Source: Synechococcus lacustris
GTDB lineage: Bacteria > Cyanobacteriota > Cyanobacteriia > PCC-6307 > Cyanobiaceae
Assembly (NCBI GenBank): GCA_903943975.1
Contig: CAJAQB010000003.1
Location: forward strand, 1 to 64,000
Direction: 5' to 3'
DNA: 64,000 nucleotides
The translations under genes were made by a program, and so were the position numbers. The notes under the pieces are model-generated. The model was not told the DNA's origin. It was given only the letters and a program-made list of their open reading frames with translations, and ran no database searches. Positions 1 to 64,000 of this stretch are shown here, piece after piece (positions within the stretch are counted from its first letter, which is position 1; each line of letters opens with the position of its first letter).

Positions 1-167
1 CGCTGGTGCGGGCCGCCCGCGTGGCCGAGCTGGATGTGGCCAGCTTCATCTCCCACCTCGGCCGCCTTGGCATCCCAGCGATCCGCCTGACGTCTGCCGA
101 AACCAACGCCGATCTCGACACCCTGGAGCAGTGGCTGCAATCGTCATCACCGATGCCAGTCCGCTGA
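1..167 (+). CDS. UPF0175-like antitoxin, C-terminal part
   Basis: An open frame runs in from the left edge (first full codon at 3) and stops with TGA at 165-167. The visible 54 residues end in a segment rich in Leu and Ala with an LxRLGIPAIRL-like stretch typical of the C-terminus of UPF0175 proteins. The next gene starts inside it at 131, in another frame, and encodes a DUF3368 PIN protein. That overlapping order is the usual one for UPF0175/DUF3368 toxin-antitoxin pairs. The N-terminus lies outside the window, so the family call rests mainly on this context. Confidence 0.55.
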   Translation, partial: LVRAARVAELDVASFISHLGRLGIPAIRLTSAETNADLDTLEQWLQSSSPMPVR

Positions 168-619
168 TCGCGCTGGCCCGGGTGAACGGGCTGGACTGGC
201 TCCAGCAGCTGTTCACCGAGGTTGTGGTCACCGACGTGGTGCTCTCTGAGGTGCTCACGGGCCGCTACCCGGACACGGAAGCCCCGATCCAGCAGGCCCT
301 CGCAGCGGGCTGGTTACAGGCTGCTGCCATTGAAACCAGCGAACCGGCGCTGCCCGATCTCGATGAGGGAGAAGCCGCCAGCATCCGCCTGGCCCTGAGC
401 AGCAGCGAGCCGGTGCTGCTACTGATTGATGAACGCGCCGGGCGGGCGGTGGCCCAGGAGCTTGGCCTCAGTGTGGCCGGCACTGCCGCAGTGATAGGCC
501 TGGCCCGCCAACGGGGCTTGATCGCTTCTGCCCGAGACGTGTTCGCGGCCCTGCATGCCAGCGATTTCCGCATCGCTCCGGCGGTGATCCAGGCCGTCCT
601 GGATCGCTGTGGCGACTGA
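131..619 (+). CDS. PIN-domain (DUF3368) toxin-like RNase
   Basis: The 162-residue protein starts at GTG 131 and opens with ITDASPLIAL, the first acidic motif of PIN nucleases. A second acidic patch (LDEGEAASIRLAL) and a third (LLIDERAGRAVA, then GTAAVIGLA) follow in the order expected for DUF3368 PIN proteins. Such proteins act as Mg-dependent RNases and are held inactive by a partner antitoxin. The start lies 37 bases inside the UPF0175-like gene, so the two are translationally linked. Length and motifs look complete. The RNA target cannot be told. Confidence 0.8.
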   Translation: MAAIVITDASPLIALARVNGLDWLQQLFTEVVVTDVVLSEVLTGRYPDTEAPIQQALAAGWLQAAAIETSEPALPDLDEGEAASIRLALSSSEPVLLLIDERAGRAVAQELGLSVAGTAAVIGLARQRGLIASARDVFAALHASDFRIAPAVIQAVLDRCGD

Positions 620-951
620 GCTGGAGCAGGGCTGGAAGGCGATGCCCCCGCCATGGCCTCGGTGTAGAGCAAGGGCTCTTGAGCGGCCTTCTGGCCCTGT
701 GGGCTGAGGCCATCGAGGAACAGCCCGACGAACTTGTTGTTCTCCTCGTCACCGATCCGGTGATCCATCACCTTGCTCCAGGTTCACTGGAACTCAGCCT
801 GCCTCGCCAGCCAGCCCCAACTGCTGGCGCAGCTCGGCCCCATCGATCACCCCCCGCTCATGCAGCACAGCCGGAGTCAGCACTGCAGGGCGTGGGTTCT
901 CCCTCACGGATGGCGTGAGGCCTTCCCGCACCGCGGACACCAGCGGCTTGC
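620..951. other. No intact gene; possible phage debris
   Basis: No complete gene is visible in these 332 bases. On the minus strand, short open pieces look protein-like: one at about 794-943 contains LTPAVLHERGVIDGAELR, and one at about 640-771 contains MDHRIGDEENNKFVG. They lie in different frames just downstream of the terminase fragment and resemble the broken end of phage structural genes. I cannot assign them to a family. Confidence 0.35.
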
Positions 952-1377
952 TCACCTGCTCACCAGCAGTGGCGTCACCACCGGCTGGATGCCTTGGGCC
1001 TTCCAGTAGCGGCCCTCTAGCCAGAGGGCGCCGTGGCAGAAGGCATCCACCAGGTCCTTGCTGCCCTTGGGAAAGCGGATCGCCTCCTCCACCAGCGGCT
1101 GGGCGCGGTGGTGGAAGCGGATTTGACCTGCTTCCACCAGGGGGGCGAAGGCATGGGCGCGGGTTTCCTTGCTGCCACGGGCGGTGATCGGCAGCATCCC
1201 CGGCACGCGGCGCCGGAGGGTCTGCAGCACCGCCGGCCCGTTGGCGGCGTCCTCGATCAGCACGGCGTTGGGCCTGAGGCCCTGCTGCTCCAGCGCCTGC
1301 AGGCAGCCCAGCAGGAAGCGGATCACCTCCGGCAAACCAAAGCGATGCCGGGCGGCCCAAAGCACCTCCATCTCCAA
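952..1377 (-). pseudogene. Phage terminase large subunit, nuclease-domain fragment
   Basis: The 141-residue reading frame covers only the RNase H-like nuclease half of a large terminase. It has VLIEDAANGPAVLQTLR, the acidic motif following the beta strand, then FPKGSKDLVDAFCHG, the last Asp-containing motif (usually D-D-x-x-DA). The ATPase domain with its Walker motifs is missing upstream. The frame stays open upstream of the TTG at 1377 without a recognisable start, and downstream it breaks up. It is best read as a prophage remnant within the island that ends at tRNA-Gly. Confidence 0.65.
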
Positions 1378-1493
1378 GGCGGTGCTCTGAGGCTGCCCCT
1401 CGTGTTCGCCTGTGCGCGGGTTGAGCGTTCTCGGTGGTGGTGCCAGTAGGCCTGCCAGGCAGAAACCGCAGTAGTCGCTCTCCGCCTCCCAAC

Positions 1494-1772
1494 GTGCTGA
1501 CCGCGAGCTCGGGACTGCTGCTCGGCACCCCGTCTGACGAGGAGCTCACCTTGGGGGATGCCTGGCTGGAGGTGTTCCAGCAAGTGCTGCCGCGCAGCCA
1601 GTTCTGCGCAGCCGGAAAGCTCGTAGCCAGGGCTTACCGCGAGGAGTTCAAAGAAGAACCCCCTCGCCGCCAACAGTTTGTTGACGGCGCCCCGCGCCAG
1701 GTCAAGAGCTATCGCCGCTCCTGGTTGATCGACACCCTCAAGCGCTGCCGCGCCCAGCTGGCAGGGGGCTGA
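1494..1772 (+). CDS. Hypothetical protein of the island
   Basis: I do not recognise this protein. A GTG at 1494 would give 92 residues. The frame is open to 1434 but the extra residues are low-complexity Arg/Pro/Ser. The body looks like a folded domain: GDAWLEVFQQVLP is a probable helix, followed by AAGKLVARAYREEF and a basic C-terminus YRRSWLIDTLKRCRAQ. Its TGA overlaps the ATG of the next small gene by one base, which suggests co-translation. The DNA also reads open on the minus strand, so a shadow frame is possible. Confidence 0.4.
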   Translation: MLTASSGLLLGTPSDEELTLGDAWLEVFQQVLPRSQFCAAGKLVARAYREEFKEEPPRRQQFVDGAPRQVKSYRRSWLIDTLKRCRAQLAGG

Positions 1773-1942
1773 TGGAAACCGCCACAACGCCAACCCGCCA
1801 GCTGCGGCTGCGGGGGGTGCTCACCCCGGGCAAGCACTACAGGCGTTGGGGCTGCACCCAGGGACGCGGTCCCCTGCAGTGGCACTTGGAGAACGTGGAG
1901 GCCACCATTACTGGGTGGAGCCGGCGGCATCTGAGGTTCTGA
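1772..1942 (+). CDS. Small basic hypothetical protein
   Basis: This 56-residue frame starts at an ATG that shares its A with the stop of the preceding gene. It contains RLRGVLTPGKHYRRWGC and ends in GWSRRHLRF, so it is strongly basic with two Trp in its second half. No family is recognised. The coupling to the upstream frame is the main reason to report it. Confidence 0.35.
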   Translation: METATTPTRQLRLRGVLTPGKHYRRWGCTQGRGPLQWHLENVEATITGWSRRHLRF

Positions 1943-1946
1943 GGCC

Positions 1947-2492
1947 TCAACCGCCCGATTGCAGAGGTGGGAGGGCACTCAGAGAGAGGAATAACCGTTC
2001 CGGTCGGCCTGGCAAGGGCCGGAACCCCATCGACGCGTAGAAGCTGTGGAGGCGAGCGCGTTCCGCTTCTCCAGCAGTGCCCACCACATCGAGCAACATC
2101 AGCCGCACACCCAGGATCTGCCCCGCCCGTTGGCACTGCTGAATGGCATCCACCAGCAGGATGCGCCCCAGCCCCTTGCCCTGCTGTCTCCCGTCGACAG
2201 CAAGGTGGCTGAGAAAAACGCCTGGGATCAGATTCGAGCGTGGTACCCGCGGGGCAGCATCGAAAGGCACGTCGGCCACGCCAATGGCATGGGCATTGAT
2301 GGCGTAGAAGCCCAGGCAGGCCCGAGGTTCGTCGACCTGGGCGGCGTCAGTGGCAACGTAGAGCCGGGTGTAGCCATCACGCTGCTGGCGCTTGGCGGTG
2401 CGGCGCAGAAAGTTGTCCTGGCTGTCGCTGCCGCAGCGGAAGTCCTTGGTGTCGTGCAAGCCAGGGTCAAAGGCTTCGATCCGATACGCCAC
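1947..2492 (-). CDS. tacT: GNAT acetyltransferase toxin, TacT-like
   Basis: The 181-residue protein is a GNAT-fold acetyltransferase of the kind that forms type II toxins and acetylates aminoacyl-tRNA. It shows LSHLAVDGRQQGKGLGRILL, which carries the acetyl-CoA pyrophosphate-binding Q/RxxGxG/A loop, and a late FYASMGF strand-helix with the conserved Tyr. GTG 2492 was chosen because it lies four bases after the stop of the DUF1778 antitoxin gene. The longer open frame to 2654 would run deep into that gene. The toxin and antitoxin form one transcription unit. Substrate tRNA is unknown. Confidence 0.8.
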   Translation of the reverse strand: MAYRIEAFDPGLHDTKDFRCGSDSQDNFLRRTAKRQQRDGYTRLYVATDAAQVDEPRACLGFYAINAHAIGVADVPFDAAPRVPRSNLIPGVFLSHLAVDGRQQGKGLGRILLVDAIQQCQRAGQILGVRLMLLDVVGTAGEAERARLHSFYASMGFRPLPGRPERLFLSLSALPPLQSGG

Positions 2493-2496
2493 CGGG

Positions 2497-2817
2497 TCAG
2501 GAGCGCACGACCTGGTCCTGGTGCAGCTGCCAAGCCTCCAGCAGGGCGGGCGTTGGCGTGGTCTCTTCGTCGAGGGCGGCGAGCAGTGCTTGGTGATTGC
2601 CCTGGCTGAGCAGGGTCTGCTGCCTGCCACTGAGCAGATCCTGAGCTTGTGCATACGCCGACATCACCACAAAGGCGGAGGCCTCGATGCCCATCAGGTC
2701 TGCTGCCGCCTCAATGCTGGCCTTCACCGAGGGCTTAGTGCGCTGGTCCATCCGAGCCGAGCGGGGCTCGTCGATCGCTTCGATCGCCGCATGGACCGTG
2801 GTCTCGACAGGCGACAT
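2497..2817 (-). CDS. tacA: DUF1778 antitoxin, TacA-like
   Basis: This 106-residue protein has the DUF1778 layout. An N-terminal ribbon-helix-helix region includes RMDQRTKPSVKASIEAAADL and FVVMSAYAQAQDLL. A C-terminal tail (LLAALDEETTPTPALLEAW) is of the type that wraps around the partner acetyltransferase. It precedes the GNAT toxin gene in the same operon. Such antitoxins bind DNA and repress their own promoter, so autoregulation is likely but not shown here. The N-terminal 20 residues are less typical and another start is possible. Confidence 0.78.
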   Translation of the reverse strand: MSPVETTVHAAIEAIDEPRSARMDQRTKPSVKASIEAAADLMGIEASAFVVMSAYAQAQDLLSGRQQTLLSQGNHQALLAALDEETTPTPALLEAWQLHQDQVVRS

Positions 2818-2839
2818 GACACCCCAGAGATCGATCTCT

Positions 2840-5251
2840 TCATTGTACGGGGCATGACCGTACGTGGCCGCCGTCTGACATGGGCTGCTGAGTCGAGGTC
2901 AGCTCATACCCCATCGCCCGATAGCCCCGCAGCCGCCGCTCCCACATGCGTTGCGGCACGGGATGGCCGAGATCGAGCCAGTCGATGATGCGCACGCTTG
3001 TCTTGCCGCTCTGCTGCCGGTGCAGCCGGCCGGCGTACTGCTGCAGGGTGCCCTTCCAAGACACGGGCATCGCCAGCATCAGGGTGTCGAGCGGCGGGTG
3101 GTCGAATCCTTCCCCCACCAGTCGCCCGGTGGCCAGCACGATGCGGGGTGCCTCAGGGGGCAGCTGCTCCAGCGCGGCCAGGGTGGCACTGCGCTGGCGT
3201 GCGCTCAGGCGACCATGCAGCAGAAACAGGTTCGGCACCTGCTCAGCCAGCGCGCCGGCGATCGCTGTGATGTGGTCCGTTCGCTCGCTCAGCAGCAGCA
3301 GCTTGCGGCCATCAACCCAGCAAGTAAGAGACGCGGCCACAATCAGATCGGTGCGGTGTTGGTCTTCCGCCAGCCGACGCATCAGCTCCTGGATCGATTG
3401 ATCGGTTGGCAGTCCCTCGAGCTGATGGGTGCGGCTCACCAGTTCCAGGGTCTGGGGCGCCCCGGCAGGTCGCTGGGCGGTGTGGCGAATGGGGCCGCAC
3501 TGCATGAACAGGATCGGCTGCAGACCGTCGCGGCGCACCAGGGTGGCCGACAGCCCCAGCACATAGCGGGCCTTCACCTGCCTGAGGATCGTTTCAAAGG
3601 AGGCGGCGGCGATGTGGTGGCACTCATCGACGATCACCTGCCCGTAGCCCTGCACCACGGGGTTCACCTCGCCCTTCCGCCCTAGCGACTGCATCACGGC
3701 GATGTCGAGTTGGCCGGTGGGTTTGGCCTTGCCACCACCAATCGAACCGATCGCCTCTGGTGGGCTGTCCAGGAAGGCTTGCAGCCGCTCCCGCCACTGG
3801 CGCAGCAGCTCGGCCCGATGCACCAGCACCAGGGTATTGACCCCGCGGCGCGCCAGGATCGCTGCTGCCACCACCGTTTTCCCGAAGGCGGTCGGCGCCT
3901 GCAGCACGCCGATGTCATGGCGCAGCATCGCGTCCACGGCGGCCTCCTGGTCATCACGAAGTTGGCCCGTGAACACCAGCTCCAGGGGTGAGCCGTTCTG
4001 GCGTTCATCCACCAGATCGAAGCCGATGCCCAGCTCCTGCAGCAGGGTCTGCACCGGTTCAAGGCAGCCCCGTGGCAGGGCAATGTGCTGGGGAAAGTTC
4101 TCAGCACAGCCGATCACCCGCGGCTTGTCCCACACCGAGAGCCGCATCGCCTGGGCTTTGTAAAAAGCCGGGTTTGCGAAGGCAGCGAGGCGGATCAGGC
4201 GATTGAGCAGTGGCTGCGGCAGGACCGAGCGCTCCACATAGAGGCGATCAGCCAGGGTGAGCGTGAGGGAGGTGGGCAGCGGTCCGCTGAGCCGCGATAG
4301 CGGCACCACCGCCTTCCATGGGGTCCCCAGGTCCTCCTCGTCGAAAAACGCCAGATCGAGGGGATGGGCACCGCCCGTGGCGCTCTGGATCAAGGTCTGA
4401 AGCACCGCCACCGACAACCTCTGCAGGGTTGCCAGATAGGCCCACTGATCGGGATAGGGCTGCAGGTCGTCATCCACGAAGACGCTGCAGCCCCGCTGCC
4501 GGGGATCCTTCTGCAGCGGCAATGCAATCAGGTTGCCAAAGCCGCCCTTAGGCAGGGTGTCCTGGTTGGGGAAGAGGCGGTCGTAGGAACTCAGCTCCAG
4601 CTGGCGCGATGCCTGACAGGTGTGGCTGATCAGGGCTGCCCCCAGCTGGCGAGCCTCCCGCGCCGATACGGCCTCCTCGAAGAACACCCAGACATGGGCG
4701 CCCTCGCCGGAGCGGGAGATCTCCAGCGCTGCGGGCACCGCCAGCTCCCGACATGAGCGCAGAAAGGCCCGGGCGTCGTCCCGCCAGTCCTGCTCGTCAA
4801 AGTCGACGGCCAGCAGGTGGCAGCGGTCGTCCTCCAGCAGGGGGTAGAGGCCGAGGGTGTGGTTTCCGGCCAGATGGCCGTAGATCGCCGCATCGCTGAG
4901 GGGCAGCAGCTCACGGTGCTGGCAGTCGCGGCAGGAGATCCGTGGCTTCTCGCAGATGCCTGGCCGCCACTCATTCGCACAGGCAGGCGCATAGCCCGAT
5001 CGCCCGCTGCTGTTGCTCTGCCAGCGCAGGGCATAGACGTCGTCACGGCCGCGGAAGAGGCGCCGGAACAGCGCCAACTTCTCCTGCGTGGAACTGGGAC
5101 CCTTGGCAGGGGCTGCCTCCGCTACCAACTCGGGTTTCGTTGGGGCAGGTGCGCCAGATCTCCAGGCGATGCCGTGCGTCTCCAGTAGCCCAATCAGGCG
5201 AGCATTCTCCCGGCGCAGCTGATCCAGCTCAGAGGGCATGGAGTGAGCCAT
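2840..5251 (-). CDS. AEP primase-SF2 helicase fusion, TOTE-conflict type
   Basis: The 803-residue protein begins with a short coiled coil (residues 8-26), then an archaeo-eukaryotic primase-like domain. This has a Cys cluster (C91, C100, C107, C110), the hDhD-type motif LLAVDFDEQDW (150-152) and SGEGAHVW (near 185). The second half is a superfamily II helicase: Walker A APTAFGKT near residue 455, DECHH box, LGLSATLVRRDG and QYAGRLHR (motif VI). This pairing is known from TOTE conflict systems, which are predicted anti-invader modules. No separate nuclease domain is visible at the C-terminus. It lies between two toxin-antitoxin modules. Confidence 0.8.
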   Translation of the reverse strand: MAHSMPSELDQLRRENARLIGLLETHGIAWRSGAPAPTKPELVAEAAPAKGPSSTQEKLALFRRLFRGRDDVYALRWQSNSSGRSGYAPACANEWRPGICEKPRISCRDCQHRELLPLSDAAIYGHLAGNHTLGLYPLLEDDRCHLLAVDFDEQDWRDDARAFLRSCRELAVPAALEISRSGEGAHVWVFFEEAVSAREARQLGAALISHTCQASRQLELSSYDRLFPNQDTLPKGGFGNLIALPLQKDPRQRGCSVFVDDDLQPYPDQWAYLATLQRLSVAVLQTLIQSATGGAHPLDLAFFDEEDLGTPWKAVVPLSRLSGPLPTSLTLTLADRLYVERSVLPQPLLNRLIRLAAFANPAFYKAQAMRLSVWDKPRVIGCAENFPQHIALPRGCLEPVQTLLQELGIGFDLVDERQNGSPLELVFTGQLRDDQEAAVDAMLRHDIGVLQAPTAFGKTVVAAAILARRGVNTLVLVHRAELLRQWRERLQAFLDSPPEAIGSIGGGKAKPTGQLDIAVMQSLGRKGEVNPVVQGYGQVIVDECHHIAAASFETILRQVKARYVLGLSATLVRRDGLQPILFMQCGPIRHTAQRPAGAPQTLELVSRTHQLEGLPTDQSIQELMRRLAEDQHRTDLIVAASLTCWVDGRKLLLLSERTDHITAIAGALAEQVPNLFLLHGRLSARQRSATLAALEQLPPEAPRIVLATGRLVGEGFDHPPLDTLMLAMPVSWKGTLQQYAGRLHRQQSGKTSVRIIDWLDLGHPVPQRMWERRLRGYRAMGYELTSTQQPMSDGGHVRSCPVQ

Positions 5252-5257
5252 AGGGCT

Positions 5258-5539
5258 TCAGCGTTGATCGGCCTGGCCATAGACAGCATTGCGCTCCCGC
5301 TTGCCCACTGCCACAACAAGCACAAGCACATCGCGATCCCGCACTTCGTAGACCAAACGAAAACCAGCGGCGCGAAGCTTGATTTTGTAGCGATTACTGG
5401 AGCCCCGCAGCTTGCTGGCGGGAATCCGCGGCTCGATCAGCCGTTCGGCCAGCTTCTTTTTGAACTGCTCCCGAATCCCTGCGGTCAAGGTTCGCCATTC
5501 CTGGAGGGCCTTGGGATGAAAGGCCAGCTCATAGGGCAT
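5258..5539 (-). CDS. RelE/ParE-family toxin
   Basis: The 93-residue protein starts with MPYELAFHPKALQEW, contains LRGSSNRYKIKLRAAGFRL, and then VLVVAVGKRERNAVY. These are the RelE superfamily strands and the conserved basic C-terminal strand (GKRxxxxVY). RelE toxins cleave mRNA on the ribosome. ATG 5539 lies inside the antitoxin gene, 11 bases before its end, as is usual in StbDE/RelBE pairs. The longer frame to 5590 only adds antitoxin-overlapping sequence. Confidence 0.85.
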   Translation of the reverse strand: MPYELAFHPKALQEWRTLTAGIREQFKKKLAERLIEPRIPASKLRGSSNRYKIKLRAAGFRLVYEVRDRDVLVLVVAVGKRERNAVYGQADQR

Positions 5540-5783
5540 CGAGGCTGACCAGCAGCGGCTTCTGCCCATCCGCCAGTCGGGCATCGGCAATGCGGCCGAG
5601 CTCCAGGTCTTCCACGAGATCCATCAGCTCCTCGTAGGCCCGGGCCGGAACGCAGTAGAAGGCCGGCTCGTTGCGGTTGAGCACCGCGACCGCCATCCCT
5701 TCACCTGCCGCCACAGTGGCCATGGGGTTCTTTTTGTGTTCCGAGATGCTTACAGCGGTCTCGGTCAGGACGCGGTGGACCAT
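5529..5783 (-). CDS. Phd/YefM-family antitoxin
   Basis: The 84-residue protein starts at MVHRVLTETAVSISEHKKNP and continues with AVLNRNEPAFYCVPARAYEEL, the Phd/YefM DNA-binding domain of the StbD/RelB subgroup. A C-terminal acidic helix (LMDLVEDLELGRIADARL) follows, which in relatives covers the toxin. ATG 5783 was preferred over the ATG at 5810 because the family begins at this residue. It is the first gene of the pair and probably represses its own promoter. Confidence 0.82.
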   Translation of the reverse strand: MVHRVLTETAVSISEHKKNPMATVAAGEGMAVAVLNRNEPAFYCVPARAYEELMDLVEDLELGRIADARLADGQKPLLVSLDAL

Positions 5784-5908
5784 CAGCGGACCAGGAAAGG
5801 ACGAGACCAAATAATAGGTCTCTAGGCAGGTAGCCAGACAGGTCTAGTCCTCTGCAGGCCGCGCCCGACCAATCTCCAGCGATCCTGCAGATCGCCCTGG
5901 CAATCGGA

Positions 5909-6475
5909 TCAGATCCTGGCCAGGGTCTCCAGCAGCTGCTTGGCGTTCTGCGGCGGGGCCGCCACAGCCACGGCTCCGAGCACGTGGTTCATGTGGTGCC
6001 GGTAGACCCGATGCCAAGTCGACGGCTTGATCTCACCACTGATCAGCTTGTGCTCCCGGAAAGCAGCGATCAGTTCTTCCCAGTGCCCCGGCGCAAGTAC
6101 CGCCGCCATTCCCCTGTGCCTGGGTCGACCGGGGTGGCCTGCCTGCGGACTGCGGCCTGCACCCGCCTCTCCCTCTGCTTCCCTCGATCCATCCGGACGG
6201 GGCATGCGTGCAACGCAAGCATCTGGTTCGATGCCCTGCTGAAACTGCTCATAGACCTGAACCACCGCATCGCGGATCTGGTCGATCTGATCGCACTCCC
6301 ATGGAATAGGCAGCAGCACCTGCCAGCGCCTGCCCCCTCCAGCTCCTGCAGCAATGTTCAGGCGCGCATGACCACGGTGATTGAGCACCGTCCAGCCACG
6401 GCGGCAGCCCTTCTGAAACAGGGCATGAGACACCACCGCCCTGATCGTGTCCTCCCAGCCACGGGCCGCCGGCAT
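5909..6475 (-). pseudogene. Truncated tyrosine integrase, N-terminal part
   Basis: The 188-residue frame reads like the arm-binding and core-binding parts of a phage-type integrase: GWTVLNHRGHARLNI near the start, a helix IRDAVVQVYEQFQQG, and later HWEELIAAFREHKLISGEIKPSTWHRVYR followed by helices ending in LLETLARI. It stops before any catalytic R...H-x-x-R...Y residues, so it cannot recombine. It begins 128 bases from the 3' end of tRNA-Gly on the same strand, the classic place for an island integrase. Confidence 0.65.
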
Positions 6476-6602
6476 GTGAGACGTTTGGTGAGATGTTTCG
6501 TCTCACAGCCTGGCACGAGCAAACAAGCGCTGGCGGAGACTGGAATACATTAAGCCAGTACCAGCAAAGGCTTTTAGCCGAAAACCCTTATTGAGAACAG
6601 GA

Positions 6603-6673
<71 letters not shown>

Positions 6674-6769
6674 GTCATTCGGTCCCAGCCTGTGGCTCTG
6701 AGGGGTGGCTCAGAAGCCATGGGCCCCAAACATTGTGCAGCATGATGGGCGCCGCGTGAACGCCTTCGT

Positions 6770-8119
6770 TTGACCAGCCCCAACCAACGCCGACTGCTCT
6801 GGAGCTACGGCATCGGCGATGCCGGCACGGGCATGGCAGCCACCCAAATGGGCTTTTACCTATTTGTGTTTTTCACCTCAGTGGTGGGGTTGCCCCCCTG
6901 GATGGCGGGTTCAGTGCTGATGGTGCTGAAGCTCTGGGATGGGGTGAATGATCCCTTTGTGGGCTTTCTCAGCGACCACACCAAGCACCGACTCGGCCCG
7001 CGGCTGCCCTGGATTCTCTGGGGGGCAATCCCGCTGGGCCTCTGTGTGATGGCCACCTGGTGGGTGCCGCCGGGGGGGGTGTGGATGAAGTTCTGCTTTT
7101 TGGTGGTGATCGCTTTCCTCACCCAAACCACCTACACCTGCGTAAACCTGCCCTACTCCGCCCTGGCGGCGGAGCTCACCAGCGATGTAGACCAGCGCAC
7201 CCGGCTCAACGCCGCCCGCTTCACAGGCTCAATCCTGGCGGGCCTCACCGGCATCGTGATTGCAGCCTGGTTGATCAATGGCAATGGTGCCGCTGGTTAC
7301 CAGCGCATGGGACTCCTCAGCGGCCTGGTGATTGCCCTCGGCACCCTGGTTTGCGCCTGGGGACTTAAACCGTTTGCCACCTCTTGCCAGCAGCCCAGCA
7401 ATAAGCCAGAACCACTGGGCCAACAACTACTGCGCATCGCCCGCAACGGCCGCTTCCTGCAGGTGCTGGGCCTGTACCTGCTGCTCTGGGGCGCCCTGCA
7501 GTTGATGCAGCCGGTGGCCCTGCTCTACCTCTCGGTGGTGATGCACCTGCCCGAGAGCTGGAGCACCTGGATCCTGGTGCCGTTTCAGCTGAGTGCCCTG
7601 GCGGGTTTACAGCTGTGGAGCTGGGTCAGTAGCCGTTGGGGTCGCATCCCCGCCCTGCGTTGTGGCTCGCTGATCTGGGTTGGTTCCTGCCTGGTGGCGA
7701 TGGTGCTGGTGCCCCTCAACGGGGCCCTGCCGCCGTTTGGATCCCTGGGCAACGGCATTGGCTTGATCATGCTGGTGCTCACGATCATGGGGGTGGGCCT
7801 GGGGGCCGCCACCGCATACCTGATCCCCTGGTCGCTACTGCCCGATGCGATCGACGCTGACCCCGATAAACCAGCGGGGCTTTACACCGCCTGGATGGTG
7901 ATCATTCAAAAAATCGGCATCGGTTTCAGTGTGTTCATGCTGGGTAATGGCCTCAGCTTGAGCGGCTACCGGGCGGCCGCTGGCATGGTGCAACCGGATT
8001 CAGCCCTCACCACCATTCGCCTTTGCATGGGCGTAATCCCGGCGGTGTTAGTGGTGTTGGGGCTGCTGGTGGTGCGGCGCTGGCCGCGGCGGGTACATCC
8101 CCACGGGCTACAGCCGTGA
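6770..8119 (+). CDS. GPH-family sugar:cation symporter
   Basis: The 449-residue protein has about twelve hydrophobic segments and the glycoside-pentoside-hexuronide family signature region near the N-terminus (LWDGVNDPFVGFLSDHTKHRLG), followed by RPWIL-like RLPWILWG. A second repeat carries ADAIDADPDKPAGLYTAW, typical of the C-terminal half. It should move a sugar or related solute with Na+ or H+ across the inner membrane. TTG 6770 is the only plausible start, since a stop lies in frame at 6743. Its stop overlaps the start of the MlaE gene (GTGA). The substrate is unknown. Confidence 0.82.
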   Translation: MTSPNQRRLLWSYGIGDAGTGMAATQMGFYLFVFFTSVVGLPPWMAGSVLMVLKLWDGVNDPFVGFLSDHTKHRLGPRLPWILWGAIPLGLCVMATWWVPPGGVWMKFCFLVVIAFLTQTTYTCVNLPYSALAAELTSDVDQRTRLNAARFTGSILAGLTGIVIAAWLINGNGAAGYQRMGLLSGLVIALGTLVCAWGLKPFATSCQQPSNKPEPLGQQLLRIARNGRFLQVLGLYLLLWGALQLMQPVALLYLSVVMHLPESWSTWILVPFQLSALAGLQLWSWVSSRWGRIPALRCGSLIWVGSCLVAMVLVPLNGALPPFGSLGNGIGLIMLVLTIMGVGLGAATAYLIPWSLLPDAIDADPDKPAGLYTAWMVIIQKIGIGFSVFMLGNGLSLSGYRAAAGMVQPDSALTTIRLCMGVIPAVLVVLGLLVVRRWPRRVHPHGLQP

Positions 8120-8862
8120 AAGCACCCCGCTGGTTACGGCGCCTGGGCAGCAGTGCCCTGATTGGTGGCCAGGCCCTGGCGGCCGTGGCCAAGGGCAAGG
8201 TGAATCTCTCGGAACTCACCGACAACCTGATGGAGGCTGGCCCCTCCAGCTTTCTGGTGGTGATGATCACCGGCCTGGCCGCCGGCACGGTGTTCAACAT
8301 CCAGGTGGCCGCGGAGCTCACCAAACAGGGGGCCGCCTCCACCGTGGGCGGCATCCTCGCCCTAGGGCTCTCGCGGGAAATCGCGCCGCTACTTACGGCC
8401 ACGTTGCTCACGGGCAAGGTGGCCACCGCCTATGCCGCCTCCCTGGGCACGATGAAGGTGACCGAGCAGATCGATGCGATCACGATGCTGCGCACCGATC
8501 CCGTGGAGTATTTGGTGGTGCCCCGGGTGCTGGCCCTTCTGGTGATGGCACCGGTGCAGTGCCTGCTTTTCTTCACGGTGGGGATCTGGTCGGGGCAGCT
8601 GAGCAGCACCGCCCTCTACCGAATCCCCCCCAACGTGTTCTGGACTTCGGTGCGCACCTGGATGCAGCCCAGTGATGTGCCCTCGATGCTGCTCAAGGCC
8701 ACGGTATTTGGCCTGGAGATTGCGATCCTGGCCTGCGGCTGGGGGCTCACCACCCGGGGCGGCCCCAAGGAAGTGGGCACCAGCACCACCGGGGCCGTGG
8801 TTATGACTCTGGTGGTAATCGCCCTCACTGATGTGGTGCTTACTCAACTGCTCTATGGCTGA
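8116..8862 (+). CDS. mlaE: MlaE-family ABC transporter permease
   Basis: The 248-residue protein belongs to the MlaE/DUF140 permease family, which moves phospholipids or similar lipids between membranes. Diagnostic stretches are MITGLAAGTVFNIQVA, GLSREIAPLLTATLLTGKVA, and the coupling-helix region GTMKVTEQIDAI. The family's TLRTDP-type motif (MLRTDPVEYL) is present. GTG 8116 gives a four-base overlap with the upstream transporter gene and the family's usual length. No MlaF or MlaD partner is adjacent. In cyanobacteria these are often encoded elsewhere. Confidence 0.88.
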   Translation: MKAPRWLRRLGSSALIGGQALAAVAKGKVNLSELTDNLMEAGPSSFLVVMITGLAAGTVFNIQVAAELTKQGAASTVGGILALGLSREIAPLLTATLLTGKVATAYAASLGTMKVTEQIDAITMLRTDPVEYLVVPRVLALLVMAPVQCLLFFTVGIWSGQLSSTALYRIPPNVFWTSVRTWMQPSDVPSMLLKATVFGLEIAILACGWGLTTRGGPKEVGTSTTGAVVMTLVVIALTDVVLTQLLYG

Positions 8863-8870
8863 ACTTCCCC

Positions 8871-9332
8871 ATGGCTGAACCAATGCCGCCAGCGCTGCCA
8901 GCGGTGACCCTCGCCCCCCGCCCCTGGCTGGCCCTCGGGCTGCTGGCCCTGGCCGGGGTGCTGCTGCTGATTTGGTGGCCTGCGGCCGCAGGCCTGGGCT
9001 TGTTTGGCTTGTTTCTACTGCTGCAAACGGCGTTGTTGCGCTTGCGCTTTGAGCCTGAGGCCCTGGTGGTGCTGCGCCAGGCGGTGGAAATCCGCCGCTT
9101 CCCCTATGGCGATTGGCGCAGTTGGCGCTTGTTTTGGCCGCCGCTGCCGCTGCTCTTTTATTTCAGGGAAGTAAACAGTATCCATTTTCTGCCGGTGCTT
9201 TTTGATGCCACCACCCTGGCCAGCGAATTGAACCAGCGCCTGGATCCCAGCCTCAGCAGGCCAGCGGCCTGCGCTCCCAGCGCTGAAACTGCAACTGCGG
9301 CTTCAGCTGAAGTTCCTTCCCAGCCCGAATAA
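8871..9332 (+). CDS. DUF3119 family protein
   Basis: The 153-residue protein has two adjoining hydrophobic segments (about residues 19-55), then a PH-like soluble part with LRLRFEPEALVVLR, RRFPYGDWRSWRLFW and FREVNSIHFLPVLFD. This is the pattern of DUF3119, a family found in cyanobacteria and plastids. It starts eight bases after mlaE and precedes the DUF3086 gene, a neighbourhood common in picocyanobacteria. Function unknown; an inner membrane location is likely. Confidence 0.8.
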   Translation: MAEPMPPALPAVTLAPRPWLALGLLALAGVLLLIWWPAAAGLGLFGLFLLLQTALLRLRFEPEALVVLRQAVEIRRFPYGDWRSWRLFWPPLPLLFYFREVNSIHFLPVLFDATTLASELNQRLDPSLSRPAACAPSAETATAASAEVPSQPE

Positions 9333-9492
9333 AGCGGAAGTGCAACAACTCGCCGGCCCGCACGCAAAAGCCACTCAGGTTGGCGATTCCTAGTCCCTGC
9401 TGGGCACTTACCAACTGCACTTGGCCCCCCAGGGCCTTACTCAACCGCCTACGGATCAAGCGCTGCATCGACAGAGATACACCCTGGTTCAT
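9253..9492 (-). CDS. Small conserved-looking hypothetical protein
   Basis: A minus-strand frame from ATG 9492 gives 79 residues. It is more protein-like than a chance antisense frame: MQRLIRRRLSKALGG, QLVSAQQGLGIANLSGFC, then LLHFRFIRAGKELQLKPQLQF with alternating hydrophobic residues. It fills the otherwise empty gap after DUF3119 and overlaps that gene's last 80 bases tail to tail. No function is known to me, and an ATG at 9525 is a possible longer start. Confidence 0.45.
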   Translation of the reverse strand: MNQGVSLSMQRLIRRRLSKALGGQVQLVSAQQGLGIANLSGFCVRAGELLHFRFIRAGKELQLKPQLQFQRWERRPLAC

Positions 9493-9639
9493 TGGCGAAG
9501 CTAATGAATTTCTGCCCTTGTTCATACTCGGGTCGACTTTGAACATGCCCCGCCAGGGGGGGATACTTTGTATCTTGAAACACATTAGCTCCGCCCTTGC
9601 CCTGGCGGTGCCACACTGCCCCCAGCCCCCCAAAGCGCT

Positions 9640-10506
9640 GTGGATGAGCCTTGGCAGCAGCTGGCCCTCCAGGAGCTGCAACTAAAGCGCCAGGAACTGG
9701 AAAGCGAGATCAGCAGCCTCGAAAGTCGCCGGCTGCAACTGCAAAAAGAGATCGACAGCCATTTCGTTGGCCAGGCCGATGGCCTGAGCCGCCGGGTGAA
9801 GGGCTTCCAGGAGTACCTAAACGGTGCCCTGCAGGAGCTCGCCCAGAGCGCCGAACAGCTGCAACTGGTGCCAGAAACCCTGAAGGTGCAGCCCTCACCC
9901 CTCGACCAGCTAGCCAGCAGCGGCGCTGCGGCGCCAACGGAAGCGGCCCCGAGCGTCGCCAGCGGCCTATTCAGCAATGAAGCGGAATTAATTGGCGAGC
10001 GCCTCGGGCGCTATCGCGACAGCCCCGACTTCTATGCCGAACCCTGGCAGCTGCGCCGCAGCCTGGATGACGCCGCCGTGGCTGTGTTGCAAACCTGGTT
10101 CCTGGAGCAGGGGGGACGCGGCGCCCAACCCAGCGGCGGCAGCCGCAGTCGCAACGTGCTGGTGACCTCTGCCGCCATCAGCCTCCTGGGGGAGCTCTAC
10201 GGCGACCGTTTCCAAACCCTGGTGCTGGCCGGCCAACCGGAACGGCTGGGGGAATGGCGAAGGGGCCTACAGGATTGCCTCGGGCTTACCCGGGAGGATT
10301 TCGGGCCCAACAGTGGGGTGGTGCTGTTTGAACGTTCAGATGCCCTGGTGGAACGGGCCGACCGCCTTGAGGAACGGGGGGAATTGCCCTTCATCGTGGT
10401 GGATGCGGCGGAACTCTCCGTAGAGATCCCGATCCTGCAATTCCCGCTCTGGTTGGTGTTTGCCGCCGATGCCCAGGAACTTGCCTACGAAGAGGACCTG
10501 CTGTGA
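9640..10506 (+). CDS. DUF3086 family protein
   Basis: The 288-residue protein starts with a long coiled coil (about residues 5-70, rich in QELESEISSLESRRLQLQKEI) and has a globular C-terminal region with GERLGRYRDSPDFYAEPWQLRRS and LEERGELPFIVVDAAE. That matches DUF3086, a cyanobacterial family of unknown function that usually lies beside DUF3119. GTG 9640 is the start. The stop overlaps the plsY start by four bases, so the two are probably co-expressed. Confidence 0.82.
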   Translation: MDEPWQQLALQELQLKRQELESEISSLESRRLQLQKEIDSHFVGQADGLSRRVKGFQEYLNGALQELAQSAEQLQLVPETLKVQPSPLDQLASSGAAAPTEAAPSVASGLFSNEAELIGERLGRYRDSPDFYAEPWQLRRSLDDAAVAVLQTWFLEQGGRGAQPSGGSRSRNVLVTSAAISLLGELYGDRFQTLVLAGQPERLGEWRRGLQDCLGLTREDFGPNSGVVLFERSDALVERADRLEERGELPFIVVDAAELSVEIPILQFPLWLVFAADAQELAYEEDLL

Positions 10507-11123
10507 ACGACCCCCTAACCAACCTCGCCCTGCCAGCGCTGGTGCTGCTGGCCGCCTATCTGCTCGGCTCAATCCCCAGCGGCTACCTGGCGGGGCGCTG
10601 GTGTGCCGGCATTGATTTGCGCACACTCGGCTCCGGTTCCACCGGCGCCACCAACGTGCTGCGCCAGGTGGGCAAAGGCCCCGCCCTGGTGGTGTTTCTG
10701 GTGGATGTGCTCAAGGGCACGGCCGCCGTGCTGCTGGCCAAGGCCCTACTGGGGGCCGATGCCCATGGCTGGCTGGTGGCCGCCGGCCTAGGGGCCCTGG
10801 CTGGCCACAGCTGGCCCCTGTGGCTGGGGGGTAAGGGGGGTAAGGCGGTGGCCACGGGTCTTGGCATGCTGCTGGGGCTGGTGCCGGCCGTGGGGCTGGC
10901 CTGCCTCGGGATCTTTCTGGCCCTGTTCAGCATTAGCCGGATCGTTTCCCTCGCCAGCCTCGGGGCGGCCTTCAGCCTGCCGCTGCTGATGCTCGCCGCC
11001 GGGGCACCGGCCGCCTACCTAGCCCTCGGGCTGCTGGCGGGGCTGCTGGTGATCTGGCGCCACCGCAGCAACCTGCAACGGCTGCTGGCGGGCACGGAGC
11101 CCCGCATCGGCAGCAAAACCTAA
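10503..11123 (+). CDS. plsY: Glycerol-3-phosphate acyltransferase PlsY
   Basis: The 206-residue membrane protein acylates glycerol-3-phosphate using acyl-phosphate, the first step of phospholipid synthesis. All three family motifs are visible: GSIPSGYLAG (motif 1), GSGSTGATNVLR with the following KGPALVVFLVD (phosphate loop), and GHSWPLWLGGKGGKAVATGLG (motif 2), followed by SLASLGAAF (motif 3). Five or so membrane segments fit the family. GTG 10503 overlaps the DUF3086 stop. Confidence 0.95.
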   Translation: MNDPLTNLALPALVLLAAYLLGSIPSGYLAGRWCAGIDLRTLGSGSTGATNVLRQVGKGPALVVFLVDVLKGTAAVLLAKALLGADAHGWLVAAGLGALAGHSWPLWLGGKGGKAVATGLGMLLGLVPAVGLACLGIFLALFSISRIVSLASLGAAFSLPLLMLAAGAPAAYLALGLLAGLLVIWRHRSNLQRLLAGTEPRIGSKT

Positions 11124-11142
11124 GCGAGGGCCAGGTAGCGAA

Positions 11143-11973
11143 TTAGCCCAAGGCCCGACTGCGTTCCGAGGCGGTGAGCACCGCCTCAATCAGGGCGGAG
11201 CGCAGCCCCGCCTGCTCCAGCACCCGCAGGCCAGCGATGGTGGTGCCCGCTGGGCTACTCACCATGTCCTTGAGCTCCCCGGGGTGCAGCCCCTGCTGCT
11301 CCAGCAGGGCCATGCTGCCGCTCAACATCTTCTGGGCCAGGGGGGTGGCCAGGGCCCGGGGCAAGCCGGCGGCCACGGCCCCATCGGCCAGGGCCTCCAC
11401 CACCAGGGCCGCAAAGGCCGGTCCGGAGGAGGTGAGGGCCAGGAAGCCATCCAGTTGGCTTTCCGGCAGTTCAAACACCTCCCCCACCAGGCCAAACCAG
11501 CGCTGCACCTGCTGGCGCTGGCTAGGGCTCACATCCCCTCCATAGGCAAGCCCCACCAGGCCCTGGCGCACCAAAGCTGGCGTGTTGGGTACGGCCCGCA
11601 CCACCCGCCAGCCGGGGAAACTGGCCTGCAACCGCTCCAGCCGCACCCCCGCTAGCACGGAGATCAACAGGGGGGCGTCGCCGTTGGCCTGGGGGGCAGG
11701 GGGGCCCAAGGGGGCCAACTGGTGCAACAAAGCATCGAGCTGCTGGGGCTTAATCGCCAGCAACACAAACTTGGCGCCAAGGGCGGGGCGGGGATCAAGC
11801 CCCACGCTGATCTCAAAACGGTCACTGAGCTGCTGGGCCGAGGCAGCGCTGGCCACACAGGCCTGCAGCTGGGGGCGGCTCAGCTCGCCGCTCTCCAGCA
11901 AGGGCTGCAACAGCGCCTGGGCCATGCGGCCCAGGCCGATCACCCCAAGGGAAAGCTCAGCCGCTGATGACAT
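11143..11973 (-). CDS. proC: Pyrroline-5-carboxylate reductase
   Basis: The 276-residue enzyme reduces pyrroline-5-carboxylate to proline with NAD(P)H. It has the dinucleotide-binding start [13 protein letters not shown], the [11 protein letters not shown] strand, [10 protein letters not shown], and the C-terminal signature [21 protein letters not shown] with [15 protein letters not shown]. Its ATG lies 17 bases inside the 3' end of sepF, so it closes the der-to-proC operon. Confidence 0.95.
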
Positions 11974-12508
11974 CCTGGCGACCCCAGGCGGGGCTGGGGG
12001 CTGCCGGTTGATCGGCGCTGCTGTCTCGGCTCATCACGCTGGGGGAAGCGGATTCCTCGGAACTGGCGGTGGTCACCGTCACACAGCTGGGGGCAAACAG
12101 GAAAATGCTTTCCCCCACCCGCTCCTGGTGGCCATCAATGGCAAAGGTGCCGCCGGCCACGAAATCCACCGCCCGCTGGGCCTGGTCGGGTTCCATCATC
12201 GTGAGGTTAAGGATGATGGTTTTGCGTTCCCGCAGGGCCTGGATCGCCTTGGGCATTTCATCGAAACTGCGGGGTTCCATCACCATCACCTCCGCAGCGG
12301 CGGAGGAAATGCCCGGCATGCCAATCACGTTGGAGCCGATAAAGCTGTCACCCACATCAAATTGACCCATCGAGGCCAGGGCGCCGCCGCGGCCAAAACT
12401 GGACTCAGCCGGTTCCACCTGCTCCTCGTACTCCAGGTCGTCGTCGTAGTCACCGTCTAGGTAGTCATCGCCGGTGACAACCGATTTCAGACGTGAAAAC
12501 AACGACAC
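11957..12508 (-). CDS. sepF: Cell division protein SepF
   Basis: The 183-residue protein opens with [17 protein letters not shown], a membrane-binding amphipathic helix, then an acidic linker. The SepF domain follows: [37 protein letters not shown] and [22 protein letters not shown]. SepF anchors FtsZ to the membrane and bundles it; the cyanobacterial form was named Cdv2. It lies downstream of pipY as in many cyanobacteria and Gram-positives. A second, much shorter SepF domain is encoded at 58564-58782. Confidence 0.95.
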
Positions 12509-12570
12509 CGTCTGGGCCTCTCATGACGTGATGCCCCTAGATAGCGTCCAGAAGCGACCGCTGCAACCTT

Positions 12571-13245
12571 TCAGTCACAGGTTGCTGGGATTTTATCGGG
12601 GTTTTGGGCCTGGCCAAACAGGCCGCCGCCGATCCGCACCAGGGTGCTGCCACTTGCAACGGCTAGGGGCCAGTCGCCGCTCATGCCCATGGAGCGGCCC
12701 GGCAAACCCAGCTCAGTCCCCAGTTGGCAGGCCTGCTCAAACAGGGCCGTGAGCAGCTGGGCCTCAAGACCAAAGGGCGGCATCACCATCACCCCCAGCC
12801 AGTTGAGCGCCGGCAAGGTTCTCAGCTGGGGCCAAAGGCGCCGCAGTTCCTGGGGGTCAAAGCCGGTTTTTGTGGGGTCTGGCAGCAACTTCACCTGGGC
12901 ATAGAGCCGCGGCCCATGGCCCCCCTCCAGGGCAATCCGGCTGATCCGTTCCGCTAGGGCGGCGCCATCAACCCCATGGAAGGTGCTGAAACAGGCCAGC
13001 AGGGGCCGCACCTTATTGGCCTGGATTCGACCGATGAAATGCCAATCCAGATCTGGCAGGTCTTGCAGCTCGGCCTGCTTGGCCTGGGCCTCCTGCAGAC
13101 GGTTTTCGCCAAAACTGCGCTGGCCCTCGCCATACAACTCGCGGATCTGGGCCGCCGGCTGCCCCTTGCTCACCGCCAGCAACTGCACCGCCGGGGGCAA
13201 CTGCTGACGCAACAAGCGCAGCCGCTCAACCAGGGGGGAGGCCAT
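12571..13245 (-). CDS. pipY: PLP homeostasis protein PipY (YggS family)
   Basis: The 224-residue protein is a YggS/PLPBP family member: LLAVSKGQPAAQI with the PLP-binding Lys, FGENRLQEAQAKQ, WHFIGRIQANKVR, and the late GMSGDWPLAVASGSTLVRIG that binds the phosphate. These proteins hold pyridoxal phosphate without known enzyme activity. In Synechococcus elongatus the gene directly follows pipX and the two are functionally linked, which the order here repeats (39 bases apart). Confidence 0.92.
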   Translation of the reverse strand: MASPLVERLRLLRQQLPPAVQLLAVSKGQPAAQIRELYGEGQRSFGENRLQEAQAKQAELQDLPDLDWHFIGRIQANKVRPLLACFSTFHGVDGAALAERISRIALEGGHGPRLYAQVKLLPDPTKTGFDPQELRRLWPQLRTLPALNWLGVMVMPPFGLEAQLLTALFEQACQLGTELGLPGRSMGMSGDWPLAVASGSTLVRIGGGLFGQAQNPDKIPATCD

Positions 13246-13283
13246 AGCCGCCAGGGCAAAGGAGAAAAAGCAGGCCTAACAAC

Positions 13284-13550
13284 TCAGATGAAAGTGAGAT
13301 CAAACAGCTTCTGCCACATCGCTAAATCAACGGACTGCTGCCGCCGTTCCCGCATCAGATTCTGTTCCGCCAGGAAACGGGCATCCAGCAGCGGTATCGA
13401 ATCAAAACTGGCCCCCCGGGCTTGGTGGGTGACCCGGAAAAACATCCGTTGGGCATAAAGGGTGGCATACACCTCCTGGTGCTCCCCCGCCGGACAAACC
13501 CGATACAGCAGTCCGAAGTTGGGGTGATTCAGATATCTCTCAGCGCTCAC
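13284..13550 (-). CDS. pipX: NtcA coactivator PipX
   Basis: The 88-residue protein aligns by eye with PipX: YLNHPNFGLLYRVC, then the Tudor-like strands ATLYAQRMFFRVTH, and two C-terminal helices ending MWQKLFDLTFI. PipX swaps between PII and the nitrogen regulator NtcA according to 2-oxoglutarate level. GTG 13550 gives the conserved N-terminus; the open frame upstream is low-complexity antisense of cbiQ and is not coding. Next to pipY. Confidence 0.93.
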   Translation of the reverse strand: MSAERYLNHPNFGLLYRVCPAGEHQEVYATLYAQRMFFRVTHQARGASFDSIPLLDARFLAEQNLMRERRQQSVDLAMWQKLFDLTFI

Positions 13551-13576
13551 TGGGTGCTTCTCCCATGGAATCCGGC

Positions 13577-14455
13577 TTAAACGCTGCCGAACTGCAGCCG
13601 TAGGGCTAGCAGTAGCAGCAACACAAAACAACCGGCCCCATCCAACCAGACCGCCGGTTGCGGGGGCAGGCGCAACTCCCTGGGGGCCCGCCAGCCCCCC
13701 CCCCGGGCCAGTAAAGCCTCCGCCCCCTGCTCCGCCCGCAACAACACATTGGCCAGCAGCCGTTCCCCCACCGCCAGCACCAAGCCCAAAGACCCATTCC
13801 AACCCAGCTGGCGCAGGTTCACCGCCCGGGTGGCCAGGGAGCGCAGCAGGTTTTGAAACTCCTCCTGGGCCAGGGGTAAAAAGCGCAGGGCCAGTAACAA
13901 CTCAAAACCAAGCCGATCCACCGGCAGGCCCAGCCGGGCCAGGGGCTGCAACAGGGCACTGATCGCCCAGGCCAATTCCTCCGCTGGGGTGCTCACCAGC
14001 AGCAGGTTGGCGCTATGGATAACGGTGAATAACAGGCTGGCGGTGTTTACCCCCAGCTCCGCCGAACGGCGGGTGATCCGCAGGGGCCCCGCCTCCAGCA
14101 GTAGCCAACGGGGGCCCGCCGGCAGGGGCGCCACCGAGAGTTCGTGGGGGGGCCGCTGCAGCGGCAGGGGCCGCTCCTGGCTGCTGGGCAGCAACGCCGC
14201 CAGCAGCCCCACACAAAGGCTGAGGGCCAGCAGCCCGGGGAGGCTGCGGCGCCAGAGCCGCAGGGGCAGGCCACTGGCAACGGTAATTACCAGTAACAAA
14301 GCCACCAGTCCCAAGCGCCAACCGGGACCCGCCAGCACCGGCGTGAGCAAAAAGGCGAGGGTCCAGGCGAACTTGAGGCGGGGATCCAGCCGCCGCAACC
14401 AGCCGCCTTCCCCATCCACGTACTGGCCAATCGGCAGCTGTCGCAGCCAGTCCAT
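13577..14455 (-). CDS. EcfT/CbiQ-family transporter transmembrane protein
   Basis: The 292-residue protein has the CbiQ/EcfT layout: LDPRLKFAWTLAFLL at the start, several membrane segments, and the coupling-helix region with FLPLAQEEFQNLLRSLATRA and, further on, LLRAEQGAEALLARG (the second A-R-G motif). It would be the transmembrane scaffold of an energy-coupling factor importer for a vitamin or metal. No ATPase or substrate-binding component is adjacent. Its ATG shares a base with the der stop. Confidence 0.85.
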   Translation of the reverse strand: MDWLRQLPIGQYVDGEGGWLRRLDPRLKFAWTLAFLLTPVLAGPGWRLGLVALLLVITVASGLPLRLWRRSLPGLLALSLCVGLLAALLPSSQERPLPLQRPPHELSVAPLPAGPRWLLLEAGPLRITRRSAELGVNTASLLFTVIHSANLLLVSTPAEELAWAISALLQPLARLGLPVDRLGFELLLALRFLPLAQEEFQNLLRSLATRAVNLRQLGWNGSLGLVLAVGERLLANVLLRAEQGAEALLARGGGWRAPRELRLPPQPAVWLDGAGCFVLLLLLALRLQFGSV

Positions 14456-15816
14456 CAGCGATTAGCAGCCCTGGCCTGTTCCTTCTCGGCGTCCCGTTCC
14501 TGTTTGCCCCGCCAGAACAAACGCACGGGGGAGCCTTCAAAACCAAGGCCCTCCCGGATCTGCCGTTCCACGTAACGGCGGTAGGTGTCGCCAAACAGCT
14601 TCGGTTCGTTCACGAACAGGGTGAAACTCGGGGGTCGCACCGCCACCTGGGTGCCGTAATAAAGGCGCCCCTGGCGGCCGCCGCGGGTGGTGGGTGGACT
14701 GCGCCAGCTGAGGGCCTCCTGCAGCACCTCGTTGACCACAGAGGTGGACACCCGGCGCCGGTGTTGCTCCACCGCCAGGGCCGCCAGGGGGAAGATGCGC
14801 TCCACCCGCTGCCCCTTGAGGGCGGAGATAAACAACATCGGCGCCCATTCAAGGAAATAGAGCTTGGAGCGCAGGTGCTTTTCCATCGCCGGCAGGGTGT
14901 GGCTGTCCTTCTCGATCAAGTCCCACTTGTTGACCACCACCACGCAGGCGCGGCCGTCTTCCTCGATGCGGCCCGCCAGGCGTTGGTCCTGCTCGGTGAC
15001 CCCCTCCTCCGCATCAATCACCAGCACACACACATCACTGCGCTCAATCGCCTTGAAGCTGCGGTTGATGCCAAAGAATTCAGGGCCGTAGCTAACGCTG
15101 CGGCGGCGGCGAATCCCAGCGGTATCCAGCAACTTCCAGGGTTTGCCCTCCCGCTCGATGGTGGTGTCGATCGTGTCGCGGGTGGTGCCCCGGATCGGGC
15201 TCACGATCGAGCGGTTCTCGCCACAGATTGAATTGAGCAGGCTGGATTTGCCCACGTTGGGCCTACCGATGATCGCCAGTTGAATCGGCTCCTCCGTGGC
15301 CTCATCGCCGAGGCTGGGGGGCAGAAAGGTGAGCACCTTGTCGAGTAGATCGCCGGTGCCGGCCCCATGGATGGCCGAGATCGCGTGGGGTTCACCTAGG
15401 CCTAGGCCCCAAAACTCGGCCGCCATCGACAGCCCCTGGTCGGGGGACTCGCACTTATTAACCGCCAGCAGCACCGGGCAAGTCTGGCTCCGCAACCATT
15501 CGGCGATCGTTTCATCGGCGGCGGTGATGCCCTGCTGACCGTCGACGATCACCACGGCCACCGAGGCCTCGGCCATGGCCAGCCGGGCCTGCTCCCGAAT
15601 TTCCGGCAGGTATTCACTGTCGTCGTCGAAGACGAGCCCCCCGGTATCCACCACCTTGAAAGTGCGATCCCCCCAGTAACCCTCCTGGTAGGTGCGGTCC
15701 CTCGTCATGCCGGGCTGATCGTGAACGATCGCCTCCCGACTGCGGCAGAGCCGGTTCACCAGCGTGGACTTGCCCACATTGGGTCGCCCGATGATGGCCA
15801 CCACCGGCAGAGCCAC
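14455..15816 (-). CDS. der: Ribosome-assembly GTPase Der (EngA)
   Basis: The 453-residue protein contains two tandem GTPase domains, each with GRPNVGKS (residues 10-17 and about 184-191), DTGG or DTAG switch II motifs and NKxD boxes (NKCESPD and NKWDLIE). A C-terminal KH-like domain follows. Der is needed for 50S ribosome maturation. It is the first gene of the minus-strand run to proC, with 96 bases to the divergent porin gene. Confidence 0.96.
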
Positions 15817-15912
15817 GGCTCCTCTCCTTTATGTATTGCGTTCTTATGACCCTACAGGTAAGCCTTAAACACAATTTCCTACAACCAGAGCAATTCAAAT
15901 GCGGTTCCAGCG

Positions 15913-17220
15913 ATGGGAAGCCTGCTCTGCCTGTTGCTTCTGACCGCTGGCTTGATCCCCCTGACCCCGGCCTTGGCGGCCGAGGAGCAGCCCGGCGCTT
16001 ACCCGAGCCTGGCGGAATGGTGGGAAGGGGAAGGTTTGCTTGCCCCGGGGGCGGGGCCGCTGAAGGGCCTCAAAGCTGAGGGCCTGGAGCTGGGGGGCAA
16101 GTACTACGGCGCCCTATTCGGCATCCAAAACTCGGCCGGTGGAGCGGCCAGCCCCTGGGACGATGGCGGCCAACTGAACCTCAGCCTCAATGCCGGCCGA
16201 CTGCTACAGATCCCGGCCCTGCAAAAGCTGAAGTTCAACCTGCAGGGCCGTTGGCGGGAACCGAGTCTCTATGCCGACCCAAACACCTATGTGGCTGGCA
16301 ACAGCATGTTTGATCCCTCCAACTGGGCCTCAGGCACCGGTTGGCGCTTCCTGCAGGCCAATGCTGAATTCAGTGATTCCCTCGGCAGCGGCAGTCCCAA
16401 CCTGCTCTGGCTAAAGGGGGGCTGGGTGCAGCCCCGCTATGAATTCGCCCTGCAACCCCTAAGCGACAAATTCCTCAACAATGCGGTGAATAGCGCCAAG
16501 GGGATCGGCGGCAACATCCCCTTCTCCAGCAGCCTCAGCACCTGGGGCGCCATGGCCCAACTAAACCCAGACCCCTCCCTGGCCTTCAAAGCTGGGCTAT
16601 TCATGGCCTATCCCACGGCCACCGCCTCCAGCAACCACGGCCTCTGGTTTGAAGGGGATGTGAATAGCAACCAAAACAGCCTGATGGCCATGGTGGAATT
16701 CAGCCTGCGGCCCCAGCTAGACCACGGTCGCCTGCCCGGCCGCATCACCCTGGGGGGCTACAGCTACAACAACGTGACCAGTAGATCCGCCGCCAAAAGC
16801 AATGCCAACTACGGGCTGCAAACCGGTGCCTACCTGCAGCTGGATCAGCAACTGAGCCGCGAGGGGGATGCCAAAGCCGGCAGCGAAATCCAGGGACTCT
16901 CCAGCTTCAACATGCTGATGCTTGCCCCCGAGGAAAACAATCAATTCCCCCTTTATTTCCATACCGGACTCAACTACACGGGCCTGATTCCCGGCCGCGA
17001 CAACGATGCCCTGGTCGCCTCGATCGCCTACGGCGCCTACTCCCCCTACAACCCCGGCCCAGTAAAAACCTCCACGGTTTTTCTGGAGGGTGGTTATCAC
17101 ATCGCCCTCAATCGTTGGCTGGATCTCTATCCATTTGTGCAATGGTCGGTGCGGCCCAATGGCAGCTCAAGCCTGGCGGATGCCACGGTGCTTGGTTTCG
17201 GCACCAGCGTGAAATTTTGA
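15913..17220 (+). CDS. OprB-family carbohydrate-selective porin
   Basis: The 435-residue protein has a signal peptide ending near LTPALAAEEQ and then beta-strand-rich sequence typical of OprB porins: GKYYGALFGIQNSAGG, WLKGGWVQPRYEFALQ, and a final strand ending in FGTSVKF with a terminal Phe, the outer-membrane insertion mark. No SLH domain is visible, unlike the major cyanobacterial SomA-type porins. ATG 15913 fits the signal peptide; an ATG at 15899 is out of frame. Confidence 0.8.
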   Translation: MGSLLCLLLLTAGLIPLTPALAAEEQPGAYPSLAEWWEGEGLLAPGAGPLKGLKAEGLELGGKYYGALFGIQNSAGGAASPWDDGGQLNLSLNAGRLLQIPALQKLKFNLQGRWREPSLYADPNTYVAGNSMFDPSNWASGTGWRFLQANAEFSDSLGSGSPNLLWLKGGWVQPRYEFALQPLSDKFLNNAVNSAKGIGGNIPFSSSLSTWGAMAQLNPDPSLAFKAGLFMAYPTATASSNHGLWFEGDVNSNQNSLMAMVEFSLRPQLDHGRLPGRITLGGYSYNNVTSRSAAKSNANYGLQTGAYLQLDQQLSREGDAKAGSEIQGLSSFNMLMLAPEENNQFPLYFHTGLNYTGLIPGRDNDALVASIAYGAYSPYNPGPVKTSTVFLEGGYHIALNRWLDLYPFVQWSVRPNGSSSLADATVLGFGTSVKF

Positions 17221-17308
17221 GCTATTTCCTGAGCTGTTTATTTTTCCTTTAAAAGGCTTAATCAAGCCAAAGAGATTAGCTCTGTTTACCGAGGGGCCGG
17301 GCCTTTTA

Positions 17309-17731
17309 TTGCTAGCCCTTGGGCAGTTGCCTGCGCCCATCGGCGCCCTGGCGATGTTCGATCTAATCACCAGCATCGTGGTCGACCTTTCCGACCAAAA
17401 GCTCTACGCCTACAACGGTGCCGAACTGGTGCGCGCCATTGCGGTGAGTTCCGGCAAAGCTGGCACCCCCACCCCCACCTACAGCAGCCAGGTGCAGTCC
17501 AAGCACGAAACGGTAACCATGCATGGCCGCGACTATGTGGCCCCTGGCGTGCCTTGGGCCCTCTGCCTAGACGGCGGCATGATTTGTTTGCACGGGGCCC
17601 CCTGGCAGGAGGCCGCCGGTGAAGCCTTCGGGGTGCCCCGCAGCCATGGCTGCGTGCGGATGCCCACCCAGCAAGCCAAATGGCTCTACCAACGGGTTAG
17701 CCCAGGCACCCCGGTGACGATTCAGCTTTGA
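17309..17731 (+). CDS. L,D-transpeptidase (YkuD domain)
   Basis: The 140-residue protein carries the YkuD catalytic motif CLHG...SHGCVRM (VPRSHGCVRMPTQQA), whose Cys attacks peptidoglycan stem peptides to make 3-3 cross-links. The core begins ITSIVVDLSDQKLYAYNG. TTG 17309 gives a short hydrophobic leader; ATG 17354 would remove it, and the frame is open farther upstream without an ATG or GTG. The start is therefore uncertain. It overlaps the convergent DUF1823 gene by ten bases. Confidence 0.85.
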   Translation: MLALGQLPAPIGALAMFDLITSIVVDLSDQKLYAYNGAELVRAIAVSSGKAGTPTPTYSSQVQSKHETVTMHGRDYVAPGVPWALCLDGGMICLHGAPWQEAAGEAFGVPRSHGCVRMPTQQAKWLYQRVSPGTPVTIQL

Positions 17732-18102
17732 TCAGCCAGCTGCCGCCGCCAGGCCAGCAGCCAACTAACGGCCGTGGCCCGGCGGGTGCGGCGGGGTATC
17801 AGCTCCCCAATCCGGTACCCCTTGAAGCCCAGCTCCTGCTTGAGCAGTTGTTTGTAGGCCGCCGGGATTGAACGGGTGAGCATCACGGTGGGGGGCCGCT
17901 CAGCGATGAAATTGGGGGCGGTGGGATAGGAGTCTCGCCAAGCGCCGGGGGTTTGGGGACCAGCCGGCCAGGGCAACTCGCCAGCGGGCACATAACCGAG
18001 CCGCTCCCAGATCAGCTGGCACACCTGCTGATCCTCGATCTTGTCGTTGAGGATTTCCCAGAGCAGCCCATCGCTGATCGAGCCGGGCAACGGATCATTC
18101 AT
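17722..18102 (-). CDS. DUF1823 family protein
   Basis: The 126-residue protein matches the cyanobacterial DUF1823 pattern: LLWEILNDKIEDQQVCQLIWERLGYV, then APNFIAERPPTVMLTRSIPAAYKQLLKQELGFKGY and a basic C-terminus RRTRRATAVSWLL. Function is unknown. Its start overlaps the end of the upstream histidine phosphatase gene by four bases, so they are likely co-transcribed. Confidence 0.75.
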   Translation of the reverse strand: MNDPLPGSISDGLLWEILNDKIEDQQVCQLIWERLGYVPAGELPWPAGPQTPGAWRDSYPTAPNFIAERPPTVMLTRSIPAAYKQLLKQELGFKGYRIGELIPRRTRRATAVSWLLAWRRQLADQS

Positions 18103-18743
18103 GGCAGGGAAGTAGTGGGCAGGGGGGACAGACCTTTGCGGAAACAGGCGCTCTTGAACAACTGCCTTTGGCTCAACAGCTGCACCTGGGGGCTGCCAGG
18201 GGTATCCCCACTGAAACGCAGCAGAATCAACTGATCAAAGTCATTGTCATCAATCGCTTCCATCCCTGGCCAGCCGAGGGCCTGGGCCAGCAGCGGCATC
18301 CGCTGGTGCTCCCAAAACAGCACCACCGAGCGCCCCTCAAAGGCCGGATCCTCCAGCAGTTGACGGGCGACCAAGGAGGAATCATCCCGGGAGCCCCAGA
18401 AGATCTGAATCGGCACCCCAGTGGCCACGGCCAAGGGCACCGCCGTTTGATAACTGCGGGCGTTCTGCTGGTCGCTGGGGTTGAGCTCAAAGGTGCCGAT
18501 CCGCTCCACCGGCCCGAAACAGGCGGGCAGCAGGCGCCCCAGGGCAATGGCCCGCAGGAATCCCTTGGGGGAGAGGTTGTAATCACTGCGGCTGGGGTCC
18601 TTATCGCCATGGCGCAGCAGGATCAACTGCAGGGGCTGGGCCGCCAGCGGTGGCGCCAGGCCGATGCTGAGCAGTAGGGCCGCAACCCCAAAGGCCAAGG
18701 CTCGCAGCGGGCTTTTAAAAATCGCTCTGGCACCAGGCAGCAT
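18099..18743 (-). CDS. Histidine phosphatase family protein, exported
   Basis: The 214-residue protein starts at ATG 18743 with a signal-peptide-like stretch (LRALAFGVAALLLSIGLAPPLAA) followed at once by LQLILLRHGDKDP, the catalytic RHG motif of the histidine phosphatase superfamily. The longer frame to 19034 is antisense to dusB and was rejected. The second catalytic His expected later is not obvious, so substrate and activity are open. The protein is probably periplasmic. Confidence 0.7.
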   Translation of the reverse strand: MLPGARAIFKSPLRALAFGVAALLLSIGLAPPLAAQPLQLILLRHGDKDPSRSDYNLSPKGFLRAIALGRLLPACFGPVERIGTFELNPSDQQNARSYQTAVPLAVATGVPIQIFWGSRDDSSLVARQLLEDPAFEGRSVVLFWEHQRMPLLAQALGWPGMEAIDDNDFDQLILLRFSGDTPGSPQVQLLSQRQLFKSACFRKGLSPLPTTSLP

Positions 18744-18842
18744 GAACAAAGCAGAAATGGCTTCCCTGCGAATGGTTGCACTGCCAATGGTTCCACTGAA
18801 CTTCTTCTCCCCAGGGCAACCAGGCCGGCCAAGGCCCCGGTT

Positions 18843-19832
18843 ATGAGCCCAGCTCTTGTTTTGCAATCGCCCCTGGCGGGCGTTAGCGATCGCATCTTTC
18901 GCCAGTTGGTGCGCCGCTGGGCCCCCGAGGCCCTGCTGTTTACCGAAATGGTTAATGCCACCAGCCTGGAGCTGGGCCACGGCCGCTACAAGCTGGAAGA
19001 ACTGGCCCAGGAACCAGGCCCGGTGGGGGTGCAACTATTTGACCACCGGCCGGCGCCGATGGCGGAGGCGGCCCGCCGGGCCGAGGCCTGCGGCGCCGTG
19101 GTGATCGACATCAATATGGGTTGCCCAGTGGCCAAGATCGCCAAAAAAGGAGGCGGCAGTGCCCTGATCCGCAGCCCCGAGCTGGCGGCCCAAATCGTGG
19201 CGGCCGTGGCCGCCGCCGTAAGCGTGCCGGTGACGGTTAAAACCCGCCTGGGCTGGTGCAGCAACTCCGCCGATCCGGTGGGCTTTGCTCTGCTGCTGCA
19301 GAACGCCGGGGCCCAGGCGCTCACCCTGCATGGCCGCACCCGGGAGCAGGGCTTCAAGGGCCAGGCCAATTGGGAGGCGATCGCCCAGGTGCGGCAGGCG
19401 CTCAAGATTCCGGTGATCGCCAACGGCGACATCACCGGCCCCGAGGCCGCCCAGCGCTGCCTAGCGATCACCGGCGCCGCTGGGGTGATGGTGGGCCGCG
19501 CCAGCATGGGGGCCCCCTGGATGGTGGGCCGCCTCCAGGCAGTGCTAGCCGGCCGCCCCGATCCGGGGGAACCCGATGCGCTCGGCCGTTTGCGCCTAGC
19601 CGAGGAACACCTGGAACTGTTGCTGCAGGAGCGCGGCGACCACGGGCTGATGATCGCCCGTAAACACCTGGGCTGGACCTGCCAGGGCTTCCCCGGGGCA
19701 CCGCAATTGCGTCACTCCTTAATGCGTTGCGCCGATGCCGCAGGCACTAAAGAACTGCTGCGGGGGGCGCAGCGGAGCCTCCAGGCTCAAGGCAATCTCC
19801 AAGCTCAAGGCAGCACCGGCGGCCAACCCTGA
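18843..19832 (+). CDS. dusB: tRNA-dihydrouridine synthase
   Basis: The 329-residue flavoenzyme reduces uridines in the tRNA D-loop. It has SPLAGVSDRIFRQLVRR-like FMN-binding start, DINMGCPVAKIAKKGGGSAL with the catalytic Cys, LHGRTREQGFKGQANWEAI, VIANGDITGPEAA and GVMVGRASMGAPW, all DusB-group features. Its 3' end overlaps the convergent cobI gene by 28 bases. Confidence 0.92.
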   Translation: MSPALVLQSPLAGVSDRIFRQLVRRWAPEALLFTEMVNATSLELGHGRYKLEELAQEPGPVGVQLFDHRPAPMAEAARRAEACGAVVIDINMGCPVAKIAKKGGGSALIRSPELAAQIVAAVAAAVSVPVTVKTRLGWCSNSADPVGFALLLQNAGAQALTLHGRTREQGFKGQANWEAIAQVRQALKIPVIANGDITGPEAAQRCLAITGAAGVMVGRASMGAPWMVGRLQAVLAGRPDPGEPDALGRLRLAEEHLELLLQERGDHGLMIARKHLGWTCQGFPGAPQLRHSLMRCADAAGTKELLRGAQRSLQAQGNLQAQGSTGGQP

Positions 19833-20548
19833 CGCACCAACAGCAGGGAGAAATAGGGCAGTTCTGAGTCGTTCAGCTCGGCTGCGGCCAATAGCCGTTG
19901 CTCCGGCCAGCCCACCCGCTCGGCCACCAGGCTCGAAGCCAGCAGGCCCCGGTCGGCCAGCAGGGGCCGCACCCAGCGCCAACGCTGGCCCAGCTTTAAG
20001 AGGGCCAGCTGCTGGCCCGTGGCCGCCGCGGCCGCCAGCAGCAGTGCCAGCTCTTCCGGGGTGTCTGGGGTGGGGCTAATCAATAACTGCTCCTGCTGCA
20101 GGGCCAGGGGCCAGGCCGCAGCGGCGGCGGCGGCGGCCACGGCGGTGATCCCAGGGATCAGGCGCACGGCACAGGCGGGATGGCGCCGGCGTAGGGCCAA
20201 CAGCAGGTAGCTGGCACTGGCAAACAAAGACACATCCCCCTCACAGAGGAACACCACCCGCTCCCCCGCCGCCACCTGCTGCGCCACCAGATCAGCGGCC
20301 GCCGCCCAGGCCTCCAGCCGCGGTGCCGCCGCCTCCACCATCGGAAAAACCAAGGGCAACCGCCGCTGCTGGGGCTGGATCCAAGGCTCAGCGATGCGGG
20401 CGGCCATGCCCTCCGCCCCTGGCCGCGCCACCGGATAGGCCAGCACCGTGGCGGCCTCCAGGGCCCGCAGGCCGGCCACCGTGAGTAATTCCGGATCTCC
20501 GGGGCCCACCCCCACCAGGGTGAGGCCAGCGGTGGGGGTAGCGGTCAA
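19805..20548 (-). CDS. cobI: Precorrin-2 C20-methyltransferase
   Basis: The protein has the tetrapyrrole methylase fold: LVGVGPGDPELLTVAGLRAL at the N-terminus, VFLCEGDVSLFASASYLL, and RLIPGITAV. The GDVSLF-type motif points to the C20 enzyme of cobalamin synthesis (CobI/CbiL). TTG 20548 gives 247 residues and leaves room for the divergent mtnD start at 20604; an ATG at 20620 would overlap mtnD. The Ala-rich run after RLIPGITAV is long for the family. Confidence 0.85.
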   Translation of the reverse strand: MTATPTAGLTLVGVGPGDPELLTVAGLRALEAATVLAYPVARPGAEGMAARIAEPWIQPQQRRLPLVFPMVEAAAPRLEAWAAAADLVAQQVAAGERVVFLCEGDVSLFASASYLLLALRRRHPACAVRLIPGITAVAAAAAAAAWPLALQQEQLLISPTPDTPEELALLLAAAAATGQQLALLKLGQRWRWVRPLLADRGLLASSLVAERVGWPEQRLLAAAELNDSELPYFSLLLVRQGWPPVLP

Positions 20549-20603
20549 AACTGGAAAAGGCCGGGGCCCCTTTCTAGGCTGAAGCGCAGCCCAGCCAGCC
20601 AGC

Positions 20604-21170
20604 GTGAGCCGACTCAGCATCTACAGCGATCAACCGATCAAAGCTGGGGCAGAACCGATACCCCAGCTGCAAACCACAGACCCGGAGCTGATTGCCTCTG
20701 AACTGGCGGCCCGGGGCCTGCGTTTCGAGCGCTGGGCCACCCGGCCGCCCCTGGCGGCGGGCACCCCGGCGGCCGAGATCCTGGCCAGTTACGCCCCTGA
20801 AATTGCCCGGGTGCAAGCCAACGGGGGCTACGGCACCGTGGATGCGATCAGCATCAACGCCGACAATCCCGACCGCGTTGCCCTGCGCCAAAAGTTTCTG
20901 GCCGAACACACCCACGCCGAAGACGAGGTGCGTTTCTTTGTGGAAGGCCGGGGGCTCTTCTGCGTTCATGCCCCTGAAGCTGAGGAGGTGCTGCAGGTGC
21001 TCTGCGAACGCAACGATTGGATCAGCGTGCCCGCCGGCACCCGCCACTGGTTTGACATGGGGGCAAAGCCCCAGTTCACCGCCCTGCGCTTCTTCAACAA
21101 CAGCGAAGGCTGGCTGGCCAACTTCACCGGCGACCTGATCGCCAACCGCTTTCCGCTGCTGAACCAGTAA
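20604..21170 (+). CDS. mtnD: Acireductone dioxygenase
   Basis: The 188-residue cupin oxidises acireductone in methionine salvage. The metal site reads EHTHAEDEVRFFVEGRGLF (H-x-H...E) with the late His in VPAGTRHWFDMG. GTG 20604 starts at the family's N-terminus. It lies alone here, divergent from cobI, while mtnB and mtnC are adjacent to each other 15 kb away. Confidence 0.95.
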   Translation: MSRLSIYSDQPIKAGAEPIPQLQTTDPELIASELAARGLRFERWATRPPLAAGTPAAEILASYAPEIARVQANGGYGTVDAISINADNPDRVALRQKFLAEHTHAEDEVRFFVEGRGLFCVHAPEAEEVLQVLCERNDWISVPAGTRHWFDMGAKPQFTALRFFNNSEGWLANFTGDLIANRFPLLNQ

Positions 21171-21183
21171 GCCCCATCGCCGC

Positions 21184-21951
21184 TCAATCAGTGAGCAGCG
21201 GCAATCCAGCGGGGGGAGCCACCAGCAGTTTTTGCAGTTCGGGTTTCAGCTGCTGCTTGAAGGTCTGCCACTGGGGGGAGGCGATCACGTCTTTAGCCAC
21301 GGCCGCCGCCAACCGCTGGCTGGCCAGCACATCACTGGGGTAGTGCACACCGCAGTAGGAGCGGGCATAGCCCCCCTGCAGGCCCACCTGCAGCAGCCGC
21401 TCCTGCCGTTCCGGCAACAGATCCGCCAACAACTGGGCCGTGGCCGCATACCAAGTGGCATGGCCACTGGGGTACGACCAGGTGGATTCCAGCGGCAGGC
21501 AGGGCTGGAACTCCTGGTGGCTCACATAGGGCCGCGGGCGGGCCACGGCGTCCTTGAGTTGATCCTTCAGCTCATCAATGGCCTTGAGGAAGGAGGGCAG
21601 TCCCTTGAAGAGCGTGGGTGAAGCCTTCGAGAGATCAGAGCCCACGGCGGCATCAAAACTGCTGAGGTTGCGGTATAGAAAACGCCAGCTGTGCACCACC
21701 CCCTCCGGGTAGCGGCTGCGTTGGTTCCAGCGCAGGATCGCCAGGTCGTCGGCCTCCTCGCGGCTACCGGCGGCCGGTGGGTTGCCGATCACGGCGCGGT
21801 AGCGGTCAGCAGAGAGCGCCAGGCCAGCGGCGGGGTTGGCAGCAGGGGCATTGGCCGCTGGCGAATTACTTTCCTGGGCCCTGGCCTCCGGCAGCGGCTG
21901 GAGCACAGCGGCCGCAATCAGCAGGCTGGCAAGCAGAGCAGGGGCACGCAT
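21184..21951 (-). CDS. Exported PAP2-family acid phosphatase
   Basis: The 255-residue protein has a signal peptide (ALLASLLIAAAVLQPLPEARA) and the full PAP2 signature: KDAVARPRPY, STWSYPSGHATWYA, and GYARSYCGVHYPSDVLAS. These are the motifs of class A bacterial acid phosphatases, which act in the periplasm. ATG 21951 was chosen for the signal peptide. It converges with mtnD, 13 bases apart. Confidence 0.88.
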   Translation of the reverse strand: MRAPALLASLLIAAAVLQPLPEARAQESNSPAANAPAANPAAGLALSADRYRAVIGNPPAAGSREEADDLAILRWNQRSRYPEGVVHSWRFLYRNLSSFDAAVGSDLSKASPTLFKGLPSFLKAIDELKDQLKDAVARPRPYVSHQEFQPCLPLESTWSYPSGHATWYAATAQLLADLLPERQERLLQVGLQGGYARSYCGVHYPSDVLASQRLAAAVAKDVIASPQWQTFKQQLKPELQKLLVAPPAGLPLLTD

Positions 21952-22036
21952 GGGCTCAGGGGAGGCAGATCCAAACCTTGCAGCCAAAGGGTTAAGGCTG
22001 CAGCGAGGCTGGGGAAGGGCTCAACTATTAAAAGAA

Positions 22037-22636
22037 CTAACTATGAAATCGCGGTTCCGGCCAGAGGTTTTCGAGCAATTTCGCCTCCAGCGCCGCCAAC
22101 TGCTCCAGCCGTTCGATCAGCAGCGGCCGCGGCCAGCGGCTTTCACAAAGCCGCCAGTAGAGGCCGAAATGACGGGCTTCGCTGGCCAGCAGATCACCAT
22201 AGAGCTGGCGTAATTCCGGATCGGGGTGGTGCTGCGTCAACAGGGCCATGCGCTCATGGCTGCGGGCTTCAATCAGGCCCGCCACCAGGAAACTATCCAG
22301 TTGCCGCAGCGGCTCCTCCCGGCGGATTTCCTTGGTGAGCCCAGCCCCGTAAGGGGGGGCCGGCAGGGGCCTTAGGGCAATGCCACGCCGCTGGAGCAGG
22401 GCCAGCACCCGGTCGAAATGTTCCAGCTCCTCCTGGGCCAAGGGGCTGAGCACCGCCGCCAGGTCTTCGCTGGAGGGATAACGAAACATCAGCTGCAGGG
22501 CGGCGCCGGCGGCCTTGCGTTCGCAATGGGCGTGGTCGATCAGCAGTTCAGCTGGATGGGCAATCGCCTGCTGCAGCCAGGCCTCGGAGCTGGGGGCCGC
22601 CAACCAGCGGATTGGTGTAACAGCGGCGCCGCTCAC
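22037..22636 (-). CDS. miaE: tRNA 2-methylthio-N6-isopentenyl adenosine hydroxylase
   Basis: The 199-residue protein is a ferritin-like di-iron enzyme that hydroxylates ms2i6A37 in tRNA. Iron ligands are seen in [18 protein letters not shown] (E-x-x-x..H type), [13 protein letters not shown] (EExxH) and [10 protein letters not shown] with [12 protein letters not shown] (ExxxH). Its start overlaps the aroQ stop by four bases. Confidence 0.9.
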
Positions 22637-23076
22637 AGGCCCCTTGCCTTGAGGTGGGCCATCATCCCCTCCAGGGCCAGGTAGTAACTGATCGGACCGA
22701 AACCACAGATCACCCCCACCGCCTTGTCGGCCAGGTAGGAGTGGTGGCGGAAGGGTTCGCGGGCATGGACGTTGCTGAGATGTAGCTCCACAAACGGCAA
22801 CCCCACCGCCAACAGGGCATCGCGCAGGGCGATGGAGGTGTGGGTGTAGGCACCGGCATTGATCAGGATGCCGTCCTCCTCCCCCCGGGCCAGCTGGATC
22901 CGGTCCACCAGGGCCCCCTCGTGGTTGCTCTGGAAGCTGCTGAGGCTGGCCCCGAGCCGCTGGGCCTGCTGGGCCAATTCGGCATCGATGGCCGCCAGGG
23001 TGTCGCTGCCATAGAGCCCTGGCTCACGGCTACCGAGCAGGTTGAGGTTGGGGCCGTGGACCACCAGGATCCGCAT
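22633..23076 (-). CDS. aroQ: Type II 3-dehydroquinate dehydratase
   Basis: The 147-residue shikimate-pathway enzyme starts [19 protein letters not shown]. It has the [14 protein letters not shown] motif, [20 protein letters not shown], and [20 protein letters not shown] with the catalytic His and Arg. ATG 23076 is the family start; the frame open to 23115 is not conserved-looking. It forms a pair with miaE and is followed on the other side by two tRNA genes. Confidence 0.96.
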
Positions 23077-23167
23077 GGTTAAGGGGAGGCTTGGGTCGAT
23101 CGTAGGGGCGCCCACCGCCGGGGCCTGAAACCGGCACCCCAGCTGGTAAGTTCTTGGGATGTGGTTC

Positions 23168-23249
23168 GGGTCGGTGCCCGAGTGGTTAATGGGGGCGGAC
23201 TGTAAATCCGCTGGCTCTGCCTACGTTGGTTCAAATCCAACCCGGCCCA
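23168..23249 (+). tRNA. tRNA-Tyr (GTA)
   Basis: An 82-base cloverleaf with a long variable arm. GGGTCGG pairs with CCGGCCC at the ends, the anticodon loop reads CTGTAAA (GTA), and the T arm has GGTTCAAATCC. No CCA is encoded. Confidence 0.95.
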
Positions 23250-23259
23250 CCTTCCACAT

Positions 23260-23331
<72 letters not shown>

Positions 23332-23811
23332 TTGAAAACTTCAGGCTCAAATGATGGCCCAAACGAAGAGTTTAGCCTGATTGGCTTGCGGTAAACCTAA
23401 GAATCTAGCCTAACTGGCCCAGGGTAAACCAAGTCCTCCACTGGCTTACCAGGCATTTTAGCTAACCACAAAGACAGCTCATTTAGACCCAAGAAACTGA
23501 ATACTGGCAATGTCAATACATTTTCAATGGCTTTAAATAACAGGTTTTTGTTGTGTCTTTGGGCGACTATTTGACTAGCAAGGACAAGTTGAGTTGGACA
23601 CCAAAAAAGGCACGAAAAGGCCCAATCGCTGCAACAGCTGGTTGGCTCCGGTGCCGCAGACTTACGGGCGCGACGCGGCTGGCCCTCAGCTGATTACAGC
23701 CCATGGCCTCGACCAGCAAGACCAGGCTGCAAATCGACAACAATATTTTCCACAATATTAGCCACGGTAATGACAATTACATTGACTAAATCAGGCTTCG
23801 CCTGGGGATTT
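23332..23811. other. 480-base gap with imperfect direct repeat
   Basis: No convincing gene is present. Two imperfect copies of a 25-base sequence lie at 23373-23397 and 23406-23430, both starting TAGCCT and ending GGTAAACC, with a period of 33. The rest is AT-richer than its surroundings. A 69-residue minus frame at 23567-23776 has no protein-like character. Confidence 0.5.
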
Positions 23812-24846
23812 TCACGCCGCCCTCTTGCCCTGGCGCAGGGAATCAAACAGAGCAAAGCTGAGTAACACCACGCCGATCAAACCACTCAGCCATTCGGGCA
23901 CATTCAGTTGCCAACGTTCCAACAGGATCCCGGTCAACATCAAGAGGCCCAGGGCGCCAATGGCGTAGTGGGCGCCATGCTCCAGATACACCAATTTATC
24001 TAGGGCCTTCTCGCGGCTGAGCATCAAGGTGAGTGAACGGATGAACAGGGCCCCCAGGCCAAGGCCGGTGAGGATCAAGCCGAGGTGCTGGGAAATTGCA
24101 AAGGCGCCAATCGTGCCATCAAGGCTGAAGGAGGCATCCAGCAGCTCCAGGTAAATGAGGCTTGCCAAACCACCGCCAGCGGCCAAGCGTCCGGCGGCTT
24201 CCTCCTCGGTGCCAAAGGCCTGGGCCAAGGAAGTGCTGAGCAGTTGCAACACCAGGCCAATCACACCGCTGATCATCACCTCAGCGCGAAGGCCGTTGGG
24301 AATAGCGGCCACCAGCAGCAGCAGGATGATCAGGGCGAGGGCCACCTCTAGGGCCTCAATCCGTCCGGCATCACTGAGCCTTCGTTCCAAAGGCTTGAGC
24401 CAATGCAGGGTTTTGGCCTCGTCAAAGAAGTAGCGCAAAAACACCATCAACAGGAACATGCCGCCAAAGGCCAGGATCCGCGGTTCCGCCAGGTCCAGCA
24501 GTTCCCTGTAGTGCTGCGGATGGTGCAGGGCCGCATCGAGGGCTTCCCCCATGCCCACCCCGCCGGCCAAAGAAACCAGGGCCAGGGGGCCGATGAAGCG
24601 CACCCCAAACACTGGGATCACCAAACCCCAAGTAAGGAAGAAGCGCTGCTGGCCTGGGGTGAGCTTGTCGAGCACCCGGGCATTCACCACAGCGTTATCA
24701 AAGGAGAGAGAGATCTCCAGCAAAAGCAGCACCAGGGTGATCCAGGCCGCCTCCAGCCCCTGCAAACCCAGCACCACCACCAGCCCAGCGGCACAGCAGG
24801 CCAGGGGGAACAACAGATAACTCAGGTAGCGCTGCAGAGCCATCAA
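23812..24846 (-). CDS. DUF475 (TerC-like) integral membrane protein
   Basis: The 344-residue protein has about nine hydrophobic segments and the TerC/DUF475 acidic motifs in membrane context: LLLLEISLSFDNAVVNARVL in the first half and LELLDASFSLDGTIGAFAI in the second. These paired E/D-rich helices suggest metal ion handling; TerC relatives export Mn or support tellurite resistance. Function in cyanobacteria is unknown. It stands alone. Confidence 0.85.
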   Translation of the reverse strand: MMALQRYLSYLLFPLACCAAGLVVVLGLQGLEAAWITLVLLLLEISLSFDNAVVNARVLDKLTPGQQRFFLTWGLVIPVFGVRFIGPLALVSLAGGVGMGEALDAALHHPQHYRELLDLAEPRILAFGGMFLLMVFLRYFFDEAKTLHWLKPLERRLSDAGRIEALEVALALIILLLLVAAIPNGLRAEVMISGVIGLVLQLLSTSLAQAFGTEEEAAGRLAAGGGLASLIYLELLDASFSLDGTIGAFAISQHLGLILTGLGLGALFIRSLTLMLSREKALDKLVYLEHGAHYAIGALGLLMLTGILLERWQLNVPEWLSGLIGVVLLSFALFDSLRQGKRAA

Positions 24847-24888
24847 TACTCATCTCGATCGGCCCATGATGCAGGAGCCTCGGCCCCA

Positions 24889-25758
24889 TCAACAGGAGAG
24901 CAGCTCAAAACTGGGCTGGGCCAAGGCCACCGCCGCCAGCCGCTTACGCAGCTCCAGCAAGAGCAGCTCAATCGCCCAAAAGGAAGCCACATCGCGGTGT
25001 ACCACCAGGGCATCGCCGGTGGGGAAATCCAGGGGGAGATCTAGGCAGCTGAGCTGGGGTTGCAATTGCATTGAGAGGCCATGGCCATAGGTGATGGTGA
25101 GCCCATCACTGCATTTCCCCTCCCAGGAGGCTTCGTCGTAGCAGCGCATCCGCATGGGCGTAGTCCAGAGGCCCAGCTGCCGCAACTGCTGCTCGGATTG
25201 GGGGATCGCACCGGAGGTCAGGGCCAGGGTGGGAAAACGCGCCACATCCTGGAGGGATAGGTTGTGCTCGCCCGCCAGGGGGTGGTCAGGGGCCGCCACC
25301 AAATACAGGGGCATGGCGGAAAGGCGAAACACCTGCAAATCCGGGTCATCGCTTGGCGGCAGATCTGGGGCGGCATAGAGCCAGGCATCCACGATCCGCT
25401 GGCGCAGCAACTCCTGGGGCCGCTGGATGCCCACATGGTCAAACACGCCGGTGCACCAACCCTCAGGGGCGGGATCCAGGGCCCGCTGCCACCAGTAGGG
25501 CGCCTCTAGCCGCAGTGGTCCACCCCGCTGAAAGCGATAGAGCTGATGCAATTCCCTTTCCAGTTGCAACAGATCCTTGGGACCCTTGAGCTGCCACTCC
25601 CCTTCCTGCCGGTGAATTTTCAGGCCAAAGGCAATCAGCGTCTCGCGGGACTGGCGGCTAATGCTGCTCTGACTTTTCCTAAGCGCCTCAGAGGCCCCAT
25701 TACCCGTGCGTAGCCAGAGCAGGTAATCGAGTGCTTCTAGGGCTTCAAGGCTTATCAA
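24889..25758 (-). CDS. LysR-like transcriptional regulator, divergent
   Basis: The 289-residue protein starts with a helix-turn-helix, ISLEALEALDYLLWLRTGNG then ALRKSQSSISRQSRETLIAFG, in the place of the LysR DNA-binding domain. The remainder resembles a LysR effector domain (WLYAAPDLPPSDDPDLQ, PLYLVAAPDHPLAGEHNLSL). The sequence departs from typical LysR proteins, so the call is by layout. Its upstream region carries a dyad at 25838-25858, which could be an operator. Confidence 0.65.
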   Translation of the reverse strand: MISLEALEALDYLLWLRTGNGASEALRKSQSSISRQSRETLIAFGLKIHRQEGEWQLKGPKDLLQLERELHQLYRFQRGGPLRLEAPYWWQRALDPAPEGWCTGVFDHVGIQRPQELLRQRIVDAWLYAAPDLPPSDDPDLQVFRLSAMPLYLVAAPDHPLAGEHNLSLQDVARFPTLALTSGAIPQSEQQLRQLGLWTTPMRMRCYDEASWEGKCSDGLTITYGHGLSMQLQPQLSCLDLPLDFPTGDALVVHRDVASFWAIELLLLELRKRLAAVALAQPSFELLSC

Positions 25759-25837
25759 GCGACCAGCAACTGGGATTCCAGTGCTTTTTAACTCAATTCC
25801 GCCTGCAAAAACGTTTTAGCAGCTAGGAGCAGGGTCG

Positions 25838-25858
25838 TTTATGCACTATTTGCATAAA
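25838..25858. repeat. TTTATGCA/TGCATAAA dyad
   Basis: Eight-base perfect arms flank a five-base centre. The right arm runs on into TCAACCCC. A nearly identical element (nine-base arms, then TCAGCCCC) occurs at 52062-52082 upstream of cpcC. This copy lies 80 bases before the LysR-like start and 14 bases after the end of the ABC ATPase gene. It could be a protein-binding site or a small repeat. Confidence 0.5.
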
Positions 25859-25871
25859 TCAACCCCTGGGC

Positions 25872-26615
25872 TCAAAGGATCTGGGCCAGAAACCGACGGG
25901 TGCGTTCGTGCTGGGGGTCATTGAAGAACTGCTGGGGCGGTGCCACCTCCACCACCTCCCCCTCATCCATCAACACCACCCGATCAGCCACTTCCCGGGC
26001 AAAGCCCACCTCGTGGGTTACCACCACCATGGTCATGCCATCAAAGGCCAGCTGGCGCATCACATCCAGCACCTCCCGCACCTTCTCGGGATCGAGGGCA
26101 CTGGTGGGCTCATCAAAAAGCATGATCCGCGGTTCCATGCAAAGGGCCCTGGCAATCGCCACCCGTTGCTGCTGGCCGCCACTCAACTGGCCAGGGAACT
26201 TATCGGCCTGGGGGCCGATGCCCACCCGTTCCAGCAGGGCCAGGGCCTGCTGCCGCACCTCCGCCCGCGGCCGCTTCCGCACCCACACCGGCGCCAGTAA
26301 GAGATTGTCGAGCACCGACAGGTGGGGAAAAAGATTGAACTGCTGGAACACCATCCCCACCTCCCGGCGGATCGCATCGATGTTGCGCAGGTCGTTATTC
26401 AGGGCGATGCCATCTACAACAACGCTGCCCCCCTGGAAGTCTTCCAGGGCATTGAAGGTGCGCAGGAAGGTGCTTTTGCCCGAGCCCGAGGGCCCCATGA
26501 TCACCACCTTCTCGCCGCGACGCACCTCCAGATCCGCCCCCCGCAGGGCCTGAAAACCATTGGGGTACCACTTGTTTACCCCAATGGCTTCGATCATCAG
26601 CTGGCTGGATGTCAT
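25872..26615 (-). CDS. aapP: Amino-acid ABC transporter ATPase
   Basis: The 247-residue ATPase energises polar amino-acid uptake. It has Walker [11 protein letters not shown]-loop [13 protein letters not shown], signature [15 protein letters not shown], Walker [13 protein letters not shown] and the H-loop [10 protein letters not shown], with the GlnQ/AapP family's typical C-terminal [19 protein letters not shown] 26615 overlaps the permease stop by four bases and replaces a longer frame. Last gene of a four-gene operon. Confidence 0.93.
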
Positions 26616-27820
26616 CGGTGGGCGGGGCGAAGGTTTGAGGACGACAAACGTTGTTCGAGGGCGCGGCTCCCTAAAGAAAGGGCCGAGCAGGAGCACCAGT
26701 AGAGCACCGCCAGCAAGAGATAAACCTCGGCATAACGGCCCAGCCAATCGGGATTGGCCAGCACGCTGCGGGCAATGCCCAGCAGGTCAAACAGGCCGAT
26801 GATCGACAGCAGGGTGGTGTCTTGCAGCAGGGCGATGCATTGGCCCACAAGGGCCGGCAGGGCCACCTTGAGGGCCTGGGGCAGCACCACCAGCCCCAGG
26901 GTATGGGCGGTGGATAGGCCCAGGGAGCGGGAGGCCTCCAGCTGCCCCCTCGGCACGGCATTGAGGCCGCCGCGCACGGCCTCGGCCACATAGGCCGCCG
27001 CAAAGCCGGTAAGCACCGCCGCCGCCCGCCACACCCGATCCGGCGCCAGCCCGCCAGGCAGGAGGAAGCCCACCAGGTTTTGGCCGAGGAACAGCAGGGT
27101 GATCAGGGGCGCCCCCCGGATCACTTCGATGTAGGCCACCGATACCCAGCGCAGCAACGGCAATTCACTGCGCCTCCCCAGGGCCAGCAGCACCCCCAAA
27201 GGCAGGGCCAGCAGCAGGGTGAGGCTGGTGATCAGCAGGGTGAACATCAAGCCCCCCCAGTCACTGGGCCGCACCGGGGTAAGGCCAAGGCCGCCACCGA
27301 TCAACCAAAGCCCCAGCAGATAGGCCCCAGCCCACACCAGGGGCCAGCTCTGGGCCAGCCTTTGGCCCCAGCGATGGGCAAGCCAACGGCCGGCCAGCCC
27401 CCGCAGCAGCAGCAGCAGGCCCAGCAAAAAGAGCAAGCGCAGTTGATTTAGGCCGCCAAAGGCCAGCAATGGCGGCACCACCAGAGTCAGCAGGCTGAGC
27501 AGACCCGCGGCGATGCGGTCGTTCAGGGGCCAGCCAGCGGCAGTGGCCCGCCCCCGCAGCAGCCCCCAACTCAAGCCCGTGAGGCTCACCAACAGGCCCA
27601 GCAACAGCCAGAGCCGCCATTCCTGCGCCTCCGGATAACGGCCAATGGTGAGGGTGGCGGCATTGGCCCGCAGCACCAACCACTGGGCCTGGCCAAAGGC
27701 CCAATGCAGAAACCCCCAGGCCGCCCAAACCAGCAGGGCGCCAAGGCCAAGGCTGAGGAGCGTGTCTGGAACGCTGCCAAACAACTGGCGGCGCCAGCTC
27801 TGCAGGGAAGGGCGGCTCAT
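26612..27820 (-). CDS. aapM: Amino-acid ABC transporter permease, AapM-like
   Basis: The 402-residue permease has a long N-terminal membrane region and a C-terminal His/Glu/Gln-type permease domain. The EAA loop is visible as [27 protein letters not shown]...[14 protein letters not shown]. The size and extra helices match AapM of the general L-amino acid transporter. It overlaps both neighbours by four bases. Confidence 0.9.
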
Positions 27821-28767
27821 CGGTCTTTCAAGCTCACAAGTCGCTCCAGCCCATTCATCAGCACGGAGATGCAGAGATCCAAGCCCAAATACACAGCCAT
27901 CAGCAACAGAAACACCTCAATGCCGCGGCCGGTTTGGTTGAGGGTGGTTTCAGCCACGGCGTAGAGGTCTGGATAACCAATCGCCACCGCCAGGGAGGAA
28001 TTCTTGGCCAGGGAGATGTATTGACTATTCAGCCCCGGCACGATCACCCGCAGGGCCTGGGGCAGCACCACCAGCCGCAGGGTGGCCAGGGGTTTCAGCC
28101 CCAGCGACTCCGCCGCCTCCCACTGGCCCTTGGGCACTGAAGCAATGCCACCGCGCACCACCTCGGCGATAAAAGCAGCCGAATAGATCACCAGGCCCGT
28201 GAGCAAAGCGGCCAGCTCCAGGGAAAGGCGCCAGCCCCCCACCAGCTCACCATTCACCAGCCGGGCCCCCAGCAGATACACACCACTTTTGGCCAGCTGC
28301 AGCCCCGGCAACTGCAGGGCTTGGTTGGCCGGTGGCAGGGTGAGAAACACCGCGAAATACCAAAACACCAGCTGCAACAGCAGCGGGATATTGCGCACCA
28401 CCTCCACATAGGTGCGGCTGAGGCCCCGCAACAGTGGGTTGGTGCTGAAGCTGGCCGCCCCCGCCACCACGCCGAGGCCCGTGGCCAGCACCAGGCCGAT
28501 GCCCACCACCCGCAGGGTGTTTACCAGCCCCGCCAACAGGGCGCGGCCATAGCTATCGCTAGCCCTGTAAGGCAGCAGGGTTTCGGCGATGTCAAAACCG
28601 GCGGGCTGGTTTAACCAACCCAGCGTTAGCCGCAGCCCCGCCCGGGTGAGGTTGTGCTCAAGGTTGCTGAGCAACAGGGCCACCACCAGCAGCAGCCCCA
28701 GGCCCACGGCCGCCTGCACCAACCAGCCAACCTTGCGGCTGTCGCGCCACCAGGGAAGGGCCGTCAA
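27817..28767 (-). CDS. aapQ: Amino-acid ABC transporter permease, AapQ-like
   Basis: The 316-residue permease pairs with the AapM-like protein. It has FIAEVVRGGIASVPKGQWEAAESLGL followed by LPQALRVIVPGLNSQYI, the EAA loop of this family, and about eight membrane segments. It sits between the binding protein and AapM genes with four-base overlaps on both sides. Confidence 0.9.
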   Translation of the reverse strand: MTALPWWRDSRKVGWLVQAAVGLGLLLVVALLLSNLEHNLTRAGLRLTLGWLNQPAGFDIAETLLPYRASDSYGRALLAGLVNTLRVVGIGLVLATGLGVVAGAASFSTNPLLRGLSRTYVEVVRNIPLLLQLVFWYFAVFLTLPPANQALQLPGLQLAKSGVYLLGARLVNGELVGGWRLSLELAALLTGLVIYSAAFIAEVVRGGIASVPKGQWEAAESLGLKPLATLRLVVLPQALRVIVPGLNSQYISLAKNSSLAVAIGYPDLYAVAETTLNQTGRGIEVFLLLMAVYLGLDLCISVLMNGLERLVSLKDR

Positions 28768-29840
28768 CGGAAGGGGGGCGAATAGATCAGGCCACCGTCT
28801 TTATAGGAACGGTTCAAACCCCGGTCGAGCTTCAGCTTGGACTCTGAGCCCACATTGCGGCTGTAGATCTCGCCGTAATTACCGACGCTGGCAATTATCC
28901 GGGGCACAAAGTCTGCCGGTAGGCCCAATTGCTGGCCCAGTTCCCCCTCCACCCCCAGGAACCGGCGCAGGTCGGCCTGGTTTGGATTCGCCTTAGCGAA
29001 GGCCAGCTTCTCCTTGATGTTTTTGGAAGTGATCCCCGATTCTTCCGCCTGCATGGTGGCAAATAGCACCCAACGCAGGGCGTCACTGAGGCCTGAATCA
29101 TTGTTTACGGTGACTGGCCCCAGCGGTTCCTTGCTGAGCACATCCGGCAGCAAAGTGTGGGCCGCCGGATCAGGGAAGCTGGTTTTTTTAGCCGCCAGCT
29201 GGGAGCGATCACTGGTGACCGCCGCACAACGGCCCTGCAGATAGGCCGCATAGGTTTGATCACCGGTTTGATATTTCACCGGGGTGTATGGGATTGCTTG
29301 TTCCCGGAAACGGTCCGCCAGGTTTAGCTCCGTGGTGGTGCCGTTTTCGGTGCAGATCGTTTTGCCGGCCAGTTGCTTAAGGCTGGTGATGCCACTGGCC
29401 ACGGGCACCATCACCCCCTGGCCGTCGTAATAGATGGTGGGGGCAAACTCAAGGCCGTTGCCGCCGCTGGCATCCCGGCTGAGGGTGCGGGTGGAATTGC
29501 GAGACAACACATCCACTTCACCGCTGGCCAGGGCGGTGAAACGCTCACTGGAGGTGAGTTCCCGGTATTCCACTTTGTTGGGATCGTTGAAGAGGGCCGC
29601 CGCCAGGGCGCGGCACACATCCACATCAATGCCTACATATTTGCCGTCACTGTCTTGATAACTGAAGCCCGGCAGCTTGCCGTCTACGCCACAGCTGAGC
29701 GTGCCCCTGGCCTTGATCGCCGCCAGGCGACCGGCCCCCGGCCCCTGGTCTTGGCCACCGGCACAGCCGCCCAGGCCAAATAGCAGGCCAAGCAACAGGG
29801 CCGCGGGGGTTCTGGAAAAGGACCGCACCAGCCAACACAC
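28764..29840 (-). CDS. aapJ: Amino-acid ABC transporter binding protein, lipoprotein
   Basis: The 358-residue protein has a lipoprotein signal peptide with lipobox LGGC near residue 26. It then has GTLSCGVDGKLPGFSYQDSDG, GIDVDVCRALAAAL and GYF-like DVLSRNSTRTLSRD segments typical of AapJ/BztA binding proteins. GTG 29840 starts the operon. Lipid anchoring would tether it in the periplasm beside the permease. Cyanobacterial relatives are called Nat or Bgt proteins. Confidence 0.92.
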   Translation of the reverse strand: MCWLVRSFSRTPAALLLGLLFGLGGCAGGQDQGPGAGRLAAIKARGTLSCGVDGKLPGFSYQDSDGKYVGIDVDVCRALAAALFNDPNKVEYRELTSSERFTALASGEVDVLSRNSTRTLSRDASGGNGLEFAPTIYYDGQGVMVPVASGITSLKQLAGKTICTENGTTTELNLADRFREQAIPYTPVKYQTGDQTYAAYLQGRCAAVTSDRSQLAAKKTSFPDPAAHTLLPDVLSKEPLGPVTVNNDSGLSDALRWVLFATMQAEESGITSKNIKEKLAFAKANPNQADLRRFLGVEGELGQQLGLPADFVPRIIASVGNYGEIYSRNVGSESKLKLDRGLNRSYKDGGLIYSPPFR

Positions 29841-29898
29841 AAAAGTGCCCGGAGACTAAGCCGGCCACGCCAGCATGGGGGTCACCGTGAACCAATAA

Positions 29899-31251
29899 AT
29901 GCTTGCCCTTGCACCGATGCGCGCCCTAGTGCACCAGGGCCATAGCCGACCGCTGGCCTGGCGCCAGGGGCAACTGCAGCGTCTAGCGGCCTTGCTCAAG
30001 CAAGTGGAGCAGCCCCTGCTGGAGGCCCTGGCCACAGACCTGGGCAAGCCGCCGGTGGAGGCCTTCCTGGAAATCGCTGGGGTGGCCCAGGAACTGGCGC
30101 TCTGCCGCCGCCAACTGCGCCGCTGGCTGGCGCCGCGGCCGGTGCCCGTGCCCCTGGTGCAACAACCCGGCCGGGCCTGGGTACAGCCGGAACCGCTGGG
30201 CTGCGTGCTGATCCTCGGCCCCTGGAACTATCCCTTCCTGCTAACGCTGCAGCCCCTGGTGGCGGCCCTGGCGGCGGGCAACACGGCGGTGCTTAAACCG
30301 TCGGAGCACACCCCCCATGTGGCGGCGGTGATCGCCAAGGCCGTGGCCCAGCACTTCGAAGCCACGGTGGTGGCGGTGGTGCAGGGGGGCGTTGCCGTGG
30401 CCGAGGCGCTGCTGGAACAGCCCTTTGATCACATCTTTTTCACCGGCGGCGGCAACACCGGCAAACGGGTGATGGCCGCCGCCGCCCGCCAGCTGATCCC
30501 GGTGACCCTGGAGCTGGGGGGCAAGAGCCCCTGCATCGTGCTCGACGATGCCGACCTAGAAACCAGCGCCAAACGGATCGCCTGGGGGCGCTTCCTTAAT
30601 GCCGGCCAAACCTGTGTGGCCCCCGACTATGTGCTGGTGACGCCGGGATTACGGCAACCGCTGGAACGGGCCCTGGGGGAGGCGATCGATCGCTTCTTTG
30701 GCCCCGACCCGCGCCAGTCCCCCGACTTCGGCCGGCTGGTGAGCCACCAGCAGTTCGACCGGCTTGATCGGCTGCTGGCGGGGGTGGAGATCCTCAAGGG
30801 CGGCGAGCGCGACCGGGACAGCCGCTATCTGGCCCCCACCCTGGTGCGGGGGGAGCCAGACCAGGCGCTGATGCAGGAGGAGATCTTCGGACCGGTGCTA
30901 CCGCTGCTGGAGGTGGCCCACCTGGGGGAAGCCCTTGATTTCATCCGGGGGCGGCCCGCCCCGCTCGCCCTCTATCTGTTTAGCCGTAGCGAGGCCGCCC
31001 GGGAGCAACTGCTGCGCTGCAGCCAATCGGGGGGGGTTTGTTTCAACGACGTGGTTTTCCAGGCGGGGCTACCGGCCCTGCCCTTTGGCGGGGTGGGGGC
31101 CAGTGGCCTGGGCAGATACCACGGCCAGAGTGGCTTCGACAGCCTTTCGAACCTGCGATCGGTGCTGCAACGCCCCTTCGCCCTCGATCTGCCCTGGCGC
31201 TATGCCCCCTATGGCGACCGCCTAAAAATGCTGCGCCGTTTGCTGGGCTGA
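29899..31251 (+). CDS. Aldehyde dehydrogenase, fatty-aldehyde type
   Basis: The 450-residue enzyme oxidises aldehydes with NAD(P)+. It has LGPWNYPFLLTLQPLVAALA and KPSEHTPHVA (cofactor site), FTGGGNTGKRVM, VTLELGGKSPCIV with the general base Glu, and NAGQTCVAPDYVL with the catalytic Cys. Its short length and the C-terminal RSVLQRPFALDLPWRYAPYG fit the class 3 group that includes cyanobacterial fatty aldehyde dehydrogenase. It has its own start ATG and is divergent from the ABC operon. Confidence 0.9.
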   Translation: MLALAPMRALVHQGHSRPLAWRQGQLQRLAALLKQVEQPLLEALATDLGKPPVEAFLEIAGVAQELALCRRQLRRWLAPRPVPVPLVQQPGRAWVQPEPLGCVLILGPWNYPFLLTLQPLVAALAAGNTAVLKPSEHTPHVAAVIAKAVAQHFEATVVAVVQGGVAVAEALLEQPFDHIFFTGGGNTGKRVMAAAARQLIPVTLELGGKSPCIVLDDADLETSAKRIAWGRFLNAGQTCVAPDYVLVTPGLRQPLERALGEAIDRFFGPDPRQSPDFGRLVSHQQFDRLDRLLAGVEILKGGERDRDSRYLAPTLVRGEPDQALMQEEIFGPVLPLLEVAHLGEALDFIRGRPAPLALYLFSRSEAAREQLLRCSQSGGVCFNDVVFQAGLPALPFGGVGASGLGRYHGQSGFDSLSNLRSVLQRPFALDLPWRYAPYGDRLKMLRRLLG

Positions 31252-31310
31252 GGGGCTGGCGGATCCGGCCCAGCTCCTTAAGGTGCCTTCATTAGCCCCT
31301 TTATTCAGCC

Positions 31311-31991
31311 ATGCGTGCCCCCCTGCTCGCCCTCCTGCTGCTGCTGTTATCCGCCCTGCCCCTGCGGGCTGAGGAGCCAGTGCATGTGGTGCAGCAGAAG
31401 GAAACCCTCAGTGCCATCGCCCGGCTCTATGGCATTCCCCTGGCCACACTGATCAGCCTCAATGGCATCGAAGACCCCAACAAGGTGAAATGGGGCACCA
31501 GCCTGAAGCTGCCCCCTGGCACTAAACCCATAGCCACTGGCAGCACCCCTGCTGCTGCTGCCCCGGCGGCGGCCCATGCGGCGACTGCTCCGGTGGTTAA
31601 GGCGACCCCGGCGGCAGCGGCCCCGATTGTCAAACCGGCTGCCACCCCAGCGGCCACTCCGGCAGCGGCCACTCCGGCAGCAGCCACTCCGGCAGCAGCC
31701 CCGGCAGCAGCGCCAGCGGCGGTGGCCAAGAAATCCGGCAGCCCCGATTGGCGCCACTACGGCCCGCTGCAGGTGGATTGGAACAACTGGCGCACCATGG
31801 CCGGCAGCCTGGTGGCCCCCAGCATCAACAAGGAGGGGCAACCCCTCTATGTGGCTGTGAATTGCGGTGCCAAAAAGCTCAATGTGACCGGCCCCGCCGG
31901 GGCTTGGAAAACCTGGGATGCCCCCTCCCAAGATTTTGAAAAGGAACTGGTGGGGGCCGTTTGCCGCGACGCCTCGTTGCAGAAGGGTTGA
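31311..31991 (+). CDS. Exported LysM-domain protein with Ala/Pro/Thr linker
   Basis: The 226-residue protein has a signal peptide (ALLLLLLSALPLRAEE), one LysM domain (HVVQQKETLSAIARLYGIPL to GTSLKLPPGT) that binds peptidoglycan, and a linker of about 70 residues built from repeats such as AATPAAATPAA. A small C-terminal domain follows (WRHYGPLQVDWNNWRTM). The linker DNA is a degenerate short repeat. The last 145 bases overlap the recQ frame on the other strand. Confidence 0.8.
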   Translation: MRAPLLALLLLLLSALPLRAEEPVHVVQQKETLSAIARLYGIPLATLISLNGIEDPNKVKWGTSLKLPPGTKPIATGSTPAAAAPAAAHAATAPVVKATPAAAAPIVKPAATPAATPAAATPAAATPAAAPAAAPAAVAKKSGSPDWRHYGPLQVDWNNWRTMAGSLVAPSINKEGQPLYVAVNCGAKKLNVTGPAGAWKTWDAPSQDFEKELVGAVCRDASLQKG

Positions 31992-33475
31992 TCCCCAGGC
32001 CAGGGGGGCTCAGGCCAGCGCAGGGGCCTTGGACAGCGCAGCCAAGCCTCACCGGCGGCGGTGATCCAGAGCCGTTGGCCGCCGTCATCGTCGGCCAGCA
32101 GCTCAGCCTCCACCAGGCGCCGCAGCCGCCAGCGCCAAAGGGGGGCCGGTTCAGCTTCTGAGGCCAGGTCGGCGGCCAGCTCGCTGCTGTCTAGGCCCTT
32201 GGGGGCCGCGGCCAGGGCCCCCAGCAGCGGCCCAGCCGCCGCGGCCCCATCAACCCGGGCCAGCGGGCTGAGGCAACGGTCGCAGTGGCCACAGGGCTCG
32301 GCAATTTCACCCACCGCCAGCAGCAGGGCCTGTTGCCGGCAAATCGCCCCCTCCGCCACCGATTCGATCAGGCGCAGCTGCAGCTGGGCCTGGCGGCTGC
32401 GCAAGCGCGCTTCGGGGTCTTTGGCGGCGCGGATCGCCCAGGCCAGGCTGCGACGGTCTGAGTCGCCATAGAGCAGCAACACCTGGGCGGGCAGGCCATC
32501 GCGGCCGGCCCGCCCTGATTCTTGGAGGTAGCCCTCCGGACTGCCCGGCAGCTCCAGGTGCAACACCAGGCCCACATCGGGGCGATCCACCCCCATGCCA
32601 AAGGCCACGGTGGCCACCAGCACCGGCTGCGGCTCCTCCTGAAACTGCTGCAGGGCCAGCAGGCGGCTCTCCGCATCCATGCCGGCGTGGTAGGCCAGGG
32701 CCGGCAGCCCCGCCCCCCGCAACAGGCCAGCCCAGCGTTCCACCGCCCGGCGGGTGCGGCTGTAGATCAGCACCGCCCCCCGGGCCGCCTGGATCTGCTC
32801 CAACACCAGGGGCAGCGGGTCGGCCGGCCGCCAGAGCATGCGGTAGCTGAGGTTTGGCCGCTGGGCGGAGCGCACCTGCACCAGGGGGCGGCGCAGCTCC
32901 AGCAGCCGGATGATGTCTGCCCGCACCCGCGGGGGCGCCGTGGCACTGAGGGCCACCAGCGGCACCCCAGGACAAAGGCGCCGCAACTGGCCCAGGCGCC
33001 GGTAATCGGGCCGGAAATCATGGCCCCAGGCACTGATGCAATGGGCCTCATCCACCGCCAGGGCCACCAGCTGCCCCTGGTCAATAAGTTCATCGATCAG
33101 GCTGCGGCTCGCCTCCCCCTGCAGCCGCTCGGGGGCGAGATACAACAGGCGCAACTCAGCGTTTTGAAGCCGTTGGCGCAGCTGGCGCCGCTCGCCAGCG
33201 CTTAGGCCCCCATGCAAACAGGCGGCGGCGATGCCCCGGCGCTGCAGCTGGGCCACCTGGTCTTGCATCAAGGCCACCAGGGGGGAGATCACCAGCACCA
33301 ACCCCTGACGCACCAGGGCCGGCAGTTGATAGCAAAGCGATTTACCAGCGCCGGTGGGCAGCACCGCCAGGCAGTCCCGGCCCTCAAGTAGGGCCTCTAC
33401 CACCTCCCGCTGGCCGGGGCGAAAGCCGTCGTAGCCGAAATGGCTGCTGAGGGCAGCCTGGAGGTGATCCTTCAC
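31847..33475 (-). CDS. recQ: RecQ-family DNA helicase
   Basis: The 542-residue protein is a 3'-5' helicase: FRPGQREVVEALL, Walker A PTGAGKS, VISPLVALMQDQV, DEAHCISAWGHDFRPDY, ALSATAPP and the motif VI region YLQESGRAGRDGLPAQ. A zinc-site segment ICRQQALL...CGHCDRC follows. The winged helix is short and there is no HRDC domain. The final 45 or so residues are antisense to the LysM gene and look unlike RecQ, so the original stop was probably lost. Confidence 0.88.
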   Translation of the reverse strand: MKDHLQAALSSHFGYDGFRPGQREVVEALLEGRDCLAVLPTGAGKSLCYQLPALVRQGLVLVISPLVALMQDQVAQLQRRGIAAACLHGGLSAGERRQLRQRLQNAELRLLYLAPERLQGEASRSLIDELIDQGQLVALAVDEAHCISAWGHDFRPDYRRLGQLRRLCPGVPLVALSATAPPRVRADIIRLLELRRPLVQVRSAQRPNLSYRMLWRPADPLPLVLEQIQAARGAVLIYSRTRRAVERWAGLLRGAGLPALAYHAGMDAESRLLALQQFQEEPQPVLVATVAFGMGVDRPDVGLVLHLELPGSPEGYLQESGRAGRDGLPAQVLLLYGDSDRRSLAWAIRAAKDPEARLRSRQAQLQLRLIESVAEGAICRQQALLLAVGEIAEPCGHCDRCLSPLARVDGAAAAGPLLGALAAAPKGLDSSELAADLASEAEPAPLWRWRLRRLVEAELLADDDGGQRLWITAAGEAWLRCPRPLRWPEPPWPGDQPFCNEASRQTAPTSSFSKSWEGASQVFQAPAGPVTLSFLAPQFTAT

Positions 33476-33499
33476 CGGCGGACCCTACCGGCAACGGGA

Positions 33500-34549
33500 T
33501 TAGACCGCCAGGGGCATCGGCGGCGGCTCCAAATGGTCGGCGGCCTCTTCCACCAGCTGGATCCGCAGGCTTTTACCACCGGCCAATTCCCCTAGCGAAA
33601 CCCGCAGGTTGGTGCCACTGAGCGACTCCAGCCCCTGCAACAGGCTGCGCAAATAGGGGGTGCTGCTGCCGCTTTCGAGCCAGAGCCGTTCGTGCAGGCC
33701 CCCCAGCCGCCGCCAACTGGTGTGGAGCTTGAGCACCGCCTGCTCCAGCTGTTGGGCCTGGCCCACCAGATCGGCCACCAAACCCAACACATCAAGGCGC
33801 TGGGCCTCCTGCATCGCCTTCTCCAGGTCGATCGATTCATGCTGCAGGGCCCGCACGGCCAGGCCGGCTTCGGCGGCCTTACTGAGCCAGCGGGCGGTGA
33901 GGGTCACATCCTTGACCCGTTCCAATTCAGGTTCCTCCCGCAGCACCCGGCGCAGGTCCTCCTGTTGGGCTTCGGGTAACCGCGCCAGTTCCCGCACCAG
34001 GGGGGCCACCAGCTTGGGGGGCAGCAGGTTTTGCTGGGTGCGTTCGCGGATTTCGTCTGGCAGCAGCGGACTGGTGGCCGCGGTGAATTCATCGGTGAGC
34101 CGTCGCACCTGCTTGCGGGTGATCTGCTGGCCTTCGTTGGCGGCCTCGCTGATCATCTGCTGCACCTCCGGGTCTGCCTGGGAGGTTTCCAGGAAGGCGC
34201 GCTTGGAAAAGTTGTTGACACTGGTTTCAGCCAGCAGCCCTTCCCCCACCAGGCTGTCGGCGGATTCCGAGAGCTGAATCAGGCCATAGGCACGGGTCTT
34301 GCTGATCTCCCGCTCCCTTAACCACTGCAGAAACCCAGCGCCGCGCCCCTCACCGCCCCGCTTCTCCCGGTCGCGCACCGCACCGAGGATGCGACCCCGC
34401 CAGATCTCGGTTTGCAGGTCGAAACGATCACAGAGCTCCCAGGCCTGTTCAAGACGGGCGTGGAACTCGAGGCTGCTGAGGTCGTCCTGCTGGGGATCGG
34501 GCAGTTCGAGGTGCAGCACCGGGGGTTCCAGGGAGGGGGAAGCGGCCAA
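33500..34549 (-). CDS. Conserved cyanobacterial hypothetical protein
   Basis: I cannot name this 349-residue protein. The N-terminal half has a helix-turn-helix-like stretch with WRGRILGAVRDREKRGG, FLQWLREREISKTRAYGLIQL and ITRKQVRRLTDEF, suggesting nucleic-acid binding. The middle is helical (EAQQEDLRRVLREEPELERV), and the C-terminus is predicted helix plus a short beta region. It lies divergent from psaE with 104 bases between. Confidence 0.6.
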   Translation of the reverse strand: MAASPSLEPPVLHLELPDPQQDDLSSLEFHARLEQAWELCDRFDLQTEIWRGRILGAVRDREKRGGEGRGAGFLQWLREREISKTRAYGLIQLSESADSLVGEGLLAETSVNNFSKRAFLETSQADPEVQQMISEAANEGQQITRKQVRRLTDEFTAATSPLLPDEIRERTQQNLLPPKLVAPLVRELARLPEAQQEDLRRVLREEPELERVKDVTLTARWLSKAAEAGLAVRALQHESIDLEKAMQEAQRLDVLGLVADLVGQAQQLEQAVLKLHTSWRRLGGLHERLWLESGSSTPYLRSLLQGLESLSGTNLRVSLGELAGGKSLRIQLVEEAADHLEPPPMPLAV

Positions 34550-34653
34550 GGAGGAATCAAATCAAAGGGTGCCGCGACGAATCATGACGGGACAGCGCCA
34601 ACCACGGCCAACTGGCGGTAATTTCATGGCGAAAGACCTGTTCCAGCCCAGCG

Positions 34654-34863
34654 ATGGCGATTTCCCGCGGCGACAAGGTACGCATCAAGCGTCCTGAGTC
34701 TTACTGGTTCAATGAAGTGGGCACTGTGGCTTCGGTCGACAGCTCAGGCATCCGCTACCCAGTGGTGGTGCGCTTTGAGAAGGTGAACTACAACGGTTTC
34801 TCCGGGGTAGACGGTGGCGTGAACACCAACAACTTCGCCGAAGTCGAGCTCGACCCCGCCTGA
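34654..34863 (+). CDS. psaE: Photosystem I subunit IV
   Basis: The 69-residue protein is Psa[41 protein letters not shown] and a C-terminal [12 protein letters not shown], an SH3-like barrel on the stromal side of PSI that helps ferredoxin docking and cyclic flow. It is the first of a run with mutM, mtnB, mtnC and invertase, and mutM starts six bases after it. PSI genes are strongly expressed, so read-through into mutM is likely. Confidence 0.97.
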
Positions 34864-34868
34864 GGCGG

Positions 34869-35732
34869 GTGCCTGAACTCCCAGAGGTTGAAACGGTCCG
34901 CCGCGGCCTTGAGCAGCAGGTGGGCCGTTTTTGTGTGGAGCAAGTGGAAGTGCTGCGCAGCCGCGCCGTTGCCGCCCCCCGCGGTGATGGCGCGGCTTTT
35001 GCTGCGGCCTTGGTGGGCTGCGCACTGGGCCAGTGGCGCCGGCGCGGCAAGTATCTGATCTGCGGCCTCGAACGCAACGGCAGTGCCGCCGGAGAGCTGG
35101 GGGCCCACCTGCGCATGACCGGTCAATTCCAGTGGTTGGCGGCGGCGGAACGGCCCGCCTGTGCCCACACCCGGGTGCGTTTCCATGGGGTAGACCCCGA
35201 GGGCACAGGGCGGGAACTGCGTTTTGTAGACCTGCGTTCCTTTGGGGAACTCTGGTGGGTGCCCCCCGGCTGCCCCACGGAAACTGTGATCACCGGCCTG
35301 AAGCGCCTGGGCCCCGAACCCTTTGGCGAACAATTCAGCAGCCAGCACCTGCGCCAGAAGCTCAAGGGTTCAGTGCGACCGATCAAAAATGCCCTGCTGG
35401 ACCAGGGGCTGGTGGCGGGGGTGGGCAACATCTACGCCGATGAATCGCTGTTTATGGCTGGCATCCGCCCCCAAACCCCCAGCGGCCAGCTCAGCGGCGA
35501 GCAATTGGAAAAACTGCGGCTTTGCCTGCTGGAGGTGCTGGAAACCAGCATCGGCGCCGGCGGCACCAGCTTCAGCGACTTCCGCGACCTCACCGGCAGC
35601 AATGGCAACTACGGCGGGGTGGCCTGGGTATATCGCCGCGGCGGGGAACCCTGCCGCCGCTGCGGCACCCCCCTGCGCCGGGAGAAACTGGGGGGCCGCA
35701 GCAGCCACTGGTGCCCCACCTGCCAACCATGA
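34869..35732 (+). CDS. mutM: Formamidopyrimidine-DNA glycosylase
   Basis: The 287-residue repair enzyme removes 8-oxoguanine. The start PELPEVETVRRGL carries the catalytic N-terminal Pro; GTG 34869 encodes the initiator. HLRMTGQF, IKNALLDQGLVAGVGNIYADE (H2TH region) and a four-Cys zinc finger at the C-terminus (CRRCGTPL...CPTC) complete the family. Its stop overlaps the mtnB start by four bases. Confidence 0.96.
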   Translation: MPELPEVETVRRGLEQQVGRFCVEQVEVLRSRAVAAPRGDGAAFAAALVGCALGQWRRRGKYLICGLERNGSAAGELGAHLRMTGQFQWLAAAERPACAHTRVRFHGVDPEGTGRELRFVDLRSFGELWWVPPGCPTETVITGLKRLGPEPFGEQFSSQHLRQKLKGSVRPIKNALLDQGLVAGVGNIYADESLFMAGIRPQTPSGQLSGEQLEKLRLCLLEVLETSIGAGGTSFSDFRDLTGSNGNYGGVAWVYRRGGEPCRRCGTPLRREKLGGRSSHWCPTCQP

Positions 35733-36364
35733 AATCAGAGTTGCTGGCGGTGATGGCCCAGATCCATCAACGGGGCTGGTGTGACGGCACCGGCGGCAAC
35801 TTCAGCTGTGTGCTCAGCCGTGATCCCTTACGGCTGCTGATGGCCCCCAGTGGCGTGGATAAGGGCAGCGTTGCCCCGGGGGATCTGATCGAAGTGGCTG
35901 CCAATGGCGCCGTGGTGGCCGGCCACGGCAAGGCCAGCGCCGAAACGTTGCTGCACCTGGAAATCATTGGCCGCTGTGGCGCCGGGGCGGTGCTGCACAC
36001 CCACTCCCAGGCCGGCACACTGCTCTCCCAATGGGCCCTACCCCAGGGGGGGCTGAGCTTGGAAGACCTGGAAATGCTCAAGGGTTTGGAGGGCATCAAA
36101 AGCCATGCCAGCCGGGTGACCCTGCCGGTGCTGGCCAATGACCAAGACCTGGCCCGGCTCAGTGCCGCCGCCGCCCCGCTGCTAGCCAGCGCCCCCCAGG
36201 GGATCCTGATTGCCGGCCATGGGCTCTATGGCTGGGGCCAAGACCTGGCCCAAGCCAAACGCCACCTGGAGATTCTGGAATTTCTGCTGGAACAACGCTG
36301 GCGCCAGCTGCTGCTGGAGGGGCTGGGGTTGCTGGGTAAGCAAACCACTAAAAAAATGCCATGA
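35729..36364 (+). CDS. mtnB: Methylthioribulose-1-phosphate dehydratase
   Basis: The 211-residue class II aldolase-fold enzyme dehydrates methylthioribulose-1-phosphate. It has GWCDGTGGNFSC, MAPSGVDKGSVAPGDL, KASAETLLHLEI, and AVLHTHSQAGTLLS with the zinc His residues, then LIAGHGLYGWG. ATG 35729 gives a four-base overlap with mutM and the usual length; its stop overlaps mtnC likewise. Confidence 0.94.
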   Translation: MKSELLAVMAQIHQRGWCDGTGGNFSCVLSRDPLRLLMAPSGVDKGSVAPGDLIEVAANGAVVAGHGKASAETLLHLEIIGRCGAGAVLHTHSQAGTLLSQWALPQGGLSLEDLEMLKGLEGIKSHASRVTLPVLANDQDLARLSAAAAPLLASAPQGILIAGHGLYGWGQDLAQAKRHLEILEFLLEQRWRQLLLEGLGLLGKQTTKKMP

Positions 36365-37071
36365 CCGTGAGCTTCAAGCAAATCAAAGGCGTGGTGCTCG
36401 ACATCGAGGGCACCACCTGTCCGGTGGATTTTGTAAGCGGTGAGTTGTTCCCCTACGCCCGCCGGGCCCTGCCCGCCTATCTGGCCGAGCACGGCAACGA
36501 CCCCGAGCTGGCGCCGCTGCTGGCGGAGGTTAAGCAGGCCATGGCCGCCGAAAGCGCTGGCGGCGCCCCCACGGAACTGGTGGCCTACCTGCAGTGGTTG
36601 ATCGACCAAGACCGCAAATTCACCCCCCTAAAAGAATTGCAAGGGCTCCTCTGGCGGCAGGGCTATGCCGAGGGGGCCCTCAAGGCCCAGCTATTCAGGG
36701 ATGTGGTGCCGGCCCTGCGGCGCTGGCACAGCCAGGGATTACTGCTGGCGGTGTACTCCAGTGGCTCGGTGGCAGCCCAACAATTGCTCTATGGCCACAG
36801 CAGCGAAGGCGACCTGCGCAGCCTGTTTAGTGGCTGGTTTGACACCCGCCTCGGCCCCAAAAAGGAAAGCCACAGTTACGAAAGATTGGCGGAGGCCCTG
36901 GTTACCCCCGCCGCCGAACTGTTGTTTGTGAGTGATGTGGCCGCGGAGCTAAACGCCGCCGCCGCCGCCGGCTTCCAGGTTTGTGGCAGCCAAAGGCCCG
37001 GTAATCCCGAACAGTTGGTTGGCCCCTGGCCGGTGCTGGAAAGTTTTGAGGGCTTGGCGCCCCTTGGCTGA
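36361..37071 (+). CDS. mtnC: Enolase-phosphatase E1
   Basis: The 236-residue HAD enzyme performs both the enolisation and the phosphatase step of methionine salvage. The nucleophile motif is VVLDIEGTTCPVDFV, followed by LAVYSSGSVAAQQLLY and a late FVSDVAAELNAAAAAGF. It overlaps mtnB by four bases. Its product is the substrate of the mtnD enzyme encoded at 20604. Confidence 0.95.
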   Translation: MTVSFKQIKGVVLDIEGTTCPVDFVSGELFPYARRALPAYLAEHGNDPELAPLLAEVKQAMAAESAGGAPTELVAYLQWLIDQDRKFTPLKELQGLLWRQGYAEGALKAQLFRDVVPALRRWHSQGLLLAVYSSGSVAAQQLLYGHSSEGDLRSLFSGWFDTRLGPKKESHSYERLAEALVTPAAELLFVSDVAAELNAAAAAGFQVCGSQRPGNPEQLVGPWPVLESFEGLAPLG

Positions 37072-37103
37072 GCTGCCTAACTTGCGGGTTGCTGCCGTTT
37101 CCC

Positions 37104-38624
37104 ATGGCATTGATCCGCTCCGTGGAACGGCGCACGCGCCCAAACTCGGGGGAACACCGGGTGGTGGCGGCGGCAGAGGCCCTGTTTGAAAAAACGCTGG
37201 TGAGCGTTCGCGGCCAGCTGGCCGGGTCTGTGGCCACGCTCGAAAGCAAGCTGCACAACTCTTCGCTCAACTACAGCGAAATCTTCCTGCGGGACAACGT
37301 GCCCGTGATGGTTTACCTGCTGCTGCAGGGGCGCTTTGAGCTGGTGCGTCATTTCCTTGATCTTTGCCTTGAACTGCAGAGCCGCAGCTATCGCAACCGC
37401 GGCGTATTTCCCACCAGTTTTGTGGAGGAGCAGGGCGAGATCGTGGCCGACTACGGCCAGCGCTCGATCGGTCGGATCAGCTCCGTGGATGCAAGCCTCT
37501 GGTGGCCAGTGCTCTGCTGGATCTATGTGCGCGCCAGCGGTGACCGCGCCTATGGGGCCAGTGGGCCGGTGCAGCAGGGAATTCAACTGCTGCTCGACCT
37601 GGTGCTTAACCCCACCTTTGATGGCACGCCGGTGCTATTTGTGCCGGATTGCTCCTTCATGATTGATCGCCCCATGGATGTGTGGGGTGCTCCTTTGGAG
37701 GTGGAGGCACTGCTATTTGGCAGCCTCAAGAGTTGCTGCCGTCTGATGGAACTGGTGCCGGCCGAACCTGAGGGGGAAAACATAACTCAACAACGGCTGA
37801 AACTTACCCGCAGCTGGATCCGCGACCTGCGGGTATTTCTGCTCAAGCATTACTGGGTCACCAGTAAAACCATGCAGGTGCTGCGGCGGCGGCCCACCGA
37901 ACAATATGGGGAATCCCAATCCCAAAATGAATTCAATGTGCAGCCGGAGGTGATCCCCCATTGGTTGCAGGAATGGCTGGAAAACCGCGGTGGTTATCTG
38001 ATCGGCAACATGCGCACTGGCCGGCCAGATTTTCGTTTTTACAGCCTGGGAAATTCCCTGGGCTCCCTATTTGGTTTGCTCACTGGACCCCAACAACGGG
38101 CCTTGTTTCGTTTGGTAATCCATAACCGCCAACACCTGATGGCGGAAATGCCCATGCGCATCTGTCACCCGCCCATGGAAAGGGAGGAATGGATCAATAA
38201 AACCGGCATGGACCGCAAAAACTGGCCCTGGAGTTACCACAACGGCGGCCACTGGCCCAGCCTGCTCTGGCCCCTGGCGGCCGCTGTACTAATGCACAAG
38301 CACAACTACCCCAATGATGATGTGCTGCTGGTGGGGCAAACCCGCACGATGCTGGAGGAGTGTTACTGGCAACAGTTAAATCAGTTGCCCAAACAACAAT
38401 GGGCGGAATACTTTGATGGCCCCACCGGCACCTGGGTGGGCCAACAGGCCCGCACCCATCAAACCTGGACCATCGTTGGCTTTCTGCTGCTGCACCACTT
38501 CCTGCGCAAGGCCCCGGAGGATGTGGCCCTGCTAGACCTAGATGCCGACGGCAGCCTAGAACTTTCAGCCAAGAAAAAGCCCGCCTATAGCGGGCCGGAA
38601 CGTAGAAAAGATTGGCGAGCCTAG
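37104..38624 (+). CDS. Alkaline/neutral invertase (GH100)
   Basis: The 506-residue protein matches the GH100 invertases of cyanobacteria and plants, which split sucrose in the cytoplasm. Marks are NYSEIFLRDNVPVMVYLLLQ near the start, DYGQRSIGRISSVDASLWWP with catalytic Asp, and WPWSYHNGGHWPSLLWPL in the C-terminal half. ATG 37104 is preferred over TTG 37089. It follows mtnC by 32 bases. Its last codons contain a terminator for petD on the other strand. Confidence 0.92.
   Translation: MALIRSVERRTRPNSGEHRVVAAAEALFEKTLVSVRGQLAGSVATLESKLHNSSLNYSEIFLRDNVPVMVYLLLQGRFELVRHFLDLCLELQSRSYRNRGVFPTSFVEEQGEIVADYGQRSIGRISSVDASLWWPVLCWIYVRASGDRAYGASGPVQQGIQLLLDLVLNPTFDGTPVLFVPDCSFMIDRPMDVWGAPLEVEALLFGSLKSCCRLMELVPAEPEGENITQQRLKLTRSWIRDLRVFLLKHYWVTSKTMQVLRRRPTEQYGESQSQNEFNVQPEVIPHWLQEWLENRGGYLIGNMRTGRPDFRFYSLGNSLGSLFGLLTGPQQRALFRLVIHNRQHLMAEMPMRICHPPMEREEWINKTGMDRKNWPWSYHNGGHWPSLLWPLAAAVLMHKHNYPNDDVLLVGQTRTMLEECYWQQLNQLPKQQWAEYFDGPTGTWVGQQARTHQTWTIVGFLLLHHFLRKAPEDVALLDLDADGSLELSAKKKPAYSGPERRKDWRA
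38574..38595 (-). terminator. Intrinsic terminator of petBD, inside invertase 3' end
   Basis: On the minus strand GCCCGC, loop TATAG, GCGGGC is followed directly by TTTTT. It lies 60 bases after the petD stop and within the last 51 bases of the convergent invertase gene. Confidence 0.7.
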
Positions 38625-38654
38625 GGGCAAAGCCTCAGGTCTATGGCCAGCGGC

Positions 38655-39137
38655 TCAAAACAAGCCGAGGGTCAGAGACTTATCGATGGGCAGGCAGGCA
38701 CCGATGCCCAGGTAGATGGTGAACGCAGTACCAAAGAGGAATACTGCCATCGCCACCGGCCGACGGAAGGGATTTTGGAACTTGTTGAAGCTCTCAATGA
38801 AGGGCACCAACATCAGCCCCAGGGGAATCATCGTTTGCAGGCCAATGCCCAGCAGTTTGTTTGGCACCACCCGCAGGATCTGGAACACCGGATAGAGGTA
38901 CCACTCGGGCAGGATTTCCAAGGGGGTGGCAAAGGGATCAGCCTTATCCAGCAGCATCGCCGGATCAAGTACAGCCAAGGCAACGATGCAAGCGATCGTT
39001 CCGAGGATCACCACCGGAAAGATGTAAAGCAGATCGTTGGGCCAGGCGGGCTCGCCGTAGTAGTTGTGGCCCATGCCCTTGGCCAGCTTGGCCCGCAGCT
39101 TGGGATTGGAAAGATCGGGCGCCTTGAGGATATGCAT
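38655..39137 (-). CDS. petD: Cytochrome b6-f complex subunit IV
   Basis: The 160-residue thylakoid membrane protein forms the quinol-oxidation site with cytochrome b6. It has [20 protein letters not shown], the PEWY motif in [15 protein letters not shown], and three membrane segments. It lies 32 bases downstream of petB and is co-transcribed with it. Confidence 0.97.
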
Positions 39138-39169
39138 GGCCGGAGGGGCAAAGGGAAGATAAGTAAGAC

Positions 39170-39826
39170 TTAAAGCGGGCCAGAAATGCCTTGCTTACGG
39201 ATCATCAGGAAGTGGGTAAGCATGAACACCGCCAGCAACCAGGGCAACACAAAGGTATGCAGGCTGTAGAAGCGGGTGAGGGTGGATTGACCAACACTTT
39301 CACCACCGCGCAGCAGCTCAACCATGAAATCGCCCACCACCGGCACCGCCGCAGGCACACCGGAAACGATCTTCACGGCCCAGTAACCCACCTGATCCCA
39401 GGGGAGTGAATAGCCGGTTACGCCGAAGGCCACGGTGATCACCGCCATGGTCACCCCGGTGACCCAGGTGAGCTCGCGGGGGCGCTTGAAGCCACCGGTG
39501 AGATACACGCGGAACACGTGCAGGATCAGCATCAGCACCATCATGCTGGCGCTCCAACGGTGCACCGAGCGGATCAACCAGCCGAAGCTCACGTCAGTCA
39601 TCAGGTACTGAACGGAGGTGTAGGCCTCCACCACCGTGGGCTTGTAATAGAAAGTCATCGCAAACCCAGTGGCGAACTGGATCAGGAAGCACACCAGGGT
39701 GATGCCACCAAGGCAATAAAAGATATTGACGTGGGGCGGCACGTACTTAGAAGACACATCGTCAACGATGTCCTGGATCTCCAGCCGTTCCTGGAACCAG
39801 TCGTAGACCGGGGAAGAATTCGCCAT
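39170..39826 (-). CDS. petB: Cytochrome b6
   Basis: The 218-residue cytochrome carries the haem-binding His residues in helices [21 protein letters not shown] and [20 protein letters not shown]. Also seen are [20 protein letters not shown] and the Qo-side [19 protein letters not shown]. It is the first gene of petBD and is divergent from ctpA. Confidence 0.97.
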
Positions 39827-39892
39827 GCAGCGGAGGTGGGTTGCCCGTGAGGGTGGGGTGGCGAGATTCTACCGATAGCTAAGGAACCAACT

Positions 39893-41128
39893 GTGACCCT
39901 GCTCCGCCCCTGGCGAACCCTGCTAACGGCGGTGCTCTGCCTGCTCCTGGGCCTGGGGGCCTGGGGTTTGCCCCCCGCCCAGGCCCTCAGCGATGACCAG
40001 GCGCTGGTGGTGGAAGTGTGGCGACTAGTAAACGAAAGCTACGTGGATCCAAGCTTTGGGGCGGTGCCCTGGCGACGGTTACGCCAGAAAGCCCTGGAAA
40101 AACCGATCCAAAACCGCAGCGAGGCCTACGACGCCATCGACGCCATGCTCGAGCCCCTGCATGACCCCTACACCCACCTGCTGCGGCCCGATGCCTATGG
40201 CGAGCTGGAGGCGGCCACCAAAGGCAGCGTTACCGGGGTGGGGCTGCAGCTGGGGCTCAACCAGGCCAGCGGCCAGGTGCTGGTGATCGCCCCCCTGGAG
40301 GATTCCCCCGCCGCTGAGGCCGGCCTCGGTGATGGCACCACCCTGGTGAGCATCAACGGCCAAGCCAGCAGCGAACTGGGCCTTGATGGCAGCGCCGCCC
40401 TGCTGCGGGGCAGCCCCGGCAGCAGCGTGCACCTGGAAGTAATCAGCCCCAAGGGGGAGCAACGCAGCCTCGACCTGGAACGCCGGGCCGTGGACCTGCG
40501 GCCGGTGCGCAGCCGCCGGCTGCGGCTGGGGGAGCACACGCTGGGCTACCTGCGGATCACCCAGTTCAGTGAGCCGGTACCCGAGGAGGTGCAGGAGGCC
40601 CTGGCCGACCTCAAGGCGAAGGGGATCGAAGCCTTGCTGCTCGACCTGCGCAACAACTCCGGGGGCCTGGTCAGCGCTGGCCTAGCGGTGGCCGACGACC
40701 TGCTGGCCGGCGAGGTGATCATGGAAACCGAAGACCGCAATGGCATCAATGAACGGCGCCAGTCGAATAGTGAACGCCTCTACGACGGCCCGATGCTCAC
40801 CCTGGTGAACGGCGGCACGGCCAGCGCCAGCGAAATCCTGGCGGGGGCCCTGCAAGACAACGGCCGTTCCCCCCTGCTGGGGGCCGCCACCTTTGGCAAG
40901 GGCGAAATTCAAACGCTGCTGCCCCTGGGCGATGGCAGCGCCCTGGCGGTAACAGTGGCCCGTTACCTCACCCCGGCGGGGCACCCCATCCAGGGCCAGG
41001 GCCTAACCCCAGACATTGAGCTCGAGAGCCCAGAAGCCAGCGGCAGTGCCCTAGGCAGTGACGAGGACCCCTGGCTGAAGGCCGCCACCGAACAGCTGGT
41101 GCAACAGCTGGTACAACAACAGAGCTGA
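39893..41128 (+). CDS. ctpA: Carboxyl-terminal processing protease
   Basis: The 411-residue exported protease belongs to the family that matures the D1 protein of photosystem II. A signal peptide (LLTAVLCLLLGLGAWGLPPAQA) is followed by a PDZ domain (about residues 110-190). The catalytic Ser lies in VNGGTASASEILAGAL and the Lys in LGAATFGKGEIQTLLPL. GTG 39893 is the start. Its TGA shares a base with the next ATG. Confidence 0.93.
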   Translation: MTLLRPWRTLLTAVLCLLLGLGAWGLPPAQALSDDQALVVEVWRLVNESYVDPSFGAVPWRRLRQKALEKPIQNRSEAYDAIDAMLEPLHDPYTHLLRPDAYGELEAATKGSVTGVGLQLGLNQASGQVLVIAPLEDSPAAEAGLGDGTTLVSINGQASSELGLDGSAALLRGSPGSSVHLEVISPKGEQRSLDLERRAVDLRPVRSRRLRLGEHTLGYLRITQFSEPVPEEVQEALADLKAKGIEALLLDLRNNSGGLVSAGLAVADDLLAGEVIMETEDRNGINERRQSNSERLYDGPMLTLVNGGTASASEILAGALQDNGRSPLLGAATFGKGEIQTLLPLGDGSALAVTVARYLTPAGHPIQGQGLTPDIELESPEASGSALGSDEDPWLKAATEQLVQQLVQQQS

Positions 41129-42384
41129 TGACCCGCCGCACCTACCACGACCCCCTGCACGGCGAGATCGTGCTCGACAACGCCGAACCGGCGGAGGCGA
41201 TGGCGATGGCGCTGATCGATGCGCCCGCCTTCCAACGGCTGCGGCGCATTCGCCAGCTGGGCCCCGCTTTTCTCACCTTCCATGGGGCGGAATCCAGCCG
41301 CTTCACCCATTCCCTCGGGGTGTTGCACCTGGCCCGCCGCGCCCTCGGCCACCTGGAAAGGCAGGCGCCGGAACTGGCGGCCCACCGGGGGCTGCTCTAC
41401 GGGGCCGCCCTGCTCCATGACGTGGGCCATGCCCCGCTGAGCCATTCGGGGGAAGAGATGTTTGGCCTGCGCCACGAGGCTTGGTCGGCGCGGCTAATCC
41501 GAGAACGGCCAGACCTGCACGGGCCCCTGGAGGCCTATGCCCCAGGCACTGCCGAGGCGGTGGCCCTGCTGCTGGAAGAGGGGCGTGCGCCCCACCCGGC
41601 GATCGCCGCCCTGGTGAGCAGCCAGCTCGACTGTGACCGGCTCGATTACCTGCGCCGCGACAGCTACAGCACCGGCACCGCCTATGGCCAACTAGACCTC
41701 GATCGCCTGATCGGCGCCCTCACCCTCGCCCCCGATGGCCAACTGGCCCTGCACCCCCGCGGCCGCACGGCGGTGGAGCACTACCTGGTGGTGCGCAGCT
41801 TGATGTACGGCAGCGTGTACAACCACCGGCTCAACATCGTTTGCAATTGGCTGCTCGATCAGATCGTGAGCCAGGCCCGACGCCTGGGCCCCGGCCAGCT
41901 GTTTGCCGATCCGGTGCTGGCCCGCTGGCTCTGGCACACCGAGGAGCTCAGCAGCGCTGAATACCTGGCCAACGACGACCTGCGCACCGGTTACCACCTG
42001 CTGCGCTGGCGGGAGGAGGGGCCTGCCCCCCTGCAGGAACTGAGCCAAAGGCTGCTGGAGCGCAACCTGCTCCAGGCCACCGACGTGCGCCAGCTCAACA
42101 GCGGCCAGCGGCTGGAGGCCCTCGCCCTGGCCCAACGGCTGGCCCGGGCCCAGGGTATGGACCCAGAACTCTGCTGCGGCCTGCGGGAACGGCGCAGCCG
42201 CGGCTATCGGCCCTACGTGGGCGGCCTGCGGCTTTGGAATGGCGAGCAACTCCAGGCGCTGGAGCAGGTGTCACCGCTGGTGGCAAGTCTTAGCCAGGCC
42301 CAGGAATTGGCCTGGGTGCTGCACCCCCGCGAGGTGCGTCAGCAGCTCAGGCAACAACTGCCGGCAGCAACCCCTCAGCCCTAA
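41128..42384 (+). CDS. HD-domain phosphohydrolase, dNTPase-like
   Basis: The 418-residue protein starts YHDPLHGEIVLD and has RLRRIRQLGPAFLTFHGAESSRFTHSLGV and LLYGAALLHDVGHAPLSHSGE, the metal-binding HD motif, with a later SSQLDCDRLDYLRRDSY carrying the last Asp. This is the layout of SAMHD1-like and YwfO-like dNTP triphosphohydrolases. Substrate is unproven. It is coupled to ctpA by one shared base. Confidence 0.85.
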   Translation: MTRRTYHDPLHGEIVLDNAEPAEAMAMALIDAPAFQRLRRIRQLGPAFLTFHGAESSRFTHSLGVLHLARRALGHLERQAPELAAHRGLLYGAALLHDVGHAPLSHSGEEMFGLRHEAWSARLIRERPDLHGPLEAYAPGTAEAVALLLEEGRAPHPAIAALVSSQLDCDRLDYLRRDSYSTGTAYGQLDLDRLIGALTLAPDGQLALHPRGRTAVEHYLVVRSLMYGSVYNHRLNIVCNWLLDQIVSQARRLGPGQLFADPVLARWLWHTEELSSAEYLANDDLRTGYHLLRWREEGPAPLQELSQRLLERNLLQATDVRQLNSGQRLEALALAQRLARAQGMDPELCCGLRERRSRGYRPYVGGLRLWNGEQLQALEQVSPLVASLSQAQELAWVLHPREVRQQLRQQLPAATPQP

Positions 42385-43012
42385 GCACCGCCGCCACATC
42401 ATCGAAATCCTGCCAGCGGTGGTAGGCGATGCCGCGCTGATCTAGCCATTGGCAAAGCGGATCCCGGGCAAACACCAAATCCGCCGCCTCGGCCATGCGC
42501 AGGTCGGTGATCGAATCACCAATCACCACCCGGAGGCCCTGGCCATAGCGCTCCAGCACCTCCGCCTTGGCCACCAGCTCCTCGCTGCTGCGGAAGGGGG
42601 AGTGAAACTCCAGCCCCTGGTCAGGGTCGGGGTGGGGCTGCACCGTGGCCGCCACCAGCTGCTCCAAGCGATGGCGGTGGGGGCCCAGCACTTTTTCCAC
42701 CAGGGGCACCAGCCCCCCAGACACCAACACAAAGGGCAAACCGGCCTGGTCTAGGGCATCTAAGAAGGGCAAAAACCCAGGCCGGGGCTCGAATTCAGCC
42801 ATGTGTTCCACCATCGCCTCCAGGTCTGCGGGGCTGAGGGCGGAGGCGAGGCTGGCCATGGCATCGCGCAGGTTTACTTCGAAATTGAACAGGCGTTCCT
42901 TCAGGGGCCACCACACCTGGGGGGCCACGGCAGCGGCCACCGCGTCGAAGGTGTCTTCAGAGGTGACCGTGCCGTCGAAATCACAGAAGATCGTGGCGGC
43001 GGGGGGTGCCAT
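42347..43012 (-). CDS. HAD-IB phosphatase, MtnX-like
   Basis: The 221-residue protein has the HAD nucleophile motif IFCDFDGTVTSEDTF, motif II in VLVSGGLVPLV and motif IV in VVIGDSITDLRMAEAADLVFA. The start and cap resemble MtnX, the hydroxyketomethylthiopentenyl-phosphate phosphatase of Bacillus. Because mtnC here already supplies that activity, the true substrate may differ. It overlaps the HD gene by 38 bases, tail to tail. Confidence 0.7.
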   Translation of the reverse strand: MAPPAATIFCDFDGTVTSEDTFDAVAAAVAPQVWWPLKERLFNFEVNLRDAMASLASALSPADLEAMVEHMAEFEPRPGFLPFLDALDQAGLPFVLVSGGLVPLVEKVLGPHRHRLEQLVAATVQPHPDPDQGLEFHSPFRSSEELVAKAEVLERYGQGLRVVIGDSITDLRMAEAADLVFARDPLCQWLDQRGIAYHRWQDFDDVAAVLRAEGLLPAVVA

Positions 43013-43059
43013 CTGTTATTCCCAGGGGGCCCTAGCTTGACCGGTGCTGAGCCGCCCCC

Positions 43060-43737
43060 ATGGTCGCCCGCTTCGACGCAGCACCCGCCAGCGGCTGGCC
43101 CCACCGGCTAGAGCTCGGGGCCTACCACAACTCCGAGCATTCCCCCCTGGAAATCGCCCGCCAGGGGTTAGGGGCCGATGGCCCAGCCGGAGCACTGGAG
43201 CTCTGGGCCCGCGACTGGCCCCTCAGCCAACGGGACCTAAGCGCCCTGGAATTGCTGCTGCAACAGCGCAATCTGCAGCTGCAAAAACTGATCAGCCAAA
43301 ACCCCAGCACCCTGGTGGCAGCCACGGCCAGGGGTTGGCCCGTGGAGGCGGAAACCACTGGGGCGCCAAGCCCGCAGCCCCTGGGCAACCGCCCCCTGCA
43401 GGTGCAGCGCGGCACCCTGCGGGCGGGGGAACACCTGGAGGTGGAGGGGGCCGTGCTGGTGCTGGGCGATGTGAACCCCGGCGCCCGGGTGAGTGCCAGC
43501 GGCGACGTGTTGGTGTGGGGACGGCTGCGGGGCATCGCCCACGCCGGCTGCCGCGGTAACAGCGCCGCCCGGATCGTGGCGCTCCAGCTGCGGCCCCTGC
43601 AACTGCGCATCGCCGATGCCGTGGCCCGCGGTCCGGAAGATCTACCCCCCGAAGGACTCACGGAACAGGCGGAACTGCTGGCGGGCGAAATCCAGATCAG
43701 CCCCGCCCAGCTGGGGCGAGCCCTCAACGCTGGATGA
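43060..43737 (+). CDS. minC: Septum site-determining protein MinC
   Basis: The 225-residue protein has a variable N-terminal domain and the MinC C-terminal beta-helix: LQVQRGTLRAGEHLEVEGAV, VLVLGDVNPGARVSASGDV, and LVWGRLRGIAHAGCRGN. It inhibits FtsZ assembly when carried by MinD. It overlaps the convergent chrA gene by 14 bases. minD and minE follow only after a 2.2 kb block of three minus-strand genes. Confidence 0.92.
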   Translation: MVARFDAAPASGWPHRLELGAYHNSEHSPLEIARQGLGADGPAGALELWARDWPLSQRDLSALELLLQQRNLQLQKLISQNPSTLVAATARGWPVEAETTGAPSPQPLGNRPLQVQRGTLRAGEHLEVEGAVLVLGDVNPGARVSASGDVLVWGRLRGIAHAGCRGNSAARIVALQLRPLQLRIADAVARGPEDLPPEGLTEQAELLAGEIQISPAQLGRALNAG

Positions 43738-44281
43738 TCCCCACCGCCCCCAAAAGGCCGGCCACCACCATGAAATAAAGGGGCGAGATGCGGGTAAACA
43801 ACATCAGGGCGCACACCAGCAAAGACACCAGATAGGCCGGCAGGTGGTGGTCGGAGGTGCGCAGCACCGTGACCCCCACGGAAAACAGAATCCCCAAGGT
43901 GATCGGCCCCAGGCCCCGCTCAAAGGCCACCCGGATCGGTGCATCCTTGAGCTGACTCCAGCTCAAGGCCGCCATCACCATCACCAGGGTGGAGGGCAAC
44001 AGCACAGCAATTTCAGCGGCCACCCCGGTGCCCAGGCCCCAGAGCGGCCCATGGGGCCAACCGGCCCCCAAACCCAGCAGGCCCACAATCATCGAACTGG
44101 GCCCCGGCGCCGCCTCCGCCAGCGCATAAAGATCCGCAAACTGGCTATTGGTGATCCAGTGGAAGCGATTCACCGCCAGGTGGTGATATTCCTGCAGCAA
44201 AGTGTTGCCCCCCCCCAGGGAAAACAACGACAGGCGCAGGAAGGTCCAGATCACCTGGAAGAAAGTATCTAAACCGCTCAT
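43724..44281 (-). CDS. chrA: Chromate transporter, short ChrA half
   Basis: The 185-residue membrane protein is one half of a split chromate transporter: FLRLSLFSLGGGNTLLQEY, a probable ADLYALAEAAPGPSSMIVG motif equivalent to the P-G-P of the family, and about five hydrophobic helices. ATG 44281 overlaps the other half's stop by four bases. Short ChrA proteins work as pairs. True substrate may be sulfate-like anions. Confidence 0.85.
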   Translation of the reverse strand: MSGLDTFFQVIWTFLRLSLFSLGGGNTLLQEYHHLAVNRFHWITNSQFADLYALAEAAPGPSSMIVGLLGLGAGWPHGPLWGLGTGVAAEIAVLLPSTLVMVMAALSWSQLKDAPIRVAFERGLGPITLGILFSVGVTVLRTSDHHLPAYLVSLLVCALMLFTRISPLYFMVVAGLLGAVGIIQR

Positions 44282-44847
44282 GGTTTCGGTTTGGCCTGCC
44301 GGGGCCAATAGAGGGCCATGGCGATTGGGCCGCCCACTAAGACCACTGGAATCAGTTGAAGATGGAGAAATTGCAAGCCAATAAAAGTGAGGGCCGCCAG
44401 CAGCAAAGCCAGCGGATCTTTCCAGTATTCATCGAGGATTTTGAAGCCCATCGAGAGGGCCATGCCGGCGGCGGCGGCCACCACCCCCGTGAGCACCCGA
44501 TCAACGGCGGGCAGGGCATGGAACTGGAAATAAACAAAACCCACCAGCATCAAAAGGCTGAAGGGCAGCAACAACATGCCGGCGATCGCCGCCAGCGCCC
44601 CCGGCAAGCCCCGGAAGTAGGCGCCGATATAAACCGCCATATTTATCTGATTGGGGCCCGGAAACAGGCGGGCCACGGTGAGACCGGTGAGGAATGATTC
44701 GTTAGTCATCCAGCGCCGCTGTTCCACCACGATGCGCTGGCTCCAGGCCGAGAGGCCACCGCCAAAGGCGGAGAGCGCCACCTGCAACATCCCTAAAAAC
44801 AACTGGCGGCGGCTGGGGGAAGGGCCCAGGGGTGCAGGGGTCATCAA
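44278..44847 (-). CDS. chrA: Chromate transporter, second short ChrA half
   Basis: The 189-residue protein is the partner of the preceding gene: MLQVALSAFGGGLSAWSQR, NESFLTGLTVARLFPGPNQINMAVYIG with the P-G-P motif, and further membrane helices. It starts at ATG 44847 or the next codon. It overlaps the phospholipase gene by four bases, so the three genes form one unit. Confidence 0.85.
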   Translation of the reverse strand: MMTPAPLGPSPSRRQLFLGMLQVALSAFGGGLSAWSQRIVVEQRRWMTNESFLTGLTVARLFPGPNQINMAVYIGAYFRGLPGALAAIAGMLLLPFSLLMLVGFVYFQFHALPAVDRVLTGVVAAAAGMALSMGFKILDEYWKDPLALLLAALTFIGLQFLHLQLIPVVLVGGPIAMALYWPRQAKPKP

Positions 44848-45851
44848 TCGTGGATGAAGTGGGGATCTGGGGGCAGCTCGCCTTCTTCGTGGAGAGTTGG
44901 ATCTAGGGGGTCTGGGGCGTGATATTTCTCCGCCTGTTGCCAGTCGTAGCTAAACAACTCCACACAGCGGGCCACCACTTCGGGGGCATCGGTTTCGATG
45001 CCTAATTCCCGGCGCAAATCAAAGGCACTGCGGTCGATATTCATCGAACCGATCTGGGCGGCGCTGCCATCCACAAGGATCAGTTTGGCGTGCAATTTGA
45101 GGTGCTTCTGGCGGCGCACCTTTACGCCGAAGCGTTCCAGCACCCGCAGGCTGGAGAAAGTGTCATAGATATCCCAATCGGAGATGCCGTGCTTGCCGCC
45201 ACAGAGCACCCGCACCTTCACCCCCCGCTCCCGGGCAGAAATCAAGCGATCAAGGATCACCGCATCCACAAATTTGGGGTGCTGCACCCAGAGGGTTCGC
45301 TGGGCGCTATCGATGATCCGCGCCATCTGGCCGCGGCTGTGGGCGCTGCTCCACACCAGGCCAACGCTGAGGTCTGGGGCAAAAAATGAACGCTGCCAGT
45401 CGGCCTCAAAGCCAGCGATCACCTGATCCACCGCCGCCTGGGCATAGGTGACCACCCCGTAATCACGGGTTTCGGTGAAGTACTTATCGGAGAGGTTGAA
45501 GGTGGCAATCAGGGCGGCGCTGTTGTCGAACACGATCGACTTCTCATGGGTCACCGGGAAGGACTCACTGGTCCAGGCCACCTCCATGCCCCAACCCTGG
45601 AGCCGGTCAAAGGCCTGATCGTTCCAGCGGTCACCGCCGGAGGTGTGGGGGTTGAGCATCACCCGCACCCGCACCCCCCGCTCCTTGGCCCGCAGCAGGG
45701 CGGCCTCAATGGCCTCGGACTGCAGCTTGAATTGCTTTAAACGCAGTTCGCCACTAGCCTGGTCGATCAAGGCGACCACCGCCACAGCGCCGTCGTCGGG
45801 CATCACCAGCAGGCGCTGCTGGTGGCCAAGGCTGGTTACACCTGTGGTCAT
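44844..45851 (-). CDS. Phospholipase D-like protein, two HKD motifs
   Basis: The 335-residue protein has two phospholipase D motifs: VTHEKSIVFDNSAALIATFN and LHAKLILVDGSAAQIGSMN, each with H-x-K and the downstream Asn/Ser, and an intervening EARVRVMLNPHTSGG-like region. This is the layout of cardiolipin-synthase or nuclease-type PLD proteins. No signal peptide or membrane helix is seen. It is first in the chrA unit and is divergent from minD. Confidence 0.85.
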   Translation of the reverse strand: MTTGVTSLGHQQRLLVMPDDGAVAVVALIDQASGELRLKQFKLQSEAIEAALLRAKERGVRVRVMLNPHTSGGDRWNDQAFDRLQGWGMEVAWTSESFPVTHEKSIVFDNSAALIATFNLSDKYFTETRDYGVVTYAQAAVDQVIAGFEADWQRSFFAPDLSVGLVWSSAHSRGQMARIIDSAQRTLWVQHPKFVDAVILDRLISARERGVKVRVLCGGKHGISDWDIYDTFSSLRVLERFGVKVRRQKHLKLHAKLILVDGSAAQIGSMNIDRSAFDLRRELGIETDAPEVVARCVELFSYDWQQAEKYHAPDPLDPTLHEEGELPPDPHFIHD

Positions 45852-45961
45852 TGGGGCTTCGATTCATTGCACTGACTCTCAGGATGCTCCGGCCGAGGCC
45901 GCGCCGCTGTAACTTTCCGACACCGATCCCATCGGCCGTACCCGCCGATGTTCCTGTTTCC

Positions 45962-46780
45962 GTGACCGCTTCCGCCCCGCGCACGATCTTGATCTGTTCC
46001 GGCAAGGGGGGAGTGGGCAAAACCACCCTCACCGCCAACCTCGGCATTGCCCTGGCCTCCCAGGGGGTGCGCACGGCCGTGCTCGATGCCGACTTCGGCC
46101 TGCGCAACCTTGACCTGCTGCTCGGCCTGGAAAACCGGATCGTTTTCACGGCCCAGGAGGTGCTGGCCGGCAGCTGCCGCCTCGAGCAGGCGATGGTGAA
46201 GCACAAGCAGGAACCCAACCTGGCGCTGCTGCCCGCCGGCAACCCGCGCATGCTCGAGTGGCTCAAGCCCGAAGACATGCAAAAGATCGTGGAGCTGATC
46301 AAACCCCATTTCGATGTGGTGTTGATCGATGCCCCGGCCGGCATTGAGGACGGCTTCAAAAACGCCGCCGCCGCCGCCTCAGAGGCGATTGTGGTTACCA
46401 CCCCGGAGGTGTCGGCGGTGCGTGATGCCGACCGGGTGATCGGCCTGCTGAATGTGCGCAACATCGAGCCGATCCAGCTGGTGCTCAACCGGGTGCGGCC
46501 CAAGATGATGGTTAACCAAGAAATGCTGGGGGTGTCTGACGTAACCGACATCCTTGCCCTACCCCTGCTGGGCTTGGTGCTGGAGGACGAGCAGGTGATC
46601 GTGAGCACCAACCGCGGTGAACCGCTCACCCTCAACGGCGGCAAGTCTCCGGCGGCGGTGGCCTATCGCAATATCGCCAGGCGCCTGCAGGGGGAAACGA
46701 TTCCGCTGCCAGACCCCACCCAGCTCAACAGGGGGCTGCGGGCCAAGGTGCGCCAGCTGCTGCAAACGAAAATCTTCTGA
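45962..46780 (+). CDS. minD: Septum site-determining ATPase MinD
   Basis: The 272-residue ATPase has the deviant Walker [43 protein letters not shown] and a C-terminal amphipathic membrane-targeting helix ([14 protein letters not shown]). GTG 45962 begins at the family N-terminus [16 protein letters not shown]; the frame open to 45851 overlaps the promoter of the divergent gene. minE follows after four bases. Confidence 0.96.
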
Positions 46781-46784
46781 GCCG

Positions 46785-47081
46785 ATGACTTTGCGAGACC
46801 TAATTGATCGCCTCCTGGGCCGCCAGCAGGCCAGCGGCCCCACCGCAAAACATCGGCTGCAGCTGGTGCTCGCCCATGACCGCAGTGACCTCAACCCTGA
46901 GTTACTGCAACGAATGCGCAAGGAAATCCTTGAGGTGGTGAGCAAATACGTGGAGCTCGACCTCGAGGGGGGCGACGTGAGCCTGGAAACCGAAGAACGC
47001 ACCACGGCGCTGGTGGCCAACCTGCCGATCCGGCGGGTTAAAGACACGGCGCTACAGACCCTGGCCAGCGGGGAATCCTGA
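46785..47081 (+). CDS. minE: Cell division topological factor MinE
   Basis: The 98-residue protein contains [15 protein letters not shown], an N-terminal membrane/MinD-contact helix, then [37 protein letters not shown] and a C-terminal strand ending in VANLPI. MinE triggers MinD ATP hydrolysis and sets up pole-to-pole oscillation. ATG 46785 was chosen; the frame to 46617 overlaps minD out of register. Confidence 0.95.
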
Positions 47082-47117
47082 GGGTCTGTTTGCCCTGGGC
47101 CCTAGGCCCCGCAGCCC

Positions 47118-47315
47118 TTGGAACCAAACCGCTTCACCCGCGCCCAACGGGGCGTGCTCGATTACCTGCTGCTGGGTTGGAGCAACCGGGAGGTGGCCCG
47201 CCAGCTGCAGCTTTCGGTGCGCACGGTGGAAACCCACGTGGAGGCCCTGCTGCGGCGCAGCCGCACCAGAAATAGAACTGCCCTGGTGGCCTGGTGGCTG
47301 CAGTCACAGCAGTAA
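47118..47315 (+). CDS. Stand-alone LuxR-type HTH protein
   Basis: The 65-residue protein is little more than a GerE/LuxR DNA-binding domain: FTRAQRGVLDYLLLGWSNRE, VARQLQLSVRTVETHVEALL and RRSRTRNRTALVAWWL. There is no receiver or ligand domain. TTG 47118 is the only start giving the full domain. It follows minE by 36 bases and is immediately before tRNA-Thr. Confidence 0.8.
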   Translation: MEPNRFTRAQRGVLDYLLLGWSNREVARQLQLSVRTVETHVEALLRRSRTRNRTALVAWWLQSQQ

Positions 47316-47326
47316 ACTGAAGCTAC

Positions 47327-47398
47327 GCCGGCTTAGCTCAGTGGTAGAGCAGCGCTTTTGTAAAGCGAAGGTCATCGGTTCAAATCCGTTAGCCGGCT
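47327..47398 (+). tRNA. tRNA-Thr (TGT)
   Basis: A 72-base cloverleaf: GCCGGCT pairs with AGCCGGC, the loop reads TTTGTAA (TGT), and the T arm has GGTTCAAATCC. AT-richer accessory genes start 50 bases after it. Confidence 0.95.
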
Positions 47399-47447
47399 TC
47401 CCAACCTTTGCCCCAGCGGGGCTCACCAACCACCCGTAGGGATGTAA

Positions 47448-48065
47448 GTGCGCATTGCAGTGTCGGGATCCCACTCCCTAGGCAAATCAACGGTCGTAAA
47501 TCAATGGGTGGCGGCCCAGCCGAGCTACCTACGGGAGGAGGAGCCCTATCGCGCCCTTGGCCTGCACGGACCCTACGAAATAAAATTTCGTGATTTATCA
47601 ACTAGGCTGCAAAATGGCATACAACTTTATTACAACATAGGCCGCATTCATCGCTATTCAAACCCAACAGATCAGGTTATCTTTGATCGGTCACCGGTAG
47701 ATTATATCGCCTATTCACAATACACTGCCAACCAGAGAAGCACAGATATTGATACTGAATTTGTTGAGTCTATGGTTCCTGCTGTAAAAGAGTGCCTAGA
47801 TCACCTAGACATTCTCGCCTTCGTGCCCAAATCAGACGAATGGCCCGTGGCCATGGAGGAGGATGGCATCAGACCCGTAGATAATGAGTATCGCGATGAA
47901 GTGGATAGGATCTTCAAAGAAATCTATCGCGATGGGCGCTTTAATCTGTTGCCAGAGCGGAATGGGCCAAAGCTGATTGAACTGATAGGCTCCCCGCAGC
48001 AGCGGTTAGATCAACTGGAGCAGTGTATTATTGAGATTGAAACCAACGAAAGAGGCAGAAAATAA
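47448..48065 (+). CDS. AAA/P-loop kinase-like protein
   Basis: The 205-residue protein begins with MRIAVSGSHSLGKSTVVNQW, a Walker A loop, and has QVIFDRSPVDYIAYSQY as a probable Walker B/DRS motif of deoxynucleoside-kinase-like or AAA_28 ATPases. The remainder has no recognised domain. The gene is AT-richer than the core genes before the tRNA, which suggests a transferred block. Confidence 0.65.
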   Translation: MRIAVSGSHSLGKSTVVNQWVAAQPSYLREEEPYRALGLHGPYEIKFRDLSTRLQNGIQLYYNIGRIHRYSNPTDQVIFDRSPVDYIAYSQYTANQRSTDIDTEFVESMVPAVKECLDHLDILAFVPKSDEWPVAMEEDGIRPVDNEYRDEVDRIFKEIYRDGRFNLLPERNGPKLIELIGSPQQRLDQLEQCIIEIETNERGRK

Positions 48066-48100
48066 GGGGAACTCAAATCCCACAATTATTTATCAATAAC

Positions 48101-49150
48101 ATGCAGAAACGGCTCACAGAGGTTGATTCAAGCGAACCGGACCTACCAAGAATCAATGAATTAGACCTGGTGCGCCTAATACTGGCAACGGCAGTTGTCT
48201 GCCAACACGCCACGATCCTTGCCCATGCCCCAATACTGGCACCATTAGGCTCAATCCCTGCGGTGCCAATATTCATCTACCTAAGCGGACTACTGGTAAG
48301 CGAAAGCCTAAAGAGATCAAAAAATACCAGCGACTACCTAGGCAAGCGTATAAGGAGAATTCTCCCAGCTTACATAACAATTGTAGTAATTGGCGGCTTG
48401 CTGGCGTGGGGCAAAGCAATGCTAGCAAGGGCGCCAGGCACATCAATTCAATCACTAATTAATTATTTCAGCAACAACCTGCTGTTCCTTAATTTTCGCT
48501 ATCCCTGCGCCTACCCACTTCCCCTAGGCCAAGATCCGAATCTTTGCGCTGTCAACGGCAGCCTATGGAGCATAAAGTATGAATTAGTTTTCTATCTTCT
48601 CCTGCCAATACTTATTGGATGTAGCTCCCAGATCAAGGGAAAATTTTTAGCTCGAAGCCTCGGCCTTGGCAGCTGGCTTGCCCTTGGCATCTACTCAAAT
48701 ATGCCTATATACACAACAATAATACTCTGCTTTCTGGCCGGCGTAGGGGTCTCCCACTGGAAAAAGCCTATTCTCAATAATCTAGAGAAATTACCAGCAA
48801 CCAACCCAAAAATTCGCGCCCTTTGCGCCATAGCAATTACCGGCTTAAGCGGAGCCGGCTTACCACTTTTTCTGACGCTTCCCCTGATTACACTCGTCTC
48901 ATTTTACCCAACAAAACCGCAGGCCCAAGCCCTAAATATACTAAAATTTGGAGATCTATCCTATGGCATATATCTTATCCACTTTCCAATAATACAGATA
49001 TTTATCACCAGCCTACCCAGAAACTTCAAGGAAACCGCCTGGTGCTCACTGCTGAGCCTTGCAGCCAGTGCAATTTTAGCCGCACTGCTCTACCAGGGAG
49101 TGGAGAAAAGATTCCTTGGAAAATCAAACCACTACGTATGCGGAGGCTAA
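48101..49150 (+). CDS. Acyltransferase 3 (OafA/YrhL) family protein
   Basis: The 349-residue membrane protein has INELDLVRLILATAVVCQHA, the start typical of acyltransferase-3 enzymes, then FIYLSGLLVSESLKRS, GKRIRRILPAYITIVV, and about ten helices. SLWSIKYELVFYLLLPIL carries the conserved W-[ST]-hydrophobic region. Such enzymes O-acetylate surface sugars. Base composition is AT-rich, and it starts 35 bases after the kinase-like gene. Confidence 0.82.
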   Translation: MQKRLTEVDSSEPDLPRINELDLVRLILATAVVCQHATILAHAPILAPLGSIPAVPIFIYLSGLLVSESLKRSKNTSDYLGKRIRRILPAYITIVVIGGLLAWGKAMLARAPGTSIQSLINYFSNNLLFLNFRYPCAYPLPLGQDPNLCAVNGSLWSIKYELVFYLLLPILIGCSSQIKGKFLARSLGLGSWLALGIYSNMPIYTTIILCFLAGVGVSHWKKPILNNLEKLPATNPKIRALCAIAITGLSGAGLPLFLTLPLITLVSFYPTKPQAQALNILKFGDLSYGIYLIHFPIIQIFITSLPRNFKETAWCSLLSLAASAILAALLYQGVEKRFLGKSNHYVCGG

Positions 49151-49196
49151 CCTGGTATCAAAGGGCGGCTCTGTCGCCAAATCCAGGAACTCCAGC

Positions 49197-49769
49197 ATGA
49201 AAGGACGCTATCGGGTATCATTGCTCATCTTGCTATTAAGCGGAGTTGGCGGCTATCTATACTTTAGCCCTTTCATAAGCCTATACAAACTATATCGGGC
49301 AGTATCAGAGCACAACACCAGGGAAATCGAAGCGGGAATTGATTTCCATTCCCTGCGGGAAAACATCAGGCCCCAGGTTAAAGCCAAGGTTAATAAAGAA
49401 CTAGAAAAATCCCTGGGCGGACAGAATTTCATCTCCTCTGGGCTGGCCGGCCTGGGCATGGCCGTAGCCAATCCCCTGGTAGATCAAAAAGTAGATGAAG
49501 CCATAAGCCCTGGGGGTTTACAGGCACTTTTAACAACCCTAGAGCAAGCTAATAATAAAACCAATCTCCAAAACAACCCAAGCCCGCAAGGGCTGCAGCC
49601 AGCAATGACCAGCACCATTCAAGAGCTAAAATCACTTAAATTTGGCTACGAAAATATAAATCAATTCCAGATGCAACTGCAAGACCCCAGCAGTAAGCAA
49701 CCTATTGGCGTTAGCATGCAACGCCAGAACCTGCTGGACTGGAAAGTTGTAGCAGTGCAACTACCGTAA
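49197..49769 (+). CDS. DUF2939-like exported protein
   Basis: The 190-residue protein begins with an N-terminal membrane anchor (YRVSLLILLLSGVGGYLYFS), then FISLYKLYRAVSEHNTREIEA and DFHSLRENIRPQVKAKVNKEL, which resembles DUF2939. The C-terminal part (FGYENINQFQMQLQD, LDWKVVAVQLP) looks like a lipid- or stress-related beta domain, function unknown. ATG 49197 is preferred over the frame start at 49116, which overlaps the acyltransferase. Confidence 0.65.
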   Translation: MKGRYRVSLLILLLSGVGGYLYFSPFISLYKLYRAVSEHNTREIEAGIDFHSLRENIRPQVKAKVNKELEKSLGGQNFISSGLAGLGMAVANPLVDQKVDEAISPGGLQALLTTLEQANNKTNLQNNPSPQGLQPAMTSTIQELKSLKFGYENINQFQMQLQDPSSKQPIGVSMQRQNLLDWKVVAVQLP

Positions 49770-49886
49770 CATCGGCCAATTCCCCATTGGGATAAAGGCA
49801 ATTAGCCTTCGCAAATTGGGGCTAGCAAAAGTAGAAATAGGCCTAAACTTTATGCTATAAACATAGCAGTTAGAACAACCAACCCC

Positions 49887-50468
49887 ATGACCCTCGCCAA
49901 ACTACTCGCCGGTTTCAGTGCCAGCATCCTGGTGGGCACAGTTGGCCTTAGCAGCCCTAGCCAGGCCCAGGCAAAAATCTATGGTTTTCAATGCCTGAAG
50001 GCAGGTCCTGCCAATGCCCCGGCCTATGTGATTGCCCTTGGCAACATGCCCGCCCCGGAGGGGGGCACCGCCTCCAGTTCGGTGAAGGCAGCGCCCTTGG
50101 CCGGTTCTAATGCCGTGCCGATTGCCTTGGTTACCGCTGATATAAAGGGCTACCCAGTGGAACTACGTTGCTCCACCATTGCCGCCCGGCTCACCAACTT
50201 GGCCCTAGCCACCGGTACCGCTAGCCCCGTGGGCATCATCAACCTCACCGACAATCTGATCGGTGGCACCGTGAAAGCTCAACCGGTGATTGCCATCGGC
50301 AGTCTGAGCCCTAGCGATGTGGTGGCCACCCTCGGCAAAGGCGTAGATGCCAAGAAGGCCCTAGGGGTGCTTGATGCCCGGATCGAACGGGTTGCCGCCC
50401 GCAAGGCGATAAGCAATGCCCTCAAGGATGGCGACATCATCGAGTTCATTATTTTTAGCGGCAACTGA
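49887..50468 (+). CDS. Exported hypothetical protein, COP23-like at best
   Basis: The 193-residue protein has a signal peptide (LLAGFSASILVGTVGLSSPSQA). The mature part contains a Cys pair region (FQCLKAG and PVELRCSTIAARLTNLAL) that faintly resembles COP23-type circadian exported proteins. That similarity is too weak for an assignment. A C-terminal helix (ARIERVAARKAISNAL) and hydrophobic end follow. Located in the AT-richer block but itself higher in GC. Confidence 0.55.
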   Translation: MTLAKLLAGFSASILVGTVGLSSPSQAQAKIYGFQCLKAGPANAPAYVIALGNMPAPEGGTASSSVKAAPLAGSNAVPIALVTADIKGYPVELRCSTIAARLTNLALATGTASPVGIINLTDNLIGGTVKAQPVIAIGSLSPSDVVATLGKGVDAKKALGVLDARIERVAARKAISNALKDGDIIEFIIFSGN

Positions 50469-50543
50469 GAAGCTGGTTGCTGAAAACTATGCGTCGCTGC
50501 AAACCCAGCGGCGCTAAAAAATATGCAACGCCGGAGCTAACCC

Positions 50544-50939
50544 ATGATAAAAGTCACAAATTCAACTGGCGGCTTTGATACTGCCTTTGCCCCCCGCTTT
50601 GGCCCCCGCTTTGGCCCATTCCTTGGAGTCAGCCTTGGCACCGCCATTGGCATTGGCCTGAGTTTCTTATCGCTTATAAATGGGCCCAGCCCAGCCCTGG
50701 CCCAGGCCTGCGGTTGTGCCTGCGCGCAACCAACAGTGGGTTACCTGGGTAGCAATGGTTCTTGCATTTGCCCCTGCGCCACTATTAATACCCCAGCCCT
50801 GAATGTGGATACCTTGACCGGACCGGCGGGTCCAGCTAAGCAAGCAGTCGACTGGGACGCCCCCTATTGGGGTACAGACCCAGACTTTGATGGCTTTGGC
50901 TGGGGCGGCTGGGGCGGTTGGCCCGGAGACTTCTATTAG
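50544..50939 (+). CDS. Small exported Cys- and Gly/Trp-rich protein
   Basis: The 131-residue protein has a hydrophobic signal (LGVSLGTAIGIGLSFLSLI), then a Cys cluster ACGCACAQP with CICPCATIN, and ends DGFGWGGWGGWPGDFY. I know no family for it. The spaced Cys could form disulfides or bind metal, and the Gly/Trp end suggests a surface role. Confidence 0.55.
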   Translation: MIKVTNSTGGFDTAFAPRFGPRFGPFLGVSLGTAIGIGLSFLSLINGPSPALAQACGCACAQPTVGYLGSNGSCICPCATINTPALNVDTLTGPAGPAKQAVDWDAPYWGTDPDFDGFGWGGWGGWPGDFY

Positions 50940-50957
50940 GGCCCCGAAATGGGGCCC
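50939..50957. terminator. GC-rich hairpin between convergent genes
   Basis: GGGCCCC, loop GAAAT, GGGGCCC lies between the small exported gene and cpcC. No T-run follows in either direction, so it may act as an RNA-stability hairpin rather than a classic terminator. Confidence 0.5.
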
Positions 50958-50976
50958 CCTAGCAACTGGACCTAGA

Positions 50977-51891
50977 TCAGCGCACTGCCACGTCAAGCAC
51001 CACACCGCCAAGCTTGGAGATGCGCTCCAGCGCTTGATTCATGCGGTTTAGGGGAACACGCATCACGTAGTCGCTGCTGCGAGACACATCAATGTTGCAG
51101 AGTGCCGATGCGGTGATGATCGCCACCCGACCACGCTGGGCCCCAACCAAGGCATGGGCCCGCTCGGCGTGGATAGGGCTGCTATCGGCACGGCCGGTGC
51201 GCAGATCGGCATCGCTGTACAGGTCGGAACCACTGCTTTGGGTGGCCTTGAAGTAGGAAGTGCCGGAGAAACGGGGGCGGATGCCAGATACGGCCACGGC
51301 ACGGTTTTGGTGCAGGGCTTGACCCAGTTTGAATTGGGTGCCAGCACCATCACCCTTCACTGAGGCGGCAGCCCCCCGGGCCAGTTGCATCAGCCAGGAG
51401 AACTGTTGCCCCTGCAGGCCATTGGAGTAATCCCAGCCATGCAGGAAGGGCACCACATCCGAGCCAAAGCGATCCTGGTATTCATTGCTATCGAGATAGG
51501 AATCAATCTCAGCGTCGTAGCCCTGCCCCTGCAGGGTGGTGAAATGCTGCAGCATCTCGGCCTTGTTATGGGGGGCCCGGCCGAGCAGATGCTTGTGATT
51601 CAGCTCAATGAAGCGATAGGGATTGCAATTTTCAAAGAAACGAGCCCGATAAAGGCCACTCTTGGCAAGGGTGCGCACAAATTCACGCACATTCAGGTAA
51701 CCATTACGAAACAACGACTCAGCAGCGCCAAGCCGCTCGCTGTCCATCACATATTGCTGACCCAGCACCTGCTGATAGATCGCCCGGATGATGGAATCGC
51801 GATCTTGGGCTGAGGCCGCAGACCAATTCTCCTTATTGCGGTCGTTGGCGAAGCGGTCAATGCCTAGGGCAGGCGCTTGAACGAGGGTCAT
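50977..51891 (-). CDS. cpcC: Phycocyanin-associated rod linker
   Basis: The 304-residue protein has an N-terminal phycobilisome linker domain (residues about 20-150: DRDSIIRAIYQQVLGQQYVM, GYLNVREFVRTLAKSGLYRARFFE in pieces, FIELNHKHLLGRAP) and a C-terminal CpcD-like domain (about 245-304: DYVMRVPLNRMNQALERIS). It joins phycocyanin hexamers in the rod. ATG 51891 is the family start. It is on the same strand as cpcBA but 0.9 kb farther on, past a tRNA and a small gene on the other strand. Confidence 0.9.
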   Translation of the reverse strand: MTLVQAPALGIDRFANDRNKENWSAASAQDRDSIIRAIYQQVLGQQYVMDSERLGAAESLFRNGYLNVREFVRTLAKSGLYRARFFENCNPYRFIELNHKHLLGRAPHNKAEMLQHFTTLQGQGYDAEIDSYLDSNEYQDRFGSDVVPFLHGWDYSNGLQGQQFSWLMQLARGAAASVKGDGAGTQFKLGQALHQNRAVAVSGIRPRFSGTSYFKATQSSGSDLYSDADLRTGRADSSPIHAERAHALVGAQRGRVAIITASALCNIDVSRSSDYVMRVPLNRMNQALERISKLGGVVLDVAVR

Positions 51892-52238
51892 GGGATTAAC
51901 AGGCAAGCGGTAGGGGGGATGTCGACACTGGAACGGCAATCTTCACAGGCCTAAAGGTCATAAATCTTTATTGAGATTTATTGCGACGGCCTAGCCGCCC
52001 CCGGGCCAACCCTGGGGAGCGCTCGGGGTTTCCTTGGCGGAAACACCAGGATTCCTCGGGGTTTATGCATTTAATGCATAAATCAGCCCCCCCCCCCCCC
52101 GCAAACGGGGTAAAAAGTCAAAAGCGCATGATAACTTTACAGGGAATGGGTAATGGTGGTGTCAACCAAGTCTCCATGCCTTCTAGTCCAATAGCTCTAC
52201 CCCCCCATTAGCCGCTGCCGCATCACCAAGAAATAGCA
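51892..52238. other. cpcC upstream region with dyad and C run
   Basis: No gene is seen in 347 bases. It contains the dyad at 52062-52082 (TTTATGCAT, TTA, ATGCATAAA) that matches the one at 25838, and a run of 14 C at 52087-52100 five bases after it. The cpcC promoter should lie here. Confidence 0.55.
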
Positions 52239-52418
52239 ATGAATTTCAAAACCCCAAAGCGCATTTCCGTTACCATTCCAAATGCCACCTATGAAATGTT
52301 GCTGAAGGCCAGCGAAAAACAGGGCCGCTCAATCAGCAACCTGGCAGCCTTCCTACTGGAAAGTTCCCTAAAAAATGATTTAGAAAGCCCCAAAAAAGCC
52401 GAGAAAACTAGCAAATAG
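52239..52418 (+). CDS. Small ribbon-helix-helix protein
   Basis: A 59-residue frame from ATG 52239 encodes KRISVTIPNATYEMLLKAS, EKQGRSISNLAAFLLESSL and a Lys-rich tail. This is the CopG-type ribbon-helix-helix DNA-binding pattern, with a beta strand then two helices. It lies between cpcC and cpcA on the opposite strand. No toxin partner is adjacent; a regulator is more likely. Confidence 0.7.
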   Translation: MNFKTPKRISVTIPNATYEMLLKASEKQGRSISNLAAFLLESSLKNDLESPKKAEKTSK

Positions 52419-52479
52419 CAAATCTTTAGGCGTTGGGGCTTGCCAGAGGTGGGGGCACTCCGCTAAAAAGGGTGCTTGG

Positions 52480-52551
52480 GGGTTGCTAGCTCAGCGGTAG
52501 AGCAGTCGGCTCTTAACCGATCGGTCCTCAGTTCGAATCTGAGGCAACCCA
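52480..52551 (+). tRNA. tRNA-Lys (CTT)
   Basis: A 72-base cloverleaf: GGGTTGC pairs with GCAACCC, loop CTCTTAA gives anticodon CTT, and the T arm has AGTTCGAATCT. It is opposite in strand to the flanking phycocyanin genes. Confidence 0.94.
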
Positions 52552-52751
52552 TCCCCATCCCAACCCAGCTGCCTGAAGCCACAGCCTTAGATGTGCTTTC
52601 AAATAGCTAGGCATGTGCCTTCAGCTACTGGGGGTTAGCCACCCTGCTAGCAGAATTAAAGAGTTCTCGGCCCAGGTCGAGTTTGTTGGGTACTTAGGGG
52701 TCTTGGCCTAGCCATGGCCCCTTTTTAGTGGGAACTGCTAAGCACATAAGC

Positions 52752-52776
52752 AAAAAAAGGGCCCCAGAGGGGCCCC
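52752..52776 (-). terminator. Intrinsic terminator after cpcA
   Basis: On the minus strand GGGGCCCC, loop TCT, GGGGCCC is followed by TTTTTTT. It starts about 40 bases after the cpcA stop, so most cpcBA transcripts should end here, before cpcC. Confidence 0.85.
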
Positions 52777-52817
52777 AAGCAACAGAAACGCAGATGTTCT
52801 AGATCTGAATTGCTAGC

Positions 52818-53309
52818 TCAGATGAGTGCGTTGATTGCGTAGTCGATATAGTTGTTGGCAATCACACCGGGGTCGCCAGCGATGCCGTGGTTGGCCTTGA
52901 TGTAGTTCAGGGCTTCCACGTACCAGGAGGGGGAGAGTTCGAAAGCGCGGTTGATCTCGTCGAGACCGGCGATCAGGTAGTCGTCTAGGGGGCCGGTGCC
53001 GCCTGCCACCAGGGAGTAGGTGATGTGACGGAGGTAGTAGCCGATGTCACGGGAGCACTTGGCCTTGCCACGGGCATCGTGGGAATAGTTATTCCCCTGG
53101 AGCTGGGTGGTGTAGGGGAACTTGGCGTAAACGGCATTGGCGGCGCCATTCACCAGGGCATCGGCGTTGGCGGTGAGAGCCTTGGCGGCGGTAATCGCAT
53201 TGGCGGCACGCTCGTAGCGACCGAAGGCAGCAACCAGCTCAGAGTTGCTGAGGTAGCGGCCCTGGGAATCAGCGGCGGCTACGGCCTCGGTGAGAGGAGT
53301 TTTAGACAT
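52818..53309 (-). CDS. cpcA: C-phycocyanin alpha subunit
   Basis: The 163-residue protein is Cpc[22 protein letters not shown] at the start, the bilin-attachment Cys84 in [20 protein letters not shown], and [19 protein letters not shown] with [14 protein letters not shown]. It binds one phycocyanobilin and pairs with CpcB. A 120-base spacer with tandem repeats separates it from cpcB. Confidence 0.97.
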
Positions 53310-53352
53310 GGTTAGGAAGAAGAAATGAAAGGGAACTAACTAGAAACTCTTG

Positions 53353-53442
53353 CTCAGGAAACGGTTTCTCAGGAAACAGTTTCTCAGGAAACAGTTTCTC
53401 AGAAAACGGTTTCTCAGGAAACAGTTTCTCAGGAAACTGCAG
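53353..53442. repeat. 15-base tandem repeat between cpcB and cpcA
   Basis: Five full copies of CTCAGGAAACAGTTT (with A/G changes) and a sixth partial copy that contains the cpcB stop codon. Each copy includes the near-palindrome GAAACAGTTTC. The array ends at 53442 inside cpcB and seems to have grown from that gene's 3' end. Confidence 0.9.
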
Positions 53443-53950
53443 CGGCAGCGCGGTCGAAGTAGGTGCCGATTTCGGAGGCCAGGGCCGAGCAGTCACCCTG
53501 GGTGATGCCGTTGCGATCGTTGACCAAATCGATGGCGGCTGCCTTGATATTGCGGATGCCTTCAGCCACGGAAGCGCCGGGAACGCCGAGGGCTAGGTAG
53601 GTTTCACGCAGACCATTCAGGGCGCGGTCTTCCAACACGGACGCATCACCGAGGTAGACCGCGTAGGTGATGTAACGCAGGATGATGTCTAGGTCGCGCA
53701 GGCAGGCGGCAAGACGACGGTGGGTGTAGGCATTACCACCGGGGGCAATCAGAGCAGGCTGTTGCTCGAACAGGGCACGGGCCCCATTGGTGACAAGGGT
53801 GGAGGCGTTGGAGGTGATGCGATTTACGGCATCCAAACGCTTGAAGCCACCAGCCACAACACCCGAAAGGGCATCCAGCTGACCGGCATTGAGGAATTCG
53901 CCACGGGCATCTGCCTGGGCAACTACCTTAGTAAAGGCGTCAAAAGTCAT
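53429..53950 (-). CDS. cpcB: C-phycocyanin beta subunit
   Basis: The 173-residue protein is Cpc[21 protein letters not shown], the Cys82 site in [20 protein letters not shown], and the Cys153 site in [19 protein letters not shown]. It carries two phycocyanobilins. ATG 53950 has AGGAG eight bases upstream. First gene of cpcBA. Confidence 0.97.
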
Positions 53951-54086
53951 GGGAAAGGGCTCCTGGTCCCAACGGGGGGGGAATCGAGAGATTGAGAAAA
54001 GATGCATAAAATGTGAAGGACCGAGGGTCCAACACCTGCATCTCACCGGTGCAGTCTCACGAGCAGTGCCGTTGCATCAGCTACGA

Positions 54087-54092
54087 ATTTTA
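54087..54092 (-). promoter_or_regulatory. Candidate -10 box of cpcBA
   Basis: On the minus strand TGTAAAAT is an extended -10 (TAAAAT at 54092-54087), about 135 bases before the cpcB ATG. No good -35 hexamer is seen, and the leader would be long. Confidence 0.3.
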
Positions 54093-54280
54093 CAAAGAGT
54101 CATCTGCGAAGAGATTTAGGTATTTTCGATTACATCTGAGCCTTATTTAGCGGAGAATTTTGGCCAAAGATCGCGAGCAATAGTCTATTTAAATTCAACT
54201 GATGTAATCGAAACCACAGGGGCAAGTAGCTCCCGCCACACCCCGGGGGGCTGGGGCGGGCACGGCAGCTCGAGCCGCTG

Positions 54281-54340
54281 GGCAAGCTCTGGCGGCTAGG
54301 CCGTCGCCTCGGCAAGCTCTGGCGGCCAGGGAGGCTCAAG
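54281..54340. repeat. 30-base imperfect tandem repeat
   Basis: GGCAAGCTCTGGCGGC occurs at 54281-54296 and 54311-54326. The gap 53951-54432 holds this repeat and the cpcB leader and no gene. Confidence 0.7.
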
Positions 54341-54432
54341 CAACTCGGCAAATAATCGGCAGCATTCCCGAGGCAGGAGCAGAAAACCCCAGTAGCCAGG
54401 CCTATTCTTGGCCTAGCAAACCCCAACTGGTG

Positions 54433-54903
54433 ATGTACAAACATTTGCTGGTGGCGATTGATGGATCCCACCTCTCCGCCGCCGCCGTTCAGGAAGCAAT
54501 CCAATTTGCCAAGGCAATTGGGGCCCGCATCACATTTTTCAACGCCCTTGAAAATTTCTATGCCACCACCCTTGTGGGGGCTGATGGACTCACCATTGAT
54601 CCAACCGTAGCGATCAGCCTAGCCAAGGCAAACAAGCTGTTCTCCACGTCAATCCTCGAAAAGGCCAAGGATCTGGCCCAGCAAGCTGGCGTTGTTGCCG
54701 AAACAGAAATCTCAGAAAATATTCTGGTCTACGAAGGAATAATTGATGCAGCCCAAAGCCATGGCTGTGATCTGATCTTCATGGCTTCCCATGGACGCAA
54801 GGGGCTATCGGCCCTGATGATCGGCAGCGAGACCCAGCGGGTGCTCAACCACAGCACCATTCCCGTGCTCGTTTTCCGCGGAGAACCCAGTAACAAAGCC
54901 TGA
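54433..54903 (+). CDS. Universal stress protein (UspA family)
   Basis: The 156-residue protein has HLLVAIDGSHLSAAAVQEAI at the N-terminus and the ATP-binding signature LIFMASHGRKGLSALMIGSE with the closing STIPVLVFR strand. ATG 54433 follows a GTG codon. USPs act in stress survival; this one is single-domain and stands alone. Confidence 0.92.
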   Translation: MYKHLLVAIDGSHLSAAAVQEAIQFAKAIGARITFFNALENFYATTLVGADGLTIDPTVAISLAKANKLFSTSILEKAKDLAQQAGVVAETEISENILVYEGIIDAAQSHGCDLIFMASHGRKGLSALMIGSETQRVLNHSTIPVLVFRGEPSNKA

Positions 54904-54918
54904 TCGTCCCCGTGCCGG

Positions 54919-54952
54919 CACCATGGCAGGCATGGCACCATGGCAGGCATGG
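54919..54952. repeat. 17-base tandem duplication
   Basis: Two exact copies of CACCATGGCAGGCATGG, followed by a degenerate third. The stretch 54904-55291 has no gene and is full of short tandem duplications. Confidence 0.85.
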
Positions 54953-55063
54953 CGTCATGGCGACACCCCTAGGGCCAGAGTCTCTTGAATTTGACCCTAG
55001 TCAGATGACCCTAGTCATTTTCATTAGAGTCGGCGGAGAAGTGTCGCCAAGCTGCCTTTTGGG

Positions 55064-55092
55064 GTTAAGCCTCACGCAGTTAAGCCTCACGG
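55064..55092. repeat. 15-base tandem duplication
   Basis: GTTAAGCCTCACG occurs twice with a period of 15. A similar doubled GACCCTAGTCA lies just upstream at about 54992-55016. Confidence 0.75.
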
Positions 55093-55105
55093 CTTGCCGC
55101 TGCCC

Positions 55106-55233
55106 GCGGGTTGCGGTCTCACTTAGTGCAACTGCATGCGGGTTACGATCTCACTTAATGCAACTGCATGCGGGTTACGGTCTCACTTAATGCAACTGCA
55201 TGCGGGTTACGATCTCACTTAGTGCAACTGCAT
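55106..55233. repeat. 32-base minisatellite, four copies
   Basis: Four head-to-tail copies (55106, 55138, 55170, 55202) begin GCGGGTT and end CAACTGCAT, differing at three positions (G/A). A decayed fifth starts at 55234. There are no spacers, so it is not a CRISPR array. Confidence 0.92.
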
Positions 55234-55291
55234 GCGGGCTAAGGTTTCAGGCTGCACGCTTACAGCCGGCGCAAGCTCACATTTAGCTGCT

Positions 55292-55567
55292 TCAGTGCTT
55301 GCAGTTTTTACCCCAGAGCTGATAGCAAAAGCCATCGTCTCGACAATCAACGGCCTTCAGGGCAAATTCATAGCGTTCGGCATATTTTTTCTCAATGATT
55401 TCCGAGGGGGCCTCCCCCTTGAATTCCTTAGTGAGCTTGCAAAGCCCTTTTAACTCCGGCGGCAGGGGAACAGCCGGCACTGGGGGAGCGGCCAAAACTG
55501 GCGCCATCAAAACTGGCACCATCAAAACTGGCGCAGCCAAAATCGTTGCAAAAGCAAATGCCAGCAT
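55292..55567 (-). CDS. Small exported Cys-rich protein
   Basis: The 91-residue protein begins with a hydrophobic leader (MLAFAFATILAAPVLMVPVL) that repeats a V-L-x-x-P unit, then PELKGLCKLTKEFKGEAPSE and a C-terminal DCRDDGFCYQLWGKNCKH with three Cys. The four Cys suggest disulfide bonds outside the cytoplasm. No family is recognised. Start ATG 55567. Confidence 0.55.
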   Translation of the reverse strand: MLAFAFATILAAPVLMVPVLMAPVLAAPPVPAVPLPPELKGLCKLTKEFKGEAPSEIIEKKYAERYEFALKAVDCRDDGFCYQLWGKNCKH

Positions 55568-55605
55568 TACGCCACCGCCACGGGGCTTGGGTATTTAATT
55601 CTGCT

Positions 55606-56448
55606 CTATACCGCCGCCCCAAAACTGCGGCCAACCACTGCGGTGAGTCCCATGGCTAAGGCCCCCCAAAACAACATACGCACGGCGCCGCGTTTGATTG
55701 AGGCGCCACCGGCATAGGCGGAGAGGCCCCCCAGCAGCACCAGGGCCCCAAGGGCAGTACAGGTCACAATCTCAGTAATCGACCCCTTGGGGGCCACCGC
55801 AATCGTGAGTAAGGGCACCAGGGCCCCCACCAAAAAACAAAGGGCTGAAGTTAAAGCTGCCTGGATCGGTCGGGCCCGCAGGGTTTCGGTGATGCCCAGT
55901 TCATCGCGGGCATGGGCCTCGAGGGCATCGTGGGCGGTGAGTTGCTCGGCCACCTGCTGGGCCAACTCGGGGTCGAGACCGCGCTGGCGATAGATCTGGG
56001 CTAACTCCGCCAGTTCGCCGTGGGGGTCGGTGGCCAGTTCGTAGCGTTCCTTGGCTAGGTCTGCCCGCTCAGTATCAAGTTGAGACTGCACGGAAACGTA
56101 TTCCCCTGCCGCCATCGAAACCGCCCCGGCGACGGTGGCCGCCAAACCCGACAACATGATGTTGTTGACGGAGGCGCCGGAGGCGGCGATGCCCACCACC
56201 AGGCTGGCTACGGAAATAGTGCCGTCATTGGCCCCCAACACCGCCGCCCGCAACCAACCGACCCGATGGGAGTTGTGCCGTTCGCCATGGTGACGATCAG
56301 AGTGGTGACGATCAGAGTGGTGACGATCAGAGTGGTGACGATCAGAGTGGTGACGATCAGAGTGGTGACGATCGCCATGGCGGTGATCAGAGTGCTGGTG
56401 ATCGGAGTGCCGCCGATCAGAGGGGCGACTACTTGACGGTTTATTCAT
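55606..56448 (-). CDS. VIT/CCC1-family metal transporter with His-rich repeat tail
   Basis: The 280-residue protein has an N-terminal cytoplasmic tail of about 55 residues, mostly His, Asp, Arg and Ser, with five perfect HHSDR repeats. The core begins VGWLRAAVLGANDGTISVAS and has AGAVSMAAGEYVSVQSQLDTE, the VIT1/CCC1 family's metal-binding and helix features, with about five membrane segments. Relatives move Fe2+ or Mn2+. The tail could sense or bind the metal. It is made of DNA tandem repeats at 56291-56365. Confidence 0.85.
   Translation of the reverse strand: MNKPSSSRPSDRRHSDHQHSDHRHGDRHHSDRHHSDRHHSDRHHSDRHHSDRHHGERHNSHRVGWLRAAVLGANDGTISVASLVVGIAASGASVNNIMLSGLAATVAGAVSMAAGEYVSVQSQLDTERADLAKERYELATDPHGELAELAQIYRQRGLDPELAQQVAEQLTAHDALEAHARDELGITETLRARPIQAALTSALCFLVGALVPLLTIAVAPKGSITEIVTCTALGALVLLGGLSAYAGGASIKRGAVRMLFWGALAMGLTAVVGRSFGAAV
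56291..56365. repeat. 15-base coding tandem repeat in VIT gene
   Basis: Five perfect copies of TGACGATCAGAGTGG encode the HHSDR repeats. Degenerate copies flank it. Copy number could change in frame by slippage. Confidence 0.95.
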
Positions 56449-56527
56449 CGGCGTTGCAGTAGCACCCCCAGGCCTGTGCAGTTTCCCATTTCTGGCTACA
56501 AAGGGACATGCCTACCCAGGGGAACCA

Positions 56528-57271
56528 ATGAACCGTCACCACCAAAAAACCCTGCAGGCCCTGTTTTCCCATCCGCTCCAGCACGGGGTGCGCGCCGCCA
56601 AGGTGGAAGCGCTGTTTCGCCAGCTGGGGGCGGAAATTACAAAACTGAGTGACAGCCGCCTACAAATCCGGCTACCCCAGGGGGGTGAAACCTGGATCCA
56701 CAGCGGCGGCGGCCACCATCCAGACCTCGACAGTGAGGCGGTGATGCGGGTGCGGCATTTTCTACAGGAGGCAGGCATCAGCCCCGCCCATCCAGAAGGG
56801 GAAGCAGCTTCAGCGCGGGGGGACCAGAGCCATCGGCTGGTGCTGCATCTAAACCACCACCAAACCGATGTATTCAGTTTTGATGGTGAAGAAGTGGAAC
56901 AGGCGAGCCTGCGCCCCCATGGCCTCTGGGGCAGCGGCGAAAACCTCAGCCACCGCCACGACCGCGATATCGCCGGCCAGCGCGCCCCGCGGGACAACGA
57001 ATACCTGGGTCGCATCACTGCTGCCCTGGCCAAGGCAGACGCCGTGCTGCTGCTGGGCCATGGCAGCGGCGAAAGTGACATGCGCCAGGTGTTACTGCAC
57101 TACCTGGAAAACCACCATCGGGAACTGCTCGATCGCATCGTGGGCATTGAAACCCTCAACGATGATGGCCTCACTGACGGTGAGTTATTGGCCCTGGCCC
57201 GCGAGCACTTCGGCAATCTGCCCCATCGTCGGCCGATCAGGACCCCCGGCCAGGAGGTACGAGCAATCTGA
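56528..57271 (+). CDS. HicA-like domain fused to baeRF-like domain
   Basis: The 247-residue protein appears to join two domains. Residues 1-95 resemble HicA/YcfA: QKTLQALFSHPLQHGVRAAKVEALFRQLG in pieces, SDSRLQIRLPQGGETWIHSGGGHH and VMRVRHFLQEAGI. Residues about 100-235 look like a bacterial eRF1-like (baeRF) domain, with EYLGRITAALAKADAVLLLGHGSGES, LDRIVGIETLNDDGLTDGELL and REHFGN. HicA toxins act on mRNA; baeRF proteins are predicted ribosome-rescue factors. Its 3' end overlaps the next gene, convergent. Confidence 0.6.
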   Translation: MNRHHQKTLQALFSHPLQHGVRAAKVEALFRQLGAEITKLSDSRLQIRLPQGGETWIHSGGGHHPDLDSEAVMRVRHFLQEAGISPAHPEGEAASARGDQSHRLVLHLNHHQTDVFSFDGEEVEQASLRPHGLWGSGENLSHRHDRDIAGQRAPRDNEYLGRITAALAKADAVLLLGHGSGESDMRQVLLHYLENHHRELLDRIVGIETLNDDGLTDGELLALAREHFGNLPHRRPIRTPGQEVRAI

Positions 57272-57968
57272 AGGCCGGATCCTCACTGCCGAGCAGCTGA
57301 TCCCAAAAGGTGAAATACAAACCAAAATTCCGCTGCGGATTTAGGTGATGCAGGGAATGGTGGGCGGGCCCTATGAACCAGCGGCCAAACCAATGGTGGG
57401 GAAAGCTGGCCGGCAAGCACTCCAAACCAAGGTGATTGACCACGGCCCACACGGTCATGGTGATCCCAATCGCCAGCAGAGTTACCAAATGCAAAGGAAT
57501 CACAAAAACGATCACCGCCAGGAATAGGGCCTGGGCAAAGGCTTCTGGCAGGTCGAAGGCAAAGGAGGTCCAGGGGGTGGGCCTGCGGCTGAGGTGATGG
57601 CCCCGGTGGCACCAGCGATAGAGCCGCCGCTGGTGAAACAAGCGATGCAGGAAATAAAAGTAGCTGTCTTGGAGCAGCAACACCGCCCCATAGCTAGCGA
57701 GGGGATACCAGAGGCCATGGCGCTGAAGATCTGGATAGATCCGGGTGAAACCATGGTTGGCGGCCAGCAGGATCAGGGCAGCGGCCAGGGCAAACACCGC
57801 CGTTGCCCCCACAGACAACCAGATATCTCGTTTGATCGCAGAGCTTGGGGCGCCATGGTTTGGCCTGGCATAAAGAATCCAGTAGGAGCCCCCAGCCACC
57901 AGCAGGTAACGGCTCAGCAGCAGGGCAAACAACATCAAAACCGAGAGGAGCAGCCCAGGGATGGTCAT
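57237..57968 (-). CDS. Fatty acid hydroxylase/sterol desaturase family protein
   Basis: The 243-residue membrane protein has the His boxes HRLFH, WCHRGHHLSRRP and AHHSLHHLNP that bind a di-iron centre. Membrane segments precede and follow. ATG 57968 was chosen for the first helix; the frame to 58061 adds a non-typical start. Substrate, a lipid or carotenoid, is unknown. It overlaps the HicA/baeRF gene by 35 bases. Confidence 0.85.
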   Translation of the reverse strand: MTIPGLLLSVLMLFALLLSRYLLVAGGSYWILYARPNHGAPSSAIKRDIWLSVGATAVFALAAALILLAANHGFTRIYPDLQRHGLWYPLASYGAVLLLQDSYFYFLHRLFHQRRLYRWCHRGHHLSRRPTPWTSFAFDLPEAFAQALFLAVIVFVIPLHLVTLLAIGITMTVWAVVNHLGLECLPASFPHHWFGRWFIGPAHHSLHHLNPQRNFGLYFTFWDQLLGSEDPAFRLLVPPGRGS

Positions 57969-58140
57969 CGCCGGATTGCAAACGGAGGTTGCTTCATGGC
58001 TGTGTTCTAGGCGGGCTGGTGCGCTTTGCGTTGCAAAGAGGCGCTGTAATTTTGCGACCACCCCCAGGGTTGGAGTTGCTGGTTTGCCTAGACAAGGGCG
58101 GATCTAGTGATACATTGAGGCGAATCTTTCTTCCAGAAGC

Positions 58141-58506
58141 ATGCTCACCGGACAAGACCTCCTTGCCAAGGTCAAGGAATTCAGCGACGGTTCCAAGTCT
58201 GACCTGGTGAAAGCTTGCGGCTACGTAAGCACCAAGAAAGACGGCAGTGATCGTCTGAACTTCACCGCTTTCTATGAAGCGCTGTTGGAAGCCAAGGGCG
58301 TTGAAATTGGTGGCACCAGCGTTGGCAAAGGCGGCCGCAAGCTGAGCTACACCGCCACCGTGCAGGGCAACGGCAACCTGCTGATCGGCAAGGCCTACAC
58401 CGCCATGCTGAATCTGCAACCCGGCGATGAGTTTGAAATCAAGCTCGGCCGCAAGCAAATCCGGCTTGTGCCCGTGGGCGGTAGCGACGAAGATGGCGAA
58501 GATTGA
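58141..58506 (+). CDS. cyAbrB transcription regulator
   Basis: The 121-residue protein matches the cyanobacterial AbrB-like family: MLTGQDLLAKVKEFSDGSKSDLVKACGYV, NFTAFYEALLEAKG and a C-terminal AbrB-type strand region FEIKLGRKQIRLV. These abundant DNA-binding proteins influence carbon and nitrogen genes. A candidate promoter with a -35 like TTGCCT lies near 58083. Confidence 0.9.
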   Translation: MLTGQDLLAKVKEFSDGSKSDLVKACGYVSTKKDGSDRLNFTAFYEALLEAKGVEIGGTSVGKGGRKLSYTATVQGNGNLLIGKAYTAMLNLQPGDEFEIKLGRKQIRLVPVGGSDEDGED

Positions 58507-58563
58507 TCATCGGCTTCTAGCCCCCTGACACCCTTCGGCACTCCCTACGGTCACGACATCCTT

Positions 58564-58782
58564 GTGCTCCGTCCCCTGAGCGATCTGGAGACGGAGCTGG
58601 CTGTGGTGGCCTTGCAGGCCCACAGCGCAGTGGTGGCAGACCTTTCCCAGCTGGAGCCAGCCCAGGCCCAGCGGTTTGTTGATTTTGTTTCAGGGGCGTT
58701 GTTCGCCCTTGATGGGGAGGCCCGACGCATCAGCGATCGGGTCTTTCTTTTTGCCCCCAGTGCCATCCACATCAGTTCCTAA
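58564..58782 (+). CDS. Stand-alone mini SepF domain
   Basis: The 72-residue protein from GTG 58564 covers the core SepF fold only: LQAHSAVVADLSQLEPAQAQRFVDFVSGAL, FALDGEARRISDRVFLFAPSA. It lacks the N-terminal membrane helix and linker of the full SepF at 11957. It could join SepF polymers or act alone. Its last 93 bases overlap the convergent HD-GYP gene. Confidence 0.75.
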   Translation: MLRPLSDLETELAVVALQAHSAVVADLSQLEPAQAQRFVDFVSGALFALDGEARRISDRVFLFAPSAIHISS

Positions 58783-60333
58783 GCCAACTAGCTCCTTAGC
58801 TGCCTGGGGGGCAAAGGGGGCCAAATTGCCCAAGATGGCTGGATTCATCAGCTTGAGGCCCTTCTTACGAAACAGATGCAAGCAGGCATCCACGGCCAAA
58901 GGGTCATAGATAGTGCCCTTGCCGGCCTCAATGCAGTCGAGGGCTGCCTCTAGCCCAAGCGAGAAGCGATAGGGCCGATCGGTGGCCATCGCCTCCACCG
59001 TGTCTGCCACCGCCAGAATCCGCCCCCCCAGGCTGATCTGATCCCCCTTTAGCTGGTTGGGATAACCACTGCCATCAAGCCGTTCGTGGTGTTGAAGCAA
59101 CATCTCCGCCACCGGCCAGGGGAAACTGATTTTCTCAACCACTTCATAGCCATGCTGCACATGGGTGCGCAGCAGGTCATATTCCTGGGGCTTTAGGGCG
59201 GTGGGTTTGGTGAGGATTTCGGCGGGTATCGCAAACTTGCCGATGTCATGGATCAGGGCGGTGACCCTGATGCCTTCAATCTCCTTATCTTCTAGGCCCA
59301 GCTCCGTGGCGATGGCCACAGCCAAATACGCCACCCGGGCCTGGTGGCCGGCGGTGTAAGGATCTCGCGTCTCACTAAGACTCACCAGTGCCATAACCAT
59401 CTGCTGCATGCTCTGCAACAGTTGATCCTGGCGTTGGTGGGCAAGGCGTTCGGCCTGCTTGCGGTCGGAGATGTCTCGAATGTTGCACTGGATAACCTTC
59501 TGATCGCCCACCAGGTACACATTGCTTACAAACTCCACCTCCTTGAGGTTGCCGTCGCGGGCTTGCAGGGGTAGATCCTCGTAACGCACGTAACCCTGGG
59601 ATTGCAGTTCTGCGTAGATATCAATTGCCTTTTGCTTATCAACAAAGGCGCCGATCTCCCACAGCTGCTTGCCGATCAGCTGCTCGGGGGGCAAGCCCAG
59701 CACTTGGCCGATGTAAGGATTTGCCATGGTGATCTGGCCACTGCACCATTCCAGAATCAAGATGCCATCTTGGGCGTTCATGGCCAGCATCCGATAGCTA
59801 AGTTCTGAATTGACCAGGGCCTGCTCAGCGCGATGGATTTCCGTGAGATCAGCCACAATCAAACAACGCATCACCCCCTCAGGGGTATCCATGGTGTTTA
59901 CCGAAGCGAGCACAGCCAAAGCACTGCCATCGGCCCGATGTAACTCTAAAACTTTACTGTTGCTTTCCCCAGGTGGTTGCGAAAGCAATTGCGAGAGTTG
60001 CTGCTGCTGGTCTGCAGCCACCAGCAAGTTGCAGGCACGGCCAATCAAGGCTTCACTCTTGCAACCTAGCAACTGGGTTAAACGTGTGTTTACAAATAGA
60101 ATCAAGCCCGTGGCCGAAATCATTACCGCCCCTTCCCCCATTCCCTCCACAATCAAGCGATAGTTACGATCGGCCGTGCTACTGCTGTAGATCTGATTTT
60201 CAGCACCATCCCCCACCACCACGGAATCCAGTTCACCGCTAGTAATCGCCCGCAGCAATTCCTGGAGTTCTGCCACCTCGGTGCGCAATTGTTCCAGCTC
60301 CGGGGCCTGAGGTGGGAGAGAAGATTCAGTCAC
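58690..60333 (-). CDS. PAS-PAS-HD-GYP phosphodiesterase
   Basis: The 547-residue soluble protein has a short coiled coil (residues 10-30), a first PAS domain (about 58-170), a second PAS-PAC (about 180-295) and an HD-GYP domain. The active site reads TALIHDIGKFAIPAEIL, HVQHGYEVVEKI, and LLQHHERLDGSGYPNQLKG, which hydrolyses cyclic-di-GMP. It starts 19 bases after the kaiB-like stop, so it belongs to that operon. No membrane segment is seen. Confidence 0.88.
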   Translation of the reverse strand: MTESSLPPQAPELEQLRTEVAELQELLRAITSGELDSVVVGDGAENQIYSSSTADRNYRLIVEGMGEGAVMISATGLILFVNTRLTQLLGCKSEALIGRACNLLVAADQQQQLSQLLSQPPGESNSKVLELHRADGSALAVLASVNTMDTPEGVMRCLIVADLTEIHRAEQALVNSELSYRMLAMNAQDGILILEWCSGQITMANPYIGQVLGLPPEQLIGKQLWEIGAFVDKQKAIDIYAELQSQGYVRYEDLPLQARDGNLKEVEFVSNVYLVGDQKVIQCNIRDISDRKQAERLAHQRQDQLLQSMQQMVMALVSLSETRDPYTAGHQARVAYLAVAIATELGLEDKEIEGIRVTALIHDIGKFAIPAEILTKPTALKPQEYDLLRTHVQHGYEVVEKISFPWPVAEMLLQHHERLDGSGYPNQLKGDQISLGGRILAVADTVEAMATDRPYRFSLGLEAALDCIEAGKGTIYDPLAVDACLHLFRKKGLKLMNPAILGNLAPFAPQAAKELVGLGTDVDGTGGKKKDPIADASGLPIKGEQRP

Positions 60334-60352
60334 AAATTGTCTACCTTGCTGG

Positions 60353-60700
60353 CTATTTGTGGCGAGGGGGGGGGGGGGGCAGAAGATCCAACGCCACCTT
60401 CACCCGATGTTCACTGGCCAGATCGCCAATAATCTGACGCAACGGTGGCGGCAGGTGCTTAACAAGGGTTGGTATTGCCAGAATACGATCCTTTTGCAGG
60501 GCCTCGGGGTGGAGGCGGATATCCACCACCTTGAGATCCACTCGACCCTTCAATTCGCGATCGCAAATGCCCTGGACTGTGGCCAAGGCGGCGCTGGAAC
60601 GGTGGGAGGCACCGCTGATATAAAGCGTCAACAGATAACGCTGCTTAGAATGCTCGTCGCCATTCTCATTGCAATTGGTTGGCTCAGTATTAATGGTCAT
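60353..60700 (-). CDS. kaiB: KaiB-like protein
   Basis: The 115-residue protein aligns with KaiB: YLLTLYISGASHRSSAALATV, VDLKVVDIRLHPEAL, and ILAIPTLVKHLPPPLRQIIGDL. The fold-switching region is kept. The C-terminal acidic tail of clock KaiB is missing; a run of 14 G in the DNA (60366-60379) instead codes for Pro residues and a short basic end. Its start overlaps the kaiC-like stop by four bases. Confidence 0.85.
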   Translation of the reverse strand: MTINTEPTNCNENGDEHSKQRYLLTLYISGASHRSSAALATVQGICDRELKGRVDLKVVDIRLHPEALQKDRILAIPTLVKHLPPPLRQIIGDLASEHRVKVALDLLPPPPPRHK

Positions 60701-62466
60701 TGGAATTCACCTCGATGCTGGGAGCGAAGCAAAGTTTGTCTCTCCAGAACAAGCTTGGCCTCCTCTAACTCAGAGGTGATCAATTCAAGCTCGGTCGAGT
60801 CGTCCTCGAGTTGCTGTCTAAGAAAATCGATTTTGTTCTCAATCTCCCTGCGATTCCTTTGCGCAACACGCTGCTTGCTCTTGATTTCATTCATATCATG
60901 AAGCTTAAGACGCTCCTGCCTGTCTTGATAGGCGCTGCGGGCGGAGCCGGTGAGCACACCGTCTGTGCCAATCACCACATCCACTAATTCTGGCCCATTA
61001 CTGGTGAGCTTAAACTCGCGCACTTGATTTGAATGATTGATCCCCCTAGCCTTGACAATGGTAAGCAAACGGTTGCGTTCACCATCGCCTTCAGTGTTCC
61101 TAACTAGTATCCAAGTATCAATGATTGACGATATACCTACGACACTTTCCTTAAAGTTGTTACCATGGGAAAGAGCACTCAAAACCACAGTGATTCCGTG
61201 GCTTCTGAGCAGATCAATCACCCGAACAGCAATTGAGTTAACTTCCGTTTCACTGCCAACATGGATCAGGCTACTAATACTATCAATGGCAACTAAAGTG
61301 GGCTTGAAATTTAAAACCATCTGCTCAAGGGTGCCAATTCTCTCTTCCACTCCAGTAGCAGTAGTACGTTCACACCAAATATTCAGCAAGCCAAGATCAA
61401 TCCAGCACTTCAGATCAATCGCCACCGAGGCCATGTCACGAACCAGCTGATCGGGGCATTCCTCGGTGGAAACAAGCAACACCCTTTCGCCGCGCCGGGC
61501 AACCTCACATACAATGCTGCAAACCACAGTGGTTTTTCCTGTGCCGGTGTAACCAGAGATCAACAGGCTGGAATGTCGATAGATTCCACCATCAAGCATC
61601 TCATCAAGCTGGGGTATGCCAGTTGATATCCTTTCGCTGCCTGCAACATAGTTGAGCATCACCGCCGTGATCGGCCTCACACTAAAACCCCTGCTGGAGA
61701 TAATGAAGGGGAACTCGTTGGTGCTGTGGGCGGAACCTCGATATTTCACCAGCCGCAGCCGCCTGGTGCAGATCTCATTCTCTAGCCGTTGATCCAGCAA
61801 GATAACGCAATCAGATACATATTCCTCCACGCCATAACGGGAAAGTTCCCCCTGGAGCCCCCGTTCACCGATCACCACAGAAGTTAGCCCTCGATCGTTA
61901 AGCCAATCAAATAGGCGCAGTAGTTCAGCCCGAACAATTGGCGAATTGCCATAGCTAGATAGCAGTGATTCGATCGAATCCAGCACCACCCGCTTGGCGC
62001 CCACAGCATTGATTGCCTGGTCTAGGCGCAGGAATAAACCTTCAAGCTCAAAGTCGCCAACCGTAACCACCTCAGCGGGGTAGATGCGGCAGGATTCGAT
62101 CACAAGCTGCTTATTGTTGATCAGTTCCGGTAGGTTGAAACCGAGGCCGCACACGTCTTGACTGATGGTGAGACTTGATTCCTCAAAACTCATCAGCACC
62201 CCTGGTTCTGAAAACCTAAGGGCTCCCTGCACCAGGAACTCAATGCCAAAGATTGTTTTGCCACAGCCTGAGCCACCACTCACCAGGGTGCAGCGGCCCC
62301 GCGGCAAGCCACCGCCACTAATATCATCAAAGCCATCGATACCGGTGGGAGCCTTCTCCAGAAGGTACTCAGCCATATCAAACGGCCCAGTTGATTCGCC
62401 CAGGGGGGATTGCATTTGCCAAGACCCAGGCTTGAATGCACTAAATCTAAGCAGCTGTAGCGCCAC
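60697..62466 (-). CDS. kaiC: KaiC2-like double-domain ATPase
   Basis: The 589-residue protein has two RecA-like KaiC domains. CI: Walker A GGSGCGKT (64-71) and catalytic FEES (EE at 95-96). CII: GYTGTGKT (305-312) and TEEC (EE at 335-336). By eye, the KaiC phosphosites T426, S431 and T432 correspond to Ser441, Ser446 and Ser447 here, in ESVVGISSIIDTW. A long C-terminal coiled coil (about 514-580) replaces the A-loop region, as in KaiC2 proteins. Alternative starts are ATG 62415 and 62376. First gene of the kaiC-kaiB-HD-GYP operon. Confidence 0.88.
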   Translation of the reverse strand: MALQLLRFSAFKPGSWQMQSPLGESTGPFDMAEYLLEKAPTGIDGFDDISGGGLPRGRCTLVSGGSGCGKTIFGIEFLVQGALRFSEPGVLMSFEESSLTISQDVCGLGFNLPELINNKQLVIESCRIYPAEVVTVGDFELEGLFLRLDQAINAVGAKRVVLDSIESLLSSYGNSPIVRAELLRLFDWLNDRGLTSVVIGERGLQGELSRYGVEEYVSDCVILLDQRLENEICTRRLRLVKYRGSAHSTNEFPFIISSRGFSVRPITAVMLNYVAGSERISTGIPQLDEMLDGGIYRHSSLLISGYTGTGKTTVVCSIVCEVARRGERVLLVSTEECPDQLVRDMASVAIDLKCWIDLGLLNIWCERTTATGVEERIGTLEQMVLNFKPTLVAIDSISSLIHVGSETEVNSIAVRVIDLLRSHGITVVLSALSHGNNFKESVVGISSIIDTWILVRNTEGDGERNRLLTIVKARGINHSNQVREFKLTSNGPELVDVVIGTDGVLTGSARSAYQDRQERLKLHDMNEIKSKQRVAQRNRREIENKIDFLRQQLEDDSTELELITSELEEAKLVLERQTLLRSQHRGEFQ

Positions 62467-62611
62467 CAGAGTGCTCCTAAGTGCTACGAATAAGCGGCAG
62501 CTGGCAGCCGTATAAAGATTGGGGGAGAAAACAGAAAAATAAAAGGTTTAGCTATTGATAAACTTGCTAAAACTGCAAACCAGCTAGCTATTGCCATGGC
62601 ACAGCCAAAGT

Positions 62612-63486
62612 TCAGGCATGTATACGCTGCTCTGGGGCTGAAGGCGGTGGCGGCGGTGGAGGAATTTGGATTACCTGGTTGCGGCCCTCCCGCTTGGCTT
62701 CAAACATCGCCATATCAGCGCGGGCGATAATCGCATCTATGGGCTCATCTCTTTGGGCCAGGGTCGCGCCAATGCTGATGGTGATATTGATCTGGCCGGC
62801 ATCGCTGGGGAACGGGGCTTCGATAGCCAGGCGGATTTTTTCAGCGATGGCTACGGCATTGTCTAGATCCTGTACCCCATAGAGTAATACCAGCATTTCA
62901 TCGCCCCCCACCCTGGCGGAGTTATTGGTTTACAGTCTGAAATTGCCTTTAATTTAACTGCATAGACCGGCAGATCATCGCCATGGATGAATTCACTCGG
63001 ATTTCGACCAATACAGTCCTCTGGCAGCCAGCCAAGCATTGGCATGACTGAGGGGGAGATCCAGATGATCATGTCCTCCCGCAGACGAACCACCACATCA
63101 GAGGTATTTTGCGCCAATAATCGATAGTGCATTTCAGAGAGATGGATTTGCCTTTCCTTTTCCTGATTCAGTCCGGCTAGTTTTATCGAAATCAACATCA
63201 CAGTTATTAGTACGATAAGACGCATCCAATAATCCAAGGAACCGACCGCCAACCACTGCGCCCCTGAGATTGTGGCTAATACAAGGGTCATTGTCCCAAT
63301 TACAAGTTCCTGCTTGGCAGTAGCAAAGCTCACCGCCAGCACCAACGGTATCCAATAGAAGGGCAATAAAATAATTTCCGAAGGCAGGATCCAATCAATT
63401 ATAAAAATAACCAATAGAACTGCTATCACCAGCCTGAAGCGATTATCAGACATATCCGATAAATAGTGCTTGAGCCAAGAGATCAT
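62612..63486 (-). pseudogene. Broken membrane PAS-GGDEF diguanylate cyclase
   Basis: From ATG 63486 the frame encodes about four membrane helices (MSDNRFRLVIAVLLVIFIID onward) and a PAS domain (RLLAQNTSDVVVRLREDMII, GWLPEDCIGRNPSEFIHGDD). At about 62935 it meets, out of frame, the GGDEF C-terminal half: GGDEMLVLLYGVQDLDNAVA and ISIGATLAQRDEPIDAIIARADMAMFEAKREGRN in pieces. About 100 residues before the GGDEF motif are gone. A deletion with frameshift seems likely. The gene is upstream of kaiC, on the same strand. Confidence 0.8.
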
Positions 63487-63505
63487 GCTGGGGTGCTTTT
63501 TTTTT

Positions 63506-63523
63506 GGGGGGGGGGGGGGGGGG
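63506..63523. repeat. Run of 18 G preceded by nine T
   Basis: T9-G18 lies 20 bases upstream of the ATG of the broken cyclase. Other long runs in the window are G14 at 60366-60379 and C14 at 52087-52100. Such runs are prone to slippage and to sequencing errors. Confidence 0.8.
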
Positions 63524-63612
63524 TAAACAGTCCACAACCCAGCTCTAATTTTTAAATGATAAGCGGCTTTAGTGCCGCTTGGGCAGCTCAAAATGATGCA
63601 AATTTGCTGCTC

Positions 63613-64000
63613 TTAGTAATGATTGACAACCCCCAAGTCTCGATAAAAATGCTTCTTCATCGCCTCCGCCGCGCTTATGTAGGCCAGCAGGATCATGGCC
63701 AGCAGCAGCAGAAACAGTGGGGGCAACGGCACAAAACCAAATAATGCCCCCAATGGTGTCCAGGGCAACACCAGGGTGCCGCCTACCACCGCCAGGGTGG
63801 CCAGCAGCAGCGGCCGCGAAGGGGCACTGCGAAACATCGGCCCCCGGGTGCGCACCACCAGCACAATCGAAGCAGCAGACACCACCGATTCAATAAACCA
63901 GCCGGTGCGGAAGTGGGCGGCATCACAGTGCAGCACCCACAACAACACCGCAAAAGTGAGGTAGTCAAACACCGAACTAACCAGGCCAAACAGCAACATG
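63613..64000 (-). CDS. mgtA: Mg2+-transporting P-type ATPase, C-terminal end
   Basis: The gene enters from the right edge and ends at 63613. The visible 129 residues are membrane helices ending the ATPase: MLLFGLVSSVFDYLTFAVLL, GWFIESVVSAASIVLVVRTR and FVPLPPLFLLLLAMILLAYI, characteristic of the MgtA type. The catalytic P- and N-domains lie outside the window. Confidence 0.8.
   Translation of the reverse strand, partial: MLLFGLVSSVFDYLTFAVLLWVLHCDAAHFRTGWFIESVVSAASIVLVVRTRGPMFRSAPSRPLLLATLAVVGGTLVLPWTPLGALFGFVPLPPLFLLLLAMILLAYISAAEAMKKHFYRDLGVVNHY

Follow-up and report, generated by a model that had tools for sequence, protein, structure and literature searches.

A kaiC2-kaiB operon with a predicted HD-GYP phosphodiesterase gene in Synechococcus lacustris, and an N-terminal module found at kaiB/kaiC loci

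The cellular role of KaiBC systems that lack KaiA is a long-standing question. Among the described systems, the one most like the locus examined here is the kaiC-kaiB-HWE histidine kinase operon of Rhodobacter (Cereibacter) sphaeroides (PMC10076222; locus L104), in which KaiBC works as an hourglass driven by ATP/ADP and includes a coiled-coil dodecamer. According to the available text of De Luca et al. 2011 (PMC3164672), nearly every kaiC-kaiB cluster outside cyanobacteria has a histidine kinase or GGDEF/EAL gene directly downstream; in that text, cyanobacteria are named as the exception, no HD-GYP protein is mentioned, and no shared N-terminal module is described for this group. In the cyanobacterial clock, the output kinase SasA couples a KaiC-reading N-terminus to an enzymatic output. 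The kai operon of Legionella pneumophila, reportedly described by Loza-Correa et al. in 2014, is said to comprise kaiBC and a third co-transcribed gene, lpp1114, which encodes a GGDEF/EAL protein; Legionella KaiB reportedly does not bind KaiC.

The window, i.e. the whole stretch of DNA analysed, comprises 64,000 nucleotides from Synechococcus lacustris. On its minus strand, kaiC2, kaiB and a PAS-PAS-HD-GYP gene lie head to tail, and a convergent gene limits the operon downstream. The features are as follows.

58141..58506, plus strand: AbrB-like gene, convergent, downstream limit of the operon (PF14250)
58690..60333, minus strand: PAS-PAS-HD-GYP protein, predicted c-di-GMP phosphodiesterase (Pfam, HD-GYP structures, catalytic residues)
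58864..59409, minus strand: HD-GYP catalytic domain, about residues 309-490 (HD_5 and invariant residues)
59464..59808, minus strand: PAS2, about residues 176-290 (structure model and HD-GYP alignment)
59839..60168, minus strand: PAS1, about residues 56-165 (Pfam/TIGR00229 and structure model)
60088..60300, minus strand: KaiBC-specific N-terminal module of the HD-GYP protein, about residues 12-82 (module profile, E 2e-28; structure model)
60353..60700, minus strand: kaiB2, 115 residues (PF07689, E 8e-23; solved relatives 2qke and 8fwj)
60366..60379, minus strand: C14 homopolymer (coding strand) in the last codons of kaiB (pattern search)
60697..62466, minus strand: kaiC2, two-domain KaiC ATPase/autokinase with a C-terminal coiled coil (PF06745 twice, E 1e-97; 8dba; tree)
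60712..60909, minus strand: KaiC2 coiled-coil tail, about residues 520-585 (alignment with the R. sphaeroides dodecamer coil)
61126..61131, minus strand: phosphorylation pair Ser446-Ser447 (VGISSIIDTW), equivalent to S413/S414 of R. sphaeroides KaiC (alignment)
61531..61554, minus strand: CII Walker A GYTGTGKT, residues 305-312 (alignment with R. sphaeroides KaiC)
62254..62277, minus strand: CI Walker A GGSGCGKT, residues 64-71 (same alignment)
62612..63591, minus strand: broken PAS-GGDEF gene, pseudogene or misassembly, just upstream (comparison with the intact orthologue in genome G059)
63497..63523, minus strand: C18-A9 homopolymer just 5' of the broken GGDEF gene (pattern search)

The kaiC2 and kaiB genes overlap by 4 bp, and 19 bp separate kaiB from the HD-GYP gene; the coordinates, strand and spacing given in a preliminary description of this DNA were all exact on recheck. 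No promoter-like sites were found between the three genes, and the promoter search for the HD-GYP gene gave nothing above chance (3 sites in the region as a whole against 2.9 expected). A separate promoter for this gene, which the preliminary description had regarded as a finding that would speak against its proposal, is unlikely given a gap of 19 bp here and overlaps of 4 bp in two relatives. We infer that the three genes are co-transcribed.

The kaiC2 product has 589 residues counted from a GTG start, but translation may in truth begin at Met18 or Met31, since homologues start at about residue 18-35. Its two KaiC domains hold the two Walker A motifs and the two catalytic EE pairs, and the nearest solved relative of the protein is R. 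sphaeroides KaiC (8dba, E 1e-154). The phosphorylation site consists of two serines (SS) and not ST, a mark of the KaiC2 class (PMC5520375). The coiled-coil tail is real and matches the R. sphaeroides tail end to end; this C-terminal extension stands in place of the KaiA-binding tail. In a tree that left out Synechocystis KaiC2, the protein groups with the KaiC2s of its family (support 98/99), and the KaiC1 of its own genome falls far outside. The assignment to the KaiC2 class in the preliminary description was right, the phosphosites and tail being of the Rhodobacter/KaiC2 type. By analogy, such a KaiC makes an ATP/ADP-driven hourglass the likely input. The same genome also has a KaiA-KaiB-KaiC clock; its sole KaiA gene (C8:173854) lies beside the other kaiBC, and there is no kaiA beside kaiC2-kaiB2.

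The HD-GYP gene encodes 547 residues from a GTG start, with two PAS matches and HD_5 (PF13487, E 2e-37; residues 320-478). Across 13 HD-GYP relatives, H330, H362-D363-K366, H391, H415-H416-E417, G423-Y424-P425 and D444 are invariant; the metal ligands (H330, H362, D363, H391, H415, H416, D444) and the GYP motif (423-425) are thus intact. The model of the catalytic domain matches 9rbz (target-normalised TM 0.80-0.82) and 4mcw. The protein is predicted to be a c-di-GMP hydrolase, but its best sequence match is a 3'3'-cGAMP phosphodiesterase (5z7c), so that its substrate may be a different one. The closest solved fold is that of DvhD (9rc0, 9rbz), in which PAS likewise precedes HD-GYP; this match leaves the N-terminal module uncovered, and we know of no Kai link for DvhD.

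Linkage was measured by protein searches of 300 genomes of the host's family; a related-locus search from the KaiC2 protein alone gave only five remote loci. The system is patchy, with kaiC2 in 10 of the 300 genomes. All five full-length HD-GYP orthologues, including that of the window, follow kaiC2-kaiB or, once, a kaiC2 remnant. The order kaiC2-kaiB-HD-GYP is kept in G059, G131 and G162; in G096, only a remnant of kaiC2 is left and kaiB is missing altogether, a deletion that may be a misassembly. Where kaiC2-kaiB-HD-GYP recurs, protein identity is 53-62% and the flanking genes are otherwise different. Conserved gene order, the check that the preliminary description had proposed, is thus present in relatives, and the linkage is not accidental. 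In G059, KaiB and HD-GYP share a single reading frame. A GGDEF protein bearing the N-terminal module directly follows kaiB in G279 and G162, and the G131 locus has both enzymes, such a GGDEF gene coming after HD-GYP. A module protein is absent from several kaiC2-kaiB loci (G162 C47, G069, G023, G375, G392, G480 and one of those in G373); therefore, module output is not obligatory. Across the family genomes and Pseudomonadota searched, HD-GYP as output was seen in the host's family only, and GGDEF-EAL follows kaiC-kaiB-module in G695 (locus L109).

The strongest evidence for a Kai link of the HD-GYP protein is this shared module of about 70 residues (71 in its definition), which the window protein carries in a gene 19 bp after kaiB. 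Its modelled elements are a helix (11-31), a β hairpin (35-50), a second helix (56-64) and the start of PAS1. In a module-only search of 80 chosen genomes, 24 of 24 full matches were at kaiB/kaiC loci, and none came from the 49 genomes that lack kaiC2 (Fisher p about 1e-11). In 299 Pseudomonadota genomes taken without selection, the eight new independent matches all lay directly after kaiB; with these at kaiBC, the view that a AIRSGEVDALVV start is common to PAS kinases in general was rejected. Two cyanobacterial candidates for exceptions to kai linkage (G326 and G534 C60) were also rejected, as both follow kaiB genes without an adjoining kaiC. In two phyla, the module is swapped between histidine kinase, GGDEF-EAL, GGDEF and HD-GYP outputs. 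HD-GYP paralogues without it have REC or other sensor parts instead, and none is at a kai locus. This suggests that the module serves KaiBC timers in general as a plug through which they drive cell signalling. For the KaiB-module fusion that occurs naturally in G059, the structure model had a pTM of 0.49 and no confident docking. Its KaiB part has a thioredoxin-like order of elements, which is not counted as evidence because AF2 by default favours one KaiB state.

Like the window, R. sphaeroides has a KaiC with SS sites and a coiled-coil tail, the same gene order, and a third protein that starts with the helix/GDVDALVV module, after which comes a degenerate PAS. Its output, however, is an HWE histidine kinase, and it has KaiBC only, whereas the window genome has the KaiA-KaiB-KaiC clock too. 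The layout of the Legionella operon is akin to that of G695, with GGDEF/EAL in place of the HD-GYP of the window. SasA resembles the arrangement proposed for the window in its KaiC-reading N-terminus, and the single KaiB-HD-GYP frame of G059 formally resembles SasA. SasA holds a KaiB-like domain itself, whereas in window-type systems most genomes encode KaiB separately; no KaiB match was found in the N-terminal module. Kinase or GGDEF/EAL genes after kaiCB outside cyanobacteria were already reported in 2011. What appears to be new is HD-GYP as an output, the occurrence in cyanobacteria and the KaiBC-specific module that these proteins share.

From its sequence, the locus probably encodes a timer or energy sensor, made up of KaiC2 and KaiB2 and independent of KaiA, whose operon also supplies an output enzyme of its own, the HD-GYP protein; the Kai state would set the activity of this enzyme. 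KaiC2 would form a coiled-coil-linked double hexamer, as in R. sphaeroides, and autophosphorylate at Ser446/Ser447 when ATP is high; a falling ATP/ADP ratio would lead to dephosphorylation aided by KaiB. The HD-GYP protein would sense this state through its N-terminal helix-hairpin-PAS module, docking to KaiB or the KaiB-KaiC complex, and the signal would pass through PAS1-PAS2 to the HD-GYP domain and set how fast c-di-GMP is hydrolysed. The c-di-GMP level of the cell would then track energy state or time of day. A wider proposal is offered tentatively, at somewhat less than even confidence: KaiC2-type KaiBC timers may act via one dedicated docking module joined to at least four output enzymes, and in the host's family the Kai timer may gate c-di-GMP directly (hydrolase here, cyclase in sister lineages, both in the G131 operon). 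A one-base loss in the C14 tract would join KaiB in frame to HD-GYP; in this strain, slippage there could also make the locus alternate between KaiB as a protein of its own and KaiB fused to HD-GYP.

A kaiB/kaiC-restricted module with assayable enzymes offers a direct handle on KaiBC output; here, the readout would be c-di-GMP, a biofilm and motility signal in cyanobacteria. The host should make c-di-GMP, since seven full GGDEF domains and one PilZ protein are encoded elsewhere in its genome. Because this genome also has the canonical clock, two Kai systems could split time-keeping and surface behaviour. In S. elongatus, the clock period becomes longer when a c-di-GMP phosphodiesterase is expressed (PMC13001216); therefore, clock and c-di-GMP pathways meet in cyanobacteria.

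The linkage shows that the proteins share a pathway but not which way it runs, and the PAS protein might instead feed into KaiBC. PAS1-PAS2 would then sense redox, light or c-di-GMP, the module would relay this to KaiB/KaiC and set or reset the timer, and HD-GYP may be a c-di-GMP sensor or feedback enzyme. The histidine kinase of the R. sphaeroides kaiBC operon has been proposed to relay redox signals to KaiBC (PMC5520375), altered c-di-GMP shifts the S. elongatus clock (PMC13001216), and a constant module with varying enzymes fits a common Kai-facing side in either direction. The variable part, however, is an effector enzyme (HK, GGDEF-EAL, GGDEF or HD-GYP), as outputs would be, and the HD-GYP catalytic residues are conserved; an input role is thus rather unlikely.

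It is less probable still that the genes share only their regulation, being co-expressed for stress or diel timing with no contact between the proteins. The kaiC2-kaiB loci without a module protein and the lack of docking in the G059 fusion model would agree with this, but such terms hardly account for a 70-residue module that occurs solely beside kaiB/kaiC, spans two phyla and is joined to four kinds of output domain, or for the shared reading frame of G059. That the locus is a relic on its way out is very improbable. Signs of decay are the neighbouring GGDEF gene, which is frameshifted and has lost about 129 residues, the C14 run within kaiB, and the G096 locus, where a remnant of kaiC2 is left and kaiB is gone. 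However, the G096 case may be an artefact of assembly, and in the window all three genes keep their full length and their motifs, with 53-62% identity to relatives, which requires purifying selection. The output reading, with the Kai state acting on HD-GYP, remains the preferred one.

The broken GGDEF gene aligns with residues 195-268 (PAS part) and 398-480 (GGDEF part) of its intact G059 orthologue; given the missing residues and the frameshift, the adjacent GGDEF open reading frames were rejected as an active cyclase. Homopolymers were counted by pattern search. This broken gene, the poly-C tract and the shared N-terminal module are additions to the preliminary description, which did not mention them.

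In principle, signalling enzymes can be linked to KaiBC, as is already known from non-cyanobacterial kaiC-kaiB clusters, in which the next gene downstream almost always encodes a histidine kinase or a GGDEF/EAL protein according to De Luca et al. 2011 (PMC3164672), and from the kaiC-kaiB-PAS/histidine kinase operons on record for Rhodopseudomonas palustris and Rhodobacter sphaeroides (PMC4794148). In the open-licence full-text literature, KaiC, KaiB and HD-GYP occur together in two papers, and neither deals with a kaiC-kaiB-HD-GYP operon. What appears new is an HD-GYP protein as KaiBC-linked output, the presence of this output in cyanobacteria next to the canonical clock, and, judged against open-licence literature, a single N-terminal module that marks KaiBC-linked proteins.

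The preliminary description had claimed a minus-strand row of kaiC, kaiB and a PAS-PAS-HD-GYP gene; its 4-bp overlap and 19-bp gap are borne out, and family searches confirmed the identity of each gene. The features in the window are:

60697-62466, minus strand, kaiC (kaiC2), 4-bp overlap with kaiB
60353-60700, minus strand, kaiB
60366-60379, minus strand, C14 tract in the last codons of kaiB (3' end)
58690-60333, minus strand, PAS-PAS-HD-GYP gene, 19-bp gap after kaiB
62612-63591, upstream of kaiC2, broken PAS-GGDEF gene, frameshifted and lacking about 129 residues
63497-63523, minus strand, C18-A9 tract before the broken GGDEF gene

Contig C8 of the same genome (2.47 Mb) additionally carries the canonical clock genes, clustered as kaiA-kaiB-kaiC. 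The closest solved structure to the window KaiC is R. sphaeroides KaiC (8dba, E 1e-154); the alignment starts at residue 37 and runs on into the coiled coil. The match to cyanobacterial clock KaiC is much weaker (E about 1e-91). Alignment shows the S446-S447 serine pair, both EE pairs and both Walker A motifs in place. The HD-GYP domain retains the GYP motif and the full set of metal ligands, and its predicted model matches PAS/HD-GYP structures and c-di-GMP-bound HD-GYP structures.

Within the family, kaiC2 is rare (10 of 300 genomes, E 1e-105). Gene order is conserved in relatives; kaiC2-kaiB-HD-GYP was found again in G059, G131 and G162. With the HD-GYP protein as query, full-length relatives occur in five genomes, and four of them (the window genome, G059, G131 and G162) follow kaiC2-kaiB. 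The fifth, in G096 (locus L072:7826-9958), starts about 16 bp past a kaiC2 shortened to 204 residues; what is left of kaiC2 is its N-terminal third, HD-GYP is complete, and kaiB and the rest of kaiC2 are missing, by natural deletion or through misassembly. The neighbours of the HD-GYP-linked loci otherwise differ, except for a PAS-GGDEF gene adjoining three of them: broken in the window, intact and divergent in G059, and intact in G131 as the next gene of the operon (4-bp overlap with HD-GYP). In two further kaiC2-kaiB loci (G279 C17 and G162 C9), a PAS-GGDEF protein stands where HD-GYP would be. In a KaiC tree, the KaiC2s of the family form one group (support 98/99); the HD-GYP-linked ones fall into one subgroup (99/95), joined by two without HD-GYP, and the GGDEF-linked ones into a group of their own. 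This grouping fits a single origin of HD-GYP linkage with losses afterwards.

HD-GYP paralogues elsewhere in these genomes, including the window genome's own copy (C13:279918), share 55-69% identity across PAS2 and HD-GYP, but at their N-terminus stands a REC domain or another sensor part. The kai-linked form begins with a helix, then a hairpin with AI.SGE.D..VV, then PAS. The same kind of start is found on post-kaiB proteins of R. sphaeroides, rhizobia, Thiohalophilus and other cyanobacteria, whose outputs are mostly HWE or HATPase kinases, with GGDEF-EAL in some. A 71-position profile of this module (A2), searched in 80 genomes, matched in full 24 times (E 6e-12 or better), across 21 genomes that each have kaiC2 or a kaiC2 remnant; the remaining genomes gave none, save two partial PAS-end matches in kaiC2-bearing genomes. 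Directly after kaiB lie 22 of the 24; the others are the G131 operon's second output gene and the gene after the kaiC2 remnant in G096. Two matches taken at first as apart from kai loci actually follow kaiB genes remote from kaiC. At L145:5281-9027 and L146:6548-10102, kaiB precedes the module protein with no kaiC alongside, kaiC2 being elsewhere in the genome, which suggests an association of the module with KaiB.

Because A2 came from kai-linked proteins, with rows supplied by many of the positive genomes, an independent sample of 299 Pseudomonadota genomes, chosen without regard to kai genes, was searched (cut-off E 1e-8). Nine matches resulted, one from a genome that had supplied a row; the remaining eight all lie about 0.1 kb or less after kaiB, a placement whose computed chance is negligible. 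Judged by this gene placement, the module belongs to the KaiBC pathway. In many kaiC2 loci, two tandem kaiB genes precede the module protein (L022, L084-L089, L093-L097, L105).

In R. sphaeroides, day-night changes in ATP/ADP drive KaiBC as an hourglass, and KaiC forms a coiled-coil dodecamer (PMC10076222). By homology, the window KaiC2 should likewise work as an ATP/ADP-driven hourglass without KaiA. The module, as the sole part common to outputs of differing chemistry, would be a natural contact with KaiB or KaiB-KaiC. On the simplest reading, Kai state would be relayed via PAS1-PAS2 to the HD-GYP domain, raising or lowering its predicted c-di-GMP hydrolysis; the signal may also flow the other way, with the protein as an input to KaiBC. 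Production of c-di-GMP is expected in this genome, which encodes seven further full GGDEF domains beyond this locus, as well as one PilZ protein. Other kaiC2 loci in cyanobacteria point the same way, over a longer route: G313, G439 and G534 have a module hybrid kinase after kaiB and, next to kaiC2, a gene for a REC-PAS-GGDEF-EAL response regulator, and G426 has a REC-GGDEF gene immediately after a large module protein. In three cyanobacterial loci of this kind (L094, L096 and L097), the REC-PAS-GGDEF-EAL gene adjoining kaiC2 is upstream or divergent. The G131 kaiC2 (L032) has TA instead of SS at the phosphorylation site, so that one acceptor is gone; its operon still has HD-GYP and GGDEF outputs.

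The kaiB-end tract was noticed post hoc and serves only as a lead. A pattern count found nine C/G runs of at least 12 in the whole genome, two of them within 3.2 kb here. Upstream, the HD-GYP reading frame continues without a stop across the kaiB tract, so that a KaiB-HD-GYP fusion would result from C13 or C16. In G059 (L030:9691-11544), KaiB and HD-GYP form a single open reading frame with a G7 run at the junction. In G162 C47, kaiB ends in G14 (L028:4731-4744) at the same place as the window C14, with HD-GYP absent downstream, and G279 C67 (start of L029) ends within a G run at the matching position. The homopolymer may reflect switching by slippage, a tail that is prone to mutation but tolerated, or a sequencing error. 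Two phycocyanin-like genes (about 52.8-54.0 kb) lie several kb or less from kaiC2 in the window, as do two such ORFs (172-173 aa) in L028; the two genomes' copies are about 90% identical.
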